Below, in pieces: positions 1 to 64,000 of a DNA stretch of 64,000 nt. Source of the DNA: a virus; IMG/VR virus record IMGVR_UViG_3300046804_002325, positions 1-64,000 of that record; one strand, written 5' to 3'. The notes below the pieces were generated by a model, which saw nothing but the letters and a program-made list of their open reading frames with translations, was not told where the DNA came from and did not search any database. A program made the position numbers and the translations under genes. The stretch's first letter is position 1; each line of letters begins with the position of its first letter.

Positions 1-1451
1 GCGTTAGTAGTTGCTGTGTTGGCCTGAGTATAAGCAGAGTTGGCATATGAACCAGCAGTTACTGCCTTACCGTCAGCAGTCGCAGCATTACTATTTGCTG
101 TGTTGGCCTGCAAGAACGCTGAGTTGGCATAAGAACTGGCGGCCAACGCATTGGTTGTGGCTGTATTTGCTTGAGTGTATGCAGAATTGGCATATGAACC
201 AGCAGTTACTGCTTTACCGTCAGCGACAGATGCATTTGTGGTTGCTGTATTTGCCTGAATAAAGGCACCATTAGCATATAACGAAGCACCAGCGGCATTA
301 TTGGTTGCTGTATTTGCCTTATCAAAAGCCGCATTAGAATTGGTTCTCGCAAAAGGATCAATTTGTGTGTCACTTACAATTGTATTTGCAAAGGCAAACG
401 CTGCATTTGCATGAATAAATGCCGAGTTGGCATACGAACCAGATGTTACTGCCTTAGAATCAGCAATTGTTGCAACGATATTTGCTGTACCTGCCAAATC
501 ATATGCACTATTGGCTTGTATGAATGCCGCATTTGCCTGCAAGAAAGCTGCAACAACTGTTGTACTTGAACCTGCATTGTTCGCAGCAGTAAAGGCTGCG
601 TTAGCATATGAACCTGCTGAAGTGGCATATGCTGTTGCAGTATTTGCCTGTGTGTATGCTGAGTTGGCATAAGAACCAGCAGTAACAGCCTTAGAGTCTG
701 CTGTTGCGGCATTTGTGGTGGCTGTATTGGCTTGATTGTATGCCGCATTTGCAGCAGTCAATGCAGCAGTTGCAGTTGCTCTTGCCAGTCCGTCTGTTGC
801 GGTACCACCCGATAATGCATTTGCAAATTCAAATGCTGCATTGGCCTGTATAAATGCTGCATTGGCATACAGTCCTGCACCTATTGCATTTGTATTTGCA
901 ACAGTTATGTTTGTGTTCTGTGTTAGGTTTACACCTTGCAACGCAGTGATATTGGTTGCATTTGTATTTGCGGCAATAAATGCACCGTTAGCATATAAAG
1001 AAGCACCTGCAGCATTATTGGTTGCTGTGTTTGCTTGTGTATATGCTGCATTAGCATATGTGCCAGTTACATTTTGTGATGCGTATGCTGAGTTTGCCTG
1101 TATAAAAGCACCATTAGCATATAACGATGCACCAGAAGCATTATTGGTTGCTGTGTTTGCTTGTGCGTATGCTGCATTAGCTTGTACAAAAGCACCGTTC
1201 GCATACACACCTGCTGATGATGATGTGCTAGATGGATTATCTACGAATGTTAAATTGCCTGCACCATCTGTTTGTAGTAATTGACCTGTACTACCACCAG
1301 TAATGTGTAGATTGGCCACACCACCCAAAGAAACACTTGCACCAGAAAAAGTAATATTTCCTGTCGCAACAATATTATTAGCACTAACGTTTGCTAATGA
1401 ATAGTCTTTGGTGCTATCTAAGTTAAACGGTTGTAATTGGGTGATTGACAT
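1..1451 (-). CDS. Tail fibre protein with Ala-Asn heptad repeats (3' end outside window)
   Basis: The frame is open from an ATG at 1451 to the window edge, so at least 483 residues are present and the C-terminus is missing. The N-terminus reads MSITQLQPFNLDSTKDYS, followed by a short beta-like segment with a GGSTGQLLQTDGAG motif. The rest is a long array of near-identical heptads of the form ANxA[FY]xQ and SYANSAY / LYANGAF variants. This repeat is common in predicted fibres of aquatic T4-like phages and probably forms a trimeric shaft, although the structure is inferred. A CTAAATA late-promoter octamer lies 24 bases upstream of the start, and the glycine-rich adhesin gene ends just before it. 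Receptor binding is the likely role. The receptor-binding tip is not visible. Confidence 0.75.
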   Translation of the reverse strand, partial: MSITQLQPFNLDSTKDYSLANVSANNIVATGNITFSGASVSLGGVANLHITGGSTGQLLQTDGAGNLTFVDNPSSTSSSAGVYANGAFVQANAAYAQANTATNNASGASLYANGAFIQANSAYASQNVTGTYANAAYTQANTATNNAAGASLYANGAFIAANTNATNITALQGVNLTQNTNITVANTNAIGAGLYANAAFIQANAAFEFANALSGGTATDGLARATATAALTAANAAYNQANTATTNAATADSKAVTAGSYANSAYTQANTATAYATSAGSYANAAFTAANNAGSSTTVVAAFLQANAAFIQANSAYDLAGTANIVATIADSKAVTSGSYANSAFIHANAAFAFANTIVSDTQIDPFARTNSNAAFDKANTATNNAAGASLYANGAFIQANTATTNASVADGKAVTAGSYANSAYTQANTATTNALAASSYANSAFLQANTANSNAATADGKAVTAGSYANSAYTQANTATTN

Positions 1452-1475
1452 TTATATGTTCTTATAGTTATCTAA

Positions 1476-1482
1476 TATTTAG
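1476..1482 (-). promoter_or_regulatory. Candidate T4-type late promoter (CTAAATA)
   Basis: On the minus strand the sequence is CTAAATATTAGATAA, beginning two bases after the stop of the upstream gene and about 24 bases before the ATG at 1451. The octamer resembles the T4 late consensus TATAAATA, and a near copy occurs at 8407-8413 before another fibre gene. Assignment rests on motif and spacing only. Confidence 0.4.
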
Positions 1483-1483
1483 T

Positions 1484-4324
1484 TTACTCGTTGGCCGTTC
1501 TTGTTGAAGGGAACTGTCTTTGGTCGCCGGGCCATATTAATCTTACTGCTCCATCGCCACCATAACTAGCATATACACCGCCACCGCCGCCATATAATTG
1601 ATTAGAACCACCTGAACCAGCAGTACCATTGTTTGCATAATATGTGGTTGATAATCTTACAAAACCTGAACCGCCTGTACCACTTGTTCCTTGTCCATAA
1701 ATTCCTGTGCCGCCGCCTTTGCCACCAACATAATTGACACCAGATAATGAACCATAGTTAGCACCACCGCCGCCACCGCCACCTGAACCGTTGCCTCCAG
1801 CACTAGAACTAGGAGATCCACCATTACCGCCATTACCTGAGTAACCACCTGCACCGCCGCCACCTGTTGCTCCTTGGCTAGCTGTGCCGCCTGTGCCGCC
1901 ATTGCCGCCGCCATCACCAACATAACCGCCAGCATTCCATGCAGAGGGTTTCGGTGCCAAACCAGCAACAATTGTGTTTGCAATAAAATAAGAATCTGTA
2001 CTTAATAACGCATAGTTATTTGCAACCCATTCACCTCTTCGACCAACTTGAATTGTATAAGTTTGTCCTGGAACAACAGGAATATTATTTTTATAACCTA
2101 ATCCACCGCCGCCGCCCGCATATGCCTGTACAATACCAAACTGACTTGCCGCAGCGGTGCCACCAGCACCAATACAAACAGCAGAAACAGAATACACACC
2201 CTCTGGACATGTCCATGTGTATGCACCATAAGTGGTGAATTCTACTTGACCAACTGGTTGTGTATCTTCAGTTCTTGTGTTTGCATCATATCTTCTAAGT
2301 GTTCCAGGCCACATGATACGAATTGCACCTGGACCACCATAACCACCAGCATTTAATGTATTGTAGTTTCCACCACCAGCACCACCACCATAATCACCAC
2401 CAAGGTTGGTGCTGACCAGTTGCACTATATCACCTCTATACGATCCATTTCTACCGTGTGCACCAACTGCCGTACCTGCTACATATGAGGTGCCGCCGCC
2501 GGTTGCGCCTTGGCCTTGTAATCCAATACCGCCGCCGCCACCACCTTTACCAGTTGCGGTAGCATCATTTGATGGCGCACCTCCACCAGCAGCACCACTA
2601 CCTGTAGCTCCACCAGAACCACTTAGTAGTGCTTGAGCTCCAGCTCCACCGTCGCCTGAATAACCAGCTGCGCCGCCACCGCCACCTTTATAGAAACCAC
2701 TGCCAACATTACCACCATTTCCACCATTATAACCATATTGGCCTGTTACAAAAGTTCCTGCAAAACCTCGTCCTGTATAATATGCGGTAGAATTTCCACC
2801 AGAATTCGCTTTACATATTGTTGAACCATTGTAACTGACAGTTGTTCCATTTGATACAACATTATAACCAATTTTTGGTTTATCAATGTAAATATCTAAC
2901 ACTTGTCCTGGTGTAACTTTGTAATTGTTTACAAATGCTGTTGCGCCGCCGCCTGCACCTGATAGTGAAGAATAACCATTAGCCTCGATTAGTGTACTAC
3001 CACCACAACCAACTGCAATCATACTGATTGAATAAACATTTGCTGGTACTGTCCATGTTGTTTGTAGTGTGTTGAATGCTATACCACCAGGATCACCAGA
3101 AAAAACAACTTGGTCTGACGGTGCACCAATGGATATTATTAATGTATTGGATGAAGATTGTCCAACAGAATCTACTGTTGAAATTATGTGTGAAGTTTCT
3201 GGATATCCAAGTGCAGCATTTCCTGAAAGTATACCTGTATTTGCATTAAATGTTATGTTTGTATTTGCTGGTATGGATGGTGATATTGTATATGTTACTG
3301 GTCCAATATTACCTGAGATTGATACTGGTTTTAAAGATACAGCATAACCCATTTGTAAGTTTGCATATTGATAGTTTTGTGTAACTGTATGTGTTTCTAA
3401 ATTCTGTGATGGAAAAGTTCTGAAATCTCCAGGCCATACGATACGAATTGCACCGTTTGCACCTCTGCTAGCATATATGTAACCAGCACCACCGCCACCA
3501 CCATAATCACCACCAATGTTATAGATTGTTGTACCTACTGTGTTGGCGACTAATGGTGAACCATTTGAACCAGGTTGACCAGCTCTTAGAGGACTGTTAG
3601 ATGCTACTCCAGCTTGACCACCAGCTCCAGAAGTTCCCTCACCATATAAACCCACACCGCCACCGGCACCACCACTAATAGACAGAGCACCGGCGCCGCC
3701 GCCACCACCACCACCACTTCCGCTAGTTCCATTCAAAGCAACAGTGCTGTTTGATGAACCGCCTGATCCACCTGAACCACTATAACCACCTGCACCGCCG
3801 CCACCTAAACCATTATTGAGTGCGCCCGTTACTGTTGGTAATCCGCAGTTTCCTCCTGGTCCACCTCCATCACCAATATAGATTTGTCCACCAAAACCAC
3901 CTTGTGTTATGCTTTGAACAGTTGTTGCTCCTGTTGCGGTTCTTCCATACTGACCTCTCTCAGCAAAGACGGTTGATGTGTTTCCAAACCAGCTATTGGT
4001 TGCTAACATGCGTATTCCAGTTGTGGAAGTATATCCGCCTTCACCAACTTGTAAGTTATAAGTTACACCAGGAACAACAGAAATAGTATTTTTATAAGCT
4101 AATGCGCCACCGCCGCCACCGGTTGCAGAGTTTTGGGCATTGTAAAAACCACCTCCTCCACCAGCAACACAAACTACTGACACAGAATAAACACCAGCAG
4201 GACAGGTCCATGTGTTTAGTCCTACACCCGTGTATATTGCTTCACCCACTACTGGATATTGAAATGCTTTTTGTATAGAAGCTGCAACAATTGTTGGAGA
4301 AAATAATGAACTAATTCTTTCCAT
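1484..4324 (-). CDS. Glycine-rich modular adhesin (three modules plus Ig-like domain)
   Basis: This protein of 946 residues starts at an ATG placed two bases after the stop of the preceding fibre gene. It has three copies of a module that opens with a [NY]TWTCP-x-GVYSVS-type strand (diverged in module 2), runs through Gly-rich segments (GGGGG, GGYSGxGG) and closes with G-A-[IV]-R-[IL]-x-WPG. The modules lie roughly at residues 20-320, 405-650 and 660-946. Between modules 1 and 2 a segment with the signature of putative Ig domains (ITFNANTGILSG) is visible. Gly-rich tips of this kind, such as gp38 of Salmonella phage S16, form polyglycine-II helix bundles and bind receptors; that parallel is inferred from composition. 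It lies between two fibre genes and probably forms a fibre tip. Confidence 0.7.
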   Translation of the reverse strand: MERISSLFSPTIVAASIQKAFQYPVVGEAIYTGVGLNTWTCPAGVYSVSVVCVAGGGGGFYNAQNSATGGGGGALAYKNTISVVPGVTYNLQVGEGGYTSTTGIRMLATNSWFGNTSTVFAERGQYGRTATGATTVQSITQGGFGGQIYIGDGGGPGGNCGLPTVTGALNNGLGGGGAGGYSGSGGSGGSSNSTVALNGTSGSGGGGGGGAGALSISGGAGGGVGLYGEGTSGAGGQAGVASNSPLRAGQPGSNGSPLVANTVGTTIYNIGGDYGGGGGAGYIYASRGANGAIRIVWPGDFRTFPSQNLETHTVTQNYQYANLQMGYAVSLKPVSISGNIGPVTYTISPSIPANTNITFNANTGILSGNAALGYPETSHIISTVDSVGQSSSNTLIISIGAPSDQVVFSGDPGGIAFNTLQTTWTVPANVYSISMIAVGCGGSTLIEANGYSSLSGAGGGATAFVNNYKVTPGQVLDIYIDKPKIGYNVVSNGTTVSYNGSTICKANSGGNSTAYYTGRGFAGTFVTGQYGYNGGNGGNVGSGFYKGGGGGAAGYSGDGGAGAQALLSGSGGATGSGAAGGGAPSNDATATGKGGGGGGIGLQGQGATGGGTSYVAGTAVGAHGRNGSYRGDIVQLVSTNLGGDYGGGAGGGNYNTLNAGGYGGPGAIRIMWPGTLRRYDANTRTEDTQPVGQVEFTTYGAYTWTCPEGVYSVSAVCIGAGGTAAASQFGIVQAYAGGGGGLGYKNNIPVVPGQTYTIQVGRRGEWVANNYALLSTDSYFIANTIVAGLAPKPSAWNAGGYVGDGGGNGGTGGTASQGATGGGGAGGYSGNGGNGGSPSSSAGGNGSGGGGGGGANYGSLSGVNYVGGKGGGTGIYGQGTSGTGGSGFVRLSTTYYANNGTAGSGGSNQLYGGGGGVYASYGGDGAVRLIWPGDQRQFPSTRTANE

Positions 4325-4326
4325 AA

Positions 4327-7300
4327 TTAACCATAAGTAGCCATTTGACCAGTAACGACCCATGCGTTACCAACTCTTATCAATGTTAGTGTTTCTATTT
4401 GTGTTTTATTTGGATATAATGTTGGTGTTTGGTTATTTAACCACTTAATTGTTTGAGATGCACCATCAATCTGTACAACACTTGCATAGAATGGTGATGT
4501 TCCTTGATCCAGAATCAATGCGACAGATGTAACTCTTTCGTTTGTTGTTGGTACATTTGTAAAGTTTGCAGTCATATTTGCTGCAATAGAACTATGATAG
4601 AAAATTGTACCTTCATTCAAATTATGAACAACTGTGCCTGTGCCACCAGTTTTTGTTGCTAACAGTTCTGTTGTTTCTGTCAGTGTTGTCCAACCAGAAA
4701 CAAATAGACTGCCTGCATAGACACTAGATGCAATAACATTTGATGAAGAAATTGAATTTGATATTGCATTAACTGCTGCATATGCTGAGTTGGCCTGTAA
4801 GAAGGCACCATTTGCATATGTTGATGCTGAGTTTGCCACAGCAAATGCTGAGTTGGCATATGAACCTGCTGACACTGCTTTAGAATCAGCAGTCGCAGCA
4901 TTTGTTACACCAGTATTTGCCTGAGTGTATGCTGAGTTGGCATATGTGCCTGTTGTATTTTGACTTGAGTATGCGGCATTAGCCTGTACAAAAGCACCAT
5001 TGGCATATAAAGATGCACCTGCACCATCATTTGCTGCGGTGTTTGCTCTAGAGAAAGCAGAGTTAGCATATGAACCTGCGGTTATCGCATTACTATTGGC
5101 AGTATTTGAATTTGTGTATGCCGCATTTGCCTGTATGAAGGCACCGTTGGCATACAAGGATGGACCTGCAGCTGCACTAATTGTTGAGTTTGCCTGAGTA
5201 AACGCCGCATTAGCATGAATGTATGCTGAGTTTGAATTGTCGTTTGCAAACTGTATAGAAATGGTAGAGTTGCTGAAGTAACTCTCATTGACTAAAGGCA
5301 CAGCAGTGGTAATTTCTATCTTAGCATTGTTTGCCGGTGGGCTAGAGAATGTTACAGTCTTGTTTACGAGAGTGAAGTCACTCTTTAGTACTGTTGCACC
5401 GTTGTAGTTGATGCTGATATTATTTGCACCAACTGGAGCATCAGCCAAAACAAAACTTGTAGTTGTACCATCACCAACAAAACTATCGACCTTGTATGTA
5501 AGTGTTGTTAAGAAGTTTGAACCGATGGCAATGTTATTGGCGAAAGCAAATGCTGCCTGTGCTAGAATCGTACCAGAGTTTGCTTGTGAGTATGCAGCAT
5601 TAGCATATGTTCCTGTTACATTCTGTGATGCATAGGCTGAATTTGCCTTTAAGAACGCAGCATTGGCATATAAAGATGCACTTGCAGCATTATTCGTTGC
5701 TGTATTTGCCTGAGTGTAAGAGTTGTTTGCATATATGCCAGTTACATTCTGAGATTCATATGCAGAGTTTGCCTTTAAGAAAGCAGCATTAGCCTTTTCA
5801 AATGCGAACGCAGCAGTTACACCTGCATTGGCAGTATCATATGCACCTTGTGCCAATATAAATGCTGCATTAGCCTTATCATATGCTGAGTTGGCATATG
5901 TTCCTGTTGTGTTCTGACTAAAGTATGCTGAGTTGGCCTTAACAAAAGAACTATTTGCATATGATGCAGCAGAGTTTGCTTGGTTGTATGCCGAGTTGGC
6001 ATATGTACCAGTTACATTCTGGCTAGAATATGATGAGTTTGCTTTTACGAATGATGCATTTGCGTATGTGCTTGCAGATAACGCATCTGCAATACCAACT
6101 GTCGATAAAGTATATGCAGCGTTTGCAGTAGTAAATGATGAATTGGCGTATGAACCCGCTGAGTTTGCAGCAGTAAAACCTGAATTGGCATAAGATGCAG
6201 CAGAGTTTGCTTGGCCAAATGCACCCAAGGCAATAACTTGACCTGTTAAACCAGCATCAAGTGCGCCTGATATATCCGTATTTTGTGATGCATTTATACC
6301 TGCAATCAGTGCCAAGTTGGCTACCGCTGATGCTGCATTTTCTGGTGTAAATGTTAATGCAGTTGTAACATCTGCTGATGATAATGTAACTGCACCACTT
6401 CTAGTGTTGAATGTTGTAACTGGTGTTTGGTTACCAATAGAAGTAACACGACCATAAGCATCAACACTAATTTCTGGGTAACTATATGTACCACCAATTA
6501 CACCTGATGTTGCAAGGTCGATTGTTAGATTGCCTGTTGTTGCGCTTTGTGCAAGTCTGCTCGTAGAAACAACTGTTACAGATTGTACAACTGCATTTGC
6601 TCTGATGAATGCCGCATTTGCATGTGTGTGTATTGTATTTGCGTAATCAAATAGGTTAACACCTTTGATGATTGCGGTATTTGATTCTAATCCACCAACT
6701 TTTAATGTACCATATGTTGCTTGGCCAAAATTGATTGTCGTGGTAGGCTCATCTGTTACAGAATTAAATAATTTCCATTTGCCATCTGAATGGTCACGAG
6801 CCAAACCTGTGTGTTTGTATGTGCCATCATTGTATGCACCAACGAAACCAATGTCAACAAGGTCTGAAGGATTATTATCAGCAAGATAAATTAATGAATC
6901 GGTTAGTGTCAGATTGTTTGAAGTGATAGTGGTTGCATTGCCACCCAAATACAAGTTACCGGATACACGTAAGTCTTGAGAAATAACCACATTACCAGTA
7001 ACAACCAATGCGTTTGCACTTGTTGTGTTACTTACGGTCAAAACACCATTGATTGTATCACCAGACTTACTTACTTTACCTGAAATAAGAGTTTGTAAGT
7101 ATGTGTTGGCTGTATTAGTGTATGTGATAACGTTTACACCATCTTTTGTGGTGAAACTATTTGCAACCAAAGGACGATAGACTTCTAATTTATCACCGTT
7201 CTTAAATCTTGCAACCTCATCATAACCAGAACCTTGAATAAAAACAATATCTGCATAAGCTGATGAACCTGTTGTACCAAAGTATATATTACCGCCATAG

Positions 7301-8376
7301 TTTTGACCTGGATTGCCAACAACCATCATGTAACCATCGTTTGGTTTTACGAAACTAAATGCATTAGGTGTGGTGTTATCGTAATTGCTACCAGCAAAAC
7401 CAAAGTCTGCATAGTTAACATTGTCGGTACCATTATCAGCAGTCAAAACAAAGTCGCTTGTACCTTTATCTGATAGGTTCTGTTGGTTAACTTGTGAATA
7501 GTAATCTGATGTACCAGTAAATTGTGCAATCAGGTTAGGTAATATTTGGTATGAACCTGTACCAACAGCAAGTCTTTGGAATACGTTTGCTTGACCAGGT
7601 ACAGTTAATGAACCTGCAACAGTAATTGTTGATGTGTTTGCTACTGCTGCGTTTGCCTTTGCATATGCAGAGTTTGCTTGTATGAAAGCTGCTGTTGCAG
7701 TTGTTCTAGCAACACCGTCAGATGCGGTACCACCAGCCAAAGTATTTGCATATGCATACGCAGCTTCAGCATGAGCATTAGCATATGCAATATCTGTATT
7801 TTGTTTTGCATCAACACCTTGTATATTAATAATGTTCAACGCATTTGTATTTGCTTGGTCAAAAGCCTTGCCCGCAAATGTCAAAGTGTTGGTGATATTA
7901 GTATTCTGTGTTAAGTCTACACCTTGCAGTGCGGTGATACTTTGTGTATTGTTGTTTGCAGTAATGAATGCTGCGTTGGACTGTGTGAATGCTCCGTTGG
8001 CATATAAGGATGCACCACCTGCATTTGATATTCCTGTGTTGGCACGGTCAAATGCCGAGTTGGCATATACACCAGTTGTATTTTGACTGGCGTAAGCAGA
8101 GTTTGCTTTTAAGAAAGATGCGTTTGAGTAGGCATAAGGCGCAGCAGCAGTTACTTGAATTGTACTGTCGCCTGTAAATCTTACTTGAGGGAATTCACCT
8201 GATGTTGCAGCACGAGTGGCAATTAAATTGACAGAGTTATTTCCATCTAGGAAGAATAACTTTCCATCCATTATGTTAATTGCTAATTCACCGGGAATAA
8301 GCGTACTTGCCAATGGTTGATTACCACTGGTATTTGAATAGTATAACTGAATCGGGGTTGAATTGGCTTGTGCCAT
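4327..8376 (-). CDS. Long tail fibre with heptad repeats
   Basis: The product has 1349 residues. The N-terminus (LIPGELAINIMDGKLFFLD) resembles the attachment end of many phage fibres. Residues about 265-370 carry a domain (SDYYSQVNQQN ... ADNGTD ... DGYMMVVG) that is paralogous to one in the fibre at 23268-25088. Around residues 435-560 there is a beta-rich segment with the pattern LTDSLIYLADNN, shared with the 825-residue fibre downstream. ANxA[FY] repeats fill most of the remainder, interrupted near residue 990 by a globular FVGDGTTTSFVL domain. It probably forms a shaft and host-recognition fibre. The last codons abut the start of the Gly-rich adhesin, suggesting coupled expression. Confidence 0.75.
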   Translation of the reverse strand: MAQANSTPIQLYYSNTSGNQPLASTLIPGELAINIMDGKLFFLDGNNSVNLIATRAATSGEFPQVRFTGDSTIQVTAAAPYAYSNASFLKANSAYASQNTTGVYANSAFDRANTGISNAGGASLYANGAFTQSNAAFITANNNTQSITALQGVDLTQNTNITNTLTFAGKAFDQANTNALNIINIQGVDAKQNTDIAYANAHAEAAYAYANTLAGGTASDGVARTTATAAFIQANSAYAKANAAVANTSTITVAGSLTVPGQANVFQRLAVGTGSYQILPNLIAQFTGTSDYYSQVNQQNLSDKGTSDFVLTADNGTDNVNYADFGFAGSNYDNTTPNAFSFVKPNDGYMMVVGNPGQNYGGNIYFGTTGSSAYADIVFIQGSGYDEVARFKNGDKLEVYRPLVANSFTTKDGVNVITYTNTANTYLQTLISGKVSKSGDTINGVLTVSNTTSANALVVTGNVVISQDLRVSGNLYLGGNATTITSNNLTLTDSLIYLADNNPSDLVDIGFVGAYNDGTYKHTGLARDHSDGKWKLFNSVTDEPTTTINFGQATYGTLKVGGLESNTAIIKGVNLFDYANTIHTHANAAFIRANAVVQSVTVVSTSRLAQSATTGNLTIDLATSGVIGGTYSYPEISVDAYGRVTSIGNQTPVTTFNTRSGAVTLSSADVTTALTFTPENAASAVANLALIAGINASQNTDISGALDAGLTGQVIALGAFGQANSAASYANSGFTAANSAGSYANSSFTTANAAYTLSTVGIADALSASTYANASFVKANSSYSSQNVTGTYANSAYNQANSAASYANSSFVKANSAYFSQNTTGTYANSAYDKANAAFILAQGAYDTANAGVTAAFAFEKANAAFLKANSAYESQNVTGIYANNSYTQANTATNNAASASLYANAAFLKANSAYASQNVTGTYANAAYSQANSGTILAQAAFAFANNIAIGSNFLTTLTYKVDSFVGDGTTTSFVLADAPVGANNISINYNGATVLKSDFTLVNKTVTFSSPPANNAKIEITTAVPLVNESYFSNSTISIQFANDNSNSAYIHANAAFTQANSTISAAAGPSLYANGAFIQANAAYTNSNTANSNAITAGSYANSAFSRANTAANDGAGASLYANGAFVQANAAYSSQNTTGTYANSAYTQANTGVTNAATADSKAVSAGSYANSAFAVANSASTYANGAFLQANSAYAAVNAISNSISSSNVIASSVYAGSLFVSGWTTLTETTELLATKTGGTGTVVHNLNEGTIFYHSSIAANMTANFTNVPTTNERVTSVALILDQGTSPFYASVVQIDGASQTIKWLNNQTPTLYPNKTQIETLTLIRVGNAWVVTGQMATYG

Positions 8377-8406
8377 TGTTACCTTACTCTTAAAATAATT
8401 ATCTTA

Positions 8407-8413
8407 TATTTAG
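8407..8413 (-). promoter_or_regulatory. Candidate T4-type late promoter (CTAAATA)
   Basis: Minus-strand CTAAATATAAGATAA overlaps the stop codon of the upstream fibre gene and lies about 30 bases before the ATG at 8376. It matches the copy at 1476-1482 in 7 of 7 core positions and shares the trailing AGATAA. Confidence 0.4.
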
Positions 8414-10887
8414 AACATGCCACCGGAAATCAAATTAGCTCGGAGTGTACCACCTAAAATTACATTACCTGTTGCACCAATACCACCATCAACAACAATT
8501 GTACCTGATGTGGTGTTAGTAGAAGCAATCTGTGAATTTGCCACGATTGCACCAAAGTTACCTAGACTTGAACCTGCTGTACCTGATACTGTGAATGATG
8601 CACCAGTATCACTTGCAAGAGAGATTGCACCACCTTCTGCGGAAATTTGTGCGCCACCCAAGTCAATGGTATTACCAGCAATCCACAATTTTCTCCATCG
8701 TCTTGTAGGAGAACCTAAATCATAAGTTACGTTTGCTGCAGGTAAGAAGTGTACTGCATAAGTGTTTGCTTGTAATGTGGTTTGACCTTGTACTGTCAAC
8801 GCACCTGTAATTGTACCACCAGATAATGGTAAAGCATTATTGGCAACAAAGAAGGCAGCATTAGCCTGTACAAATGCACCATTTGCATACAAAGCGCCTG
8901 AGTTTGCAGTTGCATAACCTGCTTGTGCATATGTATTCAGATTACTGATTGTAGTATTCTGATATGTTTCAATGTTTGTTAGTTCAATGATACTTGAACC
9001 AGTGGTGTTTGCAGTATTAAATGCTGCTTGAGCATGAGTCTGTGCTGCATTGGCCTTTAAGAACGCACCGTTTGCATATACACCAGCTGAGTTTGCCGCA
9101 GCATATGCTGAATTGGCATAAGTGCCGGTTACATTTTGACTTCCAAACGCAGCATTGGCTTGTATAAATGCACCGTTGGCATATAAACTGGCAGACACGG
9201 AGTTGTTTGCGGTTGTATTTGCGAAACTGTATACTGCATTGGCCTGTATGAAGGCACCATTGGCATATATTCCAACTGTTGCAACATTAGATGCAGTTGA
9301 ATTTGAATGTAAGAATGCTGCGTTTGCTTGTATAAATGCTGATGCAGCTAATGTGCCACCAGAAGATGCAGCATTGGCCGCTGCGAACGCAGCATTTGCC
9401 TGAATGAAGGCACCGTTAGCATATAATTGACCAGAATCTGCTTTGATATAAGCAATGTTCGCAGTATCTCTGGCATATTGGTCTGTTGTTGCGGGTGTTG
9501 CACCAGTATTTGCCTTATCAAACGCAGCATTTGCATGAGCGTAAGCCTTGTTTGCAGTAACTTGTGCTGCTGCACCGGTGTCGTATGCAACACCAGTTAA
9601 AACTTCAACATTGTTTGCAGCAGCAAATGCACTATTTGCTCTAGTGAATGCTGAGTTAGCATAAGAACCAGCTACGGTTATATTATTGGCATTTGTATTG
9701 CCTGATGCAAATGCAGCATTGGCCTGTATAAATGCGGCCACAGCCAATGTACCACCAGAAGATGCTGAATTGGCAGCTGCATATGCAGAATTGGCATAGG
9801 AACTGGCTGCCAGTGCATTAGTTGTGGCAGTATTTGCCTGTGTGTACGCAGCATTAGCCTGTACAAATGCACCGTTGGCATACAAACCCGCACTTGTAGC
9901 ATTATTGGATGCAGTATTTGCCTGATTAAAAGAAGATGTTAAGAATGGTTGTACATTAATACCACCAACAAATACTGTATTTGCAACAACATTACCTTTG
10001 AAAGTAGATGCATATACGTTTGCATATGCAAATGTTGGATGTGCAATATTAATTAGGTTGTTGGATGATATTCTTGCGGTATAACCTTGGAAGAATATAA
10101 ATTCTTTCAAGGTAGCATCACGGATTATACCTGTTGTAGCATTTGTTGTGCCATTATTATATTGACCAATAACACCAATGTCAACAACATCTGTGACATT
10201 ATTATTTGCAAGGTGTATTAAGGAATCATTTACATATAAATCGGTTGCATTAACAGTAAATGTATTACCTAAAATTGTCAATGAACCTGTTACAGAAAGG
10301 TCGCTTGTAACATTCAAAGAACCAGTGATTGTACCACCAGTATTTGCAATTGCACCGTTGGCCTTATTGAATGCTGCCCCTGCGAAAGTATTTACCGCAG
10401 AAATGACACCGTTTTGGTATGCATCAATATTAGACAATTCTATGATACCGGCACCTGCACTATTGGCGGTATTAAATGCTGCATTAGCTTGTGTGAATGC
10501 TGATTGTGCAACAGCACCTGTATTTGCTGCGTTGAATGCTGCCTGTGCTAATGTTGTTGCTGTGTTAGCTTGTGTATAACCAGCGTTAGCGTGTCTGAAT
10601 GATGAGTTGGCTTGTAAGAAGGCGGCATTAACTGTTGAACTTGTGCCTGCCGCATTAGCAGTATCAAATGCAAGTTGTGCAACGTTTGCTGCTGAGTTGG
10701 CTCTATTGTATGCACCTAATGTTAGACCTACAAAGTTATTACCACCGATTGCACGAACATTCTGTGCAGTATTACCAATGTATAATGTGTCGTTTACAAA
10801 AGAGTAAGCTAACTGACCGTCATACAGGAATGTCGGTGCGGTGTTTGCATAAGACCTTAGTATCTGTATGGTACTGGTATTTGCCAT
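8410..10887 (-). CDS. Tail fibre with heptad repeats
   Basis: This is an 825-residue fibre. The N-terminus (FLYDGQLAYSFVNDTLYIG) is a fibre attachment-type domain. Residues about 185-310 contain a beta-rich domain with NDSLIHLANNN and DIGVIGQYN, paralogous to the domain in the fibre at 4327-8376. Long arrays of ANxA[FY]xQ heptads follow. The C-terminal 130 residues (YDLGSPTRRWRKLWIAG, IVVDGGIGATGNV) form a compact domain typical of phage fibre ends, including the LGS-x-RW-x-x-L-x-x-G motif. The stop and start codons of neighbouring genes overlap as TAATG-like junctions, so it is part of one late operon. Confidence 0.75.
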   Translation of the reverse strand: MANTSTIQILRSYANTAPTFLYDGQLAYSFVNDTLYIGNTAQNVRAIGGNNFVGLTLGAYNRANSAANVAQLAFDTANAAGTSSTVNAAFLQANSSFRHANAGYTQANTATTLAQAAFNAANTGAVAQSAFTQANAAFNTANSAGAGIIELSNIDAYQNGVISAVNTFAGAAFNKANGAIANTGGTITGSLNVTSDLSVTGSLTILGNTFTVNATDLYVNDSLIHLANNNVTDVVDIGVIGQYNNGTTNATTGIIRDATLKEFIFFQGYTARISSNNLINIAHPTFAYANVYASTFKGNVVANTVFVGGINVQPFLTSSFNQANTASNNATSAGLYANGAFVQANAAYTQANTATTNALAASSYANSAYAAANSASSGGTLAVAAFIQANAAFASGNTNANNITVAGSYANSAFTRANSAFAAANNVEVLTGVAYDTGAAAQVTANKAYAHANAAFDKANTGATPATTDQYARDTANIAYIKADSGQLYANGAFIQANAAFAAANAASSGGTLAASAFIQANAAFLHSNSTASNVATVGIYANGAFIQANAVYSFANTTANNSVSASLYANGAFIQANAAFGSQNVTGTYANSAYAAANSAGVYANGAFLKANAAQTHAQAAFNTANTTGSSIIELTNIETYQNTTISNLNTYAQAGYATANSGALYANGAFVQANAAFFVANNALPLSGGTITGALTVQGQTTLQANTYAVHFLPAANVTYDLGSPTRRWRKLWIAGNTIDLGGAQISAEGGAISLASDTGASFTVSGTAGSSLGNFGAIVANSQIASTNTTSGTIVVDGGIGATGNVILGGTLRANLISGGMF

Positions 10888-11108
10888 TAGAAGAACCCGT
10901 TATCAATTGTAAGAATTTCGGCAGTAGCAGGACCAACCACAAAACTATTTGTGTTTGCACGATAAATGATTGGGAACCCATCTTGTGCGTTCGTCAAACT
11001 TAAATCAGAAGCACTCTTTAGTGTTCTGGTACCATAACTTAAAGATGTTACGGAAGGATTGTTTTGTCCTATGGTAACACGTACTGTGGATGGAGGTGTT
11101 GTTGCCAT
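10887..11108 (-). CDS. Small tail-region protein, unknown function
   Basis: The product has 73 residues and starts MATTPPSTVRVTIG. It has no recognisable motif beyond a short beta-strand pattern. It sits between a 117-residue protein and a large fibre with essentially no spacing, so it is transcribed with tail genes and is probably a fibre attachment or structural protein. I do not recognise a named family. Confidence 0.55.
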   Translation of the reverse strand: MATTPPSTVRVTIGQNNPSVTSLSYGTRTLKSASDLSLTNAQDGFPIIYRANTNSFVVGPATAEILTIDNGFF

Positions 11109-11109
11109 T

Positions 11110-11463
11110 TTAGAACCTTGTTACTCTAGGTGAAACATCCATGGTGCCTTCTAACACACGAATGACCGTGTTTGCGGTTCCAGGAACACCAGGAATAGAA
11201 ATGGCCGCATCATACAGATAACGACCTGGTGCAATGTTTGCGGTTGTCGTTGAAGAAAGTGATAGTGCAATGGTACCTGAAGTTACATCAATCGTGCTTG
11301 TGAATTCCGCAGTTGTGTTTGCAGAATAATATGATTTTCTTATTTGACTTTTGGCTGTTGCGCCTGTCAAATCATAGTTGTTGCCATATACATCATCTAG
11401 TGCAATCGAAATTTCAAATGTGGCGCCCTGTTCTAAGTATAAATTTTGATATCCTGCGGCCAT
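11110..11463 (-). CDS. Beta-rich small structural protein, fibre/baseplate accessory
   Basis: The product has 117 residues. It begins MAAGYQNLYLEQGATFEISI and contains DLTGATAKSQIRKSY followed by alternating strands and GRYLYDAAIS. This layout resembles the small Ig-like or BppU-like N-terminal domains found in baseplate proteins of many phages. It heads the transcript of the two genes that follow and has a perfect TATAAATA late promoter just upstream. The function is inferred only from fold pattern and position. Confidence 0.55.
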   Translation of the reverse strand: MAAGYQNLYLEQGATFEISIALDDVYGNNYDLTGATAKSQIRKSYYSANTTAEFTSTIDVTSGTIALSLSSTTTANIAPGRYLYDAAISIPGVPGTANTVIRVLEGTMDVSPRVTRF

Positions 11464-11486
11464 TTTTTATCTTTATATTATTGTAT

Positions 11487-11494
11487 TATTTATA
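11487..11494 (-). promoter_or_regulatory. T4-type late promoter, TATAAATA
   Basis: A perfect TATAAATA octamer on the minus strand lies 23 bases upstream of the ATG at 11463, in the only sizeable gap in this stretch. It is the best match to the T4 late consensus in the window, consistent with gp33 being encoded at 44996-45217. Confidence 0.6.
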
Positions 11495-11515
11495 AGACAT
11501 ACCAAAAATAAAATG

Positions 11516-11905
11516 TTATGTTGGTTCTGTCGGCCAAGTGACATTTTTTGGATAACCTTCTTGTTTAGTAATATCCCTTAGAGCTTGACGATATGTGGAC
11601 CACTTTTGTTTTGTTTCTTCTGCAACATCCGGCAACTGTGTCCAATCTGTATTATTTAATAGTGTGTCTCTTTTGATTTTTATATGGAATGATAATTGTT
11701 CTCTTGTTGGAGGAATATAATCTTGAATTTTTCCGAATTGTCCTGCAACACACAATTCAAATATGTTGCGCCCATGTTCCTCAACATCATTTTTGTTGGC
11801 TGTGAATGGCAATTCTTCCTCTATTTCCTCAAAACGAACGACAACATCAATCAATGTTTTTTCTTCGTTCATCCATTTTGGATTTTTTGCGTATTTCAAT
11901 TTCAT
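11516..11905 (-). CDS. Tail fibre assembly chaperone
   Basis: This is a 129-residue protein. The C-terminal third carries the hallmark of phage tail-assembly chaperones: DWTQLPDV, then W-x-x-YRQALRDI, then GYP-x-x-V-x-WP. Such proteins help fibres fold or trimerise and are not usually part of the virion. The N-terminal part (DVVVRFEEIEEELPFTANKND) resembles the small domain common at the start of this family. It lies directly after the 228-residue fibre and among fibre genes, the classic position. The client is probably an adjacent fibre, but which one is not clear. Confidence 0.8.
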   Translation of the reverse strand: MKLKYAKNPKWMNEEKTLIDVVVRFEEIEEELPFTANKNDVEEHGRNIFELCVAGQFGKIQDYIPPTREQLSFHIKIKRDTLLNNTDWTQLPDVAEETKQKWSTYRQALRDITKQEGYPKNVTWPTEPT

Positions 11906-11919
11906 AAATTAATTTCCTA

Positions 11920-12606
11920 TTAAGACACTCTTAAATAAACGGTTGTAAATGTACCATAACCAGAAGCACCACCGGGACCAGAAGATACACCCATTCTTCT
12001 CCAGGTTCCTGATGGTTGTACATTCCTACTACTACTGTTACCGTCATTCGCTGCAGCATAATAGAGATTGGAACCTGCAATTAGAGCTCCTTCTATTCCA
12101 CCGGTTGATGGACCAGTATACAAAAGTGCATATGATCCAATAGCACCTACTGCCAACCCTGCGGTTGTAGCTGCCACGTTAACAGTTACAGCACCTGTGC
12201 TTCCGTTAACTGATGTTACACCACCATTGCCTGCGGTGCCTGCGGTTGCTGCATAACTCACACTCTTGCTGGCATCAGCTGTATTGTCTACATTACCTAG
12301 GCCAACCTTAGATTTTGAAATTGTTAACCATGAAGGATCGGAGTAAGAACCACTGGTATATACACCATTTGTCACAGTGCCGGAGTTACCACTAACATTG
12401 ATACCATATGTTTGGTTATTTGCTACCTGCGTTGCGGAAATAGTACCAGTCAACTGTGAAGTTGCAATACTTGGTGTGGCATTGGCTGCATATGTCAACC
12501 GACCTTGTTCGTCAACTGTAAATACTGTGTGTTGTGTTGAACCACCATATGTACCTGCTGTTACTGCGGTGTCTGCTAGTACTGATGGTTTTACTTTTGT
12601 TGTCAT
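11920..12606 (-). CDS. Short tail fibre protein
   Basis: This protein of 228 residues starts at an ATG overlapping the TGA of the upstream fibre (ATGA). It contains the fibre repeat VGLGNVDNTADASKSVSYA near residue 105, typical of the phage fibre repeat found in T4 and lambdoid fibres, and a beta-rich C-terminus (LYYAAANDGNSSSRNVQPSG). The N-terminal segment (HTVFTVDEQGRLTYAA) is a motif frequent in fibre proteins. It probably forms part of a fibre with the 930-residue protein encoded just upstream. Confidence 0.7.
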   Translation of the reverse strand: MTTKVKPSVLADTAVTAGTYGGSTQHTVFTVDEQGRLTYAANATPSIATSQLTGTISATQVANNQTYGINVSGNSGTVTNGVYTSGSYSDPSWLTISKSKVGLGNVDNTADASKSVSYAATAGTAGNGGVTSVNGSTGAVTVNVAATTAGLAVGAIGSYALLYTGPSTGGIEGALIAGSNLYYAAANDGNSSSRNVQPSGTWRRMGVSSGPGGASGYGTFTTVYLRVS

Positions 12607-15395
12607 TTAATTTGTCCTTTTAACACTTCGACTTCTGATTTCAATTCTTTGATTGCTTCAATAATAAGTGGAACCAATCTTTCATAACGAACTGTTAAAT
12701 AATTTTCATCAACTGGTGCTGGTGCTACTGCTTCGGGTTGGACTAATTGCACTTTCTGTGCAGACACACCAACTTCACGGCCTTTTGATTCTAAACCAAG
12801 ACTTTTTGCAACATCGTTTAGTTCATAATAGAAACCTGTCAGTTGTTCAATCTTATCTAATGCGTTTTCAATTTTACCCAGATTGTTTTTTAATCTTTCG
12901 TCTGAAACATAAGCGGTAATATTTCCAACTGATTTTATTTCATTGGATGAATAAGATGGTGATCCTGAGCCAACCCACAAAGCATTCATCTGATAGTTGT
13001 TACCAGTGTTCAATGCGTTTGCTGTGCTAGCTGTTGATGCTGATGATGCACTACCAGCAGAATCTGCATAACCAACATGTGTGTCAGCGTGAGCAGTGTC
13101 ACCACTATAACCATATAATCTCCAGTAACTACCTGTCCAATATGTTTGTACAGAATAATCACTGTTGTTATCACGGCGATATAATCTATATGGTCCTGGA
13201 CGAACTGAACTTGTCCACATACCAGTTTGGCCTGTAATACCACTTGCAGGTACCGCAGCAGCTGTAGTGGCTGTGCCTGCATTTCCTGTAATGCTGTGTG
13301 CGTATGTGCCACCGTCACCCAAACGATTTGTTACATATGCAGTTGATGCAACAACCGTATTACTTGTGGTTGTTGGTGCTGTAGGCACATTAACTAAACC
13401 AGTAAATGTTGGTGATGCCAATGTGGCTTTTCTAGTCTCAACATCCTGTATTGCCAACTGAATTGTGTTTGCGGTTGTAACGATTCCACCAAATGGTGAA
13501 GTGAATGGAATGTTATTCGCATAGTATGCATATGATGTGTATGCATCTACTTCAATCATTAAAGATGATCCAGCTGGTATTGTTGAACCCAATGTTACAG
13601 AAGTTGAATTTGTTTCCGTATAGTCGGATGGATATTGACGAACACCATCTATATAAACTCTAAGTTGACCTGTACCGGTTGTATATGTTGGTGTGGTGAA
13701 TACTGTTTGATTTGTGTTAACAGTTGGAAACAATCTTGTTGTGTTAATTCTGGTACCAGGTTGTGTGCCGCCGCCACCGCCACCTGAACCACCAGCTGCC
13801 CAATAATAACTACCAACACCACCAGTAGCAAGAACGTAACCTGCTGGAGCACTAGATGCATCTGGTAATAGATTAATCAATGCTGCGGTAGAAGAAGAAC
13901 CACCAGTACCACCTTGTGTTACTGCCAAAGGATTAGATAGACTTAGGCCTGCAAAGGTTGGTGTTGCAGATGTTCTTAGGTCTTGTGATGTGCTAATGAA
14001 GGCTGTGTTACCGCCTGGTGTTGAGATTACAACACCGTTATTACTTGCAAAAGTTATACCACCACTTGTTGGTGTGATTCCGGAACCTGTTGTACCTAAA
14101 ATGGCATTTGCAGATGTGTTTGCTCTTGAGAAGGCTGCGTTTGCTTGGCTAAATGCTGGTGCAATCTGTGGTGCCACATTGTTTGCAGCTGCAAATGCTG
14201 CATTAGCATGTAAGAAACCTGAGTTAGCATATGAACCTGCTGATGCAACTGCTGCCTGCAAGAATGTATTTGCGGCAGTAATAACATTATTCAATGTGTT
14301 AGCAACGTTTGCTGTGGCAAAATCTGTATTACTTGTGGATGTTAATGTGTCATTAATATATTCGTTTGTTACAACTCGATAGAATGTGTTTGATGTAACA
14401 TTTTTAATGTCCCAATAACCAAGTGGTTGATTCCAACGAATTGCGGCATTTGAACCGTCAGTACCACGATTTACAATAAATGAACTATATTGTCCTGTAG
14501 TTGAACCAGCATTAATTGTAAATTCATTTGAGTTGTATATTGTTGCACCATTGATAACAAAATTACCACCAACACTCAACTGACCATTTGTTTGTAGGTT
14601 ATTAATGTATGCTGTTGCATTATTAGCATCAATTAAACCGGTCACATTTGCACTTGGTGTAGAAACAGATTGTGCATAAAATGTTCTGGCATTTAATGTC
14701 TGTGTGTTAATAGATGAGTTTGCTTGTAATGTTGTAATATATGCAACGGATAATGTTGTTGTATTTGCATAAAAAATATCAAAGTCGGCTCGTGCGGTTG
14801 GACCATATACAGCATTTGTTACCACAATTCGTGGCGACACAACATCAATGTTTGCATAATAGTGGTCAGCAAAAGATGAACCATCAATGTATGCATTTTG
14901 TGTAACGGATATATTGTTTGCAACACGCACAGCACCTGTGGCAGTTACTGTATATAAATGGGAATCACCAACAACACTAGAGTTACCACCAACTGTGGTA
15001 TTTCCTGTAACATTTAGGTTGCGACCAACGTTTGCGGTATTGGCAACTGTCAAACCTGTGTTTAAACCTAAAGCAAGTAGAGGACCACCAATGTTTGCTT
15101 GTCCTGTATTGGTTAGACCTAGTGTTGTGTTGGTAAAATAAACTTGGCCGTCAACTCTCAGGTTGTTTTGTACATATGCAGAAGAACCTATACCTTGTAC
15201 CTGGAATTGTCCGCCAAAAATAGAATTATTGGCAACTTGTAGACCAAGAGAGTTATCATTTAAGAACAGAGTTCCTGTGGTTTTTGTGTAGTTGTTTGCA
15301 GCAAGGTCATTGTTCTCTTTTGCAAGAGTGTTTGTGTTAACAACCCATTCACCAAAGGTGTTTGCATAACTTAAAAGTGAAACTGTATTAGCCAT
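12603..15395 (-). CDS. Tail fibre with C-terminal S74 self-cleaving chaperone
   Basis: The product has 930 residues. The N-terminal 380 residues are beta-rich with repeated NVTGNTTVGGN-type strands. Heptad repeats occur around residues 390-430, a hinge with GGSGGGGGGT lies near 535, and a beta domain follows. The last 100 residues form an intramolecular chaperone (peptidase S74) domain: SDERLKNN at residues 831-838 gives the Ser831/Lys836 pair, spaced five apart as in endosialidase chaperones. A terminal coiled coil (IIEAIKELKSEVEVLKGQ) is also visible. By family knowledge the chaperone trimerises the fibre and is then released by autocleavage before Ser831. It is the best candidate here for a mature receptor-binding fibre. 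Confidence 0.85.
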   Translation of the reverse strand: MANTVSLLSYANTFGEWVVNTNTLAKENNDLAANNYTKTTGTLFLNDNSLGLQVANNSIFGGQFQVQGIGSSAYVQNNLRVDGQVYFTNTTLGLTNTGQANIGGPLLALGLNTGLTVANTANVGRNLNVTGNTTVGGNSSVVGDSHLYTVTATGAVRVANNISVTQNAYIDGSSFADHYYANIDVVSPRIVVTNAVYGPTARADFDIFYANTTTLSVAYITTLQANSSINTQTLNARTFYAQSVSTPSANVTGLIDANNATAYINNLQTNGQLSVGGNFVINGATIYNSNEFTINAGSTTGQYSSFIVNRGTDGSNAAIRWNQPLGYWDIKNVTSNTFYRVVTNEYINDTLTSTSNTDFATANVANTLNNVITAANTFLQAAVASAGSYANSGFLHANAAFAAANNVAPQIAPAFSQANAAFSRANTSANAILGTTGSGITPTSGGITFASNNGVVISTPGGNTAFISTSQDLRTSATPTFAGLSLSNPLAVTQGGTGGSSSTAALINLLPDASSAPAGYVLATGGVGSYYWAAGGSGGGGGGTQPGTRINTTRLFPTVNTNQTVFTTPTYTTGTGQLRVYIDGVRQYPSDYTETNSTSVTLGSTIPAGSSLMIEVDAYTSYAYYANNIPFTSPFGGIVTTANTIQLAIQDVETRKATLASPTFTGLVNVPTAPTTTSNTVVASTAYVTNRLGDGGTYAHSITGNAGTATTAAAVPASGITGQTGMWTSSVRPGPYRLYRRDNNSDYSVQTYWTGSYWRLYGYSGDTAHADTHVGYADSAGSASSASTASTANALNTGNNYQMNALWVGSGSPSYSSNEIKSVGNITAYVSDERLKNNLGKIENALDKIEQLTGFYYELNDVAKSLGLESKGREVGVSAQKVQLVQPEAVAPAPVDENYLTVRYERLVPLIIEAIKELKSEVEVLKGQIK

Positions 15396-15614
15396 TTAGT
15401 TTTTTTCCAATAGTTTTAACATCAGTTGTTTGATTTCGGATAATTCCATTTTGATGTTCTCGTGTTCTTTCTTCAGGTTATTTATTTCATCCTTTTGGGC
15501 AGCCATCATGCGTCTTTTCTTATAGTACTCCTCTAGGCCCGTTGCATCTCTATTGATGAGGGCCGTGGAGTTTGTGTCACGGACAAATTCTGTACCTTGG
15601 ACTTTAAGTAACAT
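15396..15614 (-). CDS. Small coiled-coil protein of the fibre operon
   Basis: The product has 72 residues. The N-terminal half (VRDTNSTALINRDATGLEEYYKKRR) resembles a segment found in small proteins beside fibre genes of T4-like aquatic phages. The C-terminal half is a predicted coiled coil with heptad-spaced Leu/Ile (INNLKKEHENIKMELSEIK). It lies between the DUF4815 protein and the S74 fibre with no gaps. A fibre-attachment or assembly role is an inference from position. Confidence 0.6.
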   Translation of the reverse strand: MLLKVQGTEFVRDTNSTALINRDATGLEEYYKKRRMMAAQKDEINNLKKEHENIKMELSEIKQLMLKLLEKN

Positions 15615-15616
15615 GA

Positions 15617-18600
15617 TTAGAATGTGGTGTTAACGTTAGAAGGCAATGCAATTGCTCTCAAATCGGTTACATACGGTACATATGTACTGTCTGATGATGT
15701 AAATACAATTTTAATTGCAAATTGACTAAACGATGAGTATGTTTGTCCATTTGTACTGGTGTATTTTACATAACCTTGGTCTGTACCGTTTGTTCCTGGT
15801 GCAAATGAATACTCAATAATATCATTGCGGCCAGTAGAATACTTAGAACCAGAACTGTTAATTGGTGTCATCAATTGCCATGAACCATCATCAAATCGTT
15901 GTGTGTCGTTACGATTTAGAATCTTGTAGTACACATGAATGTCTGTGTTGACTGGACGATATGCAGACAAGTAAACATTCAAGTCACCAGAATCGAAACC
16001 TGCATCCAATACTACCTTCTTAGTAACATATTTTGCAGTCGCATTACCACCAGACTTAGATGTTTCACCTGAAACAATTGCTGTGGCACCTGTTGCAGAA
16101 CCAGATGATGCCGTAATTGTTACAGTAGGTGTGGTAATATAACCAGAACCTGGTTGTGTCACATAAACTGCATCGACTTTGCCAGAAACCACATTTGCAA
16201 CACCATAAGCCTGTGTGCCACCTGTACCCGTTGGTGCAGAGAAAGTCACAACAGCATTTGATGCATTAAAGTTACTTCCACCATTTGTTACTGTGATTAA
16301 GTTGTTAGACAATTCACAGTTGTTGATGTTCCACTTGATTGCATATGTAGAAAGGCCTGCATCAGAAATGATAGGACTTACTGCGTTATCGTTTGTTGAT
16401 AACTGTGCATATAATGAGAATGAGGTGCCACTATTTGCATCCAACATACGCTTACCTTTACCATCACTCAAGTAAATGTCATCAGATGATGGTGTACCGA
16501 ATTTACCAGGACGGATGTTTACTGTACCCGCAGCAGTACCACCAACCAATGTTGCATTGTATGTGTAGTTGATTGCTGTTGTTGTGGGCAAGAAGTCTGT
16601 TGTTGTGATGTTAAATGCATCAGCATAAATGCTTGTGTTAGACACAGAATCAATTACACCAGAAATATTGTTTGCATTTAGGTAGTATTGAATGCCTTGT
16701 TCAACCAATGTTCTTTGTGGCAACTTCTTAGGCACCACATACTGTAATGTAGGTGTGGCAGTTGTATCAAAGACACAACGGTCTATCACAAACATCAGAC
16801 TCTGATTTTGGTCAGCAGTCCATGTCTGTGAGTTTTGAGACACAAACAATCCACCAACATAAGGTGCACCACCAATCTTGGTGATTGTTGATGGTGTTGG
16901 ATCGCTTGGTTGATTCTTAACTGAAGATGTTAAAGCTGTATCACCACTTGATGCGGTCCAAACTGTATACTCTTTAGAGTTTGATTTCAGAATGAAAGAA
17001 TACAACACGCCAGGTTGAATGTAAATTGGAACAGGGAACTGGAATGTTGTTGCAGTTGTTTTGTCCAAGAATTGTGGTGTGTCTGAAATATTAACTTGTT
17101 CTGGTATCAAACTTACAATAGAGTTGTCTAATGTTTCACCATTTGGATAACCATTTAATGTACCAACGATAGACAACATAATTGGTGAACTGTCAGAAGT
17201 TGGTTTGGTCTTGAAGAAGAATGTTGCTGAACTTAGGAATAAACCATTTGGATAATTGTCTTTATCAAAGATAAATGTTTGTGCAATAGGATCCCAACGA
17301 TTTTCAAGTGTTGAGGTTGATGAAGATATTAATACATTGTTCGCATAGTTATTTTGAATGAATGTACCTTTTGCACCAGCTGGTGAGGCACCAAAGTCCA
17401 ATTGTTGCGCTCTGGTGTGAAGACCTTCGGAGTAAAATGTACCTCTTGCAAATGTACTTTGTGATCCTGAATTTCCATTAGAATCATCAATGCGTAGAAC
17501 ACGTTGACCTGTATGGAAAGTATTTGGTGGAATACTGAAAACACCATACATTGAACCAGTTTGGTCTGTCTTGAATGTGCCCATAGAATAGATATCGCCG
17601 TTGGCAGTACCAATACTTGTACTCAATACTGCTGTTTGGTTTGCACCATAGTATGTAGAAATGGTTGCAGATTGACCTGCAGCAGAACCTGTATTGATGT
17701 AGATTGTATTGCCAACATAGTAATCATTTGTTGTTGATGCAGTACCAGTCAGAACAATCTTTGTTGCTGTCTGAGCGTATGCAATCTGACCACCAAAGTG
17801 TGATGTTGAACTCAACGAACCTGATGCGGTAGATGATGTGTATGTACCACTTGAGTTGAAGAATCCATTTTGTATAACGCCGTTGGTTGTATAAGATGAT
17901 GTTTTACCATCAGCAGCAACATACAATCTTACTGTTGTAGATGTTTTCTTATAGACACCTAAAATACGACCAGTGGGTGTGAACACACCGCCTGTGTAAT
18001 AACCAATCACATCATTCTCATTGAATGTACCAGAAACTCCTGTCAATTCAATGATGTTGGCCTTACGCACATACTTATCAACATTAACATCATCAAAATA
18101 GTTATTAACTGTTGTGTTCAACAACATATCTTTACCACGAATAACGACCTGTTGTGGACGAATATATGGTAAAATTGTAATATCAGTTATGTAACCATTA
18201 TTAATTGAGTATGTGTTATCTATTTTCTGGTATGCACCAAGAAGATTTTGTTGTAATTTGTTTTCATAAGTATCGGTTGTGGTATTGGTAATTGTAAAGT
18301 TTAGACCACTAGTTACTTTTTCTGTTAATTTTTTTGTCTGTGTTCCAGGAATACCCTTCCAGTCACCAACAGACATTGTTGTAATGGTATTAGATTGGCT
18401 GTACACCTGTAGGTTAGGATCAACCACCAACAATGCTGGTGCATAGTCGGTATCAACCCAGTTGTCAATGTTAGGTGTCAAATCTACCACACCTTGTCTG
18501 GAAATAAATGAGAATGGGTTAACATTCACGGTGCGTGATGCAAATTTTTGTGTTGCCACATTTGATGTTGAGTATGGTAGACTGAAGTAGTTTACCAAAC

Positions 18601-21600
18601 CACTACTGTCAATTTCATAACCCAAAGATGCTGCTGAGTTTGCAGCCAACTTGCCGATGTTATTAACCAATGCGGTTGATTTCAATGGGAAGTTTTTAAC
18701 TGTATGTGATGCACTCAGTATACGGTCTCTGCGGTTGATAGAGGCAGAATAATCTGAACTCATAGTATCAGCAGCTGCATAACTTGAGAAGTCATCAACT
18801 AAAATGCCATTCTTGAATCTGTTTAGACCATATGAATCGGAAATTTGTAGAGACTGTGCTTTTTGTTCCAACAAGTTCAATGAAGTATAGTACTCAACCT
18901 TGTTGATTCTGGATTCCAAACCAGAAATGTCTTGCATAGTATAACGTTTGTGTTGTACTTTTTCGATAGACAGGTCAGAAATTAAACCTGCTGGTACTTC
19001 TGTTGGAATATAACCTGTGTAAGGTGCATGTTCGATGTTGGCCAATACCAATGAACCATCTGGCTCTGTTGGTGGTAATGGTGTTAATGAAGGAGAACCT
19101 TCAATGATATTAAATTGACGGTCTTTACTTAGAGTCAACTTATCTTTTCTACCAAGATAATACTCAGAATCACCAACGAATGTTGTCAAGTCAACTGGCA
19201 AATTCAAACCATAGTTCTGTGTACCTGTTGTTGAGAATCGGAAAGTGAAATCTGCTTGTGCATTTAATCTTGCAGGTCTAAAGTCTAAACAATCACGCAG
19301 ACTATAAACAGTACCGCCATTACTTCTATAAGAAGGAATACTTCTATAATCTTCTGGAAGAGTTGAACTTGTATATGATGTTACTGCAAAGTAACCGTCA
19401 CCACCTGTGTGTTGGTAGTAATCTACCAATACTAAGATGTTACCAACAGGTTGTGGTGCACCTGGTTTTAATGTGATAGAGGCATGGTCATAGTAACCAT
19501 CTCTTTGACCATTATCGAATGTATAGTTGTTTGTAATATCATATGTTGGACTCGACAACATACCAGATGTTGGTGTTGTGCCGGATGCTTTTGTATCAAT
19601 TATTTTTACAATACGTTTAACATCAGACAAATATAATGTTTGTTTTTGTCCTGGTGATACTAGTCCACCATTTTGAATATACACTTGACCTTTAGAAGTT
19701 AATGCTGCATCATCAACAAATGTATATGTGTTAACTTGTGTACCAGAAATGTTTACCGCAGTTGTGTTTGCTTCAATTAAGTTCTTAGACCTTAACACAT
19801 AACCTGTGTTGTCTGCGTTCACAACAAATACTTTTACAATAACCATTGCGGTGAACGGTAATAAATCTGTTGCAGCTAATGTTGCAACAGCTGATGTACT
19901 GTCTAAAGTCACAGTTCTTTCTGCTGAAACCCAAGGTACAATGTCACCATTTTTAATTGTGGTGTTTGAACCTTTGTCTGTTACAATGACTGTAAAATTT
20001 TCCATTACTGTTTCATCACTCAATACAGAACTTGGTGTTCCAAAGTGTGTGAAGATGCCTTGTAATGCGTTACTGTAATTCACTTCAGCTGTAACTGATC
20101 CACCAGCAGATGTGAATGATAAGTTTCTCCACACTTGTTGAGTGGTGTATGAAGTATCTGATATTGTGGAAATATAAGGATTACCAACATTAAAGATTAG
20201 TTCTGGTGAACCAGGATTTTTTAGTTCTGTATCTCCCGAACCAACACCATTTGTTTTACCTTGAGTGTTGATAGAAGATGAACCGAGAACATTGAAACTA
20301 CCATCCACAGACACCAAAGCTTCAGTATCTTTGATATCAAAATTCAATACGAATACTGATGTTGTATCAGGTGTTGTTGTCCAGTTTTGATTTAGATATG
20401 CAACACGAGTTGTACCATTGTAACCTGTGATGGTTCTAGTGTCACCTGCGTTGGTACCATTTGTGATGGTAATATTTACACCATCATATGCATTGCTTGT
20501 TGCAGAGAATGTACCAGGCAAAGTGATTGTATTTGTTGAACCTGCGGTTGCATTTGCTGATGGTGCACCATTTTGTAACCCATAAACATATGCTTTGTAG
20601 ATGTATGTGTTTGCGTTTGCACTATTGGATGCACCAGTATAAACCAAATTGCGAATGTAACCTGAAGCAACTGTTGTTGCGCCGTATGTGGTTGTGTTTG
20701 TTCTATTTACATTGTTTACATTAACACAATGTAAATCTATTGGTTGTGCAGTAGTGAAATCGAAAAAGTCTTGTGAGTTGCCACGAACAGTATCAACATA
20801 GACATAAGAACCATAGTCAATATAAACAGGACCATTTCCACGGGTTGCGGTTGTTCTTGCACGATTGGATACCAAATCAGTTGCTGTTGGATTCTCTACA
20901 CGATATCCGTGTACATAAGCCAAACCTTTACCAACCGATAGTGTGTATTTGGTTGTATCTTCGTTTGTTTTTGGTGTTAGTTTGAAATCTTCTACAACAT
21001 AATCACCATTGGTTTCATAGTCACGTTTAGCAAAGTAATCATCAATAACATTGTATACTGATCCGTCTACCAATTTGGCAACAGAACCATTGGTCACACG
21101 AACCAATTCCACGAAAGCATCATCATCACCCAACTGAATTGGACGAGTCTCTAATGTTAATTGTATAACATATCTGTCTGCACCTGGTGCCTGATAGTTG
21201 GAAGAACCAACGGCTGGATCCAACAACGATGCATCGTTGACATAATCATAGATTGTTTCTGCAACATTCAAACCAATGCGTCTGCTTGGTGCATCATTGT
21301 ACTTGTCAATGATAACTGTTTGTGATTGAATCTGAACAAAGTGTCCTTCAATATAGAATACACCATCAGCAATAGATGCAACAGAAGATTTGCCTGTGGA
21401 ACTATTTGCTAAGGCCTGAACAGCAAGGTTAGAATTCACATCATAGATTACATCATTGTCTGTGAAGTGTGTGCCGGTCTTATATGCAACAACCAATGTT
21501 GGTGGATCACCTTCACCGCCAGTACCGGTTGGTACAGCCACTTGCAGAACTCGTGCAATAACATCACCTTCTGCACTTTGTACCAACAAACCTTCCCATT

Positions 21601-21868
21601 GTGTTACATCAATTGCAACATTATTGTAGGTAGATTGTAATTTGATATAGTAACAATCGAAGTTGGTTGTTACCTGACCACCAGTTACGGGTGAATTTTG
21701 TTTGAAGATGTTATCTGCAAACTTTGTAACTTGGTTTTGAAGGATGGTTTGTGCCTGTGTTAATTCTCTAGCCTGAACCGCAAAACCTGGCTTGAAAAGA
21801 ATACGATGGAAGTTTTTTGTTGAATCAAAATCATCGTAGTAAGGATCAACGTTAAAATACAGAGCCAT
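15617..21868 (-). CDS. Giant DUF4815-type baseplate/fibre structural protein
   Basis: With 2083 residues this is the longest gene in the window. The N-terminus (YYDDFDSTKNFHRILFKPGFAVQARELTQAQTILQNQ) is characteristic of DUF4815 proteins of T4-like phages. The middle is beta-rich with Ig-like stretches. Near residues 1860-1935 there is a two-copy GSGY-x-x-x-PTVTI module also found in gp6, gp7 and gp8. The C-terminal part (DIHVYYKILN, FAIKIVF) looks like a carbohydrate-binding or fibre-tip fold, but this is uncertain. Its position directly downstream of gp8, together with the absence of recognisable gp9-gp12 genes, suggests it takes over peripheral baseplate or fibre-socket functions. Confidence 0.75.
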   Translation of the reverse strand: MALYFNVDPYYDDFDSTKNFHRILFKPGFAVQARELTQAQTILQNQVTKFADNIFKQNSPVTGGQVTTNFDCYYIKLQSTYNNVAIDVTQWEGLLVQSAEGDVIARVLQVAVPTGTGGEGDPPTLVVAYKTGTHFTDNDVIYDVNSNLAVQALANSSTGKSSVASIADGVFYIEGHFVQIQSQTVIIDKYNDAPSRRIGLNVAETIYDYVNDASLLDPAVGSSNYQAPGADRYVIQLTLETRPIQLGDDDAFVELVRVTNGSVAKLVDGSVYNVIDDYFAKRDYETNGDYVVEDFKLTPKTNEDTTKYTLSVGKGLAYVHGYRVENPTATDLVSNRARTTATRGNGPVYIDYGSYVYVDTVRGNSQDFFDFTTAQPIDLHCVNVNNVNRTNTTTYGATTVASGYIRNLVYTGASNSANANTYIYKAYVYGLQNGAPSANATAGSTNTITLPGTFSATSNAYDGVNITITNGTNAGDTRTITGYNGTTRVAYLNQNWTTTPDTTSVFVLNFDIKDTEALVSVDGSFNVLGSSSINTQGKTNGVGSGDTELKNPGSPELIFNVGNPYISTISDTSYTTQQVWRNLSFTSAGGSVTAEVNYSNALQGIFTHFGTPSSVLSDETVMENFTVIVTDKGSNTTIKNGDIVPWVSAERTVTLDSTSAVATLAATDLLPFTAMVIVKVFVVNADNTGYVLRSKNLIEANTTAVNISGTQVNTYTFVDDAALTSKGQVYIQNGGLVSPGQKQTLYLSDVKRIVKIIDTKASGTTPTSGMLSSPTYDITNNYTFDNGQRDGYYDHASITLKPGAPQPVGNILVLVDYYQHTGGDGYFAVTSYTSSTLPEDYRSIPSYRSNGGTVYSLRDCLDFRPARLNAQADFTFRFSTTGTQNYGLNLPVDLTTFVGDSEYYLGRKDKLTLSKDRQFNIIEGSPSLTPLPPTEPDGSLVLANIEHAPYTGYIPTEVPAGLISDLSIEKVQHKRYTMQDISGLESRINKVEYYTSLNLLEQKAQSLQISDSYGLNRFKNGILVDDFSSYAAADTMSSDYSASINRRDRILSASHTVKNFPLKSTALVNNIGKLAANSAASLGYEIDSSGLVNYFSLPYSTSNVATQKFASRTVNVNPFSFISRQGVVDLTPNIDNWVDTDYAPALLVVDPNLQVYSQSNTITTMSVGDWKGIPGTQTKKLTEKVTSGLNFTITNTTTDTYENKLQQNLLGAYQKIDNTYSINNGYITDITILPYIRPQQVVIRGKDMLLNTTVNNYFDDVNVDKYVRKANIIELTGVSGTFNENDVIGYYTGGVFTPTGRILGVYKKTSTTVRLYVAADGKTSSYTTNGVIQNGFFNSSGTYTSSTASGSLSSTSHFGGQIAYAQTATKIVLTGTASTTNDYYVGNTIYINTGSAAGQSATISTYYGANQTAVLSTSIGTANGDIYSMGTFKTDQTGSMYGVFSIPPNTFHTGQRVLRIDDSNGNSGSQSTFARGTFYSEGLHTRAQQLDFGASPAGAKGTFIQNNYANNVLISSSTSTLENRWDPIAQTFIFDKDNYPNGLFLSSATFFFKTKPTSDSSPIMLSIVGTLNGYPNGETLDNSIVSLIPEQVNISDTPQFLDKTTATTFQFPVPIYIQPGVLYSFILKSNSKEYTVWTASSGDTALTSSVKNQPSDPTPSTITKIGGAPYVGGLFVSQNSQTWTADQNQSLMFVIDRCVFDTTATPTLQYVVPKKLPQRTLVEQGIQYYLNANNISGVIDSVSNTSIYADAFNITTTDFLPTTTAINYTYNATLVGGTAAGTVNIRPGKFGTPSSDDIYLSDGKGKRMLDANSGTSFSLYAQLSTNDNAVSPIISDAGLSTYAIKWNINNCELSNNLITVTNGGSNFNASNAVVTFSAPTGTGGTQAYGVANVVSGKVDAVYVTQPGSGYITTPTVTITASSGSATGATAIVSGETSKSGGNATAKYVTKKVVLDAGFDSGDLNVYLSAYRPVNTDIHVYYKILNRNDTQRFDDGSWQLMTPINSSGSKYSTGRNDIIEYSFAPGTNGTDQGYVKYTSTNGQTYSSFSQFAIKIVFTSSDSTYVPYVTDLRAIALPSNVNTTF

Positions 21869-21877
21869 TTTTTTCCT

Positions 21878-23257
21878 TTAGTAACCTAATACAAATTTAT
21901 ATTGTTCTATACCATCAGTGCTTCTAGAAACTCCAGCTCTATTCTCGATGTGTGATATGTAACCGGAGAAAATTGCAAAGTCTGGTTCACTGTATGATAA
22001 TATTGTTCTTGTTGTTGTTGATGTGTCACCCTTCAACGGCGAGTTGATTGTTGGTGTTCCTGTCATATTTAGAAGTCTTACCACATTGGTTGCTGGGTCA
22101 AAACTCAAAACTCTTCCAAAAAATGATGCAGTTGCAAGGTCTGGACCTTGATATACAATCTCATCGTTTGTAAATAAACCAAAACCTGGCGCCACAACGA
22201 AGTCTGTTGTTGTTTTGTAGATGTTGCCTGATGCAGGAATATAGTTTGCGTAGGCTTCATCTAATGTTTTTGTGGTTGGATTTACAATGATACCTACTTG
22301 GTGATAGTCAATGTCTGTTGGTATAATACCACTCTCAGAACCATTAAACTCAACACTCAACATAACATGATTGCAACCTAGTTCTGAGATTGGATCAAAC
22401 CCGTGGCCACCAATTGGTGATGTGGAACACTCCAAGATTGCACCGAAACCAATAGAAGTTGAGATTGCAACGTTTGCGTATGTATAATTACTACCTGCAT
22501 TGGTCACGAGAATGTCTGTGATGACTTCACCTGAAACTACGGCCGTTGCGGCCGCATCTTTACCATCGCCTGTAATCACTACGGAAACAACTGAGTTGGC
22601 AGGATCATAACCAAGGCCACCATCCAATACGTTGATGACATCAATGTTACCTGCACCAGCCGTATTGTCCAATGGGTTTGGTATGTTTTTACCAATTGGT
22701 ACTGGTAACCAAGATGAGTCCATGAATTTCAATTTAGAACCAGCGTCAACTGTGTACATATACTTCCACTTGTAGTCATCTGTACCTTGGAAAATGTTAC
22801 TTGCATTGTATGTACCTGGTTCAAAGTATGGTTCTTCAGTCGAAGCTGCACCATTATTATTCCATAGGCATTTAAATACTTGGTCGTATCTATTTTTCAC
22901 ATAGTAAAATTTAGTTGGGTTTCCGTTTTCGTCCAACTCAAACATGTCAACCGTGTCAATATAACGGTCATAAACTGTGCCTGACACCCAATCATATCGT
23001 TTAATTACGGGTGCAATATCATTTGATGTGATATGTTTTGCAGCAAAAATGTTCTTGAAGATTAACTTCAATGACTTAACATCTTGTGATGGTATAGGCG
23101 GATTGTTTTCATCTGGCCAAGGTTCTGCCTTTGCCAAGAAACAATATGACTGACTGATAGATGTGTTCGCTGGTGGAACTACAGCAACAGGCGCATAGTA
23201 GGTCTGTTCGACCTGTCCAACCTTTGCGCCATATGTAATGAGTGATTTATTTGCCAT
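21878..23257 (-). CDS. 8: Baseplate wedge protein gp8
   Basis: The product has 459 residues. The N-terminus (KSLITYGAKVGQVEQTYYAPVAV) and the central blocks (YDRYIDTVDMFELDENGNPTKFYYVKN, DDYKWKYMYTV) are typical of gp8 in T4-like phages. T4 gp8 has 334 residues, so this one is longer. Part of the extra length is an inserted glycine-tyrosine module (GGLGYDP ... VVITGDGKDAAA ... NAGSNYTYANVAI) encoded at about 22425-22650. In T4, gp8 dimers bind gp6 and gp7 in each wedge. The gene lies after a fibre gene that is itself after gp7. Confidence 0.85.
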   Translation of the reverse strand: MANKSLITYGAKVGQVEQTYYAPVAVVPPANTSISQSYCFLAKAEPWPDENNPPIPSQDVKSLKLIFKNIFAAKHITSNDIAPVIKRYDWVSGTVYDRYIDTVDMFELDENGNPTKFYYVKNRYDQVFKCLWNNNGAASTEEPYFEPGTYNASNIFQGTDDYKWKYMYTVDAGSKLKFMDSSWLPVPIGKNIPNPLDNTAGAGNIDVINVLDGGLGYDPANSVVSVVITGDGKDAAATAVVSGEVITDILVTNAGSNYTYANVAISTSIGFGAILECSTSPIGGHGFDPISELGCNHVMLSVEFNGSESGIIPTDIDYHQVGIIVNPTTKTLDEAYANYIPASGNIYKTTTDFVVAPGFGLFTNDEIVYQGPDLATASFFGRVLSFDPATNVVRLLNMTGTPTINSPLKGDTSTTTRTILSYSEPDFAIFSGYISHIENRAGVSRSTDGIEQYKFVLGY

Positions 23258-23267
23258 GATTTATTTA

Positions 23268-25088
23268 TTAACCATTAATAGAAACGAATGTGTTTGCATT
23301 ATCACCGTCAATACTAAAGAACTTCATGTACATAGAACTTCCCGCAGTAATTGTGACAGTAGTTGATTTGTTTGTTGAACGCAACGCAGCACAACCGTGT
23401 GTGATGGTGTGGTTTGAGTTGTCTGTATTGACTAACCACATTTCAACAATTTTACCTGCAACATAGTTACTGTGTGAAATTGTTACATCAGCAGCACAGT
23501 TGGCTTTAATCACCGAGTCTGATATATAGTCAATCGTGATTGCAGTCTGTGGACCTGCTGGTAATCTTGGTGAATATACGACACCTTTCGATGGATTTAC
23601 ATAACCAGTAAATGAAACATTATTTGCATTGAAGGTTGCAATATTTACTAGTGTGTTTGAACCGTTCTCAACATTGTAGAACTTGATTGCTGAACCACGA
23701 GTTGTGTCTGTATAATTTTCTGTTGCAACAAAATCAATTCTTGATGTTCCTCCAGATTGCCATGCGGTCGCCCCATAACCGCTTGCGCCGATGCGTGTCA
23801 ATACATCATCAGTCTGAACAGCAGATGGATGTGATACATTACCTCGTGCTGCACGGCCACCAAATATAGGAAAAACTAATTGTCCGTTAGCACCATAAGA
23901 ATCTGAAATAACTCTTGTTGAAACATTATGTTTGCCTGTAATATGCAGAACATAACCATCACCACCTGGAGTTTGTGTTATGCCTGTATTTGATGCACTA
24001 ATTGTAACCAATGCCTGACTTGAACCGAATGATGAGTTTGCAAACTTGATGACACCATTAACATTTAAGTTGTCTGTAATTGTCATTGAACCAGCAAATG
24101 TACCAGATGTATTTGCAAGTGCAGAGTTGGCCTTGGCAAATGCAGAGTTTGCGTGTGTGTAACCAAAATATGCATAAGAATCTGTTGCGTTAGCAGATGC
24201 AAATGCAGCGTTTGCCTTTATGAAAGCACCGTTAGCATACAACGCAGCAGAGTTTGCAACATGTGTTGGTGTATTCGCCTTTAAGAATGCTGAGTTTGCA
24301 TAGTTACCAGCAGTAACTGCCTTAGAATCTGCTGTTGCGGCGTTGATGATGGCCTGTGCGGCAGTATCAGCAACAGTATTGGCAAATGCTGCGCCCGAGT
24401 TTGCAACAATAAATGCTGCGTTTGCTTTTAGAATGGCTGCGTTTGCGTGAACGAAACCGGAGTTGGCATGTAAGAATGATGCGTTACTGTATATGAAAGG
24501 TGCCGCTGCGGTATTCTGAGAAGTGTTGTCTTGAAAGATGATTGGTTTGCCAATCATTTTGAAACCTTGGTTGTGTACAAACTGTGCAATGATGCCAGTT
24601 GCATCTGTGGTTCCCAAAACAAACGATACATTCTTATTTGGAGTAGTTGTACCTATCACCAGGTTACCACCAGGCAACGCAGATGTATCACCCTGAACAA
24701 TCAGATAACCGTCCAGAGGTTTTGCGTAGGTATATCCATCATAGTTGTATGTTGAACCATTTAAACCCATATCAATATAATATGTGGAATCTGTACCGTT
24801 ATTTGCGGTAATAACAATGTCACCTGAACCATTACCACTATTATTTTGTAGGTTTAGTTGTAGATAATAGTCCGATGACCCAGCAAATTGTCCGGTGATA
24901 TTGGGTAAAACAACAGCATTGTTACCCACATTCAACACATTGTGTGAATATAAGCCTTGTGCTAGTGTTGTACCAGTAAATCTACCAGTCACATCGGTGA
25001 TGGTGTCCACAGCCAAGAATATTGTCTGTGCTGTGTTGGCATTAAGTGCCGTAATTAATGGTAATTCCGAAATCTTTACTGTTGACAT
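23268..25088 (-). CDS. Heptad-repeat fibre inserted between gp7 and gp8
   Basis: The product has 606 residues. The N-terminus (KISELPLITALNANTAQTIFLAVD) is an attachment-type domain frequent in T4-like aquatic phages. Residues about 65-185 are paralogous to a domain of the 1349-residue fibre (SDYYLQLNLQN, ANNGTD, DGYLIVQG). Residues 200-340 are ANxA[FY] repeats. The C-terminal 150 residues are a beta-rich head (NHTITHGCAALRSTNKSTTVTI). Its place in the baseplate-wedge cluster suggests a short fibre or whisker bound to the baseplate rather than a long fibre. Confidence 0.7.
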   Translation of the reverse strand: MSTVKISELPLITALNANTAQTIFLAVDTITDVTGRFTGTTLAQGLYSHNVLNVGNNAVVLPNITGQFAGSSDYYLQLNLQNNSGNGSGDIVITANNGTDSTYYIDMGLNGSTYNYDGYTYAKPLDGYLIVQGDTSALPGGNLVIGTTTPNKNVSFVLGTTDATGIIAQFVHNQGFKMIGKPIIFQDNTSQNTAAAPFIYSNASFLHANSGFVHANAAILKANAAFIVANSGAAFANTVADTAAQAIINAATADSKAVTAGNYANSAFLKANTPTHVANSAALYANGAFIKANAAFASANATDSYAYFGYTHANSAFAKANSALANTSGTFAGSMTITDNLNVNGVIKFANSSFGSSQALVTISASNTGITQTPGGDGYVLHITGKHNVSTRVISDSYGANGQLVFPIFGGRAARGNVSHPSAVQTDDVLTRIGASGYGATAWQSGGTSRIDFVATENYTDTTRGSAIKFYNVENGSNTLVNIATFNANNVSFTGYVNPSKGVVYSPRLPAGPQTAITIDYISDSVIKANCAADVTISHSNYVAGKIVEMWLVNTDNSNHTITHGCAALRSTNKSTTVTITAGSSMYMKFFSIDGDNANTFVSING

Positions 25089-25091
25089 TGT

Positions 25092-27917
25092 TTACCCCAA
25101 TATAATTGTTCTGCCATCTTCTGTTATTATTATTCTACCATCTTCTGTCATAAGTTCTGGTATGTATACTGTTCCGACTGGACCTAATAGTCTAATTTGG
25201 TTTCCTACAATTGCACTGTTTGCAATCCATGATGTTCTTCTGACATGCAAATAAGAGTTTGCTGCGCTCGACAAATTACTTGTCAGATAAATTTTACCGT
25301 TTGCATAGTCTACCGAACTAATTACTTTTGCTGTGTTGTTTGCGACCAATACTGTATCACCAGGATATAATATATCCATCAAAGGATATGCGGTGTTACT
25401 GTAAGTGCCGTTGTTAACAACATTGTATGAGTCGGTTATAACTCTTGTAATATTTATGGTGTTTGAACCAGAATTTGCAGTTGCTGTGGCCACATTTGTG
25501 AATGTCAACCAAACATTACCTGCAACCGTAATTGTATCTGAAACTGAATCCACTTTTGTTACTTGAGCCATAACATTAGGGCCGTGTGCAGACTCTAATG
25601 AAATGATTGTTGAGTTTGCAAAGATAATGTTTGCAAGGTTTGCACCAAGTAAGTTATTAAACTTGATGATGTTGTTGCTCTTGTTGGTAAAATCTGTTGC
25701 AATTGTTGCCGTTGTACCAGTTGCACCAACATAATAATAGAATGGTCGTGCATCAAACAAAGCTTTCTGTACATGATAATCAAAGTTTGATGGAATCTTG
25801 GCTGCCATCCTACCAATAACTTTCATACCACTTGGGTGTATCAAGCTCTTCAACACATTTCTATACTTCTCAATTTCTTTTTCAACTGTAATTTCATAAG
25901 TATAGTTGTTGAATTTTTCACTTTGCAATACACTAAATGAACTTGGTTGACCTTGTGCGTTCAAGTATTGTCCTTGACTTAATGACAAACCATTTAAGAA
26001 AGATGCCGTTGCTTTTGCTGCGCCATCACCATAATTCTTAACACCATTTTGGTTGTATGAAGAATCTATGGCAGTATTTGCCATAATTAGGTTGATGTTT
26101 CTATCAATCTTTAGATTCAGTGTTGGATCAGGATTAGATGTGTAGTTAAACACACGCAAATTGTATAGTGACTGCGAAGGATTATTATATGGTGTCAATA
26201 ATGACACTGAATTAACCATTGAACGGTAGGATGATACTTCAACATTACTACCTTGGTATATTACATCACCTTTTCTTGGAAGATCCAAGATAGAAACATT
26301 AGATACAACAATATCTTGCACCTTCAATGAAACATTTGGTGTAGATACATAATCTTCACCCGCTGTCAATAATTTAATTGATGTTACTGAACCTGCACGG
26401 TCTACAATAACAGAGAATGATGCACCAGTACCAAGAACACTAGGCACAGTCAGTACCGCATTTGCAGCTTGATTGTTTGCAGATACAACTCTAAGTGTTG
26501 GTAAGTTTTCGTTTCTGAAACCAAGGCCGCCCAAAGGATATGTTGGAATGTTTTGTGTGTGGTCATAAACATATGCAACATTCAGAATGGCGCCGTTTGC
26601 CGCAACAGAAATAACATTGGCATATGCACCAACACCAGAACCACCTTCAATAATAATCTTGTCGTTTGCTCTGTAACCATGGCCACGGACAGACACTTGT
26701 ATTGGTGATAAGATACCCAACTTACTAATGTCATCAAATCCACCAGTATCATTTTCATAAGTTGATGTGGCTGATACTGTTGGTACTGTTGAGAATCCTC
26801 CACCACCATTCTCAACTAAAATGGATGATAGAGGATAAGTGGTAAAAGATGCAAAAGAAAATGCGTTTGCTAACGATGTGTTGGCATTTGCGGTTGGATG
26901 GTTCTGTAAGAAAGTATAATTTGTATTGCCGATTGTGGTGAATCTGGCTAATGTAATAGAACTTGTTGGTGCAAAGGTGACATTAGCTCGTTTGCGTAAG
27001 TCTGGATCAAAAGAACCTACAACTGCTTTCGCACCTAAACCATCACCTGTGATATCAATCACAGTATTTGGTGTGTATGTATAACCATAACCACCACTCA
27101 CAACGTTAATACGCTGAATAGAACCTCTAGTTGTTGCAGAAACTTCAGCAGTAGCTTCAATTCCAGTGTTTGAACTCAGACCGTTAAAAACAATTACTGG
27201 ATCACCAACTTTGTATAGTAAACCTCTGGCTCTCGGATCAACTCTTAATTGACTGACTTGACCCACAACTTTTGCTCTAAGGTTTGAACCATTGATAATG
27301 ATATCTTGATTGTTGTTGTCTACAACACGAACAAACTCTCCAGATTGAAATAATCGTTCGATGTTTGAAATGAATACATCAATTTTATTACCAGAAACAA
27401 CTGAGTTTTCGATTGTTGCAATAGATTTAGTTGTTTCGCCAATGATACGATAGTTATCTATCTGCAAAAAACGTTCATCTTGTGTGTTCAACTTCAAACT
27501 CTTTGCAACATACCAAATGCCATCAGATGCCTTAAACACGGCATCTTTTGTATTAAAGTATTCAAACTCAGAATTGAAAAGAATCTTAAAGAGAAATTGA
27601 TATGATGCAGGTGTACCTTTAGAATTGTACAGTTGTTTGGCAACTTTTATTGCCTGTTGTTCATCAATCAAAGTTTCTTTTGGAAAGTTTGGTAGAAAAT
27701 CGTTGGTGAAATACTGCAAGAAATTGTTTGCAGTTCTATCTATGTCCTTATACGACAAAAGGTTCTTAGAACCTTCTGTAACTTGACCTGTTTGTTCCAT
27801 CCATTCATAGTATGCCTTCAGAAACAGAGAAAAGTTGGCGTAGTCTGGGTTATCCCTGACAAATTCTGGTAACTGTTGCGTTACCAATAATGAGGTCTTA
27901 TTATTACTTACTATCAT
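25092..27917 (-). CDS. 7: Baseplate wedge protein gp7-like
   Basis: The product has 941 residues, compared with 1032 in T4 gp7. The N-terminus (TQQLPEFVRDNPDYANFSLFLKAYYEWMEQ) and the motif GTPASYQFLFKILFNSEFEYF are shared with the large wedge proteins of T4-like aquatic phages. At least three copies of a Gly-Tyr module (GGYGYTYTPNTVIDITGDGLGA; GHGYRANDKIIIEGG; GEDYVSTPNVSL) lie between about residues 265 and 540. It occupies the gp7 position between gp6 and gp8, with its start overlapping the gp6 operon order of T4. Identification is by position and general similarity, not by a diagnostic motif. Confidence 0.7.
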   Translation of the reverse strand: MIVSNNKTSLLVTQQLPEFVRDNPDYANFSLFLKAYYEWMEQTGQVTEGSKNLLSYKDIDRTANNFLQYFTNDFLPNFPKETLIDEQQAIKVAKQLYNSKGTPASYQFLFKILFNSEFEYFNTKDAVFKASDGIWYVAKSLKLNTQDERFLQIDNYRIIGETTKSIATIENSVVSGNKIDVFISNIERLFQSGEFVRVVDNNNQDIIINGSNLRAKVVGQVSQLRVDPRARGLLYKVGDPVIVFNGLSSNTGIEATAEVSATTRGSIQRINVVSGGYGYTYTPNTVIDITGDGLGAKAVVGSFDPDLRKRANVTFAPTSSITLARFTTIGNTNYTFLQNHPTANANTSLANAFSFASFTTYPLSSILVENGGGGFSTVPTVSATSTYENDTGGFDDISKLGILSPIQVSVRGHGYRANDKIIIEGGSGVGAYANVISVAANGAILNVAYVYDHTQNIPTYPLGGLGFRNENLPTLRVVSANNQAANAVLTVPSVLGTGASFSVIVDRAGSVTSIKLLTAGEDYVSTPNVSLKVQDIVVSNVSILDLPRKGDVIYQGSNVEVSSYRSMVNSVSLLTPYNNPSQSLYNLRVFNYTSNPDPTLNLKIDRNINLIMANTAIDSSYNQNGVKNYGDGAAKATASFLNGLSLSQGQYLNAQGQPSSFSVLQSEKFNNYTYEITVEKEIEKYRNVLKSLIHPSGMKVIGRMAAKIPSNFDYHVQKALFDARPFYYYVGATGTTATIATDFTNKSNNIIKFNNLLGANLANIIFANSTIISLESAHGPNVMAQVTKVDSVSDTITVAGNVWLTFTNVATATANSGSNTINITRVITDSYNVVNNGTYSNTAYPLMDILYPGDTVLVANNTAKVISSVDYANGKIYLTSNLSSAANSYLHVRRTSWIANSAIVGNQIRLLGPVGTVYIPELMTEDGRIIITEDGRTIILG

Positions 27918-29998
27918 GTTTTGGCAGTAACATTAACAACAATAGCACTTGCATCGAATGGATCAACTGTTATGATTCTATTAAATGAAGATGAAATGAT
28001 TGTTGTGGTTGGATTGGCAGTAATGGTAAATTGACCCAATTCATTGTTCACATTCAATGGGTTGAATGAGTTTAATGTAACTATACCTGCTTGATAATCA
28101 ATTGTACCAACATTATTATTTAACACAGTTTTAACATTCTTTGTGTTATTGTAGTATGTTCTTAATGTACCGTAACGACCTTCCAAGTTGACAACTAAAG
28201 AACCAGATTGTCCTGTTGTATCACTTGCTGCTGGTGTAACTTCCGCAATCGCTGATGTATAACCCGAACCAGAATTTGTTACTTTAACCGACTTGATTGT
28301 TCCATTTGTATTCAATGTAGCAATTGCTGTTGCGCCTTTGCCATCACCTTTGATTGTAACTGTTGGTGTGGATTGATAACTAAAACCTGGATTCAAAATT
28401 GAAATTGATTCGACACCACCAGTAGATGAAGGAACTTCTTCAATGAATACACCATCAATTGTCTGTGCAAGGTTTAGTGGGTTTCTAAGTTGGAAAGATG
28501 GCGAAGAATTAACACCACTTTCAAACATACCCTTCTTCAATTTTGTTCCATAATATAGATTGTAGGTTGTTGGTGTTGTTAAATTTGGATAGAATTTCTT
28601 CTGCACTTTTACTTCAATCTCATTTGCAATGATGGATTGATTGGTATTTCTAACAACTTCATTGAAATCTGTCACGGAGAATGTTGAATTGAATGTATTC
28701 AATGATGTGTTGGCATAACTTGATATTGCAGCCTTGATATTTGATTGTAGTTGTGTTGCTGTTAAGTTTGTTCTCTTTGGATCAAACAAAACATTGGCTG
28801 TTAATTGTAGATATGTGTAATCTGGATCCACAATTTTTGGTTCGACAGTCAATACAGAAATTGGTTTCACAACATCATTAATCAACTTTTCTTTTTGTGT
28901 TTGTGTAAATGCATATGCACCAGTTGGTTTCAAAGAAATGAATACTGAACCATATGATGGTGGATCATTATCTTCTCCACCCCAAACATTAACAGCATCA
29001 AAAGAATAACCTAGATTGTTTTGTTGAATGGCTGTAATATAATCGTCCTTACTTACTGCACGACCTTGGGCAGAGTATGCTTTTGGTGCTTGGAATTTAA
29101 TAGAATCAATACTTTCCCTTTCTGCACCTTTAGAAGCCGCAGTAACACTAGAAAAGGAAACATTTGAGTAACCGCCAACTGTGTCCATTAAAATGAAACT
29201 GTTCGCACCAGAAGATGCTGTGCCACTAGAACTGATGTAGGTTATTGTTACAATATTTCCATCAACTAATTTTTTACCTAATATACCATCACCAAAATAT
29301 ATTTCATAGTTTCCATTCAAACCTTCTTGTAAGAAATATACCTTAGAAGAACTGTTCAATGAAAGAAATGATTTTGATTCTTTGTAAACATCAAATGCGG
29401 TATTGGAACTTGATTGTGCAACAGTTACAGTCATAGTTGTAACATCAATATTTGCATCAGGTATACTAAACAAAGAATTTTTATTAACAGCATTGTTTAC
29501 TGCAAAACTTGCAGTTGAAATGACGCCTTGTTTAATTTCGACATTGTTGAACTCAGCCACATTGGTTGCTAAGTTAACTTCAACTGTTTTATCATCTGTG
29601 GTTGTAAATGTGTAATTAACACCATCAATAGATTCAGACATTAACTTTGTACCACGGGTCAATGTTAGTGTGGGTGATGTGACACCGTTTACTGTGATAT
29701 TGACATTGGCTGATGGAGAAATGATAGATTTTGGTACATAATTTAACAATTTTGCCTGTGAGACAACAGAATTTCTCATAATTGCTGTATCCAGGAACAT
29801 TTCGTTGGCAACCATGTTCAAATAGTATGCATTATATTGTGTGTTATATGCCAAGACATCCAACAATGTTGACAATGCAGAACCTTCATAGTCATAGTCT
29901 TGCAAAGTTGTTTGTGAACGTAAGAATGTCTTTAGATTGTTTTTGATTGTGTCAAAATCCAAATCTGTTATTTGAATATTAGAATTTGCACCTGCCAT
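27914..29998 (-). CDS. 6: Baseplate wedge protein gp6
   Basis: The product has 694 residues, near the 660 of T4 gp6. The N-terminus (ITDLDFDTIKNNLKTFLRSQ) and the block YEGSALSTLLDVLAYNTQYN are diagnostic of the gp6/J-like wedge family. These proteins form the inner baseplate ring and drive sheath contraction. A 66-residue Gly-Tyr module (residues 528-593, FSYQSTPTVTIKGDGKGATA then GSGYTSAIAEV) sits near the C-terminus and is not part of T4 gp6. The stop overlaps the start of gp7 (ATGA-type) and gp25 lies immediately upstream. Confidence 0.9.
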   Translation of the reverse strand: MAGANSNIQITDLDFDTIKNNLKTFLRSQTTLQDYDYEGSALSTLLDVLAYNTQYNAYYLNMVANEMFLDTAIMRNSVVSQAKLLNYVPKSIISPSANVNITVNGVTSPTLTLTRGTKLMSESIDGVNYTFTTTDDKTVEVNLATNVAEFNNVEIKQGVISTASFAVNNAVNKNSLFSIPDANIDVTTMTVTVAQSSSNTAFDVYKESKSFLSLNSSSKVYFLQEGLNGNYEIYFGDGILGKKLVDGNIVTITYISSSGTASSGANSFILMDTVGGYSNVSFSSVTAASKGAERESIDSIKFQAPKAYSAQGRAVSKDDYITAIQQNNLGYSFDAVNVWGGEDNDPPSYGSVFISLKPTGAYAFTQTQKEKLINDVVKPISVLTVEPKIVDPDYTYLQLTANVLFDPKRTNLTATQLQSNIKAAISSYANTSLNTFNSTFSVTDFNEVVRNTNQSIIANEIEVKVQKKFYPNLTTPTTYNLYYGTKLKKGMFESGVNSSPSFQLRNPLNLAQTIDGVFIEEVPSSTGGVESISILNPGFSYQSTPTVTIKGDGKGATAIATLNTNGTIKSVKVTNSGSGYTSAIAEVTPAASDTTGQSGSLVVNLEGRYGTLRTYYNNTKNVKTVLNNNVGTIDYQAGIVTLNSFNPLNVNNELGQFTITANPTTTIISSSFNRIITVDPFDASAIVVNVTAKT

Positions 29999-29999
29999 T

Positions 30000-30392
30000 T
30001 TATCTGTTTCTCTCTAAAAGAATTGTTGCGGTTGTGGACTGCGTGGCATTTTCAATAAAAAAGGTTACACTGACATTGTATGCATTTTTATCAAATAATG
30101 GAGAAACAGTCACTTCTTTAAGTATAGCTCTCGGTTCATATGTTTTAATTAAAGAAGAAACTTCTCTCTGCAAGGTCATTGCAGTCATGTCTGACATATT
30201 TTCAAATAAAATTGCGTCTACATTTGAACCTAGGTCAGGATTAAAAAGTCTATCGTAGTGTTTTGTTTGCAATAGATTTCTGATAGAACGAATCACCGCT
30301 TGCCTGTCGTAACTCAAGGCAACATCACTCGTCACAGGGTTTCTTGTGAACGTGAAGTCTATATCGGAGTAAATCTTTTGTAAGTTTGCCAT
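30000..30392 (-). CDS. 25: Baseplate wedge protein gp25
   Basis: The product has 130 residues (T4 gp25 has 132). It has the family pattern YSDIDFTF at the N-terminus, then AVIRSIRNLLQT, RLFNPDLGS and EPRAILKEVTVSP. gp25-like proteins form the core bundle of the wedge with gp6 and gp53 and initiate sheath assembly. The product is followed immediately by gp6. A CATAAATA octamer lies only four bases before the ATG, too close to serve as a normal leader. Confidence 0.92.
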   Translation of the reverse strand: MANLQKIYSDIDFTFTRNPVTSDVALSYDRQAVIRSIRNLLQTKHYDRLFNPDLGSNVDAILFENMSDMTAMTLQREVSSLIKTYEPRAILKEVTVSPLFDKNAYNVSVTFFIENATQSTTATILLERNR

Positions 30393-30486
30393 CTTTTATT
30401 TATGTTAGTGTAGGAGTAAAATCGCTTTTTGGAACTTTGAAGCTGTCGGAGAAAATTCTTGGGCCGGAAAGTGAAAAATCGAAATT

Positions 30487-31290
30487 TTAGGAATTTAGTC
30501 TTTCTTTCAGTTTGTCAGATCCGACCAAATTAATCATTTCGGTTTGCGTTTGTCCCATGTTACTGAACTCCCTAACTGATTTGTAGTCTCTGATTACATT
30601 CTGAGAATTGTTGTAAAAACTAACATCACCGTTTCTTCTGGAATTCATAAATGTTGCGATACTAGTCAAATTGGCAACCATCGCATTTGCAGTTGCCTGT
30701 GATAGATTTGATGAATATGTGTAACCACCCAATCCATCACTTGTTGAAATCATACTGTTTTGTATGATTGTTGGATAGTTTTGAATTGTTGAATAATAAG
30801 AGACCAAGTCATTTTCTGTGTATAAACTAGTAAAATTGCCAACAATTGGTGCGTTATTTTGAACTCCATCAGATTGGTATATTAAGTTTGTCAATAGTTT
30901 ACCTGAGGCGATTGCGGTACTATAATGTGGTAATTCGGCTGTATTTCCTGAGACAGGAGAAACACCAGACAATCTATCCGTGTGATCCTTGAAGGATGGA
31001 GTGATGTTTGCTGATAAATTTGAACTCACCACATAAATTGCATTGATATTTGAAGAACTGAGTCCGGTTATCGAAATTATCGTATTACAGGTTGTCCAGA
31101 TATTGTTTGTGACATTGGCCACTGGATTTTTGAAGTATCCACCAACATCATTATTTGCGATATCTTCCATTTGCCATGTTTCCAGTAAAGGTGGCAAAGT
31201 GTTCATATAGGCAATAACATTTGCGGAAAACTCAATTACATTGTTTCCCACCGCTGCCGAATTGTATCCTAGTCTTTCAAAAATACCCAT
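30487..31290 (-). CDS. Conserved-position virion protein, unknown
   Basis: The product has 267 residues and begins MGIFERLGYNSAAVGNNVIE. It is Asn/Ser/Thr-rich with helical stretches and without transmembrane segments or a signal peptide. It lies between the spike gene and gp25, separated from gp25 by 94 bases that contain no visible gene. The context points to a baseplate or hub component. I do not recognise a named family. Confidence 0.6.
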   Translation of the reverse strand: MGIFERLGYNSAAVGNNVIEFSANVIAYMNTLPPLLETWQMEDIANNDVGGYFKNPVANVTNNIWTTCNTIISITGLSSSNINAIYVVSSNLSANITPSFKDHTDRLSGVSPVSGNTAELPHYSTAIASGKLLTNLIYQSDGVQNNAPIVGNFTSLYTENDLVSYYSTIQNYPTIIQNSMISTSDGLGGYTYSSNLSQATANAMVANLTSIATFMNSRRNGDVSFYNNSQNVIRDYKSVREFSNMGQTQTEMINLVGSDKLKERLNS

Positions 31291-31299
31291 AATATCTCC

Positions 31300-32136
31300 T
31301 TAAAGCATCGGTGATGTTGGTGGTCCGGTAGGACCCTTTGGTGAAGGATGAATGTGCGTATCGTATATTGTTGTATTCATTTCGTCCGTCATCAAAATAG
31401 CATTCATAACACCAAAATTACCACTTGGTGAGTTGACTGCAACTCCTGCATCAACTGTGGCACCAGCAATAACATCTGTTGAACATATAACTTTTGTTGG
31501 TACCGCAACAGGAACACCAACACCTACGCCACCAGTTAATGTGACGAAACCATCGACACCTGCACTCATTCCAGTGAAAGCATCAATACGGGTGCGTGAA
31601 GTAATCTTGTTGGCTGTAATCTCACCTTCAGTTGATAAGTCACAATTCAACATCAAACAGTCGCCTGTGGAAATAGTCAAACTGCCAGCAATACCAGCTC
31701 CAGCAGTTATTCTCATATTGTTTACTGTGGTAATATTACTTGTTTTCTCAACAACCTGTGTGTAGTTACCCTTAATATGTTGTTCCAGATTACCATCAAT
31801 TGTTTCAACCTTGTCACCCATAATATGCATATTACAATCACCTTCGATGGTGATATTACAAGTACCTTTGATTAATACATTCTTGTCTTTGATTGTAATT
31901 TCATAACCATCACCAAAAACCTTATGCACCTCATCACCGTTAGGATGCATTTCAATAAAAGTGCCTGAACGGTGTGAAAGTCTAATGCGTTCACGGGTTG
32001 GTGTATCGTCCAACTCAAACATATGACCACGAGGTGTGGCCGTCACATTGTTGTAACGATATTCTGGTTGATAATCAGTATTTGCTGCTGATTCTGGTTC
32101 AAAGAACCCTTTGTAAAAACTTGGTTTTTCACTCAT
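31300..32136 (-). CDS. Central membrane-piercing spike (gp5 C-terminal-like)
   Basis: The product has 278 residues. After a short N-terminal part (YQPEYRYNNVTATPRGHMFELDDTP), repeats of the type ITIKDKNVLIKGTCNITIEGD and a run of short valine/isoleucine/glycine strands match the trimeric beta-helix needle of gp5/VgrG-like spikes. The C-terminal tip carries H-x-H (DTHIHPSP) followed by a Pro/Gly-rich end. In P2 gpV and phi92 gp138 such a motif coordinates a buried iron ion at the needle tip. T4 has needle and OB domain in one gp5 chain. Here the needle is a separate gene whose ATG overlaps the stop of the OB-domain gene. Confidence 0.8.
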   Translation of the reverse strand: MSEKPSFYKGFFEPESAANTDYQPEYRYNNVTATPRGHMFELDDTPTRERIRLSHRSGTFIEMHPNGDEVHKVFGDGYEITIKDKNVLIKGTCNITIEGDCNMHIMGDKVETIDGNLEQHIKGNYTQVVEKTSNITTVNNMRITAGAGIAGSLTISTGDCLMLNCDLSTEGEITANKITSRTRIDAFTGMSAGVDGFVTLTGGVGVGVPVAVPTKVICSTDVIAGATVDAGVAVNSPSGNFGVMNAILMTDEMNTTIYDTHIHPSPKGPTGPPTSPML

Positions 32137-33275
32137 GGCGATTGTGTTTTGGATTTATTGTATGAATTTGCTGTACTATTTGCCAATGTCGTTTCTGTGT
32201 TTGCAAATGTACTCAAGTATGTATTTGCTAAATTTGCAGATGCCGCAGATGGATTACTGATTAGAGTAGACAACGATGCTGGCACAGGATTGGCTGTTGC
32301 ACTTTGAGTTACCAAATTTAGAGTCTCGTTTGCAGAACTTGATAATTGTGAGAAAATGTTTTCCGCAGAACTTTGAACGGCACCAGGAATAGCCTTTACC
32401 TGAGTTACGAAGTTTTTAATCGAATTCACAAAACCAAAGATACAATCTTGTACCATTGCCAAGACTCTTGATGGCAAACTCTTTAGATAATCAATAATTT
32501 GTTGTATTTCTTTTACCAATGAAGTATAATATGCGGCCATTTCCACAACTTCAGCAACTTTCATTGTCATTTCATTGATTTTTCTGAAAATGTCTTTTGC
32601 TACCGAATAACTCATAGACAAAACACCAGTCTTGTCCAAACCTAATACAGCAATAATTGCATTGACCGCTTTTCTCAAATTATCTGCCAACACACCAACC
32701 AATAAGCGCATTTGCATAGCAGCTCTGTTTTTGCCTGCCTTAATTGCGTCTTGTATAGCTGTAACAGGATTGATAAATGTACCTAAACCCACATCTAAGT
32801 TTATTTGGTATCTAAAATCACAAGCATGGTCTGTAACTTTGTTTGTGTAATATATTGCTGTATTTGCAATATCACTTCTTGCTGATGGTGGTGTTGTAAC
32901 TGGACCGTGTGATTGTCCTGTTGGTAAATCTGTTTTGATTGGATCTTTGCTTTGTGGTGAAAACCCTTTGGCTTTATTGTATGCTTGAGCAAGAATACCT
33001 GGAGTTATACCCAAAATAACTGGAACTTGAGAACCTTCACCGTCTTGAAAATAACCAATAACATAATCACCTTCTACCAAGGTTGAGAATGTTTTTCCTG
33101 TGTTTGGAGAATAAATTGGTGTTGCCCAAGGTAATGTGGAAGTTGGAACTTCACGCAGATTATCTGAATGAACACCAAAAACACGCACCTTGCAACGACC
33201 AAGATTTAATGGATCTTTTGTATCTTCAACAACACCAGTCCATATGTTTGTAGATTTAGTTACATAATTTCCCAT
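32133..33275 (-). CDS. 5: Baseplate hub OB-fold protein (gp5 N-terminal-like, no lysozyme domain)
   Basis: The product has 380 residues. Residues 1-95 are the gp5-type OB domain: WTGVVEDTKDPLNLGRCKVRVFG, LPWATPI, EGDYVIGYFQDGEG, PVILG. The region where T4 gp5 has its lysozyme domain is instead a short linker and about 250 residues of helix-rich sequence (IQQIIDYLKSLPSRVLAMV), with an Ala/Asn/Ser/Thr-rich tail. No lysozyme catalytic pattern is visible. It is encoded between the gp27-like hub protein and the spike, as expected for a hub in which gp27, the OB domain and the spike stack. Confidence 0.8.
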   Translation of the reverse strand: MGNYVTKSTNIWTGVVEDTKDPLNLGRCKVRVFGVHSDNLREVPTSTLPWATPIYSPNTGKTFSTLVEGDYVIGYFQDGEGSQVPVILGITPGILAQAYNKAKGFSPQSKDPIKTDLPTGQSHGPVTTPPSARSDIANTAIYYTNKVTDHACDFRYQINLDVGLGTFINPVTAIQDAIKAGKNRAAMQMRLLVGVLADNLRKAVNAIIAVLGLDKTGVLSMSYSVAKDIFRKINEMTMKVAEVVEMAAYYTSLVKEIQQIIDYLKSLPSRVLAMVQDCIFGFVNSIKNFVTQVKAIPGAVQSSAENIFSQLSSSANETLNLVTQSATANPVPASLSTLISNPSAASANLANTYLSTFANTETTLANSTANSYNKSKTQSP

Positions 33276-33282
33276 TTATCTC

Positions 33283-34620
33283 TCACTTAGTTGTAGATAC
33301 GGATTGATATGCAGCCATCGAACTTTCTTTTGCGATTTCAACAATCGTTTGGTATACACCTTGAGATTGTAAAATATGTCTGACTGCCGTTACCAAATAT
33401 TTACCAGAATAAAATTTGTCGATATCTTTGTCGGTACCACCTGTTAAAGAAAACACATTAAATGTTATTGTGCTACCTGCTGCCAGTCCAGGGTCACCAG
33501 GAATCACCAGTTTCAACACCGTGTGATTTGCTAATGCCATCTGTGCAGTTCTATAACGAACATAGGTTTCTGCAAATATGTCTTTTGCTACCGAACCTGC
33601 ACGTTCCTTTATGTATGGGTTCTTTTCTTCTTCCGAATTTCCCCATAGAACTTTTAATGAACCTTCATATGCTTGATTTGGTTTCAGTCCCAATCTATTG
33701 GTAGAATTGGGTAATACACCAGAACCATTCATAGGTTTAATCTGTTTTGTGTATTGGTTGTAGTCAAAATCGGTAACTTTATATGACCTTGTGAGTGGGT
33801 CTATCGTAATCGTTCTATTTGCATATGCACCAGACGATGTTTCGTTGAGTGCATCAAATGTTTTTTTGACTTCAAAATTTAGAACAGACCTTGTTCTACT
33901 ATTAAAATTCTGTATATCTTTTTTTAAGTTGTTTTGTTGGTAGATATATGTTGTATATGGATTTTGTGCCATCATTGTTGAGATAGACCTAAAATTAAAT
34001 CCATTTTTGTTCTCAAATAACAACATATCTGCACCAACCAAATCAGTATAAGCTGGTCTTGCGTATAATGACAACCAACTGATTGCTTCAAATGGTTTTA
34101 ATAAAGGAACAACAAAATCATAAAGACCAGTTGTCTGTTCGATGTTGTATATTTTATTATTTGGCGTTTTTAATTTGTGAAATAATATATCAGAAACCAT
34201 ATCAGATATTTTCCAACCTGTATATGACTTGGATACTTTGATTTGTTCAGATAGTATCAATTCTTCCGAACAAAAGTATAATTTATAAGTTTCACTACTC
34301 AGGTTGCCGGTTGGTTTTCTATCACCAATTTTGTATATTCTAAAAGTTTTCTTAATATTTCTTTCACCATCTTGCGTCTTACCAAAAGAAATGTCAATCA
34401 ATTCTTTACCGGTAATTTGCATTTTTTCAATCAAACCCAAAGAATCTCTCAACATAACATAACCAGAAGCAGAAAAACTATAAATGTCCTCAAAATAGGA
34501 CAATTCAATAACTAATCTTTTCAAATCAACTACATCACCACCAGCGGTGGTTAATGAAATTTTATCTATACCAGCATCTTGTGTTGAGTAAGTGCCGGTT
34601 GTATCTGAGAAATCATCCAT
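33283..34620 (-). CDS. 27: Baseplate hub protein, gp27-like
   Basis: The product has 445 residues (T4 gp27 has 391). Recognisable blocks are VIELSYFEDIYSFSASGYVMLRDSLGLIE near the N-terminus, the ITGKELIDISFGK strand, and PFEAISWLSLYARP in the middle. These are typical of hub proteins of the gp27/gpD class, which form the trimeric ring carrying gp5 and docking on the tail tube. The gene lies between gp53 and the gp5-like gene. Confidence 0.75.
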   Translation of the reverse strand: MDDFSDTTGTYSTQDAGIDKISLTTAGGDVVDLKRLVIELSYFEDIYSFSASGYVMLRDSLGLIEKMQITGKELIDISFGKTQDGERNIKKTFRIYKIGDRKPTGNLSSETYKLYFCSEELILSEQIKVSKSYTGWKISDMVSDILFHKLKTPNNKIYNIEQTTGLYDFVVPLLKPFEAISWLSLYARPAYTDLVGADMLLFENKNGFNFRSISTMMAQNPYTTYIYQQNNLKKDIQNFNSRTRSVLNFEVKKTFDALNETSSGAYANRTITIDPLTRSYKVTDFDYNQYTKQIKPMNGSGVLPNSTNRLGLKPNQAYEGSLKVLWGNSEEEKNPYIKERAGSVAKDIFAETYVRYRTAQMALANHTVLKLVIPGDPGLAAGSTITFNVFSLTGGTDKDIDKFYSGKYLVTAVRHILQSQGVYQTIVEIAKESSMAAYQSVSTTK

Positions 34621-34621
34621 A

Positions 34622-35209
34622 TTAACTCATCAGAGCCTGAAACTCTTGTTCTAATTGTGAAGCATAATCTCTATTTAACAATTTGATACTTCTCTTTGAA
34701 TCGTTAGATTCAACTTCATATTCATAATTTGTTAAAGATTTCTTTTCTAATTGATAGATAACAACACCACTAGCCATTTCAATCGTTTTTGTTTCTTCCA
34801 CAATATCATTATATTCCGCTTCACTTATGGTATATGTGTTTACGGTTGTGTTGTTTTCCAACAAATTGGTTAATGTTATAATCTTTTGGTATGAATGTAT
34901 AGCTTCTGGATTCTCATATTTGTCCTCAATATAAGATGCCAAATTTCTATAATCTAGTGGCCAATCCCATTGTGGATCCATCATTTGGTTACTGAACAAC
35001 ACAATCCAGTAACGATTAACATTACCATAATATTTGTGTGCAACAATCTCTGGTGTATCGCCTTCTTGCACATCATATTCATAATACAATAATGGATTTT
35101 TCAAAACGGCAGGAATGATGCTCAGTCTGGCCATGATATTTCTGTATATAACAGAATTACCATATTTGTCTGTTACCGCTATTTTTGGAGTACTTTGGAA
35201 ATATTTCAT
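34622..35209 (-). CDS. 53: Baseplate wedge protein gp53 (LysM-like domain)
   Basis: The product has 195 residues, matching T4 gp53 (196). The central part shows the LysM-like signature of this family: YDVQEGDTPEIVAHKYYG followed by RYWIVLFSNQMMDPQWDWPL. The N-terminus carries VIYRNIMARLSIIP. gp53 joins the gp25-gp6 core bundle and links neighbouring wedges. The start overlaps the end of gp48 and the stop abuts the gp27-like gene. Confidence 0.92.
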   Translation of the reverse strand: MKYFQSTPKIAVTDKYGNSVIYRNIMARLSIIPAVLKNPLLYYEYDVQEGDTPEIVAHKYYGNVNRYWIVLFSNQMMDPQWDWPLDYRNLASYIEDKYENPEAIHSYQKIITLTNLLENNTTVNTYTISEAEYNDIVEETKTIEMASGVVIYQLEKKSLTNYEYEVESNDSKRSIKLLNRDYASQLEQEFQALMS

Positions 35210-36318
35210 CTTTCGGACTCTATTGATGTTCTATCGACAAGTTCTGTTTCTCTGAATGAAACTGTCATTGTTGTTTGTACAGGTGCACCGTTTCTAAGTG
35301 CAGCCCAGCCATTTGGTGCATAATCCACAGAAATATTTGTTACCACACTTCTTCTGATTGGATTTAAGTTATAGTTTGGTTGACCATTGAAAAAGAAAGA
35401 AACATCGAAAACAGAAGGTGGTGTAAAGAAGAAACCAGACAATTTGTTATTGATTGTTGGCGCTGCATACTTTCTGAATGTTTTGATAATTTCTTTGACT
35501 GTATCCGCTTCTCTTTGTGAAATTGGTGTGAAAATAAAAGTCATTTCATATTCACGGAAATCAATACCTTCAAAGATTTGTTGTTCTTGTGGGTTAAATA
35601 CATAACCCAATTTATTCAACGCCATTTTACCTATACCAGATGTAATAGCACGTGCAATTGTTCCTACCAAAGGTACAACCGAACCAGCTGCATCAGCCAC
35701 ACTTAATTTATCATATTGTATACCATATGAAAAATTCAAAGTATCTGGCATACTCAATCGTATTGTTGATACTGTTTTTGTGACTTCTGGACCATAATCT
35801 AATTTTGGAGCATTTGCCAAAGAATCCACAAAATCATTAACGATTTTTCCTGCTGTATTATTTTTTATATATTCACCAGCTTGAGTTGCTGCATCGACCA
35901 CTTGGCCAGCTGCTGTTGTTACAGTGGTTTGTGCTGCAGCTAATGTTCCAAAAGAAGCTTTGGCTTGGTCGACCATATTATTTACGGTATTTTCAACATC
36001 TTTTAATTCGACAGGTTTTATGTCACTGATATCAAACTGTATGGTGTGTCCTTTGCCAATAGAACCAACATCCAAGGGATATATCAGACTTGTATAAGTA
36101 TACTTGTTTTTATAAAGTGACGCCATCGGTCCGGTAACCGAATCGTTATTTGTTTGAACACTAACTCCTCCACCAAAAGGAGTTCTGGTGGTTGAATAAG
36201 ATGTCCCCTGACTTACATCACCAGAACTTTCTGTGGGACTCAGAGGTTGTGATGTTTGCCTCATTTTTAATTCATCACGATAGTGTTGTGCTAGTTCATC
36301 TTGTGTGAGATTTGTCAT
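35206..36318 (-). CDS. 48: Baseplate-to-tail-tube junction protein gp48
   Basis: The product has 370 residues (T4 gp48 has 364). The C-terminal half has the tube-like pattern FNPQEQQIFEGIDFREYEMTF ... SQREADTVKEIIKTF, then DVSFFFNGQPNYNL and a final VQTTMTVSFRE. This is typical of gp48/gp54 tube-adaptor proteins, which cap the hub and start the tail tube. gp54 is the main alternative, but the length and an N-terminal helical insertion fit gp48 better. It starts a long minus-strand baseplate operon, divergent from gp4. Confidence 0.72.
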   Translation of the reverse strand: MTNLTQDELAQHYRDELKMRQTSQPLSPTESSGDVSQGTSYSTTRTPFGGGVSVQTNNDSVTGPMASLYKNKYTYTSLIYPLDVGSIGKGHTIQFDISDIKPVELKDVENTVNNMVDQAKASFGTLAAAQTTVTTAAGQVVDAATQAGEYIKNNTAGKIVNDFVDSLANAPKLDYGPEVTKTVSTIRLSMPDTLNFSYGIQYDKLSVADAAGSVVPLVGTIARAITSGIGKMALNKLGYVFNPQEQQIFEGIDFREYEMTFIFTPISQREADTVKEIIKTFRKYAAPTINNKLSGFFFTPPSVFDVSFFFNGQPNYNLNPIRRSVVTNISVDYAPNGWAALRNGAPVQTTMTVSFRETELVDRTSIESER

Positions 36319-36345
36319 TTTATTTTAGGAAAAGATTATACATAG

Positions 36346-36353
36346 TATTTATG
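36346..36353 (-). promoter_or_regulatory. Candidate T4-type late promoter (CATAAATA) for the gp48 operon
   Basis: Minus-strand CATAAATA lies 27 bases before the gp48 ATG at 36318, the normal spacing for a late promoter, and overlaps the divergent gp4 start codon. It would serve the baseplate operon. Motif evidence only. Confidence 0.45.
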
Positions 36354-36785
36354 GCATATTCTGGAACATTTAGACCTACAAATCCCGCAAAATACGCAGG
36401 AGACCACACAAATATCATATACCGCTCGTCATGGGAATGTCGGGTGATGACTTGGCTTGACAAAAACCCAAATGTGGTATCTTGGGCATCAGAAGAATTG
36501 ATTGTGCCATATGTTTCACCTGTGGACGGCAAAAAACATAGATATTTCCCAGATTTTCTTGTCAAAGTTAAAACTGCTGACGGTAAGACCAAGACCATGA
36601 TGATTGAGGTCAAACCCAAGAAACAAACCAAAGAACCAGAAAAGAAAAAACGAATCACCAAACAGTATATACAAGAAGTTACAACCTGGGGTGTTAATCA
36701 AGCAAAGTGGAAAGCCGCTACTGAATACTGTCTAGACCGTGGATGGGAATTCAAAATCTTTACAGAGGATCACCTCGGACTATAA
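36351..36785 (+). CDS. 4: Head completion nuclease-fold protein gp4
   Basis: The product has 144 residues when started at the ATG at 36351 (MAYSGTFRPTNPAKY); T4 gp4 has 150. It carries a PD-(D/E)XK-type core: SSWE near residue 27, then YFPDF and MIEVKPKKQ, giving the Asp and the E-x-K triad. Family members (gp4/gp50) are needed to complete DNA-filled heads before tail joining. An upstream in-frame start would put the codons over the divergent gp48 promoter and is less likely. It leads the only long plus-strand block. Confidence 0.85.
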   Translation: MAYSGTFRPTNPAKYAGDHTNIIYRSSWECRVMTWLDKNPNVVSWASEELIVPYVSPVDGKKHRYFPDFLVKVKTADGKTKTMMIEVKPKKQTKEPEKKKRITKQYIQEVTTWGVNQAKWKAATEYCLDRGWEFKIFTEDHLGL

Positions 36786-36797
36786 CCTAAATATGAG

Positions 36798-37418
36798 ATG
36801 ACTACAAAACCATCCATACTTACAACACTACACCAAGAAAAAGTTGACCTTGAATATCAAACGATGAGCCGTGATGCTCTTTCTTGGTTGATGAAGCGAA
36901 TCAGTGACCTGAGGAACCCCTCAAGGTTGGCCTTACCAATCACCAAAGAAAAGTCTCGTTTCACACGTGCAAGTGACAAACAGAAGTTTCTTATGGGTGG
37001 ATTATATTACTTTGTATATGATCCTAAGGGCAAAGATGATATGCCATACTATGACAGATTTCCATTAGTGATGCCTCTAAAAAGAGAATCTGATGGTTTC
37101 TTGGGTTTGAACTTTCATTATTTACCAATCAGACATAGAATCATTTTTGCAAAGAAATTATTGCCACTTGCAATTTACAACGATGATGATGAAATAAAAA
37201 GAATCAGGATAACTTATCCTATATTGAATGCCTCATCAAAGTATAAAGAATTCAGACCATGTTTGAAAAAATATCTGTATTCTCACATAAAATCGAGAAT
37301 TCTTGCGGTTGAACCACAGGAATGGGATATTGCGATGTATTTACCTGTACATCAATTCAAAAAAGAACAAGCCAAGGCAGTTTGGCAAGAATCAGTCAAC
37401 GAAATAAGGACTTTATAA
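36798..37418 (+). CDS. Conserved phage protein between gp4 and a tube-fold gene
   Basis: The product has 206 residues. It contains the blocks ALSWLMKRISDLRNPSRLAL, GGLYYFVYDPKGKDDMPYYDRFPLVMPL and FLGLNFHYLPIRHR, a pattern I associate with conserved proteins of T4-like phages. I cannot name its function. It is basic and helix-rich with no membrane segments. Its location between head-completion and tail genes suggests a structural or assembly role. Confidence 0.6.
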   Translation: MTTKPSILTTLHQEKVDLEYQTMSRDALSWLMKRISDLRNPSRLALPITKEKSRFTRASDKQKFLMGGLYYFVYDPKGKDDMPYYDRFPLVMPLKRESDGFLGLNFHYLPIRHRIIFAKKLLPLAIYNDDDEIKRIRITYPILNASSKYKEFRPCLKKYLYSHIKSRILAVEPQEWDIAMYLPVHQFKKEQAKAVWQESVNEIRTL

Positions 37419-37419
37419 A

Positions 37420-37974
37420 ATGGCCGGAAGTATATCCGAATTCAAATCCAGTTTTACCAGAGACCCTGCACGTTCAAGTCGTTTTGATGTGCGTATTATT
37501 GCACCATTAACATTGGTTGCATCGACACTTACAACATCCAGAGAATTGATGTATCGTTGTGAAAATGCGGAACTACCAGGTCGAACACTTGCAACAACCG
37601 AAAGAAAAACATATGGTCCTATTGAAAAGTTACCATATTTGACCACATATAATGATTTGGATTTGACTTTTATTGTTGATGATACGATGGCAACAAAGTA
37701 TTTTTTTGATGGTTGGCTAGAATTGGTCAATCCTAGAACAACAAACGATTTTAATTTTAGGTCAGATTATTGCACAACTGTCTTTATCAATCAATATGAT
37801 GTCTCAAACAAATTGTCTTATGCAGTTGAATTGCATGAGGCTTATCCAATATCAGTCAACCAATTAGATTTGGACTGGAGTTCAGATGGATACCACCGTT
37901 TAACTGTAACATTTGCATATACTGAATGGAGAAACAATTCCTGGAATCAAAATTCATTCTTTAATATATTTTAA
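37420..37974 (+). CDS. Tail-tube-fold protein (gp19/gp54 family)
   Basis: The product has 184 residues. It has the tube-protein layout: SSRFDVRIIAP, then RCENAELPGRTLATTE, GPIEKLPYLTTYNDLDLTFIVDD, FFDGWLELV, LHEAYPISVNQLDLDW and a closing RLTVTFAYTEW. T4 gp19 has 163 residues and gp54 320. Because the sheath gene is not next to it, it may be a tube-initiator (gp54-like) copy rather than the main tube protein. It is immediately followed by gp26, so the local order is tube, chaperone, then tape measure, as in many tailed phages. Confidence 0.65.
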   Translation: MAGSISEFKSSFTRDPARSSRFDVRIIAPLTLVASTLTTSRELMYRCENAELPGRTLATTERKTYGPIEKLPYLTTYNDLDLTFIVDDTMATKYFFDGWLELVNPRTTNDFNFRSDYCTTVFINQYDVSNKLSYAVELHEAYPISVNQLDLDWSSDGYHRLTVTFAYTEWRNNSWNQNSFFNIF

Positions 37975-37989
37975 CCTTGAGGAGTTATT

Positions 37990-38730
37990 ATGGCTTTACC
38001 AAAACTTGAAGTGCCAACTTATGAACTTGAATTACCCATATCAAAGAAAACGATTAAATATCGTCCTTTCTTAGTAAAGGAACAAAAGATTCTATTGATG
38101 GCAATGGAATCAAAAGATAGTAAAACAATTCAGTCTTCCATTTTGGATGTTCTGAACACTTGTATTTTAACACCAGAATTTAATATTTCTTCTGTTCCTA
38201 TCATTGATATTGAGTATTTGTTTTTACAATTGCGTGCCAAATCGGTAGGCGAAATTGTGGAATCCAAATACCGTTGCAACAATGAAGTGATAAAAGAAGA
38301 TGGAAACACGAAAGAATGTGGCAATATAATTGAAACAAAAATTAATTTAACTCAAATTCTACCTGTACAAGATAAAATTGTTGATCCTGAAATACATCTG
38401 ACCGAAAAAATTGTAATTAAGATGAAATATCCAGAATTTAGGTTATTAAATGCAGATGTTGATTACAGTGATGTTGCATCTTTAACCTTTAAGATGATTG
38501 CAAGTTGTATAGAACATATTTTTGACGGAGAACAATTTTATTATTCAAGTGAGATATCCGAAGAAGAACTTATTGAATTTGTGGAAAATTTAAATCAAGA
38601 ACAGTTTGAAAAACTAGAAGAATTTTTCAACAATATGCCTAGAATGACACAAAAAATTCAAATGACTTGTAAAAAGTGTGGTTATGTACACAACTTTGAG
38701 GTGGAGGGCCTTGAAGATTTTTTCGGTTAA
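37990..38730 (+). CDS. 26: gp26-type baseplate/tail assembly protein (0-frame product)
   Basis: The product has 246 residues (T4 gp26 has 208) and an AGGAGTT-like Shine-Dalgarno (TTGAGGAGTT) before the ATG. The N-terminus LPKLEVPTYELELPISKKTIKYRPFLVKEQKILLMAMESKD is characteristic of the T4 base-plate protein family. Two cysteine pairs (CNNE ... ECGN at residues about 96-112, and CKKCG near 232) could bind zinc. The 0 frame ends GAT TTT TTC GGT TAA. The heptamer T TTT TTC there allows a -1 shift into a gp51-like frame, described separately. It is probably an assembly chaperone rather than a virion component. Confidence 0.8.
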   Translation: MALPKLEVPTYELELPISKKTIKYRPFLVKEQKILLMAMESKDSKTIQSSILDVLNTCILTPEFNISSVPIIDIEYLFLQLRAKSVGEIVESKYRCNNEVIKEDGNTKECGNIIETKINLTQILPVQDKIVDPEIHLTEKIVIKMKYPEFRLLNADVDYSDVASLTFKMIASCIEHIFDGEQFYYSSEISEEELIEFVENLNQEQFEKLEEFFNNMPRMTQKIQMTCKKCGYVHNFEVEGLEDFFG

Positions 38731-38912
38731 TACTTCGTTATGATGATTTGGGAAACTATTATAAGACTAATTTTGCGATGATGCAACACCATAAGTATAG
38801 TCTAACTGAATTGGAAAATATGATACCTTGGGAAAGGGACATATATGTTACTATGTTAATACAATATCTTGAGGAAGAAAATAAAAAAATAAAAGAACAA
38901 ATGAGAACTTAA
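37990..38912 (+). CDS. Predicted gp26-gp51-like fusion by -1 frameshift
   Basis: If ribosomes slip at T TTT TTC (38718-38724), decoding continues with CGG at 38724 and runs 62 codons to TAA at 38910-38912, giving a protein of 307 residues. The extension reads RLILRYDDLGNYYKTNFAMM and contains HKYSLTELENMIPWERDIYV and a charged helical tail (LIQYLEEENKKIKEQ). That pattern is typical of the short gp51 baseplate-assembly proteins of aquatic T4-like phages. Its first in-frame ATG is at 38778, without an RBS, so independent initiation looks weak. The arrangement parallels gpG/gpGT of lambda. Frameshifting is inferred, not shown. Confidence 0.6.
38718..38724 (+). promoter_or_regulatory. Slippery heptamer TTTTTTC, -1 frameshift site
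   Basis: The heptamer is in the correct register for -1 slippage (0-frame codons TTT TTC preceded by T) and lies two codons before the gp26 stop. No strong downstream stem-loop is evident by eye. Confidence 0.6.
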
Positions 38913-38915
38913 TAA

Positions 38916-40904
38916 ATGGTAAGTAGAATATCAAAAGGGATTGTCAAAACTATCAATGCTTTGCATCCTAGTAAAAATCCAACTTCAACATCTTCTTTTT
39001 CAATTGAAGGTGCTGGAACTGCTATGACTGGTGGTTTACCTTCTGAAAAAAATATGCGTAAGATGGACGATAAGACATTTTACCAATTGTTTACAAGTGG
39101 TGATGTTGCAACATTGATGAGTAATGGTGGCCACGACTTAACAAAAGAACAGATAGATTTGGTTAAAAAGTTGGCCAAACAACAATCTGATGATAATATG
39201 TTGCAACGCCAAATGCAAATGGCTACAAAGAAAGGTTATAAAGAGTCTATTCTTACACCTTTGATGGCTAAAATGATTGCTGGTTCAACTGGTGGTCAAA
39301 AATCAACATCTTCAAACCAAAAGAATGATGTTCCAAGTAATGTACAAGAGAAAGATGTTTTAACTGGTCCACAAAAAACATCACCTGTAACACAAAAAAA
39401 TATTTCTAAAATATTAAAAACAATCAACAATAGTATTGATAAAAATTCTGTACCAGAAGGCGCTAATGCGGAACAAATTCTCGGTGGAATTTATAAATTG
39501 ATGGTCAAAATTCAAGTTGACGATAAACTTAGATGGGAAATGGCCAAAAATCAGGCCGAACAAAAAGAAATAAGAACTGAAAAAAAACACAAAGAAATAA
39601 TTGAAGCTTTGACTATTTTGAATTTCGGCAAGAGAAAGAAAATGGTCAGTAAAAAGAAAAAGGCTACAGAACCTTCCGAATTATCGACCGGAGGAAAACC
39701 AAAACCAGCAGCTAAAACTGAACCAACCGGAACTACACCACAAACACCGGCAACACCAGCAGCAAAGCCTGCAACTACACCACAAACACCTTCAACACCA
39801 GCTGCAAAGCCTGCAACTACACCCACGACACCACCGGCAACTCCGACACCAAGAACAACACCAACAGGTACACCGAAAGTCACTAAACAGACACCACCAA
39901 AAGTAAGTAAACAACAAAAAAAGGTACCTGACAAACCAAAAAAGGTTGAAACTAAACCGAACACACCAACTCCTCCACCAAAAGTTTCTGGCACACCACC
40001 AGTATCATCAGTGGGCAAAAATGCTATAAAGGGAGGTGCTGCGGCCGCTGCGGTCGTAGCTTCGTCAGCTGTAAGTGCTGAAGTCTTGGCAGCGGCCAAT
40101 ATTACTATTGCTGGCGAAACCGGCCATAGAGGATCTTTGTCGGATAGAGTCGGTCAGGTTGTACCAAACGATCCAGCACCAGGAATAACATCTTACGGTA
40201 TGTTGGGATTGAATTCAGGTCCAAATTCACAATCAATACAATCATTTGTTGCAGAAAATCCACAATTTGGTTTTAAATCAAAACCTGCAACTCCTGAGTT
40301 TGATGCTGAGTTTAGGAAAGTGGCTGCAACCAGAGCACAGGAAATGTATGATGCTCAGTTGATATGGTATGAAAAACATGTCTACAAACCAACCGTAAAA
40401 TTGTTGAGTAATTCTGGAATATCCGACAGTATCGCCAAAGATCCACGTGTAATTGCTTATATGTCCGACAGGTATGACCAAATGAATGCTGTTGGATTAA
40501 AACGTGCATTAGAACATTCAAAAAATTCAACCACGTCGTTGGAATTTATTGATAAGATAAGTGAATATGATTTATCTACGATAGAAAAATCTTTTGGTAC
40601 TGCCATATCAAACGCCAAAGATCCAAAAAGGTTCATTGAAGGATTGAAAGCTAGGATTTTAAAACGACAAAAAATGTCCGGCGAAATAGGTGTGCCGCCA
40701 CCAGCAATTCAACCAAACGAAATTAAATTGGGTGAAAGTAGTATAGAAAACAAAGAATTGCATAATAGTTTGAATTCCACAAAAGTTGCATCATCAACAA
40801 TCAATCAGAATAATATTAATATGATTCAGAAACAAAGTTCTGCAACACCTAATGAAAAGTATGATGATAGATCCGCATACGAAAGAAAGAGTAGGACAGT
40901 ATGA
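38916..40904 (+). CDS. Tail/hub protein with lysozyme-like C-terminal domain
   Basis: The product has 662 residues. Residues 1-250 are helical and charged. Residues about 262-368 form a Pro/Thr/Lys-rich linker with repeats of TPAAKPATTP. Residues 369-394 are Ala/Val-rich. From residue 396 a putative peptidoglycan-hydrolase domain begins: IAGETG with Glu401, then D419, then SYGMLGLN (426-433). A Glu followed by D-x-x-G-x-x-SYG is the layout of lysozyme-like domains in several tail proteins. Because the gp5-like protein in this genome lacks its lysozyme domain, this protein may supply the hydrolase of the injection machinery. Its place before the tape-measure candidate supports a tail location. 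A catalytic function is a hypothesis. Confidence 0.6.
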   Translation: MVSRISKGIVKTINALHPSKNPTSTSSFSIEGAGTAMTGGLPSEKNMRKMDDKTFYQLFTSGDVATLMSNGGHDLTKEQIDLVKKLAKQQSDDNMLQRQMQMATKKGYKESILTPLMAKMIAGSTGGQKSTSSNQKNDVPSNVQEKDVLTGPQKTSPVTQKNISKILKTINNSIDKNSVPEGANAEQILGGIYKLMVKIQVDDKLRWEMAKNQAEQKEIRTEKKHKEIIEALTILNFGKRKKMVSKKKKATEPSELSTGGKPKPAAKTEPTGTTPQTPATPAAKPATTPQTPSTPAAKPATTPTTPPATPTPRTTPTGTPKVTKQTPPKVSKQQKKVPDKPKKVETKPNTPTPPPKVSGTPPVSSVGKNAIKGGAAAAAVVASSAVSAEVLAAANITIAGETGHRGSLSDRVGQVVPNDPAPGITSYGMLGLNSGPNSQSIQSFVAENPQFGFKSKPATPEFDAEFRKVAATRAQEMYDAQLIWYEKHVYKPTVKLLSNSGISDSIAKDPRVIAYMSDRYDQMNAVGLKRALEHSKNSTTSLEFIDKISEYDLSTIEKSFGTAISNAKDPKRFIEGLKARILKRQKMSGEIGVPPPAIQPNEIKLGESSIENKELHNSLNSTKVASSTINQNNINMIQKQSSATPNEKYDDRSAYERKSRTV

Positions 40905-42316
40905 GTATTACATACCAACAAGCCAAACGAATTAGAAATACAGGCTTGATGAGCCTGTTTGCTGACCAATTGATGTATGAAAAGAAGATTAGTACAGCAA
41001 TTAAGAAAACAATTTCCCTGAAAACACGTGCTTCTGTTAAAGGCATCACACAAAAATTTGATCCTCTCAATATTGCAAAAATGTTGACCTTTGGTTCATC
41101 CTTAGGTCCTGCACTATTGGGACACATGATGGGTAGAGATGCAAAAGACATTCAATATTTCACAGGTCGTTTGAAACCAATTCGTGAAAAAACTGGTGAT
41201 AAGTTGACTAAATTGGGTCCTGTTGATAAAACACAAGAGATGTCTGGATTGTCAGAAACATTGAAAAAGATGCATAATTTATTATCTGGTGTACATGAAG
41301 ATAATTTGAAGCGTCTTGAACTGGCCAAAAACTTAGAAGAAGAACACCAACTGGAAGAAGAAAGACGCCACAAAGAATTACTAACAGTTCTTTCTGGTGG
41401 AAAAATTAAAAAATCTGGAAAAGGAAACCGATTTGATAGTTTAACCGATTGGTTGAAAAATTTTATGGCCAATTTCGATTTCAAAAAAATTATATCCGAT
41501 ATTTTCGGTGGAATGAAGGTGTTTGGATCATTATTAAGATTTTTGGGTTCCAGTTTATTCAGATTTGTTTTAATGAATCCTGCCGTGTTGACAGTTGCAA
41601 CCATTTTAGGTTTGGCTGAACTATTGGCTTGGAGTGTAAAAAGAATTGCAAACAGAAATGTTATTAGTCCTGAAGAAGCTGCAGCGGCCTTAGAGAATGC
41701 TTCTGAACGTGATATTGTTAAATTAGGTGGTGAAGAAGCGTTAAAAGATATTATAATTAATGGTCCCGCTCGAGCCGCAGAAATATTGGAACGTAATGAT
41801 GAAGTGGAAATGAATCAGGCTGGCGGCAAGGAATTTTTAGAGAAGGTTGTAAAACAAAAAAATGTAAAAATTCCAAAAGATATGAGATTCAAAAATGAAA
41901 CCATAACTAAAGTCGTTCCTAGACCAGACACATCTGAAGGTAAAAATTTAAGAAGTGCTGAGGAATGGGACAGAACCTGGGGTGGAAAATTTGATCCTGT
42001 TACAGGATTAAAAATTGATGAAAACACTTATTATGCTAATGAAAATGCAAAACTTCAAAGACAAAATGCCACAGCAACTGGAGTTCCAGTTGGCAATAAT
42101 GATAATGTTGGTTCTAGATTAAATGCTGCAGCTAATGAAAATTTAAACAATAGAATAAGTGTTGGCAAATTAAACAAATCACAACCTGAACAAAATACAC
42201 AAACAAACGTAAACAAAAAGATAGAAACTACACCAGTTAAGAAACAAATTCCTTCAGTCAGAAACCAAGAGGATTCTTTCTTACGAATGATATTTGATTC
42301 GACTAGAGTTGTTTAA
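40901..42316 (+). CDS. Tape-measure-like tail protein
   Basis: The product has 471 residues and starts in an ATGA overlap with the previous gene. Long amphipathic helices (LKKMHNLLSGVHEDNLKRLELAKNLEEEH) are followed by a basic segment and a hydrophobic stretch at residues about 205-245 (SLLRFLGSSLFRFVLMNPAV, TVATILGLAELLAW), then an Asn/Lys-rich tail. This architecture, with the downstream position after gp26/51, is that of tape-measure or tape-measure-associated proteins. It is shorter than T4 gp29 (590), so the previous gene could share that role. It ends at a strong terminator. Confidence 0.5.
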   Translation: MSITYQQAKRIRNTGLMSLFADQLMYEKKISTAIKKTISLKTRASVKGITQKFDPLNIAKMLTFGSSLGPALLGHMMGRDAKDIQYFTGRLKPIREKTGDKLTKLGPVDKTQEMSGLSETLKKMHNLLSGVHEDNLKRLELAKNLEEEHQLEEERRHKELLTVLSGGKIKKSGKGNRFDSLTDWLKNFMANFDFKKIISDIFGGMKVFGSLLRFLGSSLFRFVLMNPAVLTVATILGLAELLAWSVKRIANRNVISPEEAAAALENASERDIVKLGGEEALKDIIINGPARAAEILERNDEVEMNQAGGKEFLEKVVKQKNVKIPKDMRFKNETITKVVPRPDTSEGKNLRSAEEWDRTWGGKFDPVTGLKIDENTYYANENAKLQRQNATATGVPVGNNDNVGSRLNAAANENLNNRISVGKLNKSQPEQNTQTNVNKKIETTPVKKQIPSVRNQEDSFLRMIFDSTRVV

Positions 42317-42322
42317 CCAATA

Positions 42323-42350
42323 AAAAACCCCGCACTAGGCGGGGTTAAAC
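42323..42350. terminator. Bidirectional rho-independent terminator
   Basis: An 8-bp perfect stem AACCCCGC / GCGGGGTT (42326-42333 and 42339-42346) has a 5-base loop and is flanked by A-rich and TT-ending sequence. It separates the converging plus-strand tail genes and minus-strand gp32. Confidence 0.85.
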
Positions 42351-42366
42351 GGTTTACGACAACAGT

Positions 42367-43251
42367 TTAATCTTCGGCTAACTTAGAGAAGTATGCCATA
42401 TCGTCATCTTCAGACACATCTGGTTCCCAAGGTGCATCATCAGCAGCAACTTTTGCTTTTGGTGCAGCAGCCTTAACCTGTTCAACAGTAGTCTTAGGCA
42501 TTTCTGTTGCACCCAAAACTTTATCCAAACGAGCCTTCAAGTCATCATATGATTTGAATTCTTTGTCCTCTGTCAATACTGACAATGAGTGTTGAGACTT
42601 CCAAATCTTTTCAAGTTCATCATCGTCATCCAACAGTGCTGATGGTGACATAAATTCAGACTTGTCATAGTTCTGATAACCAGCAACTTTAGTAATCTTC
42701 AACTTGAAGTTGGCACCTTTCCACAAATCAAATGGATTGATTGGTGTTTCATCTTCAAACTGTGGGTTCATTGCCTCTGTAATCTTCTCAAAAATCTTGG
42801 CACCGAACTTGAACAATTTAACTTTGCCCTCGTTTTCTGGATGCTTTGGATCAGATACGATATACACATTGGCGATGTAACTTAGTTTACGCTTTTGCTT
42901 ACGAACAATATCTTTGTTCGCTTCAATGCCTGAGTTCCACAATTTGTTGTTGTGTTCGCAAACAGGACATTGTTGACCTTTTGTGGTTAAACATTTGTCG
43001 ATTAACCAACCACCAGGTCCCTGAAATCCATGTTCAAAGATTTTTGCCCAAGGCAGACCATCATCACCATCTACTGCTGCAGCTGGCAAGAAACGAATAG
43101 TAGCCATACCGTTACCGGCTTTATCTACTTCTGGTCTCCAATAGTTCTCTTTGTCGGATTTACCGTCTGACGAAGCGTTGAGTGCTTCTACGGCTTTAGT
43201 GAGTTTGTCCAGATTGCCTGAACTCTTTTTCAATTTGGCGAAATCTACCAT
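42367..43251 (-). CDS. 32: Single-stranded DNA-binding protein gp32
   Basis: The product has 294 residues (T4 gp32 has 301). The core has WRPEVDKAGNGMATIRFLPA, GGWLIDKCLTTKGQQCPVCE and IANVYIVSDPKHPENEGKVKLFKFG, all typical of gp32. The zinc site is visible as His in FEHGF plus Cys in DKC and CPVC, matching the His-Cys3 set of T4. The C-terminal tail is acidic (EPDVSEDDDMAYFSKLAED), as needed for contacts with replication proteins. It coats ssDNA during replication and recombination, and it is the distal gene of an operon with gp59. Confidence 0.95.
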   Translation of the reverse strand: MVDFAKLKKSSGNLDKLTKAVEALNASSDGKSDKENYWRPEVDKAGNGMATIRFLPAAAVDGDDGLPWAKIFEHGFQGPGGWLIDKCLTTKGQQCPVCEHNNKLWNSGIEANKDIVRKQKRKLSYIANVYIVSDPKHPENEGKVKLFKFGAKIFEKITEAMNPQFEDETPINPFDLWKGANFKLKITKVAGYQNYDKSEFMSPSALLDDDDELEKIWKSQHSLSVLTEDKEFKSYDDLKARLDKVLGATEMPKTTVEQVKAAAPKAKVAADDAPWEPDVSEDDDMAYFSKLAED

Positions 43252-43272
43252 AATTTACCTTCTTTCTTATTA

Positions 43273-43298
43273 AACGGAATATAACGGAATATAAACGG
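43273..43298. repeat. Tandem AACGGAATAT-type repeat in the gp32 leader
   Basis: Plus strand reads two consecutive copies of ACGGAATATA followed by a partial AACGGA. It lies 22-47 bases upstream of the gp32 ATG, inside the mRNA leader. Confidence 0.6.
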
Positions 43299-43306
43299 AT
43301 TGTCCA
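43278..43306 (-). promoter_or_regulatory. Possible sigma70-type promoter in the gp32 leader
   Basis: Minus-strand TGGACA (43306-43301), a 17-base spacer and TATATT (43283-43278) lie before gp32. The spacer and -10 contain repeats of the ACGGAATATA unit, which could instead be a protein or RNA-binding region. Confidence 0.35.
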
Positions 43307-43308
43307 CT

Positions 43309-43809
43309 TTATGCATAATGTATATCTTTATTTAGGCAGCATTTTAACTCTGCCAAGGTTTGTTCAGTATTCTTGTGAAGAATACCAATCCCACCTGCTT
43401 TTCTCCAATCATCAATAACACTTGGTGTATCATCAATAATCACAGAAGTTGGTGTTGCCCATTTGTACTTGTGCCTCTTTCCAGGTACAAAGTTTTGTTT
43501 CCAGGAAATGTTGTGTGTTGCAAGCCAACGAGCCTTTTGCATTGAAATGCTTTCATACACTTCTTCGTATGCGGTAGATGATAGAATCTCTTTTGGCATA
43601 ACATAGAAGTCTAGTGCATCAATTAAGAAACGAGCATCTTCCATAATTTCCAATGTTGCAAACTGGTCAGTCTCAATGAAGTTTGTAAAGTTTGACCTGA
43701 ATGTGCTACGGCGAACATCATCAGAAATATGGCCATATAGTTCTGTATATCGTTTCTCAAAGTTACATAGAACTCCATCCATATCAACATAGATTTTATC
43801 TATCAGCAT
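43309..43809 (-). CDS. HAD-superfamily 5'-nucleotidase-like protein
   Basis: The product has 166 residues. The N-terminal HAD motif I is explicit (IYVDMDGVLCNF, with both catalytic Asp). A late IIDDTPSVIDDWRKAGG segment supplies the acidic motif. The fold resembles 5'(3')-deoxyribonucleotidases and other small phosphatases used in phage nucleotide metabolism. The gene overlaps the gp59 stop by 14 bases and lies in the replication operon. Substrate is not determinable from the sequence. Confidence 0.75.
   Translation of the reverse strand: MLIDKIYVDMDGVLCNFEKRYTELYGHISDDVRRSTFRSNFTNFIETDQFATLEIMEDARFLIDALDFYVMPKEILSSTAYEEVYESISMQKARWLATHNISWKQNFVPGKRHKYKWATPTSVIIDDTPSVIDDWRKAGGIGILHKNTEQTLAELKCCLNKDIHYA
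43329..43335 (-). promoter_or_regulatory. Candidate late promoter (CTAAATA) upstream of gp32
   Basis: Minus-strand CCTAAATAAAG lies within the 3' end of the preceding gene, about 78 bases before the gp32 start. It would add late transcription of gp32, as T4 does. Motif evidence only. Confidence 0.3.
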
Positions 43810-44416
43810 AGTCTTTTAAACTTTCTTTCAAAATGGACACAAACTTGTCCTTATCATAATTTACAAACGGACTATAACTATCAATCTTTCTTTTCCATTC
43901 GGGCCAAACGATTGTGTCTGTAATCTTTTTGTCCCACATTGGTAAGAAATTTAGAATGTTGTTCAGTATCACCAATGTTTCAATACTAACATCGTGGCCC
44001 CACACATATCGCAATAATTGTGGATGTTGTCCGTCTACAACCTTTAATGATTCATTTGGATTTCCATCTGTTTCATCAAGTATATACATTATATCTTCTT
44101 TGAACCGATATGTCAAGCTCTGGTTTCTTTTTTGCCATTCTTTGTAATTGGACTCACCTTCTTCGTTGGCAATCTCACCAATCCAAGAAACATTCTTTAC
44201 CAGGAAATTGGCAATATAATAATCCCTCAAATCCTGTAGGTTATATTTTCTGGATAGTTTGTAGAATGAATACTTGTCCTTCCGAACGGCAAAGTTGGAC
44301 TTTGATACGTTGGTTTTGCCACCATACTTAAAAAAATCGTAACTATCAGAAGTAAAATGAAGTTTAATCGCATTGTATAAAGCAAAAGAAGCGAAACCCG
44401 TGTTTTCGGTTATCAC
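43796..44416 (-). CDS. 59: Replicative helicase loader gp59
   Basis: The product has 206 residues (T4 gp59 has 217). The N-terminal half has the diagnostic DFFKYGGKT, FAVRKDKYSFYKLSRKYN and YYIANFLVKNVSWIGE. gp59 loads gp41 helicase onto forked DNA coated by gp32, and gp32 is indeed encoded two genes downstream. The start is GTG at 44416, directly after the upstream stop (TAATGTGATA). An ATG two bases earlier is followed by an in-frame stop. Confidence 0.92.
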   Translation of the reverse strand: MITENTGFASFALYNAIKLHFTSDSYDFFKYGGKTNVSKSNFAVRKDKYSFYKLSRKYNLQDLRDYYIANFLVKNVSWIGEIANEEGESNYKEWQKRNQSLTYRFKEDIMYILDETDGNPNESLKVVDGQHPQLLRYVWGHDVSIETLVILNNILNFLPMWDKKITDTIVWPEWKRKIDSYSPFVNYDKDKFVSILKESLKDYADR

Positions 44417-44417
44417 A

Positions 44418-44999
44418 TTACAAATCCTTAATCAAAATTATCTTTTTGTTTTCACCTGTTGGTTTAACAAATAATTCTTTCAGTTCTTCACCTGTGTGCC
44501 ATTTCATAGAAGATGACTTGTGTGCAGGAAGTCCAGCAGTTTCACCGATTTGTTTCCAATTATCGGCCAAATATACTGCACCGTTTTTACCTGCACCCAC
44601 AAAGGTGATTATACACCTAAGGTCATCACCATATTTTTCTTTCCATGCACCTGGTGCTTTCTGTCTAAGTTGTTTCAATACTTGCGTGCCAGCATTTTTG
44701 ATTCTTTTACTGAAACAGAAACGCCAGTTGTTGGCAATACTATTGAAAGCCACTTTATATTCTTGCTTAGACATGCCAAGATGCCGCAGTATATCCTTTG
44801 GTGGTGGATATACAGACGAACCAAGGCCAATCATGCCAATACATTCAGGCAGAACCATATCTTCTTCTTGGTGATATATCAACCAATCTATTCTACGGCC
44901 AACGGAAGAATTCGTAGGTACATATGAATGATTGTTTTCAATAATATTCTTCACCAGTTCTTTTTGTTCTGGTGTTTTCACTTGCATCAATTCAATCAT
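44418..44999 (-). CDS. Mom-like DNA-modification protein (GNAT-related)
   Basis: The product has 193 residues. Characteristic blocks are NNHSYVPTNSSVGRRIDWLIY, IGMIGLGSSVYPPP, SIANNWRFCF, GTQVLKQLRQKAPGAWKEKYGD, and GAVYLADNWKQIGETAG. The order of NN-x-RF, YG, and x-NW-x-x-x-G-x-T-x-G is that of the Mom / DUF4338 superfamily. Mu Mom modifies adenines to protect phage DNA from restriction, and its chemistry needs acyl-type transfer; that function is inferred here. It is inserted between gp33 and gp59, with an ATGA overlap with gp33. A general GNAT enzyme is the main alternative. Confidence 0.55.
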   Translation of the reverse strand: MIELMQVKTPEQKELVKNIIENNHSYVPTNSSVGRRIDWLIYHQEEDMVLPECIGMIGLGSSVYPPPKDILRHLGMSKQEYKVAFNSIANNWRFCFSKRIKNAGTQVLKQLRQKAPGAWKEKYGDDLRCIITFVGAGKNGAVYLADNWKQIGETAGLPAHKSSSMKWHTGEELKELFVKPTGENKKIILIKDL

Positions 45000-45217
45000 A
45001 GAGGCAATCGTGCTGTTTTCTTTAGTAGATTAAGCTCTTGTGCTTCCTCACGGATTTTAGATTTAAGTGCTGAAGATATGAGGGTAGATGCAACATCCAC
45101 TTCCATGCCAGTTTGCTCGCAATGGTGAATAATTGCATCCATCCTTGTCATGCCATGTTCATCGGCTATCTTATTGACCAAATCACTAAATTCACTAATT
45201 TCATTCTTTGTAGGCAT
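44996..45217 (-). CDS. 33: Late transcription co-activator gp33
   Basis: The product has 73 residues (T4 gp33 has 112; short forms are usual in aquatic T4-like phages). It is helical with a middle block (GMTRMDAIIHHCEQTGME) and the C-terminal ELNLLKK ... LPL hydrophobic end that binds the beta flap of host RNA polymerase. Its position beside gp59 matches the T4 order 32-59-33. It should act with gp55 and gp45 at TATAAATA promoters, which are present in this window. No gp55 or gp45 gene is visible here. Confidence 0.75.
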   Translation of the reverse strand: MPTKNEISEFSDLVNKIADEHGMTRMDAIIHHCEQTGMEVDVASTLISSALKSKIREEAQELNLLKKTARLPL

Positions 45218-45696
45218 TATGCTCGTGTGTAAAATAAATGGTTACCAATCTTGGCAACATATTTCAACTTCCATGCGGGGTTCACCGATGTGTTGTGATA
45301 ATACATTGCTTTCGTTCTGTATATTGTATCATGCAGTTTGTATTCTGTCAAGGCCATCCTTGCTACAATCATACATTCTTGCCATGCATACTCGTTGGTA
45401 ACTTTTCCCACTTTTTCACCGACCCAACTGAATTGGTATGTGTTGTTAGTCTTTTGATAGACAACTTCACAAACGGTTTTAGGGAATTGCGGACTGTTTG
45501 CACGATTCATTGTGACTTGTGCCACTGCCAGTTTACCTTCAAATGGTTCTTTGGCTGCTTCGTAATATAGATTCTTGGCCATGCATAGAATTTGTTTGGC
45601 CATATCCATGGATACTTCCTGTGTTTCTGATAAAGGTTGCTGATGTGAAACTACAGGTAACATCGCAAACAGAGTTATTAGAATGAATTTCTTCAT
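45217..45696 (-). CDS. Endolysin, SleB-like cell-wall hydrolase with signal sequence
   Basis: The product has 159 residues. A Sec-type or signal-arrest sequence (MKKFILITLFAMLPVVSHQQ) is followed by a hydrolase_2 (SleB/CwlJ) domain: AKNLYYEAAKEPFEGKLAVAQVTMNRA with the catalytic-type Glu, then FPKTVCEVVYQK and FSWVGEK. These enzymes cleave peptidoglycan. The signal sequence suggests export without a holin channel, and a separate spanin or holin is not clear here. An AAAGGAG Shine-Dalgarno sits before the ATG. The gene is transcribed into gp33. Confidence 0.75.
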   Translation of the reverse strand: MKKFILITLFAMLPVVSHQQPLSETQEVSMDMAKQILCMAKNLYYEAAKEPFEGKLAVAQVTMNRANSPQFPKTVCEVVYQKTNNTYQFSWVGEKVGKVTNEYAWQECMIVARMALTEYKLHDTIYRTKAMYYHNTSVNPAWKLKYVAKIGNHLFYTRA

Positions 45697-45727
45697 TTTT
45701 TTCTCCTTTATGATGAGAGGTTGTTAA

Positions 45728-45747
45728 CGTGGTTACCTCCAACCACG
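45728..45747 (-). promoter_or_regulatory. Hairpin between barrel and endolysin genes
   Basis: Seven-base stem CGTGGTT / AACCACG with a 6-base loop. On the minus strand the loop reads GGAGGT. No T-tract follows, so it is not an obvious terminator. It could be a leader element or processing site for the endolysin mRNA. Confidence 0.4.
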
Positions 45748-45764
45748 ATCCTTTAGAGGATTTA

Positions 45765-45771
45765 TTATTTA
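45765..45771 (-). promoter_or_regulatory. Candidate late promoter (CTAAATA) for endolysin
   Basis: Minus-strand CCTAAATAATAAATC lies just beyond the stop of the barrel gene and 69 bases before the endolysin ATG. A late promoter would fit lysis timing, but the distance is longer than at the other sites. Confidence 0.3.
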
Positions 45772-45776
45772 GGTTT

Positions 45777-46328
45777 TTAGAAACTAAAACCCAAACCAAC
45801 GCCAAATGCGTTCTCTTTGATGGTTTGACCAGAACGGCTTGCGTTCAAGTTAAATGCAACATTCTTAGCAACTGGAATGCTGTATGTAGCGAAACCAACT
45901 GTTTGCTTAGTGCGAGCGCCGTGTTCGGTAGAACCAACACGAGTCTTAACACCAGTCAACAAGAAACCTGGACCTGCTTTCAATCCATAGGTTGCACCAA
46001 CAAGACCATAGTTATATGCAGTACCACCATTGAATCCATTGTCATGGCCAACACCAACGAATGGTGTTACACCTGCAACATTGAATTTGTTGTTTGCTGC
46101 TGTAACTTCAACACTAGATAAAATACCTGAGTTGTCTTTCATTGTAGCGGTACGACCTTGTAGGCCATACTGGATGCCACCAATTTCTTTACCAGCACGG
46201 ATATATTGTGCTGTGCTGTCTTTTGCGCCGTTACGACCCAATACATTATCAACATCAACAGAAACATAGTCTGCTGCTGATGCGGCGAATGCCAAAGAGG
46301 CCAAAGTTGCGAATAAGATTTTCTTCAT
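45777..46328 (-). CDS. Phage-encoded outer-membrane beta-barrel protein
   Basis: The product has 183 residues. A clean signal peptide (MKKILFATLASLAFAASA, cleaved before AD) precedes a mature region of about 165 residues of alternating amphipathic strands with turns (VGATYGLKAGPGFLLTG, KNVAFNLNASRSG) and a C-terminal GVGLGFSF ending in Phe, the signal for outer-membrane insertion. The length fits an eight-stranded barrel. Lambda Lom and related phage barrels are precedents. A role in superinfection exclusion, lysis or surface change is speculative. It starts the endolysin operon and is divergent from the endonuclease gene. Confidence 0.75.
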   Translation of the reverse strand: MKKILFATLASLAFAASAADYVSVDVDNVLGRNGAKDSTAQYIRAGKEIGGIQYGLQGRTATMKDNSGILSSVEVTAANNKFNVAGVTPFVGVGHDNGFNGGTAYNYGLVGATYGLKAGPGFLLTGVKTRVGSTEHGARTKQTVGFATYSIPVAKNVAFNLNASRSGQTIKENAFGVGLGFSF

Positions 46329-46403
46329 TAAAACTCCTAGTTGTTAAACATAGTAGTAGGCTTATTCTGTTACTGGGAAAACCTACGAGCAAACCCTGTA
46401 AAT

Positions 46404-46421
46404 GCAAACTTAAAAGTTTGC
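46404..46421. repeat. Inverted repeat GCAAACTT-AA-AAGTTTGC in a divergent intergenic region
   Basis: An 8-bp perfect palindrome with a 2-base centre lies between the barrel gene (minus) and the endonuclease gene (plus), 37 bases before the latter's ATG. It may be an operator or mRNA hairpin. Neither flank has a T-tract strong enough for a terminator. Confidence 0.5.
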
Positions 46422-46457
46422 GTTTACTATATACATTATATATCTTGGAGGATTATA

Positions 46458-46847
46458 ATGCAATACTTTTTATACATCTGGTACGACAAATGCCGAAAAA
46501 TGTTCTATGTTGGTATGCATGAAGGAAACATAACCGATGGTTATATATCTTCATCACGTTGGTTCAATGGAGAACACCAATACAGACCTAACGACTTCAA
46601 ACGTAAAATAATCAAAACCTTTAATGATAGGAAGACAGCCAGAAAAGAAGAGGCTAGATTTCTTCGCATGATTAAAGAATCTGAGTTTGGTAAAAAATAC
46701 TACAATCTCAAAAATGGCAGGCCAGTTGGAACTGAACCTTGGAACAAAGGCAAGAAAAACATTTACTCACAAGAAACTTTACAAAAAATGTCAATTGCTA
46801 GACTTGGTAAACCATCAAACAATCAACACACCAAAAAGACAGTTTAA
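46458..46847 (+). CDS. GIY-YIG-like / NUMOD3 homing-endonuclease-type protein
   Basis: The product has 129 residues, starting at the ATG at 46458, which has a GGAGG Shine-Dalgarno 7 bases upstream; a longer in-frame opening has no RBS. The N-terminus (FLYIWYDKCRKMFYVGMHEG) matches the short YIG-like strand of GIY-YIG-related phage endonucleases, and the C-terminus has a NUMOD3 DNA-binding repeat (EPWNKGKK, YSQETLQKMSIARLGKPS). Free-standing homing endonucleases cut cognate phages at or near their own locus. Its 3' end reaches into the terminator hairpin of the convergent tmRNA gene. Confidence 0.6.
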   Translation: MQYFLYIWYDKCRKMFYVGMHEGNITDGYISSSRWFNGEHQYRPNDFKRKIIKTFNDRKTARKEEARFLRMIKESEFGKKYYNLKNGRPVGTEPWNKGKKNIYSQETLQKMSIARLGKPSNNQHTKKTV

Positions 46848-46870
46848 TTCTGTTACGAGGATAAACTGTC
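46838..46870 (-). terminator. Terminator at the 3' end of the tmRNA gene
   Basis: Nine-base perfect stem GACAGTTTA / TAAACTGTC (46862-46870 and 46838-46846). On the minus strand it is followed by TTTTTGG, the layout of an intrinsic terminator. It overlaps the last codons and stop of the convergent endonuclease gene. Confidence 0.75.
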
Positions 46871-47072
46871 AAAAACCCTAGTGCCTCAATTAGGCAGCAA
46901 TGCGGTAACTTTCGTCATTTGCATTTACTTTGATTTAGTTTTTATATCTTCTCTGATAAGTTGTCCACTTCTATACTCTTTACCCTGTCGAAACCATGGC
47001 ATCCCCATCAAAAACAAACTTCGACCGTTTAAGGTGGCCAACTCCTATCCCGTTAGAGTGGAAGAATGTTTT

Positions 47073-47136
47073 TGGTGGAGATGGGGGGAGTCGAACCCCC
47101 GTCCAGAATACTTTTCAAGTTGCTTCATACAACCAT
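47073..47136 (-). ncRNA. tmRNA acceptor piece
   Basis: It contains the P2 3' strand, the T-arm with stem GGGGG/CCCCC and loop TTCGACT, the acceptor strand CATCTCC, the discriminator A and an encoded CCA. Predicted length is about 64 bases, set by the promoter and the CCA end. Confidence 0.8.
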
Positions 47137-47142
47137 ATAAGG

Positions 47143-47171
47143 ATTATATATCATTCTTTGTAATTTGGCAA
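47143..47171 (-). promoter_or_regulatory. Sigma70-type promoter of the tmRNA gene
   Basis: Minus-strand TTGCCA (47171-47166), a 17-base spacer and TATAAT followed by CC (47148-47143). This is the same motif found before the early genes at 60371 and 61340. Predicted transcription start is about 47136. Confidence 0.75.
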
Positions 47172-47184
47172 CACCAAATTTTAC

Positions 47185-48081
47185 TTATACCAGTTTCATA
47201 CAGGCAACTGTGTCCGCATGAGTGATATTGAATAGTCGTTTAGTTTGTTTTGTTGATATATCAAAACTGGCAACGAAACAATTATTCATTTCAACAATAC
47301 CATGTGAATAGTGGTTGGAACCGATAAAAATTATTTTACCGTCTAATGCATCCATACCACGCAAGAATGTTTTTAGTTTTTTAACAACTTTATATTGTGA
47401 TGTTTGTCGTGTGGCCAAATCAATTTCAATAATATGACCCGTAGAAGTTGATAATGAATATAGTTTATTGTCTATAATTTGCAAATCATGGCAACCAGCA
47501 CCAGCTGATCCAATCATTGTGTGTTCACCTGTGGCTTTATTCAAATAACCAAATTCTGAAGGCCTCACACTTAAATTGTTTAGGCAAAAATAAATTTTTC
47601 CTTCATGTTCTGTTATAGAATTTAGGTGTGTAATGTCATGGCTCTCAGCTGCATCTGGATGTTCAGGTGCTTCAACCCATTCAAAAGAAACGACATTAAA
47701 ATATTTGTTTGTTTTGCCATGGACACCAATTGTATTGACTGATGTATGTGTCACATAAAAGTCATCACCACTCTTTAACATTCTATGTGTGTTAATATAC
47801 ATTGATATGCCAACTAATCCACAATACTCAAAAGTTTTTCTATCATACTTTGCAATTTTTTTATGTGAGGCAATGTATATGTAATCATCATCATATGTTA
47901 TGCCATAAGGTCTAAAAGTTGGTCTACCTTGACCTTCCAATTCTTTACAATCTAAATCAGGATTGTATGGACTTTTGTGTATTAAATTTCCATTTTCAAA
48001 ATCATATACAAGAAATGTGTAGTTATGTTTTTTGTGATAATGGTCATCAGGTACAATAATTATCAATTTCTCATTCGTCAT
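47185..48081 (-). CDS. Beta-propeller-like protein
   Basis: The product has 298 residues from the ATG at 48081; a TTG three codons upstream is an alternative start. Repeating strand patterns of about 40 residues (FRPYGITYDDDYIYIASHKKI, HLNSITEHEGKIYFCLNNL, DLQIIDNKLYSLS, GMDALDGKIIFIG) suggest a five- to six-bladed propeller. An HDITHLNS segment is notable. No signal peptide is visible. It follows the 2OG oxygenase gene with a six-base gap and may act with it or be a virion protein. Function unknown. Confidence 0.55.
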   Translation of the reverse strand: MTNEKLIIIVPDDHYHKKHNYTFLVYDFENGNLIHKSPYNPDLDCKELEGQGRPTFRPYGITYDDDYIYIASHKKIAKYDRKTFEYCGLVGISMYINTHRMLKSGDDFYVTHTSVNTIGVHGKTNKYFNVVSFEWVEAPEHPDAAESHDITHLNSITEHEGKIYFCLNNLSVRPSEFGYLNKATGEHTMIGSAGAGCHDLQIIDNKLYSLSTSTGHIIEIDLATRQTSQYKVVKKLKTFLRGMDALDGKIIFIGSNHYSHGIVEMNNCFVASFDISTKQTKRLFNITHADTVACMKLV

Positions 48082-48086
48082 ATCAA

Positions 48087-48647
48087 TCAACGATTAAATG
48101 GCAACATATTAATATTTAATACAAGTCTCTGTGGTGTTTTAATGGGTGACGATTTTGCATGAAAGATTCTACCCTTCCACCAAACCAATCGTCCTTTTTT
48201 GGGTGTAAGTCTCTGAGCAACTTTTCCATTTTCATCAAAGAAATAGGTATCGCCGTCAGAGTCATTCACATAATAGATTGCTGTTAGTTGTTCTTCAAAA
48301 GCATTATCAATATGTGGTGTATGGTATCTGTCACCAAATCGTGTGTCGAGTGTATTCAGATTAACCTTACAACGGAGTATATAACAATCCTCATCAAGCG
48401 TTTCAGTTAGTTTATTTGTAACTGGTGAGACTACATTGTAATGTTGTGAATTTATTTTTCCATCTATAACAAACATATGAAAAAATTGTGGCACATCGAG
48501 AGCATTACTATCTGGCATTACAGTATCGGTGATATCTAAATGAACAGACTCAGTACTATAAAAATAGGGGAAATTTGTTCCCGTCAATATTTTTTCTATC
48601 TCATCTTGAACACGAGGTTTAACAAAATCATCAATTATATTTAACAT
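48087..48647 (-). CDS. 2-oxoglutarate/Fe(II)-dependent oxygenase
   Basis: The product has 186 residues. It has the prolyl-4-hydroxylase-like core: HTPHIDNAFEEQLTAIYYVND supplies the H-x-D facial pair, GRLVWWKGRIFHAKSS the distal His, and PQRLVLNIN the 2OG-binding Arg. Enzymes of this type are common in T4-like aquatic phages, with substrates rarely known. The gene lies between a glycine-rich fibre and the beta-propeller gene, so a fibre or propeller target is conceivable. That is inference. Confidence 0.8.
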   Translation of the reverse strand: MLNIIDDFVKPRVQDEIEKILTGTNFPYFYSTESVHLDITDTVMPDSNALDVPQFFHMFVIDGKINSQHYNVVSPVTNKLTETLDEDCYILRCKVNLNTLDTRFGDRYHTPHIDNAFEEQLTAIYYVNDSDGDTYFFDENGKVAQRLTPKKGRLVWWKGRIFHAKSSPIKTPQRLVLNINMLPFNR

Positions 48648-48663
48648 TATAAAATCCTAAAAA

Positions 48664-49626
48664 TTAAAAAGTAAGGTACTGCGAACTTGATGTGAAGGTA
48701 TGGTAGTATCTATATGTAGCACCTGGACCTCCACTGCCGTTAACAAATGTGACAGAACCACCCGACATAAGTTGGAAGTCCCATTGATATGAAACTATCA
48801 CGATACCTTGATAACCGTAAGTTGCATCTAGGCCGCCGTTTCTACTTGAAGCACCACTACCTCCGCCGCCGTAGTAAAATGCGTTTTGACCTGGTCCAGT
48901 ACCACCACCACCTATGCCGCCAGCACCACCATATGAATTACCACCGCCGCCAGCATAATATATTCCGTTTATCCATTGTCTACCTGGACCGCCATTGATA
49001 CCTGAGCCTGCACCACCTGCACCGCCACCAGAACCAGAATAATAACCACCAGCATTACCATAAGCTGGTTGATTGCCATAATCACCACTTGTTGGATTTG
49101 GTTGTATTGAATTACCTGATGCAGCATTACCGCCTCTGGTACCGGCACCGCCGCCTCCTGAACCACCATCAAAACCTGGTTGACCATCAGATCCACCACC
49201 CATGCCACCACCATAAGCAGTGTATCCAAAAGCTAAAGTATCTCCACCACTACTTTGATAACCACCCGAACCAATAATGAATGTGTATGATCCTTTAGGC
49301 AAATTAAAAGTTGCATCAACTACGCCACCAGCACCGCCGCCACCGTTCATAGCGTTATTATCACCAGAATAACGGGAATGTCCACCGCCGCCTCCACCGA
49401 CTATCAATGCTCTAACAGATAAAGATGTGGGAATCTGTTTAGATCCATAAAAAGTACTGAGACTTATTTGACCCGAAGTTGGTAAAGAGTTGTTGTTTAC
49501 ATTTATCGTGCCGTTAGGAACAATACCACCATTCATGTAGTATTCGTTTATTCCAATAGGATTTGAACCACCGAATTCGTTTTGTAAATCATAAAAACTT
49601 ATAGCACCACTTGATGGTAAAGCCAT
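48664..49626 (-). CDS. Glycine-rich fibre/adhesin protein
   Basis: The product has 320 residues. The N-terminus (LPSSGAISFYDLQNEFGGSNPIGINEYY) is a widespread N-terminal domain of phage structural proteins. Residues about 70-270 are very Gly-rich with GGGGG and GGAGGxGGGG runs, resembling polyglycine-II tips. The C-terminal 50 residues (WDFQLMSGGSVTFVNGSGG) form a small beta domain. It is far from the main fibre operon and starts a three-gene unit with the oxygenase and the propeller. Confidence 0.7.
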   Translation of the reverse strand: MALPSSGAISFYDLQNEFGGSNPIGINEYYMNGGIVPNGTINVNNNSLPTSGQISLSTFYGSKQIPTSLSVRALIVGGGGGGHSRYSGDNNAMNGGGGAGGVVDATFNLPKGSYTFIIGSGGYQSSGGDTLAFGYTAYGGGMGGGSDGQPGFDGGSGGGGAGTRGGNAASGNSIQPNPTSGDYGNQPAYGNAGGYYSGSGGGAGGAGSGINGGPGRQWINGIYYAGGGGNSYGGAGGIGGGGTGPGQNAFYYGGGGSGASSRNGGLDATYGYQGIVIVSYQWDFQLMSGGSVTFVNGSGGPGATYRYYHTFTSSSQYLTF

Positions 49627-50277
49627 TTAATTTTCCTTGTAAAATTTTATATAATCCAACAAGGTATTTAGGTGATCCTCAGTCTTTTCAATAAAAAGTA
49701 GAGGTTCCGAACCTTCCACGGCCATGATAATGACGATTTGGTCGATACCAACACCAATCAATTCTTCATACATACAGGCATAAGCAACGCATTGGGCAAA
49801 GTAATTATCAATGTCTTCCGCCTTCTTAGGACGGCGTGAGGTCTTAAAATCAATAACAGATAATACACCATCAAACTCTGCAATACAATCAACACGACCT
49901 GCCATACCTAACTGGAGAGACCACAACGCACATTCCTGATAATGAATGTTGTTGATTCTATTCAGTAATGGTTTGAGTGGCAGGAACATCTCCTTGGCGT
50001 CAGGCATGATATTACCAAGTGATTCGTTGTTCAAGTATCGTTCACATAGTGTATGAACATTAGTACCACGTGAAGTGGCCTTGCGTGATATCTTGTTTGC
50101 TTCTTCTTCACCAACTCTTTTGCGCCATTCTAAAATGGCCTGTTTGCCCTTGGCACCAATGACCGTAGTCACGGACGGCAACTTAACACCATCAGGTGTG
50201 GTGTAGTATCGTTTACCGTCAGGGAATGTTTGTGATATTAGGTCAGCGAGTTCTTTGGGTGGGCAATATGTAAACAT
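49627..50277 (-). CDS. PD-(D/E)XK exonuclease
   Basis: The product has 216 residues. It has VTTVIGAKGKQAILEWRKRVG, then GTNVHTLCERYL, then GMAGRVDCIAEFDGVLSVIDFKTSRRP, which provides the Asp and D-x-K catalytic pattern of RecB/MGME1-like nucleases. YFAQCVAYACMYEE follows, as in this family. Related exonucleases occur in T4-like aquatic phages. It overlaps the PhoH stop (TAATG), suggesting coupled translation. Its substrate polarity cannot be read from sequence. Confidence 0.8.
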   Translation of the reverse strand: MFTYCPPKELADLISQTFPDGKRYYTTPDGVKLPSVTTVIGAKGKQAILEWRKRVGEEEANKISRKATSRGTNVHTLCERYLNNESLGNIMPDAKEMFLPLKPLLNRINNIHYQECALWSLQLGMAGRVDCIAEFDGVLSVIDFKTSRRPKKAEDIDNYFAQCVAYACMYEELIGVGIDQIVIIMAVEGSEPLLFIEKTEDHLNTLLDYIKFYKEN

Positions 50278-51041
50278 TAATCTTGTGAATCCTCATAATT
50301 CATTTTTGCTAAAATATAATCACGCACAAGACTACTTCTAACAATATCTTCTGGTGTAAATTCAATTCGTGTAAATGCCGACATATGGTGTGCAATATCA
50401 AAGAACCTCAAAATGCCCGACATATCATTCTTTCGTTTATTCAAATCTGTTTGTCTATAATCACCACACCAGATAATCTTTGAACGATAACCAACACGGG
50501 TCATAACTGTGTCAATTTCTTCAAAGGTCAAGTTTTGCATTTCATCCACGATAATGATGGCATCATCGAATGACATACCACGAATGAATGAGGTGGAGAT
50601 AAACTCAATATAACCCTGTTCATTCAATCGTGCATAGGCATCTTTACGGTCAAATAATGTGTGACAGATTTGCACATATGGTTGTTGATAGATTTCCATC
50701 TTTTCATCAACATCACCTGGCAAGTGTCCCATTTCACGAGACTGTACCGCTGAACGGACAATAATAATCTTATTAAATGGATTTGATTTATCCAATACTT
50801 CTTCTAATGCTTTGTATAATGCACAGAAGGTTTTACCCGTACCTGCCACACCGTGAAGTGCAACGAAATAATCTCCACGCTTGTAGGCGTCAAAAAATAT
50901 CTTCTGATTTTCTGTTAATGGCTCAAATGTTTTTAAGTCGTTTATTTTTATTTTCAGTGAATTACTTACTGCTTGGTGTCTTGTCTTAGTAGTTTGTTCT
51001 TCAATAACATCTTCTCTACTAATCTGTTTTTTTGTCGCCAT
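50277..51041 (-). CDS. phoH: PhoH-like ATPase
   Basis: The product has 254 residues. Walker A GVAGTGKT near residue 65, IIIVRSAVQSREMGHLPGD, Walker B IIIVDEMQN near 170, and IIWCGDYRQTDL are all present, as in PhoH-family RNA/DNA-dependent ATPases. The N-terminal extension is short and charged. PhoH is a standard marker gene of marine and freshwater phages, with no settled role. A GGGAGTTTTA Shine-Dalgarno precedes the ATG. Confidence 0.92.
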   Translation of the reverse strand: MATKKQISREDVIEEQTTKTRHQAVSNSLKIKINDLKTFEPLTENQKIFFDAYKRGDYFVALHGVAGTGKTFCALYKALEEVLDKSNPFNKIIIVRSAVQSREMGHLPGDVDEKMEIYQQPYVQICHTLFDRKDAYARLNEQGYIEFISTSFIRGMSFDDAIIIVDEMQNLTFEEIDTVMTRVGYRSKIIWCGDYRQTDLNKRKNDMSGILRFFDIAHHMSAFTRIEFTPEDIVRSSLVRDYILAKMNYEDSQD

Positions 51042-51050
51042 TAAAACTCC

Positions 51051-51194
51051 CTATGATAATAACATAGCAACTGCTTTAGTTTGCTTTTCTTCCTTCTTTT
51101 TGAATTGTCTTTTTTTAGGGGTTTCTTTCTTCACGGTGGTTTTTTTATCACTGTCACTCCTTTTTGGAAGAAATAATGCTGGTATCTGTGCCAT
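51051..51194 (-). CDS. Small lysine-rich protein
   Basis: The product has 47 residues: MAQIPALFLPKRSDSDKK, then a strongly basic stretch with about one-third Lys/Arg and a hydrophobic C-terminus (AVAMLLS). Its ATG overlaps the stop of the upstream gene (TAATG), and PhoH follows after 9 bases, so the frame is preserved in an operon of real genes. A nucleic-acid-binding role would fit the charge but is not shown. Confidence 0.6.
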   Translation of the reverse strand: MAQIPALFLPKRSDSDKKTTVKKETPKKRQFKKKEEKQTKAVAMLLS

Positions 51195-51469
51195 TACCAC
51201 TCTCTTGGTCGTTTTGTTTTGTGACCAGACATGGTGTTTCCTGGAATAGTTTCTTGCATACGTTGAATAACACCAGTTTCAAACGCAGCATGTGGTTGTG
51301 CAATACCTGGAACGGACATACGCTGTCCGTCACCAAGACCTGCAAGACCTTCTATGGAGAAATAACGCTCTAGGTGTGGGTTATCTTCTTTGAATTTATC
51401 ATACTCAGACAAACGCATCGTATGTTCTTCAATCTCATTTGTATTTTTATTAAGAAATGTATAAATCAT
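51194..51469 (-). CDS. Conserved T4-like phage protein
   Basis: The product has 91 residues with the pattern YTFLNKNTNEIEEHTMRLSEYDKFKEDNPHLERYF, then PGNTMSGHKTKRPREW. The first half resembles a short zinc-ribbon-like (FmdB-type) domain seen in T4-like phages, but the cysteines are absent. Start and stop overlap its neighbours. No function is known to me. Confidence 0.6.
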   Translation of the reverse strand: MIYTFLNKNTNEIEEHTMRLSEYDKFKEDNPHLERYFSIEGLAGLGDGQRMSVPGIAQPHAAFETGVIQRMQETIPGNTMSGHKTKRPREW

Positions 51470-51681
51470 TAGATTTGTTCTCTGTAATTTTTCTGTGCAA
51501 GTTCTCTAACCTCTTGCACTTTCTTATTTACTTGTGGCTCAAACATATCAGTTTTGAAAGAATTTGCTTTAGTGTACTTTCTCACTTTACGGCATTCTTG
51601 AAAACTTTTCTTAAATTGTTTGTAACCGACTTTTACACCGATTCTTACTGAGTCACAAAAATCACACACTAACTGCTTCAT
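51469..51681 (-). CDS. Small basic protein with CxxC
   Basis: The product has 70 residues, beginning MKQLVCDFCDSVRIGVKVG. A single CxxC plus one further Cys is seen, with a basic helical remainder (VRKYTKANSFK, VREL). It overlaps the previous gene by 20 bases and the following gene by one, within the operon leading to PhoH. I do not recognise a family. Confidence 0.5.
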   Translation of the reverse strand: MKQLVCDFCDSVRIGVKVGYKQFKKSFQECRKVRKYTKANSFKTDMFEPQVNKKVQEVRELAQKNYREQI

Positions 51682-52246
51682 CGAACCACTCCGGTACTTT
51701 ACGAGAATTAATTTTACCTGACCAAGAGGCCAAGTGTTGCTTATTCATTATATAGTAATTCCGATATGATTTGATAGAATCGCCTTTGATTTTTACCTCA
51801 TCAGGCATTGCTGGTGTAGGTTCTGTAAAAGGTGCATGTGCAGGAATATTCATTGGTGTATACATCAATTCTTCTTCAAGGCCATCACGTTCAACTTTAT
51901 GGACTTTACCATAACGATAGGTGTATTCTTTACACAATTCGGTCAACAGTTTAGATAGCCAGACATAGTTGGCATAAGACTGGCGACACCAAATTGCTGA
52001 AGGATGGTTGATGTGAGTAGCCCGATAAAGCACAGTATCACGATTATCAGGGAGTATATACGTGGTTCGTTGTCGGCCAGCTGCGCCTCCCCTATCAATA
52101 GTAGGAGTGCCATCAAGCACCCGATGAGCGGTAGAAAGTAGTTGAGCATATTCTAAAATTTGTTTAATTACATGTTTGTCTACGTGCCAACGAGCACATT
52201 CAGTAGGATCGTGTGATAAGTAAAAAATATTAATTTTTATCTCCAT
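51662..52246 (-). CDS. Conserved phage protein (DKHVxK family)
   Basis: The product has 194 residues. The N-terminus INIFYLSHDPTECARWHVDKHVIKQILEYAQLLSTAHR is a pattern I associate with conserved proteins of T4-like phages. The middle has a loop region before HPSAIWCRQSYANYVWLSKLL. The conserved His, Asp, Lys and Cys suggest an enzyme, but no activity is known to me. It heads the operon served by the promoter at 52272-52300. Confidence 0.65.
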   Translation of the reverse strand: MEIKINIFYLSHDPTECARWHVDKHVIKQILEYAQLLSTAHRVLDGTPTIDRGGAAGRQRTTYILPDNRDTVLYRATHINHPSAIWCRQSYANYVWLSKLLTELCKEYTYRYGKVHKVERDGLEEELMYTPMNIPAHAPFTEPTPAMPDEVKIKGDSIKSYRNYYIMNKQHLASWSGKINSRKVPEWFDEAVSV

Positions 52247-52261
52247 AAAGATACTGTTTTA

Positions 52262-52269
52262 CATAAATA
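52262..52269 (+). promoter_or_regulatory. Candidate late promoter (CATAAATA) for the HNH gene
   Basis: Plus-strand CATAAATA lies 33 bases before the ATG of the HNH gene, the usual spacing. It sits beside the divergent early promoter of the neighbouring minus-strand operon. Confidence 0.4.
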
Positions 52270-52271
52270 AG

Positions 52272-52300
52272 ATTATACACTAAAAACAAGAAAAAGTCAA
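52272..52300 (-). promoter_or_regulatory. Sigma70-type early promoter
   Basis: Minus-strand TTGACT (52300-52295), 17-base spacer, TATAAT (52277-52272). The first transcribed gene is at 52246. The -35 touches the start region of the divergent HNH gene. Confidence 0.65.
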
Positions 52301-52301
52301 C

Positions 52302-52952
52302 ATGGAAAAAATAAAATACCAAATAAATTACCACTTTTATAACCGTTATGTATCATTTATACAACACTATAAACAAAATCCAATGGAAGGTTTTTGTGAG
52401 AAACACCATATTGTTCCGAGGTGTATGGGTGGAAATGATTCTGTGGATAATTTAATATTAATCCCTGTAAGGGTACATTTTATATTACACTTTTTATTAT
52501 ACAAATCTTTTCCAGACAACAAAAAATTAGCTCATGCATTTTCTATGATGGCAGTAAATAATAAACACCAAAATAGGAAAATTTCATCCAAGATGTATGA
52601 ATTGACCAAACTAGCCAGGTCAAATGCTTTAAGAGGTGTTTCTAGGCCAGAATATGTTAAAGAAAAATTGAGAGTGCCGAAAAAGAACAAAGATAATTAT
52701 AAAAAACCCAAATCACAACTACATGCACAAAATATTTCAAATTCTCTTAAAGGAAAGAAAAAGAGTGATGAACATATAAAAAATATGATTTTGGCCAAAC
52801 AAAATGAATATAAGAGAAGATCCGAAGAAATGGAAGAAAGAAAAAAACATTATAGAAACCTTTTTATTGAAAGTGGTCTCAGTAGAAAAGATTTCTTTAT
52901 GTTGTATAATCTAAATCCAAATACAGGAAAAAGATATTTACGAGGACTATAA
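52302..52952 (+). CDS. HNH homing endonuclease with NUMOD3-like repeats
   Basis: The product has 216 residues. The HNH core is CEKHHIVPRCMGGNDSVDNLILIPVRVHFILHFLL (HH near residue 34, N near 48, H near 58). A NUMOD3-like repeat follows (HAQNISNSLKGKKKSDEHIKNM), and the C-terminal YNLNPNTGKRYLRG looks like a DNA-binding helix. It is the only plus-strand gene in the 48-64 kb block, inserted inside a divergent promoter. It is free-standing, and a nicking or cutting site in cognate phages is expected. Confidence 0.75.
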   Translation: MEKIKYQINYHFYNRYVSFIQHYKQNPMEGFCEKHHIVPRCMGGNDSVDNLILIPVRVHFILHFLLYKSFPDNKKLAHAFSMMAVNNKHQNRKISSKMYELTKLARSNALRGVSRPEYVKEKLRVPKKNKDNYKKPKSQLHAQNISNSLKGKKKSDEHIKNMILAKQNEYKRRSEEMEERKKHYRNLFIESGLSRKDFFMLYNLNPNTGKRYLRGL

Positions 52953-52965
52953 ATCCATATTCACA

Positions 52966-53244
52966 TTAATCGGTATATGGCAAGCGCACTCTTTCCACAT
53001 CTGTCCAGTCTTTTTTCAATATGGCACTACCATAGTTGTCGTGTTCCCAAGTCTGCACCTGCAAACCCACCTTAACAACCTCACCACCATTTTCATATTC
53101 CGCCACACGGAATTTATAGGTCAATGGTTTGGGCACCGTTACATTAGATTGTGGTATTTCCACCTTAAATGCACCACCACTTTGATATACTGATGGTGGT
53201 GCATTATAATTCGTAGTTACCGTTTGTATATTTAAGTGTTCCAT
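52966..53244 (-). CDS. Hypothetical early protein
   Basis: The product has 92 residues. It has a beta-rich pattern (KPLTYKFRVAEYENGG, VVKVGLQVQTWEHDN) with no cysteines or membrane segments. It overlaps the upstream membrane-protein gene by 13 bases. Unknown function. Confidence 0.5.
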   Translation of the reverse strand: MEHLNIQTVTTNYNAPPSVYQSGGAFKVEIPQSNVTVPKPLTYKFRVAEYENGGEVVKVGLQVQTWEHDNYGSAILKKDWTDVERVRLPYTD

Positions 53245-53525
53245 AATAATCTAATCAATCCAATTGTATCAATTGTTGTTAAGAGGATGTAGTTCGCCAG
53301 CATTCCAAAACTTTTTCTAGACCAAGCAGCCCAAGCATAAAGGGCACACCCAGTAATCCAAGCAGGGTAAAAATGAATAAGAGGAGGATTAGGCATAGTG
53401 TACGCCATACCGATACTGCAAAAGATTGAGGCTCCCCAGGCCAACAGTTCGACAAAGAATCGAACTCGGTTTGTTTTGTAGTCATTTTTAATCCAGTCAA
53501 AAATGCCGGCGACTATATCATTCAT
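53232..53525 (-). CDS. Small membrane protein (three predicted TM segments)
   Basis: The product has 97 residues. Hydrophobic segments lie near residues 24-44 (FFVELLAWGASIFCSIGMAY), 50-66 and 72-94 (GMLANYILLTTIDTIGLIRL). The N-terminus is charged and probably cytoplasmic. It starts by overlapping the stop of the preceding gene. Unknown function; likely inner membrane. Confidence 0.55.
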   Translation of the reverse strand: MNDIVAGIFDWIKNDYKTNRVRFFVELLAWGASIFCSIGMAYTMPNPPLIHFYPAWITGCALYAWAAWSRKSFGMLANYILLTTIDTIGLIRLLWNT

Positions 53526-53830
53526 TACAGTTTAGGAATATCTAAAGGTGCATCAACAGGTGTTTTTTTCTTTGCTGGTGCTTCGTCTTTCGATACCTTA
53601 GGGAAACGGCGTGCAATATCTTCTGCTGTTACAGTTTGCATTGCAAATTGTTTGAAAGAATCATAACCATTTTTAACCTTCAATCCATGGCGTGAGTTAA
53701 CACCTGCACCATCCATCATAAACAATACGCAACCACCATCAACCAACGGTGCAATCTCTACAATATGGTCCAAGTTAATAATAACAGGACAATTTTTTTC
53801 AGTTGAATCAACTTCTACAAATAATGCCAT
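53525..53830 (-). CDS. Hypothetical early protein
   Basis: The product has 101 residues from ATG at 53830, which has a GAGAG-type Shine-Dalgarno. MALFVEVDSTEKNCPVIINLDHIVEI is followed by a beta-rich block (GGCVLFMMDGAGV) and a Lys/Pro-rich tail. A start two codons upstream (TTG) is less likely. Unknown function. Confidence 0.55.
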   Translation of the reverse strand: MALFVEVDSTEKNCPVIINLDHIVEIAPLVDGGCVLFMMDGAGVNSRHGLKVKNGYDSFKQFAMQTVTAEDIARRFPKVSKDEAPAKKKTPVDAPLDIPKL

Positions 53831-53832
53831 AA

Positions 53833-54000
53833 TCAATCTCTCTTTTCTTTACTGATTTTTGCTTTTCGATAATCTTCTTCGGCCAATGTGGCTTCGATGA
53901 AGGACTTTTTCCATAACGACCTTAGTTCGTCTGAACCTTTAGTTAGGCGCACCAATAATTTATATTTTTGGGGGAACTTGAAGTTCTTATCCGTTTTCAC
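53833..54000 (-). CDS. Small charged protein, GTG start
   Basis: The product has 55 residues. GTG at 54000 is preceded by AAGGAG with 5-base spacing. The protein reads MKTDKNFKFPQKYKLLVRLT and is basic with a helical second half (LRSLWKKSFIEATLAEEDYRK). It ends 2 bases before the next ATG, consistent with the operon. Unknown function. Confidence 0.6.
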   Translation of the reverse strand: MKTDKNFKFPQKYKLLVRLTKGSDELRSLWKKSFIEATLAEEDYRKAKISKEKRD

Positions 54001-54009
54001 AATTACTCC

Positions 54010-54264
54010 TTATTTTCTATCACAATCAGGGACACGCACCAAGTATACGGTCACATCATCGTTCGGTCGTACAAAAAAACATTCACCTTTGATTGACCAG
54101 GTCAGGTGATTTTGAATACCATCTTTGTATTCTTTTAATGCTGGGTTTTCTTTCTGTACAGGTTGCATAAAAAAGAAAAAGTATAAAACGGCAATTAAAA
54201 TGGTAAAATCCATAATGTTTCTCAACACCGAATTACTTACGAACACCTTAAATTTGTCAAACAT
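54010..54264 (-). CDS. Single-pass membrane protein
   Basis: The product has 84 residues from ATG at 54264, with AGGAGT just upstream. One hydrophobic helix near residues 17-34 (MDFTILIAVLYFFFFMQPV) follows a short basic N-terminus; the remainder (NHLTWSIKGECFFVRPNDDV) is soluble. Start and previous stop overlap as ATGA. Unknown function. Confidence 0.55.
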   Translation of the reverse strand: MFDKFKVFVSNSVLRNIMDFTILIAVLYFFFFMQPVQKENPALKEYKDGIQNHLTWSIKGECFFVRPNDDVTVYLVRVPDCDRK

Positions 54265-54518
54265 CAAAATACTCCTAAAACTTTATGTGCAAAAACCCAA
54301 GCAAAAAGACCAATCCAGAATAACATGAATAGAATGAAATTCCATTTGACACATTCTTCACCATAGTATTCTTTTTCCTTCTTAATGAAGTCTCGTTGTG
54401 CAAGTACCTGAACAGGTACATCACGTTCAGAATACTTCTCCGTTTTCAACATGGCGACAGTCTTTTCAACCTCATGCAGGCGCCTGCAAGCCGAAATATA
54501 ATCAAGATAACATAACAT
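54264..54518 (-). CDS. Membrane protein with C-terminal TM segment
   Basis: The product has 84 residues from ATG at 54518. A charged helical region (RRLHEVEKTVAMLKTEKYSE) precedes one C-terminal hydrophobic helix (FILFMLFWIGLFAWVFAHK). The start follows the upstream stop by one base. An upstream in-frame start exists but would overlap that gene heavily. Unknown function; i-spanin-like topology is not supported. Confidence 0.5.
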   Translation of the reverse strand: MLCYLDYISACRRLHEVEKTVAMLKTEKYSERDVPVQVLAQRDFIKKEKEYYGEECVKWNFILFMLFWIGLFAWVFAHKVLGVF

Positions 54519-54519
54519 A

Positions 54520-54693
54520 TCAACCCCAATGGCGTATGACGCCTGCAATAATAAAACCGTTTGTGACCAAGTATGATAACACAATTATTGTCCTAATGAT
54601 AGCCACCCGGTCGGCAAACTTGTCGTTGTGGTGTGCCTTTTCACCTAAGGCCTTTGCCCACACTTTCCACCAATAACGCAAGTATAGTTTCAT
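54520..54693 (-). CDS. Small membrane protein
   Basis: The product has 57 residues from ATG at 54693, overlapping the upstream stop (TAATG). MKLYLRYWWKVWAKALGEKA is amphipathic and basic, followed by one TM segment (IIRTIIVLSYLVTNGFIIAG). Unknown function. Confidence 0.55.
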   Translation of the reverse strand: MKLYLRYWWKVWAKALGEKAHHNDKFADRVAIIRTIIVLSYLVTNGFIIAGVIRHWG

Positions 54694-55295
54694 TAGTCCC
54701 ACAGTCCTTCGTAATATTTACCAAACAAACGGAATCCATTTGCACGGCGTTCTTGATGTGCTTTCAAACCAGCCCAATCAATTTTTGGTGGTTCATAATC
54801 TTTGTCCCAAGGTTTAGTGTCCCAGTTTTCGCCATGGTCAAAGTATGGAGATTCATCATCACCATTTACTTTTTGTTCAAATGCCCAAATCATTTCATCG
54901 AGGACATATTCCCAACGCTTGTGCCAGTTAGTATCAGTTTCCCACGATTCAACAGGCCATGCACAGTATGAACGCAATTCAAACGGTACATCTTCATCAT
55001 CAACAGCAGGTGAACCGTGTTTGGTCGCCTTTAGTTGTTTCAACATTGGAAGAATAATATCAGCCAAGGTGTGGTCCATTGACCATGTATCGTAATGGTT
55101 AATTTTCACATAATTGATTTGTGGACGAATGAAATCAAACACCTTTTGCCATACTTGGCAGAACGGCATTAAACGGTCTGCCCATTTCTCAATGAACGGA
55201 TCATCAAAGTCAATTTCTTTCCAGAAAAATACTTTCTCCAAGATTGTATATGGAGAAAGCCAGTGGTTACGATAATTTGATTTATAGATTTTCAT
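54693..55295 (-). CDS. Conserved T4-like phage protein rich in Trp/Asp
   Basis: The product has 200 residues. Distinctive blocks are NHWLSPYTILEKVFFWKEID, WSMDHTLADIILPMLKQL, and WHKRWEYVLDEMIWAFEQK. These are typical of a conserved family of T4-like phages without known function. The aromatic-rich, metal-like H/D residues might indicate an enzyme, but no motif is decisive. It overlaps the epimerase start by 4 bases. Confidence 0.65.
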   Translation of the reverse strand: MKIYKSNYRNHWLSPYTILEKVFFWKEIDFDDPFIEKWADRLMPFCQVWQKVFDFIRPQINYVKINHYDTWSMDHTLADIILPMLKQLKATKHGSPAVDDEDVPFELRSYCAWPVESWETDTNWHKRWEYVLDEMIWAFEQKVNGDDESPYFDHGENWDTKPWDKDYEPPKIDWAGLKAHQERRANGFRLFGKYYEGLWD

Positions 55296-56152
55296 ATCTT
55301 CATCATTTCTTCAACTGTAAATTTGTTTTGTGGCATATAAGGAGAAACTATGTATGTTTTTGTTTCACCCTTATCACCAACACGGCGTGGTTTCACAACA
55401 ACTTCAAAATCACATTCATTTGCCTTCTTAAACGCATTAACACAATCCATAACAGAAACAGGCATAGCACGGCCAAGATATTCAAAGACTGGTTGAATCT
55501 CAGCCGCAGGTACACAACTTGCTCGGTTGATTGCCTTTTCTATTGCATAACAAACTTCCATTACATGAATGTAGTCACGCAATGCTGTGCCGTCAAATGT
55601 GTTATAATCATTACCATACAGATTAAAAACACCTGTTTCTTTGGCCTGCATTAGATTATACATCAAACCGTCAGTATTGGTTGGATTATAATCATAATCA
55701 CGACCAACAACATTACCAAAACGGAAGATGGTGTGTTTCTTATTGTTTAGTCCACAATATTGACGAACGATACCTTCTGCAATATGCTTGGTGTGACCAT
55801 AAACATGGGCTTCGTTTGCTTGGCAAGTTGATGCAAAGATAAAATTATCATAGTCAACTCGTTCCAACATATTCATAGTGCCAACCACATTGGTGCGGTA
55901 GTAATCCATGGCGGCCATCTGGCCACCACCAACTTGCACCAATGCAGCCAAATGAATGACAGTATCATATGCATCATCAAGGCGTTTGTTGTCCAAGATA
56001 TCTTGTTGAATGTATTTCACCCATGGACACAAATCACCATCGTTTGATTTTCGGTCAATCACATCAACAGTATAGTTACGAGAAACCAAAAATGTTGCGA
56101 GGTGTTTGCCGATATAACCTGCACCACCAGTAATCAAAATCTTTTTACTCAT
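55292..56152 (-). CDS. NAD-dependent sugar epimerase/dehydratase (GalE-like)
   Basis: The product has 286 residues. The Rossmann motif GGAGYIGKH starts at residue 9, DVIDRKS binds the cofactor, and the active site has a Ser/Thr (ASTCQ) and Y-x-x-x-K (YGHTK). FDGTALRDYIHVMEVCYAI is a GalE-type hallmark. Substrate could be a UDP-sugar for host-surface or phage glycosylation. No glycosyltransferase is nearby. It is shorter than GalE (about 338). Confidence 0.8.
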   Translation of the reverse strand: MSKKILITGGAGYIGKHLATFLVSRNYTVDVIDRKSNDGDLCPWVKYIQQDILDNKRLDDAYDTVIHLAALVQVGGGQMAAMDYYRTNVVGTMNMLERVDYDNFIFASTCQANEAHVYGHTKHIAEGIVRQYCGLNNKKHTIFRFGNVVGRDYDYNPTNTDGLMYNLMQAKETGVFNLYGNDYNTFDGTALRDYIHVMEVCYAIEKAINRASCVPAAEIQPVFEYLGRAMPVSVMDCVNAFKKANECDFEVVVKPRRVGDKGETKTYIVSPYMPQNKFTVEEMMKI

Positions 56153-56439
56153 TCTTCATCCTTGTAATCAATCGTATTGATGTAATTCATTTTCTTTGCA
56201 ATAGGCCATTCTGCCAAATAATCATTATCTTTAGCAAACAATTCCATAAAATCTGTGGCCGACAATTCACGGGAAGAAAAGATGTGTGTGCCAATATGCT
56301 CTTGTGAGAATTCTTTGAACTCTGTATCAGATTCACGGCACACCACCTCATCGAGCGCATGACTTTCTTCACGAGCTTCAACAACATACCGCATACGGAA
56401 TGTGGACGCAACTTCAACCAAATATAGTTTCTTTTCCAT
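56149..56439 (-). CDS. Hypothetical early protein
   Basis: The product has 96 residues from ATG at 56439, chosen because GAAGGAT precedes it by 8 bases; an upstream in-frame start would overlap the next gene. MEKKLYLVEVASTFRMRYVV is beta-rich, followed by an acidic helix region. Unknown function. Confidence 0.5.
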   Translation of the reverse strand: MEKKLYLVEVASTFRMRYVVEAREESHALDEVVCRESDTEFKEFSQEHIGTHIFSSRELSATDFMELFAKDNDYLAEWPIAKKMNYINTIDYKDEE

Positions 56440-56479
56440 TTTCAATCCTTCTGTTGTCATATCAATCATTCGTTGAACA

Positions 56480-56740
56480 TCACTGTTTCTCATTAAAAGC
56501 CTCGTGAATTTCTTCCATCAACAGTACGATTTTTTCCATGTGGTCATATTCAATACCCAACATTTCATCAATGATGGTTTGTAACATATCAATCTGACCT
56601 TGTTTCCATCGTTTATCAAAATCATTGAAAGATTCATCACGAATCTGTTTATTCCATTCAATGTTCAAAAGCAGATAAGTGATGAAGTCCATATATTTCA
56701 ACTTCGGCACTAACTTCATAGGAATGTATGGCATAGTCAT
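56480..56740 (-). CDS. Hypothetical helical early protein
   Basis: The product has 86 residues. The sequence is helix-rich (YMDFITYLLLNIEWNKQ, DMLQTIIDEMLGIE) and acidic at the end. It begins one base after the phosphoesterase stop. No family recognised. Confidence 0.5.
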   Translation of the reverse strand: MTMPYIPMKLVPKLKYMDFITYLLLNIEWNKQIRDESFNDFDKRWKQGQIDMLQTIIDEMLGIEYDHMEKIVLLMEEIHEAFNEKQ

Positions 56741-56741
56741 A

Positions 56742-57596
56742 TCAAACCTCTATGTATTGCAATTTGAATCTATCCGCTTGCGATTCGTAACCATCATAAC
56801 CACGAGGATTAGCAACCACACGGGTAGAACCAATCATATAATCAAAGTTGTCATGTGTATGTCCATGTGTCCACACTTTGATTTGCGGACGATCCAGAAT
56901 AAACTCAGACAAATCGGAACTGTATGCACCGTTCACTTGCACATCTTTTTCATATCTTGGTTTTGTAGACAATTTGCTAGGCGCATGATGGCCAACAACC
57001 ACAAACTTGGTAGTAGGTTCAACATCAACAACATCAGCAATAAACTTCAAGGTCGCCTTGTGTTCAACCACAGTATCATCAGGTGCCAACGCAGCAACCC
57101 GTATTTGTGAATTGCCATCATTATCACGGAAATGACTAACAATCGCACCATTGGAAATGATACGATAATCGTTCATATAACCCCAGACAGTTTGCAATGT
57201 CAATGGGTCTTCCTTGTTCATATCAGTCCACAATGTAGCACAAACAAATGTTACATCACCAAGACGGATGAATTCTTTTTCCATGATATGTAGATTTGTG
57301 CGGTAACCCAAATGCTCACGCAAACGGTCATAACTCTTTGTGATATCACCATGATAGTGCTCGTGGTTACCCATCACATAGATAACATTTTCAAACTCTG
57401 AACAAACATTGTCAAAGAAATCATGGATACGCACGTTCATGCCTTTGTGGTCCATGATATTAGAATCATAACGCTGACGCACATCCTTGGCAACACAAAT
57501 ATCACCAGAAAGTACCAACACTTCGGCACCTTCGGTGTTCAATAATTCAATAGGACCAAACTCTAAGTGTAGGTCCGAACATAATGCAAATTTCAT
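56742..57596 (-). CDS. Calcineurin-like metallophosphoesterase
   Basis: The product has 284 residues. All metal-binding motifs are visible: D-x-H (SDLHLEFG), GD (LSGDICVA), GNHE (VMGNHEHYHG), GHH (VVGHHAPS) and GHTH (WTHGHTHDN). It resembles small Mn/Fe-dependent phosphodiesterases (UDP-sugar or cyclic-nucleotide hydrolases). Its substrate is not determinable. It is transcribed from the promoter at 57618-57646 and lies two genes from the epimerase. Confidence 0.85.
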   Translation of the reverse strand: MKFALCSDLHLEFGPIELLNTEGAEVLVLSGDICVAKDVRQRYDSNIMDHKGMNVRIHDFFDNVCSEFENVIYVMGNHEHYHGDITKSYDRLREHLGYRTNLHIMEKEFIRLGDVTFVCATLWTDMNKEDPLTLQTVWGYMNDYRIISNGAIVSHFRDNDGNSQIRVAALAPDDTVVEHKATLKFIADVVDVEPTTKFVVVGHHAPSKLSTKPRYEKDVQVNGAYSSDLSEFILDRPQIKVWTHGHTHDNFDYMIGSTRVVANPRGYDGYESQADRFKLQYIEV

Positions 57597-57617
57597 CTAC
57601 TTCTCCAGTATGTGTAT

Positions 57618-57646
57618 ATTATAACACAACCAGGTTATTTTGGCAA
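57618..57646 (-). promoter_or_regulatory. Sigma70-type early promoter
   Basis: Minus-strand TTGCCA (57646-57641), 17-base spacer, TATAAT (57623-57618), inside the end of the upstream gene. First gene downstream starts at 57596. Confidence 0.7.
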
Positions 57647-58054
57647 GCCTTGTTCCCTTAGTATACGGACTTGGGTATCCGGCACCGTGCAAACTCTGGC
57701 ACGGTACATATAGGCATAATTACTAGGATCTTCTGTTTTTGTGAATTCAATATGTTTATTTTTCCAAAGTTCATTAACCAAATCTTCAATCAATTGTTTC
57801 TTAATAACACTATTATATGCATCATCATCTAAAGGTGAATTCATCCTATGTGAAAAATCATAACTTCTAGAAACGACAACCATCTTACCTTGAATATGAT
57901 ATTCTATTGGATTTAAGATTGTATTACTCCAATTAGATGCGGTGATATAACCATTAGAACCAGTGCCTGCTGGCAATGGCGTGGATTGGGAGATAACACT
58001 ATGATTTGGTTGAAACTTATAATCAGGTGTTCCGGAAGATTTTATTATCGCCAT
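57635..58054 (-). CDS. Hypothetical phage protein
   Basis: The product has 139 residues. The N-terminal half (FQPNHSVISQSTPLPAGTGSNG) is disordered-like, followed by VIKKQLIEDLVNELWKNK and a beta-strand end. It overlaps the upstream nucleotidyltransferase-like gene by 32 bases. Unknown function. Confidence 0.55.
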   Translation of the reverse strand: MAIIKSSGTPDYKFQPNHSVISQSTPLPAGTGSNGYITASNWSNTILNPIEYHIQGKMVVVSRSYDFSHRMNSPLDDDAYNSVIKKQLIEDLVNELWKNKHIEFTKTEDPSNYAYMYRARVCTVPDTQVRILREQGLPK

Positions 58055-58622
58055 ATCTGTAACCTCTTCTTGTAAATTTATCTACTCTCCAATGTGATGG
58101 CATATTGCCTCCATTATTAAGTAATGTTTTGTTCACGCAACAATCATATTGCTCTCTTGAAATATACAATTTGTCATCTCTGGAATCATAATAAGGCAAG
58201 CAATGCACAAAATCAAATGTTGTTCGTACATTCACAGGATCACCATAGTGTTTAAAAATCACCTGAATGCCATTCTTTAATGTCATAGCATTCTCGGTGA
58301 TTAACAAACCACTTGGATGATTCGGTACATCACGATACTTTTCATCATATACAGCCACCTCATTTTTATATGAGTCCGTCTGATACAATTCAACCACTTT
58401 GTCACACAAATTTCTTGTGCGGAAATACACGTCAAAATCTTTTGGTTTTTCACCTTGAAGAATTGAGGCTGTGCATCCACCACTCACAAAAAAATCTGTT
58501 ATGAAAAGTGGTCCCAATTTATTAATAGTCAAAGTGAAGTCATGTAAATTATATTTTATTACATCCTTCACTTTAAGTATTCTTTCAATTTCAAGGGCAC
58601 TAAATTGTAGTTTGTCAGGCAT
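58023..58622 (-). CDS. Nucleotidyltransferase-like protein
   Basis: The product has 199 residues from ATG at 58622, just inside the end of the previous gene. The motif FFVSGGCTASILQGEKPKDFDVYF has the GG-x-x-x-S plus D-x-D pattern of pol-beta-type nucleotidyltransferases. After that, CLPYYDSRDDKLYISRE is consistent with a small palm-like domain. Such enzymes modify tRNA ends or small molecules. Which one is unclear. Confidence 0.65.
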   Translation of the reverse strand: MPDKLQFSALEIERILKVKDVIKYNLHDFTLTINKLGPLFITDFFVSGGCTASILQGEKPKDFDVYFRTRNLCDKVVELYQTDSYKNEVAVYDEKYRDVPNHPSGLLITENAMTLKNGIQVIFKHYGDPVNVRTTFDFVHCLPYYDSRDDKLYISREQYDCCVNKTLLNNGGNMPSHWRVDKFTRRGYRYGDNKIFRNT

Positions 58623-58995
58623 CGACACGCTCAATAGTCATATCACAATCAATAATCATTTCAGTATCACCTGGAATCCAACCTTCTTCTTCAAGGTCAA
58701 ATACTGAATTTTCTTCCAAGAATTCTTCCAACCATTCACGGGTTTCATCATCACATTCGTCCATGTCATGTTCTTCCCAACAACCATCACTGGTTTCAAC
58801 CATTTCAGATTCATAACCACAGTTGAACATATCAACACCTGGTTCCAATTCTGGTGGATTGTCATCATCGGTGTATACTGTGAATTCACCCCAACGCCAA
58901 CCAGTTTCAACAATCAAACGATTGTCACCTTTCAACCATTCTTGGCGTTCAATGATTGATTTTTTCCATATAGGTTTTACACTCCACTCAGCCAT
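58615..58995 (-). CDS. Highly acidic conserved phage protein
   Basis: The product has 126 residues from ATG at 58995. It begins MAEWSVKPIWKKSIIERQEW, then ETGWRWGEFTVYTDDDNPPE, with a very acidic second half (EEHDMDECDDETREWLEEFL) and a beta end. The layout is that of a conserved T4-like family without assigned function. The strongly negative region could mimic DNA, but this is speculation. It overlaps its upstream neighbour by 8 bases. Confidence 0.6.
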   Translation of the reverse strand: MAEWSVKPIWKKSIIERQEWLKGDNRLIVETGWRWGEFTVYTDDDNPPELEPGVDMFNCGYESEMVETSDGCWEEHDMDECDDETREWLEEFLEENSVFDLEEEGWIPGDTEMIIDCDMTIERVDA

Positions 58996-59323
58996 TCTTT
59001 TTCTCCACAGTTGGTTCAACATATTCAGGTTCAAATGGTGGCGCACGATGCGACATAATATTATTAATAGCCATGCTCATTGCATACAAAGGAAAGAATA
59101 GTATAGCAAGAGTTACAGTTAATACGACACCAACAGCAACAAACAATTTCACATACATCACATATGTAATTTCAAGCAAAAGATTCCAAAAACCTTTCAC
59201 ACCAAAATTATTGTCGTTTGTTGCACCATCATTAAATTCACGAATATGGTTTCTGAATGCCAAGGTCAAACCTTCGGATCTTTCAGTAAGAATATCCACA
59301 ATACCACGATAAAGTTTTAACAT
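58988..59323 (-). CDS. Small membrane protein
   Basis: The product has 111 residues. Two hydrophobic segments are seen near residues 46-66 (WNLLLEITYVMYVKLFVAVG) and 66-86 (VVLTVTLAILFFPLYAMSM). The N-terminal 45 residues are soluble. Stop and start codons overlap with neighbours (TAATG). Unknown function. Confidence 0.55.
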   Translation of the reverse strand: MLKLYRGIVDILTERSEGLTLAFRNHIREFNDGATNDNNFGVKGFWNLLLEITYVMYVKLFVAVGVVLTVTLAILFFPLYAMSMAINNIMSHRAPPFEPEYVEPTVEKKNG

Positions 59324-59598
59324 TATTTCTGTACCTCATAAGTTACTTCGTAACCACCTTTGCGGTCAGTCCACCAATCATCTTCATCCATGTAATTCCA
59401 TTCGATATCCACATCATTCTCCCAAGCATCTTCAATGATATCTTCAATACTGGCATCACCTGATTCTAGGTTTTGAAGTAATTGTGCAATTTCATCCTCT
59501 GATAAATCGGGATAAATTTCACTCAACAATATTTCATCGAGCTCATAATCATATCGCTTTTCGACCTGATGCCACTCACTCTTTACAACTTGAACCAT
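59323..59598 (-). CDS. Acidic hypothetical protein
   Basis: The product has 91 residues. It is acidic with LSEIYPDLSEDEIAQLLQNLESGD and WNYMDEDDWWTDRKG. It has an AAGGAGTTATT-type RBS. No family recognised; helix-rich in the middle. Confidence 0.5.
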   Translation of the reverse strand: MVQVVKSEWHQVEKRYDYELDEILLSEIYPDLSEDEIAQLLQNLESGDASIEDIIEDAWENDVDIEWNYMDEDDWWTDRKGGYEVTYEVQK

Positions 59599-59607
59599 AA
59601 TAACTCC

Positions 59608-60096
59608 TTAACGATAGGTTGCCTGCAATACAACAGCATTGGGTTTCTTCAATGCTTCTGCACGGCGAGCTTTGTATTCAACATTATCAACATTCAGCAA
59701 TTCTACATGAGATACTGGCTTGAAGTCAACATTATTTTCGGTAATTTTTTCAGGAACAGATAATGGTTGCATTTTCTCCAATGCCTTTTCTTCAATCACC
59801 CGTTCTTGCCATAACTTGGCACACTTGTCTTTTGGATAATCCGCAAGACCGGTACAATCTTCCATGAATGCTGTTTGGTCTTCGGTCATCACCTCTTCTT
59901 TCACCTCTGGTTTCGCCTGTGTGGTCGAATCCATTGGTGAAATAAACAGAGCAGCAACACCAATCATAATGGCACCTGGCAAAATGATATGCCAATACAT
60001 TCCAATACAAACAGCCGCAACTAAAAATAGTACGGCAAGAATCATCATTGAATGTGTGATGCCAACACTAGCAAGAGCGTTCATTGCTGGAGACAT
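59608..60096 (-). CDS. Membrane protein with soluble C-terminal domain
   Basis: The product has 162 residues from ATG at 60096, with AAAAGGAG upstream. Two TM segments lie near residues 16-34 (MMILAVLFLVAAVCIGMYW) and 38-53. A long soluble tail has two cysteines (DCTGLADYPKDKCAKLW). An upstream in-frame extension would overlap the lipoprotein gene. Unknown function; a periplasmic tail is plausible. Confidence 0.55.
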   Translation of the reverse strand: MSPAMNALASVGITHSMMILAVLFLVAAVCIGMYWHIILPGAIMIGVAALFISPMDSTTQAKPEVKEEVMTEDQTAFMEDCTGLADYPKDKCAKLWQERVIEEKALEKMQPLSVPEKITENNVDFKPVSHVELLNVDNVEYKARRAEALKKPNAVVLQATYR

Positions 60097-60097
60097 A

Positions 60098-60343
60098 TTA
60101 TTCTCCTTTTTGGTTGTGTTGGTAATATGGGTCGCAATGTACCTGTACAGGAACAAGGACAACACCATGTTCTGTTTTTTGTGATAGATATTGTACCGTT
60201 GGTTTCATACGACCATTGATACAATCACGAGCGCCTGCAATTACGGCAGGACGATCCATTGCTTTTGGTCCATCGTAACCAGGGATTTTAGAAGTGCCAC
60301 AGGCCGTGAGGCCGAGCAAGGTTAATAGGGCAAGATATTTCAT
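60098..60343 (-). CDS. Small lipoprotein
   Basis: The product has 81 residues from ATG at 60343, with GAAGGAC Shine-Dalgarno. The signal MKYLALLTLLGLTACGTSK has a lipobox (LTAC), so processing to an N-terminal lipid-modified Cys is expected. The mature part (PGYDGPKAMDRPAVIAGARD) is short and has no spanin-like proline richness. Its place in the early block argues against lysis, and superinfection exclusion is one option. Confidence 0.65.
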   Translation of the reverse strand: MKYLALLTLLGLTACGTSKIPGYDGPKAMDRPAVIAGARDCINGRMKPTVQYLSQKTEHGVVLVPVQVHCDPYYQHNQKGE

Positions 60344-60370
60344 AACAAAGTCCTTCACAAACATGAAAGG

Positions 60371-60398
60371 ATTATATCAAATCTGGTAGGTTTGGCAA
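60371..60398 (-). promoter_or_regulatory. Sigma70-type early promoter
   Basis: Minus-strand TTGCCA (60398-60393), 16-base spacer, TATAAT followed by CC (60376-60371). First gene downstream is the lipoprotein at 60343. Confidence 0.7.
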
Positions 60399-60401
60399 GT
60401 A

Positions 60402-60569
60402 CTACTTTTGTCTTATTAACCAGGCGTTACCTAGGACGATTGCCAATGCGGCGGTTGCCGATAGGTTGTTCCCTTTTATCAACTGGTCTAGGAAATCGCA
60501 TAGGAAGTATCCTATGAAGAACCAGCAACTGTCTGTGGTTTGTAACCACTCCTTAAAGTTTTCCCACAT
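60402..60569 (-). CDS. Small membrane protein
   Basis: The product has 55 residues from ATG at 60569 (TAGGATT upstream). MWENFKEWLQTTDSCWFFIG is followed by a hydrophobic helix (LSATAALAIVLGNAWLIRQ). It overlaps the previous gene by 17 bases. Unknown function. Confidence 0.5.
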   Translation of the reverse strand: MWENFKEWLQTTDSCWFFIGYFLCDFLDQLIKGNNLSATAALAIVLGNAWLIRQK

Positions 60570-60786
60570 TTTTAATCCTATCAATTAATTTATTGGCTTC
60601 GGTCAAATCCAATTCCACAAAATCCAACAATTCATGTTGCATCAATATGGTTTCAGATTTGGCCTTTTGAAACAACTCCAATGCATAATCAACATCATCT
60701 GGTGTTGCATTATCCATCCACTCATCAAATTTGTCCTGTGAACAATTCATCAGAAAATTTAAATTGTCACGGTCGTGTTGGTTCAT
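60553..60786 (-). CDS. Hypothetical helical protein
   Basis: The product has 77 residues from ATG at 60786, overlapping the upstream stop as ATGA. Helical, with DRDNLNFLMNCSQDKFDEWM and AKSETILMQHELLDFVELDL. A longer in-frame start at 60840 would overlap the previous gene by 58 bases. Unknown function. Confidence 0.5.
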   Translation of the reverse strand: MNQHDRDNLNFLMNCSQDKFDEWMDNATPDDVDYALELFQKAKSETILMQHELLDFVELDLTEANKLIDRIKNVGKL

Positions 60787-60986
60787 TTGTTTGATACACT
60801 TGTTTTGAACAGGAAACCGAATAGTAGATTGATACCCCATGCCTGCAACCAGGTGACTTCTTTCACACCTTCAACTGCATCAACAAGGCACCCGTTCCAC
60901 AACATATAAACTGGCCACGAAAGTAGAAACGAAAGGCCGGCAACAAGGCCGACCGCCATTACGATTTTACCAATCATTTCGCTCAT
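60783..60986 (-). CDS. Small membrane protein with two TM segments
   Basis: The product has 67 residues. One TM segment near residues 7-27 (KIVMAVGLVAGLSFLLSWPV) and a C-terminal one (AWGINLLFGFLFK) flank a loop (VDAVEGVKEVTWLQ). The layout resembles small inner-membrane proteins common in bacteria and phages. Function unknown. Confidence 0.6.
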   Translation of the reverse strand: MSEMIGKIVMAVGLVAGLSFLLSWPVYMLWNGCLVDAVEGVKEVTWLQAWGINLLFGFLFKTSVSNK

Positions 60987-61297
60987 GCTGTTTCAGTCTC
61001 TTTGGTTTCTTGTGCAACTGGCGCAGGTGTTTGTTTGCCAACATAACGACCATTTGCATCAAACTCGGTGTAATTCACCAATTGATATGCCTGAACCTTA
61101 CGACCATCTTTAATCACTTTAACAATGCCGCCATCCTTGCGAATGTTGTAAATGTTGGTGCTTAGACGATACATTACCTTCTCTTGGTCTGTGCCTTTGA
61201 ATACTGCCTGAATTTCATCAGGTGTAACAGGTTTGCCAGACAGCAAGGTGACTGCAACTTTTTCGTGACGGTTAGGTTTACCAGTGTGTTTTGACAT
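60983..61297 (-). CDS. Small DNA-binding-like early protein
   Basis: The product has 104 residues from ATG at 61297, with GGAGGAC spaced 7 bases. KHTGKPNRHEKVAVTLLSGKPVTPDEIQAVF and MYRLSTNIYNIRKDGGIVKV suggest a small winged-helix-type fold. It overlaps the next gene by 4 bases and follows the promoter at 61340-61368. Function unknown; transcription control is possible. Confidence 0.55.
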   Translation of the reverse strand: MSKHTGKPNRHEKVAVTLLSGKPVTPDEIQAVFKGTDQEKVMYRLSTNIYNIRKDGGIVKVIKDGRKVQAYQLVNYTEFDANGRYVGKQTPAPVAQETKETETA

Positions 61298-61339
61298 TTT
61301 ATGTCCTCCAAAAATCAAATAATAAAATTTCCAACATGG

Positions 61340-61368
61340 ATTATATCACAAGGATGGCATGTTGGCAA
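61340..61368 (-). promoter_or_regulatory. Sigma70-type early promoter
   Basis: Minus-strand TTGCCA (61368-61363), 17-base spacer, TATAAT followed by CC (61345-61340), in an otherwise empty gap. First gene downstream starts at 61297. Confidence 0.8.
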
Positions 61369-61382
61369 CCATCCATGCGAGG

Positions 61383-62528
61383 TTAGAATGGGATTTCTTC
61401 GCTTGGTGTAACTCGGATTTCAGGTTCTGCTGGCTTTGGCGGGGGATTCACCTTAGCATCAACCTTTGAATACAAGTCCATGAATGCTTCTTTAGTCTCA
61501 TCATCAAAACGAGCCACACACAATTTGATTGCCTTCATTCTATCTTTGAAAATAGAATATGCCTTGGCAATGTGGACCAAACGGCGGGTGGAGATAATTT
61601 CATCAACAGCACCTTGTTGGAATGTTTGTCGTACAATATCTGCCCATTGTGTTAGGCATTCAACAAACTCCGCATCTTTAATCAAAGGTGTTAGAATCTT
61701 TTTCTCTGTCTTGGCATCAGGATATTCCTGTTCAACAGTAATTGGGAATCGTTCCAAGAACGCATCATCCAAAATCTGTGACAAGTATTTACCTTCTTCA
61801 CTACCACGACCTTTGGTGTTTGCAGTAGCAATCACAGTGAAACCAGGTGCAGGTTTAACCAACTCACCAGACTTTTTATTGAAGTGTGGTTTGCCTTCTA
61901 AGATACCTTGCAAACACATCAACTTATTAGAACCACGGTCAACTTCATCAATCAATAGAACGGCACCACGCTTCATAGCAGTGATAACAGGACCATCACG
62001 GTTAACGACGTTGCCATTAACAAGAGTAGGACCACCCAATAGGTCAGTTTCATCAGTTTCAATTGAGATGTTGACACGGATACATTCACGGCCGAGGGTT
62101 GCACATACTTGCTCAACCATAAGGGTTTTCCCGTTACCTGACAAGCCAGTAATAAACACAGGGTAGAATGTACCAGAGTTAATAATATTAGAGAGGTCTT
62201 TGTAAAATCCAAATGGAACATAATCAGGATATTTTGTGGGAATTGATACATCAGAATCATCAATCAATTTTGGTTGACGAAACTCCAACACTTGTGCCGA
62301 TAGTGCAACTTCCATTTCAGGTTCTTGTTCAACAACTTTGGCACCAACAACAGGCAGTTTGTATTGGCCACGGCCGACACGGAACTCCGATTTGGTTGTA
62401 ATCCAATAAGGGAATGACAACTTGTTTTTAGTAACAACTTGTTCAATGTTTTCACGGGTAATCACCGCACCAACACCAAACATATCTTCAGCAGCCTTAA
62501 CAAAGGCCATTTGGTTTCTATTCAACAT
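61383..62528 (-). CDS. CobS/MoxR-like AAA+ ATPase
   Basis: The product has 381 residues. The N-terminal 100 residues are specific. The ATPase has Walker A GLSGNGKT near residue 128, Walker B AVLLIDEVDR near 192, sensor-like TVIATANTKGRGS, and an LERFPITVEQEYP region. It resembles the AAA+ proteins annotated CobS in T4-like cyanophages. A cobalt-chelatase role is unproven, and MoxR-type remodelling is equally possible. It overlaps the next gene upstream by 11 bases. Confidence 0.75.
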   Translation of the reverse strand: MLNRNQMAFVKAAEDMFGVGAVITRENIEQVVTKNKLSFPYWITTKSEFRVGRGQYKLPVVGAKVVEQEPEMEVALSAQVLEFRQPKLIDDSDVSIPTKYPDYVPFGFYKDLSNIINSGTFYPVFITGLSGNGKTLMVEQVCATLGRECIRVNISIETDETDLLGGPTLVNGNVVNRDGPVITAMKRGAVLLIDEVDRGSNKLMCLQGILEGKPHFNKKSGELVKPAPGFTVIATANTKGRGSEEGKYLSQILDDAFLERFPITVEQEYPDAKTEKKILTPLIKDAEFVECLTQWADIVRQTFQQGAVDEIISTRRLVHIAKAYSIFKDRMKAIKLCVARFDDETKEAFMDLYSKVDAKVNPPPKPAEPEIRVTPSEEIPF

Positions 62529-62787
62529 TATTCCAACCTTCAGTTTGTTTGAACGATTTTTCTTGCACAGTTAATTTATCTTTTTGTGTCTTGCGTGGAT
62601 TGCCGCACATTCCACATTCGGGGTTTCCACAATCCATTGCATGGTGCTTTGCAAATTTATGAGGTGAACGCTCAACTTCTTTACGGTCCATGCCGTGTTG
62701 AAGAGCAATCTTTTGTTGTTTCTTGATTGCTGCTTCTTCACTATGCAGGCGTTTACTTCTTTTATCTTTTTGTTCTTGGTCACTCAT
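62518..62787 (-). CDS. Conserved small cysteine-motif protein
   Basis: The product has 89 residues. RLHSEEAAIKKQQKIALQHG is helical and basic, followed by HKFAKHHAMDCGNPECGMCGNPRK, a putative zinc site with three Cys and nearby His. This layout recurs in T4-like phages. Function unknown; nucleic-acid binding is a possibility. Confidence 0.65.
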   Translation of the reverse strand: MSDQEQKDKRSKRLHSEEAAIKKQQKIALQHGMDRKEVERSPHKFAKHHAMDCGNPECGMCGNPRKTQKDKLTVQEKSFKQTEGWNNVE

Positions 62788-63029
62788 ATTGGCTCCTTGA
62801 ATTCATCCATAACTTCCTTGCTTGTGATATCAGGGTTTTGTTTACACATGACATAAGTATCACTTAAAATATATAGAGTAAATTCCCACAGTTCATATGG
62901 TGTGAACATATAGTAACCGTTAGGGTCTCTAACGGCACCTGCCTCTTTTGCATAATTGTCAAGTATAGGATAAGGTGGTTGTTTACCAACCACATTTTCT
63001 ATATCCTTTTTTTTGAAGAAATTAAACAT
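62784..63029 (-). CDS. Hypothetical early protein
   Basis: The product has 81 residues. FNFFKKKDIENVVGKQPPYP is followed by YELWEFTLYILSDTYVMCKQ. Starts and stops overlap its neighbours (1 and 4 bases). No family recognised. Confidence 0.5.
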   Translation of the reverse strand: MFNFFKKKDIENVVGKQPPYPILDNYAKEAGAVRDPNGYYMFTPYELWEFTLYILSDTYVMCKQNPDITSKEVMDEFKEPI

Positions 63030-64000
63030 CAGAACGCATCAAAGTTGTAAGAACGGGTTTTCATACGAGAAAGAATTACGGTCAAACCATTCTTCTCAAA
63101 GATGAATTTGCCTGACTTAGAATCAAACTTAATCAAGTCACCTGCGGCGAATTCTTCATCAATCCAACCATATTCAAGACCAGTTTCAGTTCCTGTCATT
63201 GCTCTCATATCAGCAAGAGAAGGCGCTGTTCCATCTTCATCGTAACCTTTTGGTGCCTTGAAAAACATATTCAAGCTGATATCATCATTTGCCAATGGTG
63301 TACCAGTCCAAATGGATGGACTCAGGCGTTCCGCTTTGTGTTCACCACGGTATGCCTCAACCTCATATGATGTACCACTATCAAACTCTGCCTTCACATT
63401 AAGAATGGTCAATGCTTGGTTTGGTGTTTCATCGTAACGGTTCATTTCTTCAACAGTAGCCTTCAACATATCAAAGTTGAATGCTGAGAATACGGAAGTA
63501 ATGCTCACCAGTTTATCAATGTGTGATTTATTCTTTAGGTTATCTTCACAGTATTCACGGATGAATTCTGAATCCAAACCAGTGAAGTTCAAGTAATAGA
63601 AGATACGACCTGGACGGTTACGCATATGACTATCAACACGCCATTTGTCGTTACAGGTCAACAGGAACAATTTCTTGCTAGAGTAGATACCATCCAACAA
63701 GGTCAACATAGATTCTTGTTGTTCACGGTCATACACTTTTTCAAACTCATCAAACAACACAACACATGGTTGTTCAATAGATTGAATGAATGTATTGAAA
63801 GAATCACCATGCCATGGTGCGTTGATAACAATAGTTGGCACGGCATGTTGTGCAGCCAATTGAATACAGATATTCTTGCTCAACATGGTTTTACCAGAAC
63901 CTTTTTCGCCAGTCAGCAATACACCAGTGGATTTATCACGGTTCAAGAATGTACCAATGATACGGTCGGTTCTTGTTTGAACATCACCATACATTTTCTT
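63029..64000 (-). CDS. AAA ATPase (5' end outside window)
   Basis: The frame stays open to the window edge; an internal ATG at 63994 follows AAG AAA codons, so the N-terminus is probably truncated. Walker A GEKGSGKT lies near residue 31 of the visible part, Walker B VVLFDEFEK near 78, and a sensor-type FLLTCNDKWRVDSHMRNRPGR follows. The C-terminal part (GDLIKFDSKSGKFIFE) is beta-rich. Such ATPases occur in T4-like aquatic phages beside the CobS-like gene. Function unknown. Confidence 0.7.
   Translation of the reverse strand, partial: KKMYGDVQTRTDRIIGTFLNRDKSTGVLLTGEKGSGKTMLSKNICIQLAAQHAVPTIVINAPWHGDSFNTFIQSIEQPCVVLFDEFEKVYDREQQESMLTLLDGIYSSKKLFLLTCNDKWRVDSHMRNRPGRIFYYLNFTGLDSEFIREYCEDNLKNKSHIDKLVSITSVFSAFNFDMLKATVEEMNRYDETPNQALTILNVKAEFDSGTSYEVEAYRGEHKAERLSPSIWTGTPLANDDISLNMFFKAPKGYDEDGTAPSLADMRAMTGTETGLEYGWIDEEFAAGDLIKFDSKSGKFIFEKNGLTVILSRMKTRSYNFDAF

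Follow-up and report, generated by a model that had tools for sequence, protein, structure and literature searches.

A predicted homing endonuclease adjoins a permuted tmRNA gene in a T4-like phage and may have supplied its tag and 3′ domain

What sets the permuted tmRNA gene of a T4-like phage apart, the gene itself or the DNA that adjoins it? The question is raised by a window of 64,000 nucleotides, positions 1 to 64,000 of a virus contig of 176,978 bases (IMG/VR record IMGVR_UViG_3300046804_002325). A sequence-only reading of this stretch had proposed a complete, circularly permuted tmRNA gene on the minus strand at 46838-47136 and had called its presence on a T4-like genome unusual. The phage assignment held: the record encodes a capsid protein of the T4 gp23 family (E = 1e-142) together with baseplate, gp33, gp59, gp32, and phoH genes, the gp33, gp59, and gp32 genes neighbor the tmRNA, and no match to an integrase was found in the record. 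The record also contains 28 tRNA genes, representing all 20 amino acids, at about 120.8-126.9 kb, outside the window and far from the tmRNA.

The tmRNA gene was examined with the Rfam tmRNA models, a check that the sequence-only reading had itself suggested. RF04321 (tmRNA_permuted) matched positions 46890-47134 of the minus strand with 126 bits at a cut-off of 47 (E = 3e-24); the model was covered end to end, positions 1-213 of 213, with the acceptor half first. RF01850 (beta_tmRNA) scored 115.6 bits at a cut-off of 84, but the final hairpin of that model is not formed. ARAGORN called a permuted tmRNA with the tag ANDESYRIAA at the locus. The match is far above chance, and the tmRNA is real. 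The folding energy of the sequence was not separable from that of shuffles (-35.5 versus -32.8 +/- 3.9) and was dropped as evidence for the tRNA domain, shuffled sequences being equally good; because it does not distinguish the tmRNA, the evidence for the gene consists of the covariance models and the pair changes described below. As a probe for the host, the beta_tmRNA model was above its cut-off in 1 of 369 genomes (class of a Marinomonas genome), a result that led to no host assignment. The exact T-arm was rejected as a guide to lineage, the identical stretch occurring in many phyla and carrying no information on the host.

Every element of the proposed gene was found on the minus strand where the sequence-only reading had put it. 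The acceptor piece, the tRNA-like 3′ piece with the T-arm, occupies 47073-47136 (exact 5′ end estimated) and closes with an encoded CCA at position 47073, whereas the mRNA-like coding piece occupies 46838-47006 (exact 3′ end estimated) and starts with GGGGATG at 47006. Between them lies a spacer (47007-47072) that varies among relatives in length, from for example 26 to 200 nucleotides, and in sequence; by analogy with known permuted tmRNAs, it would be expected to leave the precursor. Within the coding piece, the tag reading frame ANDESYRIAA-stop spans 46890-46922 on the minus strand, in agreement with ARAGORN and the tags of relatives, and a 3′ hairpin, GACAGUUUA(UCCUCGUAACAGAAU)UAAACUGUC, spans 46838-46870.

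Acceptor and coding pieces were then aligned across 72 distinct permuted tmRNAs, most of which come from phage contigs. The 7-bp acceptor stem that the sequence-only reading had described was upheld, as all seven pairs are standard wherever both sides are present and the two pieces covary, with changes on both sides at pairs 4 (CG/UG/GC) and 5 (UA/CG/GC). The alanine signal G3·U70, which in the window accompanies the 7-bp stem and the encoded CCA, is kept in 71 of 71 relatives. The 7-bp P2 helix of the same reading, GUAUUCU/AGAGUAU, did not fare as well: although it is the sole uninterrupted one by energy, its pairs are standard in between 18/54 and 64/71 sequences and are unsupported by pair changes. 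The conserved register is instead a P2 of 5 bp, UAUUC/GGGUA (standard in 67-71 of 72), with an outer stem, GGUUGU/ACAACU, that is mostly preserved (56-67 of 72). An ACUU/AAGU pairing was rejected, being absent from relatives. A group of seven phage tmRNAs (L134, L144, L145, L157, L160, L167, and L197) has the T-loop UGCGAAU instead of UUCGANU, a change at a second position that is normally fixed.

The hairpin at 46870-46838 had been taken for a terminator. In relatives it is a conserved stem with covarying arms and a common loop, UCCUCGUAACAGAAU or UCCUUAUUACCCAAU, and since most of them lack the U-run behind it, we regard it as a structural 3′ stem of the tmRNA and not primarily as a terminator. 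A terminator scan of 46300-47700 returned no terminator-like site. In the window, the U-run doubles as the coding sequence of an antisense gene, to which we return below.

How uncommon is such a gene? Of 120 IMG/VR loci drawn by a single tmRNA core pattern, 55 carried a permuted tmRNA according to ARAGORN, cyanophage-like loci included, and in 30 of these 55 those neighboring genes that were found form a subset, by order and strand, of the gene order in the window (phoH, PD-(D/E)XK nuclease, tmRNA, cell-wall hydrolase, gp33, gp59, gp32). Permuted tmRNAs were also present in 22 of the best 80 PhoH relatives, many of which are truncated. A permuted tmRNA was reported in 2022 for the OM43 (Methylophilales) phage Melnitz, in a study that also counted 53 two-piece tmRNA structures among publicly available phage genomes and found one on 17 of 47 related contigs (PMC9004378). 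In both Melnitz and the Pelagibacter phage Mosig, the tmRNA is annotated on a T4-like genome between the PD-(D/E)XK nuclease and gp33, as in the window, so the description as unusual does not stand. These phages differ from ours in having no annotated homing endonuclease or second 3′ end, and their tmRNAs were tied to Alphaproteobacteria (PMC9004378), whereas in the window the older lineage model with a score above its cut-off is beta_tmRNA. The window tmRNA as such belongs to an already known type of phage gene, one that is positionally conserved in many uncultured T4-like phages and is no curiosity.

Several observations were made alongside this survey. Synechococcus phage BUCT-ZZ01 (ON615601.1) has a permuted tmRNA called by ARAGORN, with the tag ANDETFSMALAA, that is unannotated in its record, and Stenotrophomonas phage Yut2 has one inside a tRNA array, with called ends that overlap the flanking tRNA genes. 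Within the window, three minus-strand genes (DUF4915-like, 2OG-Fe oxygenase, and glycine-rich) lie between the nuclease and the tmRNA at 47185-49626; this block is missing from the HEG-free sister phage described below, L137, and portions of it are present in L133 and L134. A PHROG assignment of 48087-48647 (minus strand) to endonuclease V (phrog_274) was set aside as possibly mistaken, since the Pfam 2OG-Fe(II) oxygenase match is above cut-off. Flanked by the genes for gp33 and gp59, 44418-44999 (minus strand) encodes a phage protein with a Pfam match to DruA of the Druantia defence (E = 3e-10).

The uncommon parts of the locus, which the sequence-only reading overlooked, lie at and beyond the 3′ end of the tmRNA. 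A plus-strand gene at 46458-46847, for a protein of 129 residues, is antisense and tail-to-tail with the tmRNA and overlaps its 3′ stem, the complement of which supplies the final codons of the gene. The protein matches a PHROG homing endonuclease (E = 2e-11), with weak Pfam matches to GIY-YIG and NUMOD3 that are both below cut-off, and an alignment of 24 sequences contains 24 invariant residues. A sequence search against the PDB yielded nothing relevant; the top three PDB fold matches of its AlphaFold model are all I-TevI, at weak E values of 0.05-0.2. The gene is accordingly predicted to encode a free-standing GIY-YIG homing endonuclease (HEG). A second homing endonuclease gene is found about 5 kb from the tmRNA, at 52302-52952 on the plus strand (PHROG, E = 2e-36).

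A scan of viral contigs, the source of most sequences in these comparisons being metagenomes, revealed 56 relatives of the HEG. Among the 44 relatives at 53% identity or above, 38 have a permuted tmRNA called next to them; of the other six, two lie on contigs that end too soon (L372 and L403) and four gave no call (L405, L406, L408, and L409). The remaining 12, more distant relatives have no called tmRNA at their side. An ARAGORN tmRNA call with an HEG nearby was obtained for 31 loci, and in every one of them the HEG runs antisense and lies 3′ of the tmRNA. The relatives sit flush with the tmRNA in other phages as well, and their insertion position is constant, the empty-site allele being that of L137, a sister phage whose PhoH and gp32 are 98% and 97% identical to those of the window.

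What lies on the far side of the HEG? Past its start, at 46427-46356, the minus strand reads GTAAACGCAAACTTTTAAGTTTGCATTTAC-AGGGTTTGCTC-GTAGGTTT(TCCCAGTAACAGAAT)AAGCCTAC, which resembles a degenerate tag start followed by a second 3′ stem. The tag-like part (46398-46427) shows partial similarity to the native tag start of L137, GTAAACGCAAACGATGAAAAGTTCGCATT, and the hairpin (46356-46386) corresponds to a native tmRNA 3′ hairpin. From the loop of this relic stem through the leader of the next gene, 57 of 64 positions match L137, in which the native tmRNA is intact, without an HEG, and runs directly into that same leader. Similar remnants occur elsewhere: the HEG-bearing locus L402 keeps TTCGCATTGGCAGCCTAA (FALAA-stop) plus a complete old 3′ domain, and old tag ends are retained in the HEG-bearing loci L413, L411, and L404. 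When all loci were searched for a second 3′ loop 300-1000 nucleotides past the tag start, it was found in 23 of the 31 HEG-bearing loci and in none of 68 others. The eight HEG-bearing loci without it by the motif used include some contig ends, and others look degenerate.

The relic could conceivably be a second, alternative terminus of the tmRNA gene, which would then yield two forms of the RNA, and the relic hairpins of many loci do still pair well. Most loci, on the other hand, lack an intact tag in the relic region, the antisense HEG separates the two ends, and the preserved pairing can be accounted for by recent insertion or by service as a homology arm; we give this explanation almost no weight. 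Read from its sequence, the locus combines a tmRNA anatomy, an antisense HEG on the 3′ stem, and a degenerate second tag and 3′ stem, with an HEG-free sister for comparison.

The similarity of the window tmRNA to its relatives switches at the tag. In the stretch of the coding piece that precedes the tag, identity is 94% to L137 and 67% to the HEG-bearing L376; in the stretch that starts with the tag and closes with the 3′ stem, it is 70% to L137 and 97% to L376. The HEGs of the window and L376 are 87% identical, and just past the region upstream of the HEG the similarity to L376 drops to about 60%, near background. These identities indicate that the 5′ part of the window tmRNA is joined to a foreign tag and 3′ domain. 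For the ten HEG-bearing tmRNAs that have a close HEG-free neighbor in the 5′ part, the 3′ parts are 47-70% identical (10 of 10 at 70% or less), compared with 51-100% for 39 HEG-free tmRNAs, 24 of which are at 76% or above (p = 1e-4, a value that ignores relatedness). Similarity of the 3′ parts of tmRNAs whose 5′ parts differ was discarded as a mobility test, being equally common with and without an HEG (12/190 versus 119/1830).

Of 57 close pairs of HEG-free phage tmRNAs, 23 also show mosaicism of the 5′ and 3′ parts, so this HEG is not necessarily what drives the exchange, which can take place where no HEG resides or through HEGs that were later lost. In a rival account, an ordinary phage tmRNA lies next to an ordinary intergenic, free-standing HEG, the tags differ by general recombination, and the second stem arose by tandem duplication or is a hairpin of unrelated origin. 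Free-standing HEGs between genes are indeed normal in T4-like phages (PMC2988022). Yet the second 3′ domain is confined to loci with the HEG in the counts given above, it resembles the 3′ end of the native gene in the HEG-free sister and continues into the same leader, old tag codons survive in some relics, and the tag, 3′ domain, and HEG form one sharp-edged block of high identity. We regard the rival account as unlikely. It is probable, judging from these sequence comparisons, that a functional-looking permuted tmRNA has had its tag and 3′ domain replaced by an HEG cassette.

Does the tmRNA still look functional? Among 39 distinct 10-residue tags, residues 1, 2, 9, and 10 are invariant despite the use of several codons, and this pattern of fixed residues and varied codons indicates that the tag is selected as a peptide. 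Directly upstream of the gene, at 47143-47171 on the minus strand, lies a predicted sigma70-type promoter, TTGCCA-17-TATAAT, with 11 of 12 matches to the consensus, which ends about seven bases ahead of the RNA; equivalent TTG[AC]CA/TATAAT-like pairs are aligned in L137, L138, L016, and L139. The promoter would be consistent with early transcription of the tmRNA by the host polymerase. The tmRNA could instead be a decaying or inactive copy that persists solely as the site that the HEG targets and lands in, and its tag does have an unusual C-terminus, RIAA; distinct tags from HEG-bearing loci seldom end in [FYWL]ALAA, 2 of 12 versus 24 of 42 others (p = 0.02, again ignoring relatedness). Such decay is, however, very improbable given that the helices, CCA, G3·U70, tag frame, and 3′ stem are all intact, that acceptor pairs 4 and 5 show paired, two-sided changes relative to the sister L137, and that the promoter-like site is intact. 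No match to smpB was found in the record, so the action of the tmRNA would depend on host SmpB. Ribosome rescue or retagging during infection is plausible.

We hypothesize that replacement of the tag would proceed as follows. During co-infection, the HEG would cut HEG-free tmRNA genes within or close to their tag region, and repair would copy the donor block of tag, 3′ domain, and HEG into the recipient, with the conserved 5′ part of the tmRNA and the retained old 3′ domain serving as homology arms. The donor 3′ end would keep the tmRNA working, while the recoded tag sequence would let the new allele escape cutting. The sigma70-type promoter of the tmRNA would drive its transcription, host tRNA enzymes would cut the RNA in two, and G3·U70 would direct its charging with alanine; with host SmpB, the tmRNA would then free stalled ribosomes and add (A)ANDESYRIAA. 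More generally, we lean toward the view, with somewhat less assurance than for the window itself, that the comparative data reflect a family of self-restoring homing cassettes that are specialized for phage tmRNA genes, in which a GIY-YIG HEG brings its own tag and 3′ domain and overwrites the recipient tag, the RNA stays functional, the old 3′ domain acts as a homology arm, and recoded tags resist re-cutting. If the cassette interpretation is correct, selfish DNA sets the degradation tag of a phage rescue RNA, and sister phages that differ mainly in the tag and 3′ domain constitute a natural experiment on tag function.

Permuted phage tmRNAs are published and widespread; what is new at this locus is the putative homing cassette that abuts one. 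Among titles, abstracts, and open-access papers on tmRNA together with homing endonucleases, only introns or incidental mentions came up, and in open-access text we found no report of such a cassette in a tmRNA or of a tag swapped in this way. Three known systems nevertheless share parts of the design. Genomic islands in tmRNA genes (Islander, PMC4383910) likewise restore the gene and leave a displaced fragment at the far end, but they use tyrosine integrases, for which the window record has no match, whereas the element in the window consists of one small gene, for an endonuclease, and appears to replace the tag as well. The free-standing seg and mob endonucleases of T4 include small GIY-YIG enzymes of T4-like phages, and their homing with co-conversion of flanking markers (PMC2988022) is a precedent for the cassette; they are reported to lie between genes or to split genes, and the sections of that source on these enzymes describe no substitute gene end. 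The nearest published design is that of the fungal mitochondrial mobile ORF, or mORF, hybrids (atp6, atp9, cox2, and nad3; PMC3630166), in which an endonuclease and a substitute 3′ end are inserted in a gene and the native 3′ end stays beyond, closer to relatives than the substitute. The order in the window is the same: substitute 3′ end, endonuclease, and native 3′ end matching relatives. The fungal hybrids involve mitochondrial protein genes, with the endonuclease often in phase or co-transcribed, whereas the window has a phage RNA gene with an antisense endonuclease. By this analogy, the locus would work like a mobile-ORF hybrid outside the reported set, since no mitochondrial protein gene is involved, and homing that replaces the end of a gene would extend from fungal mitochondria to a phage RNA gene.
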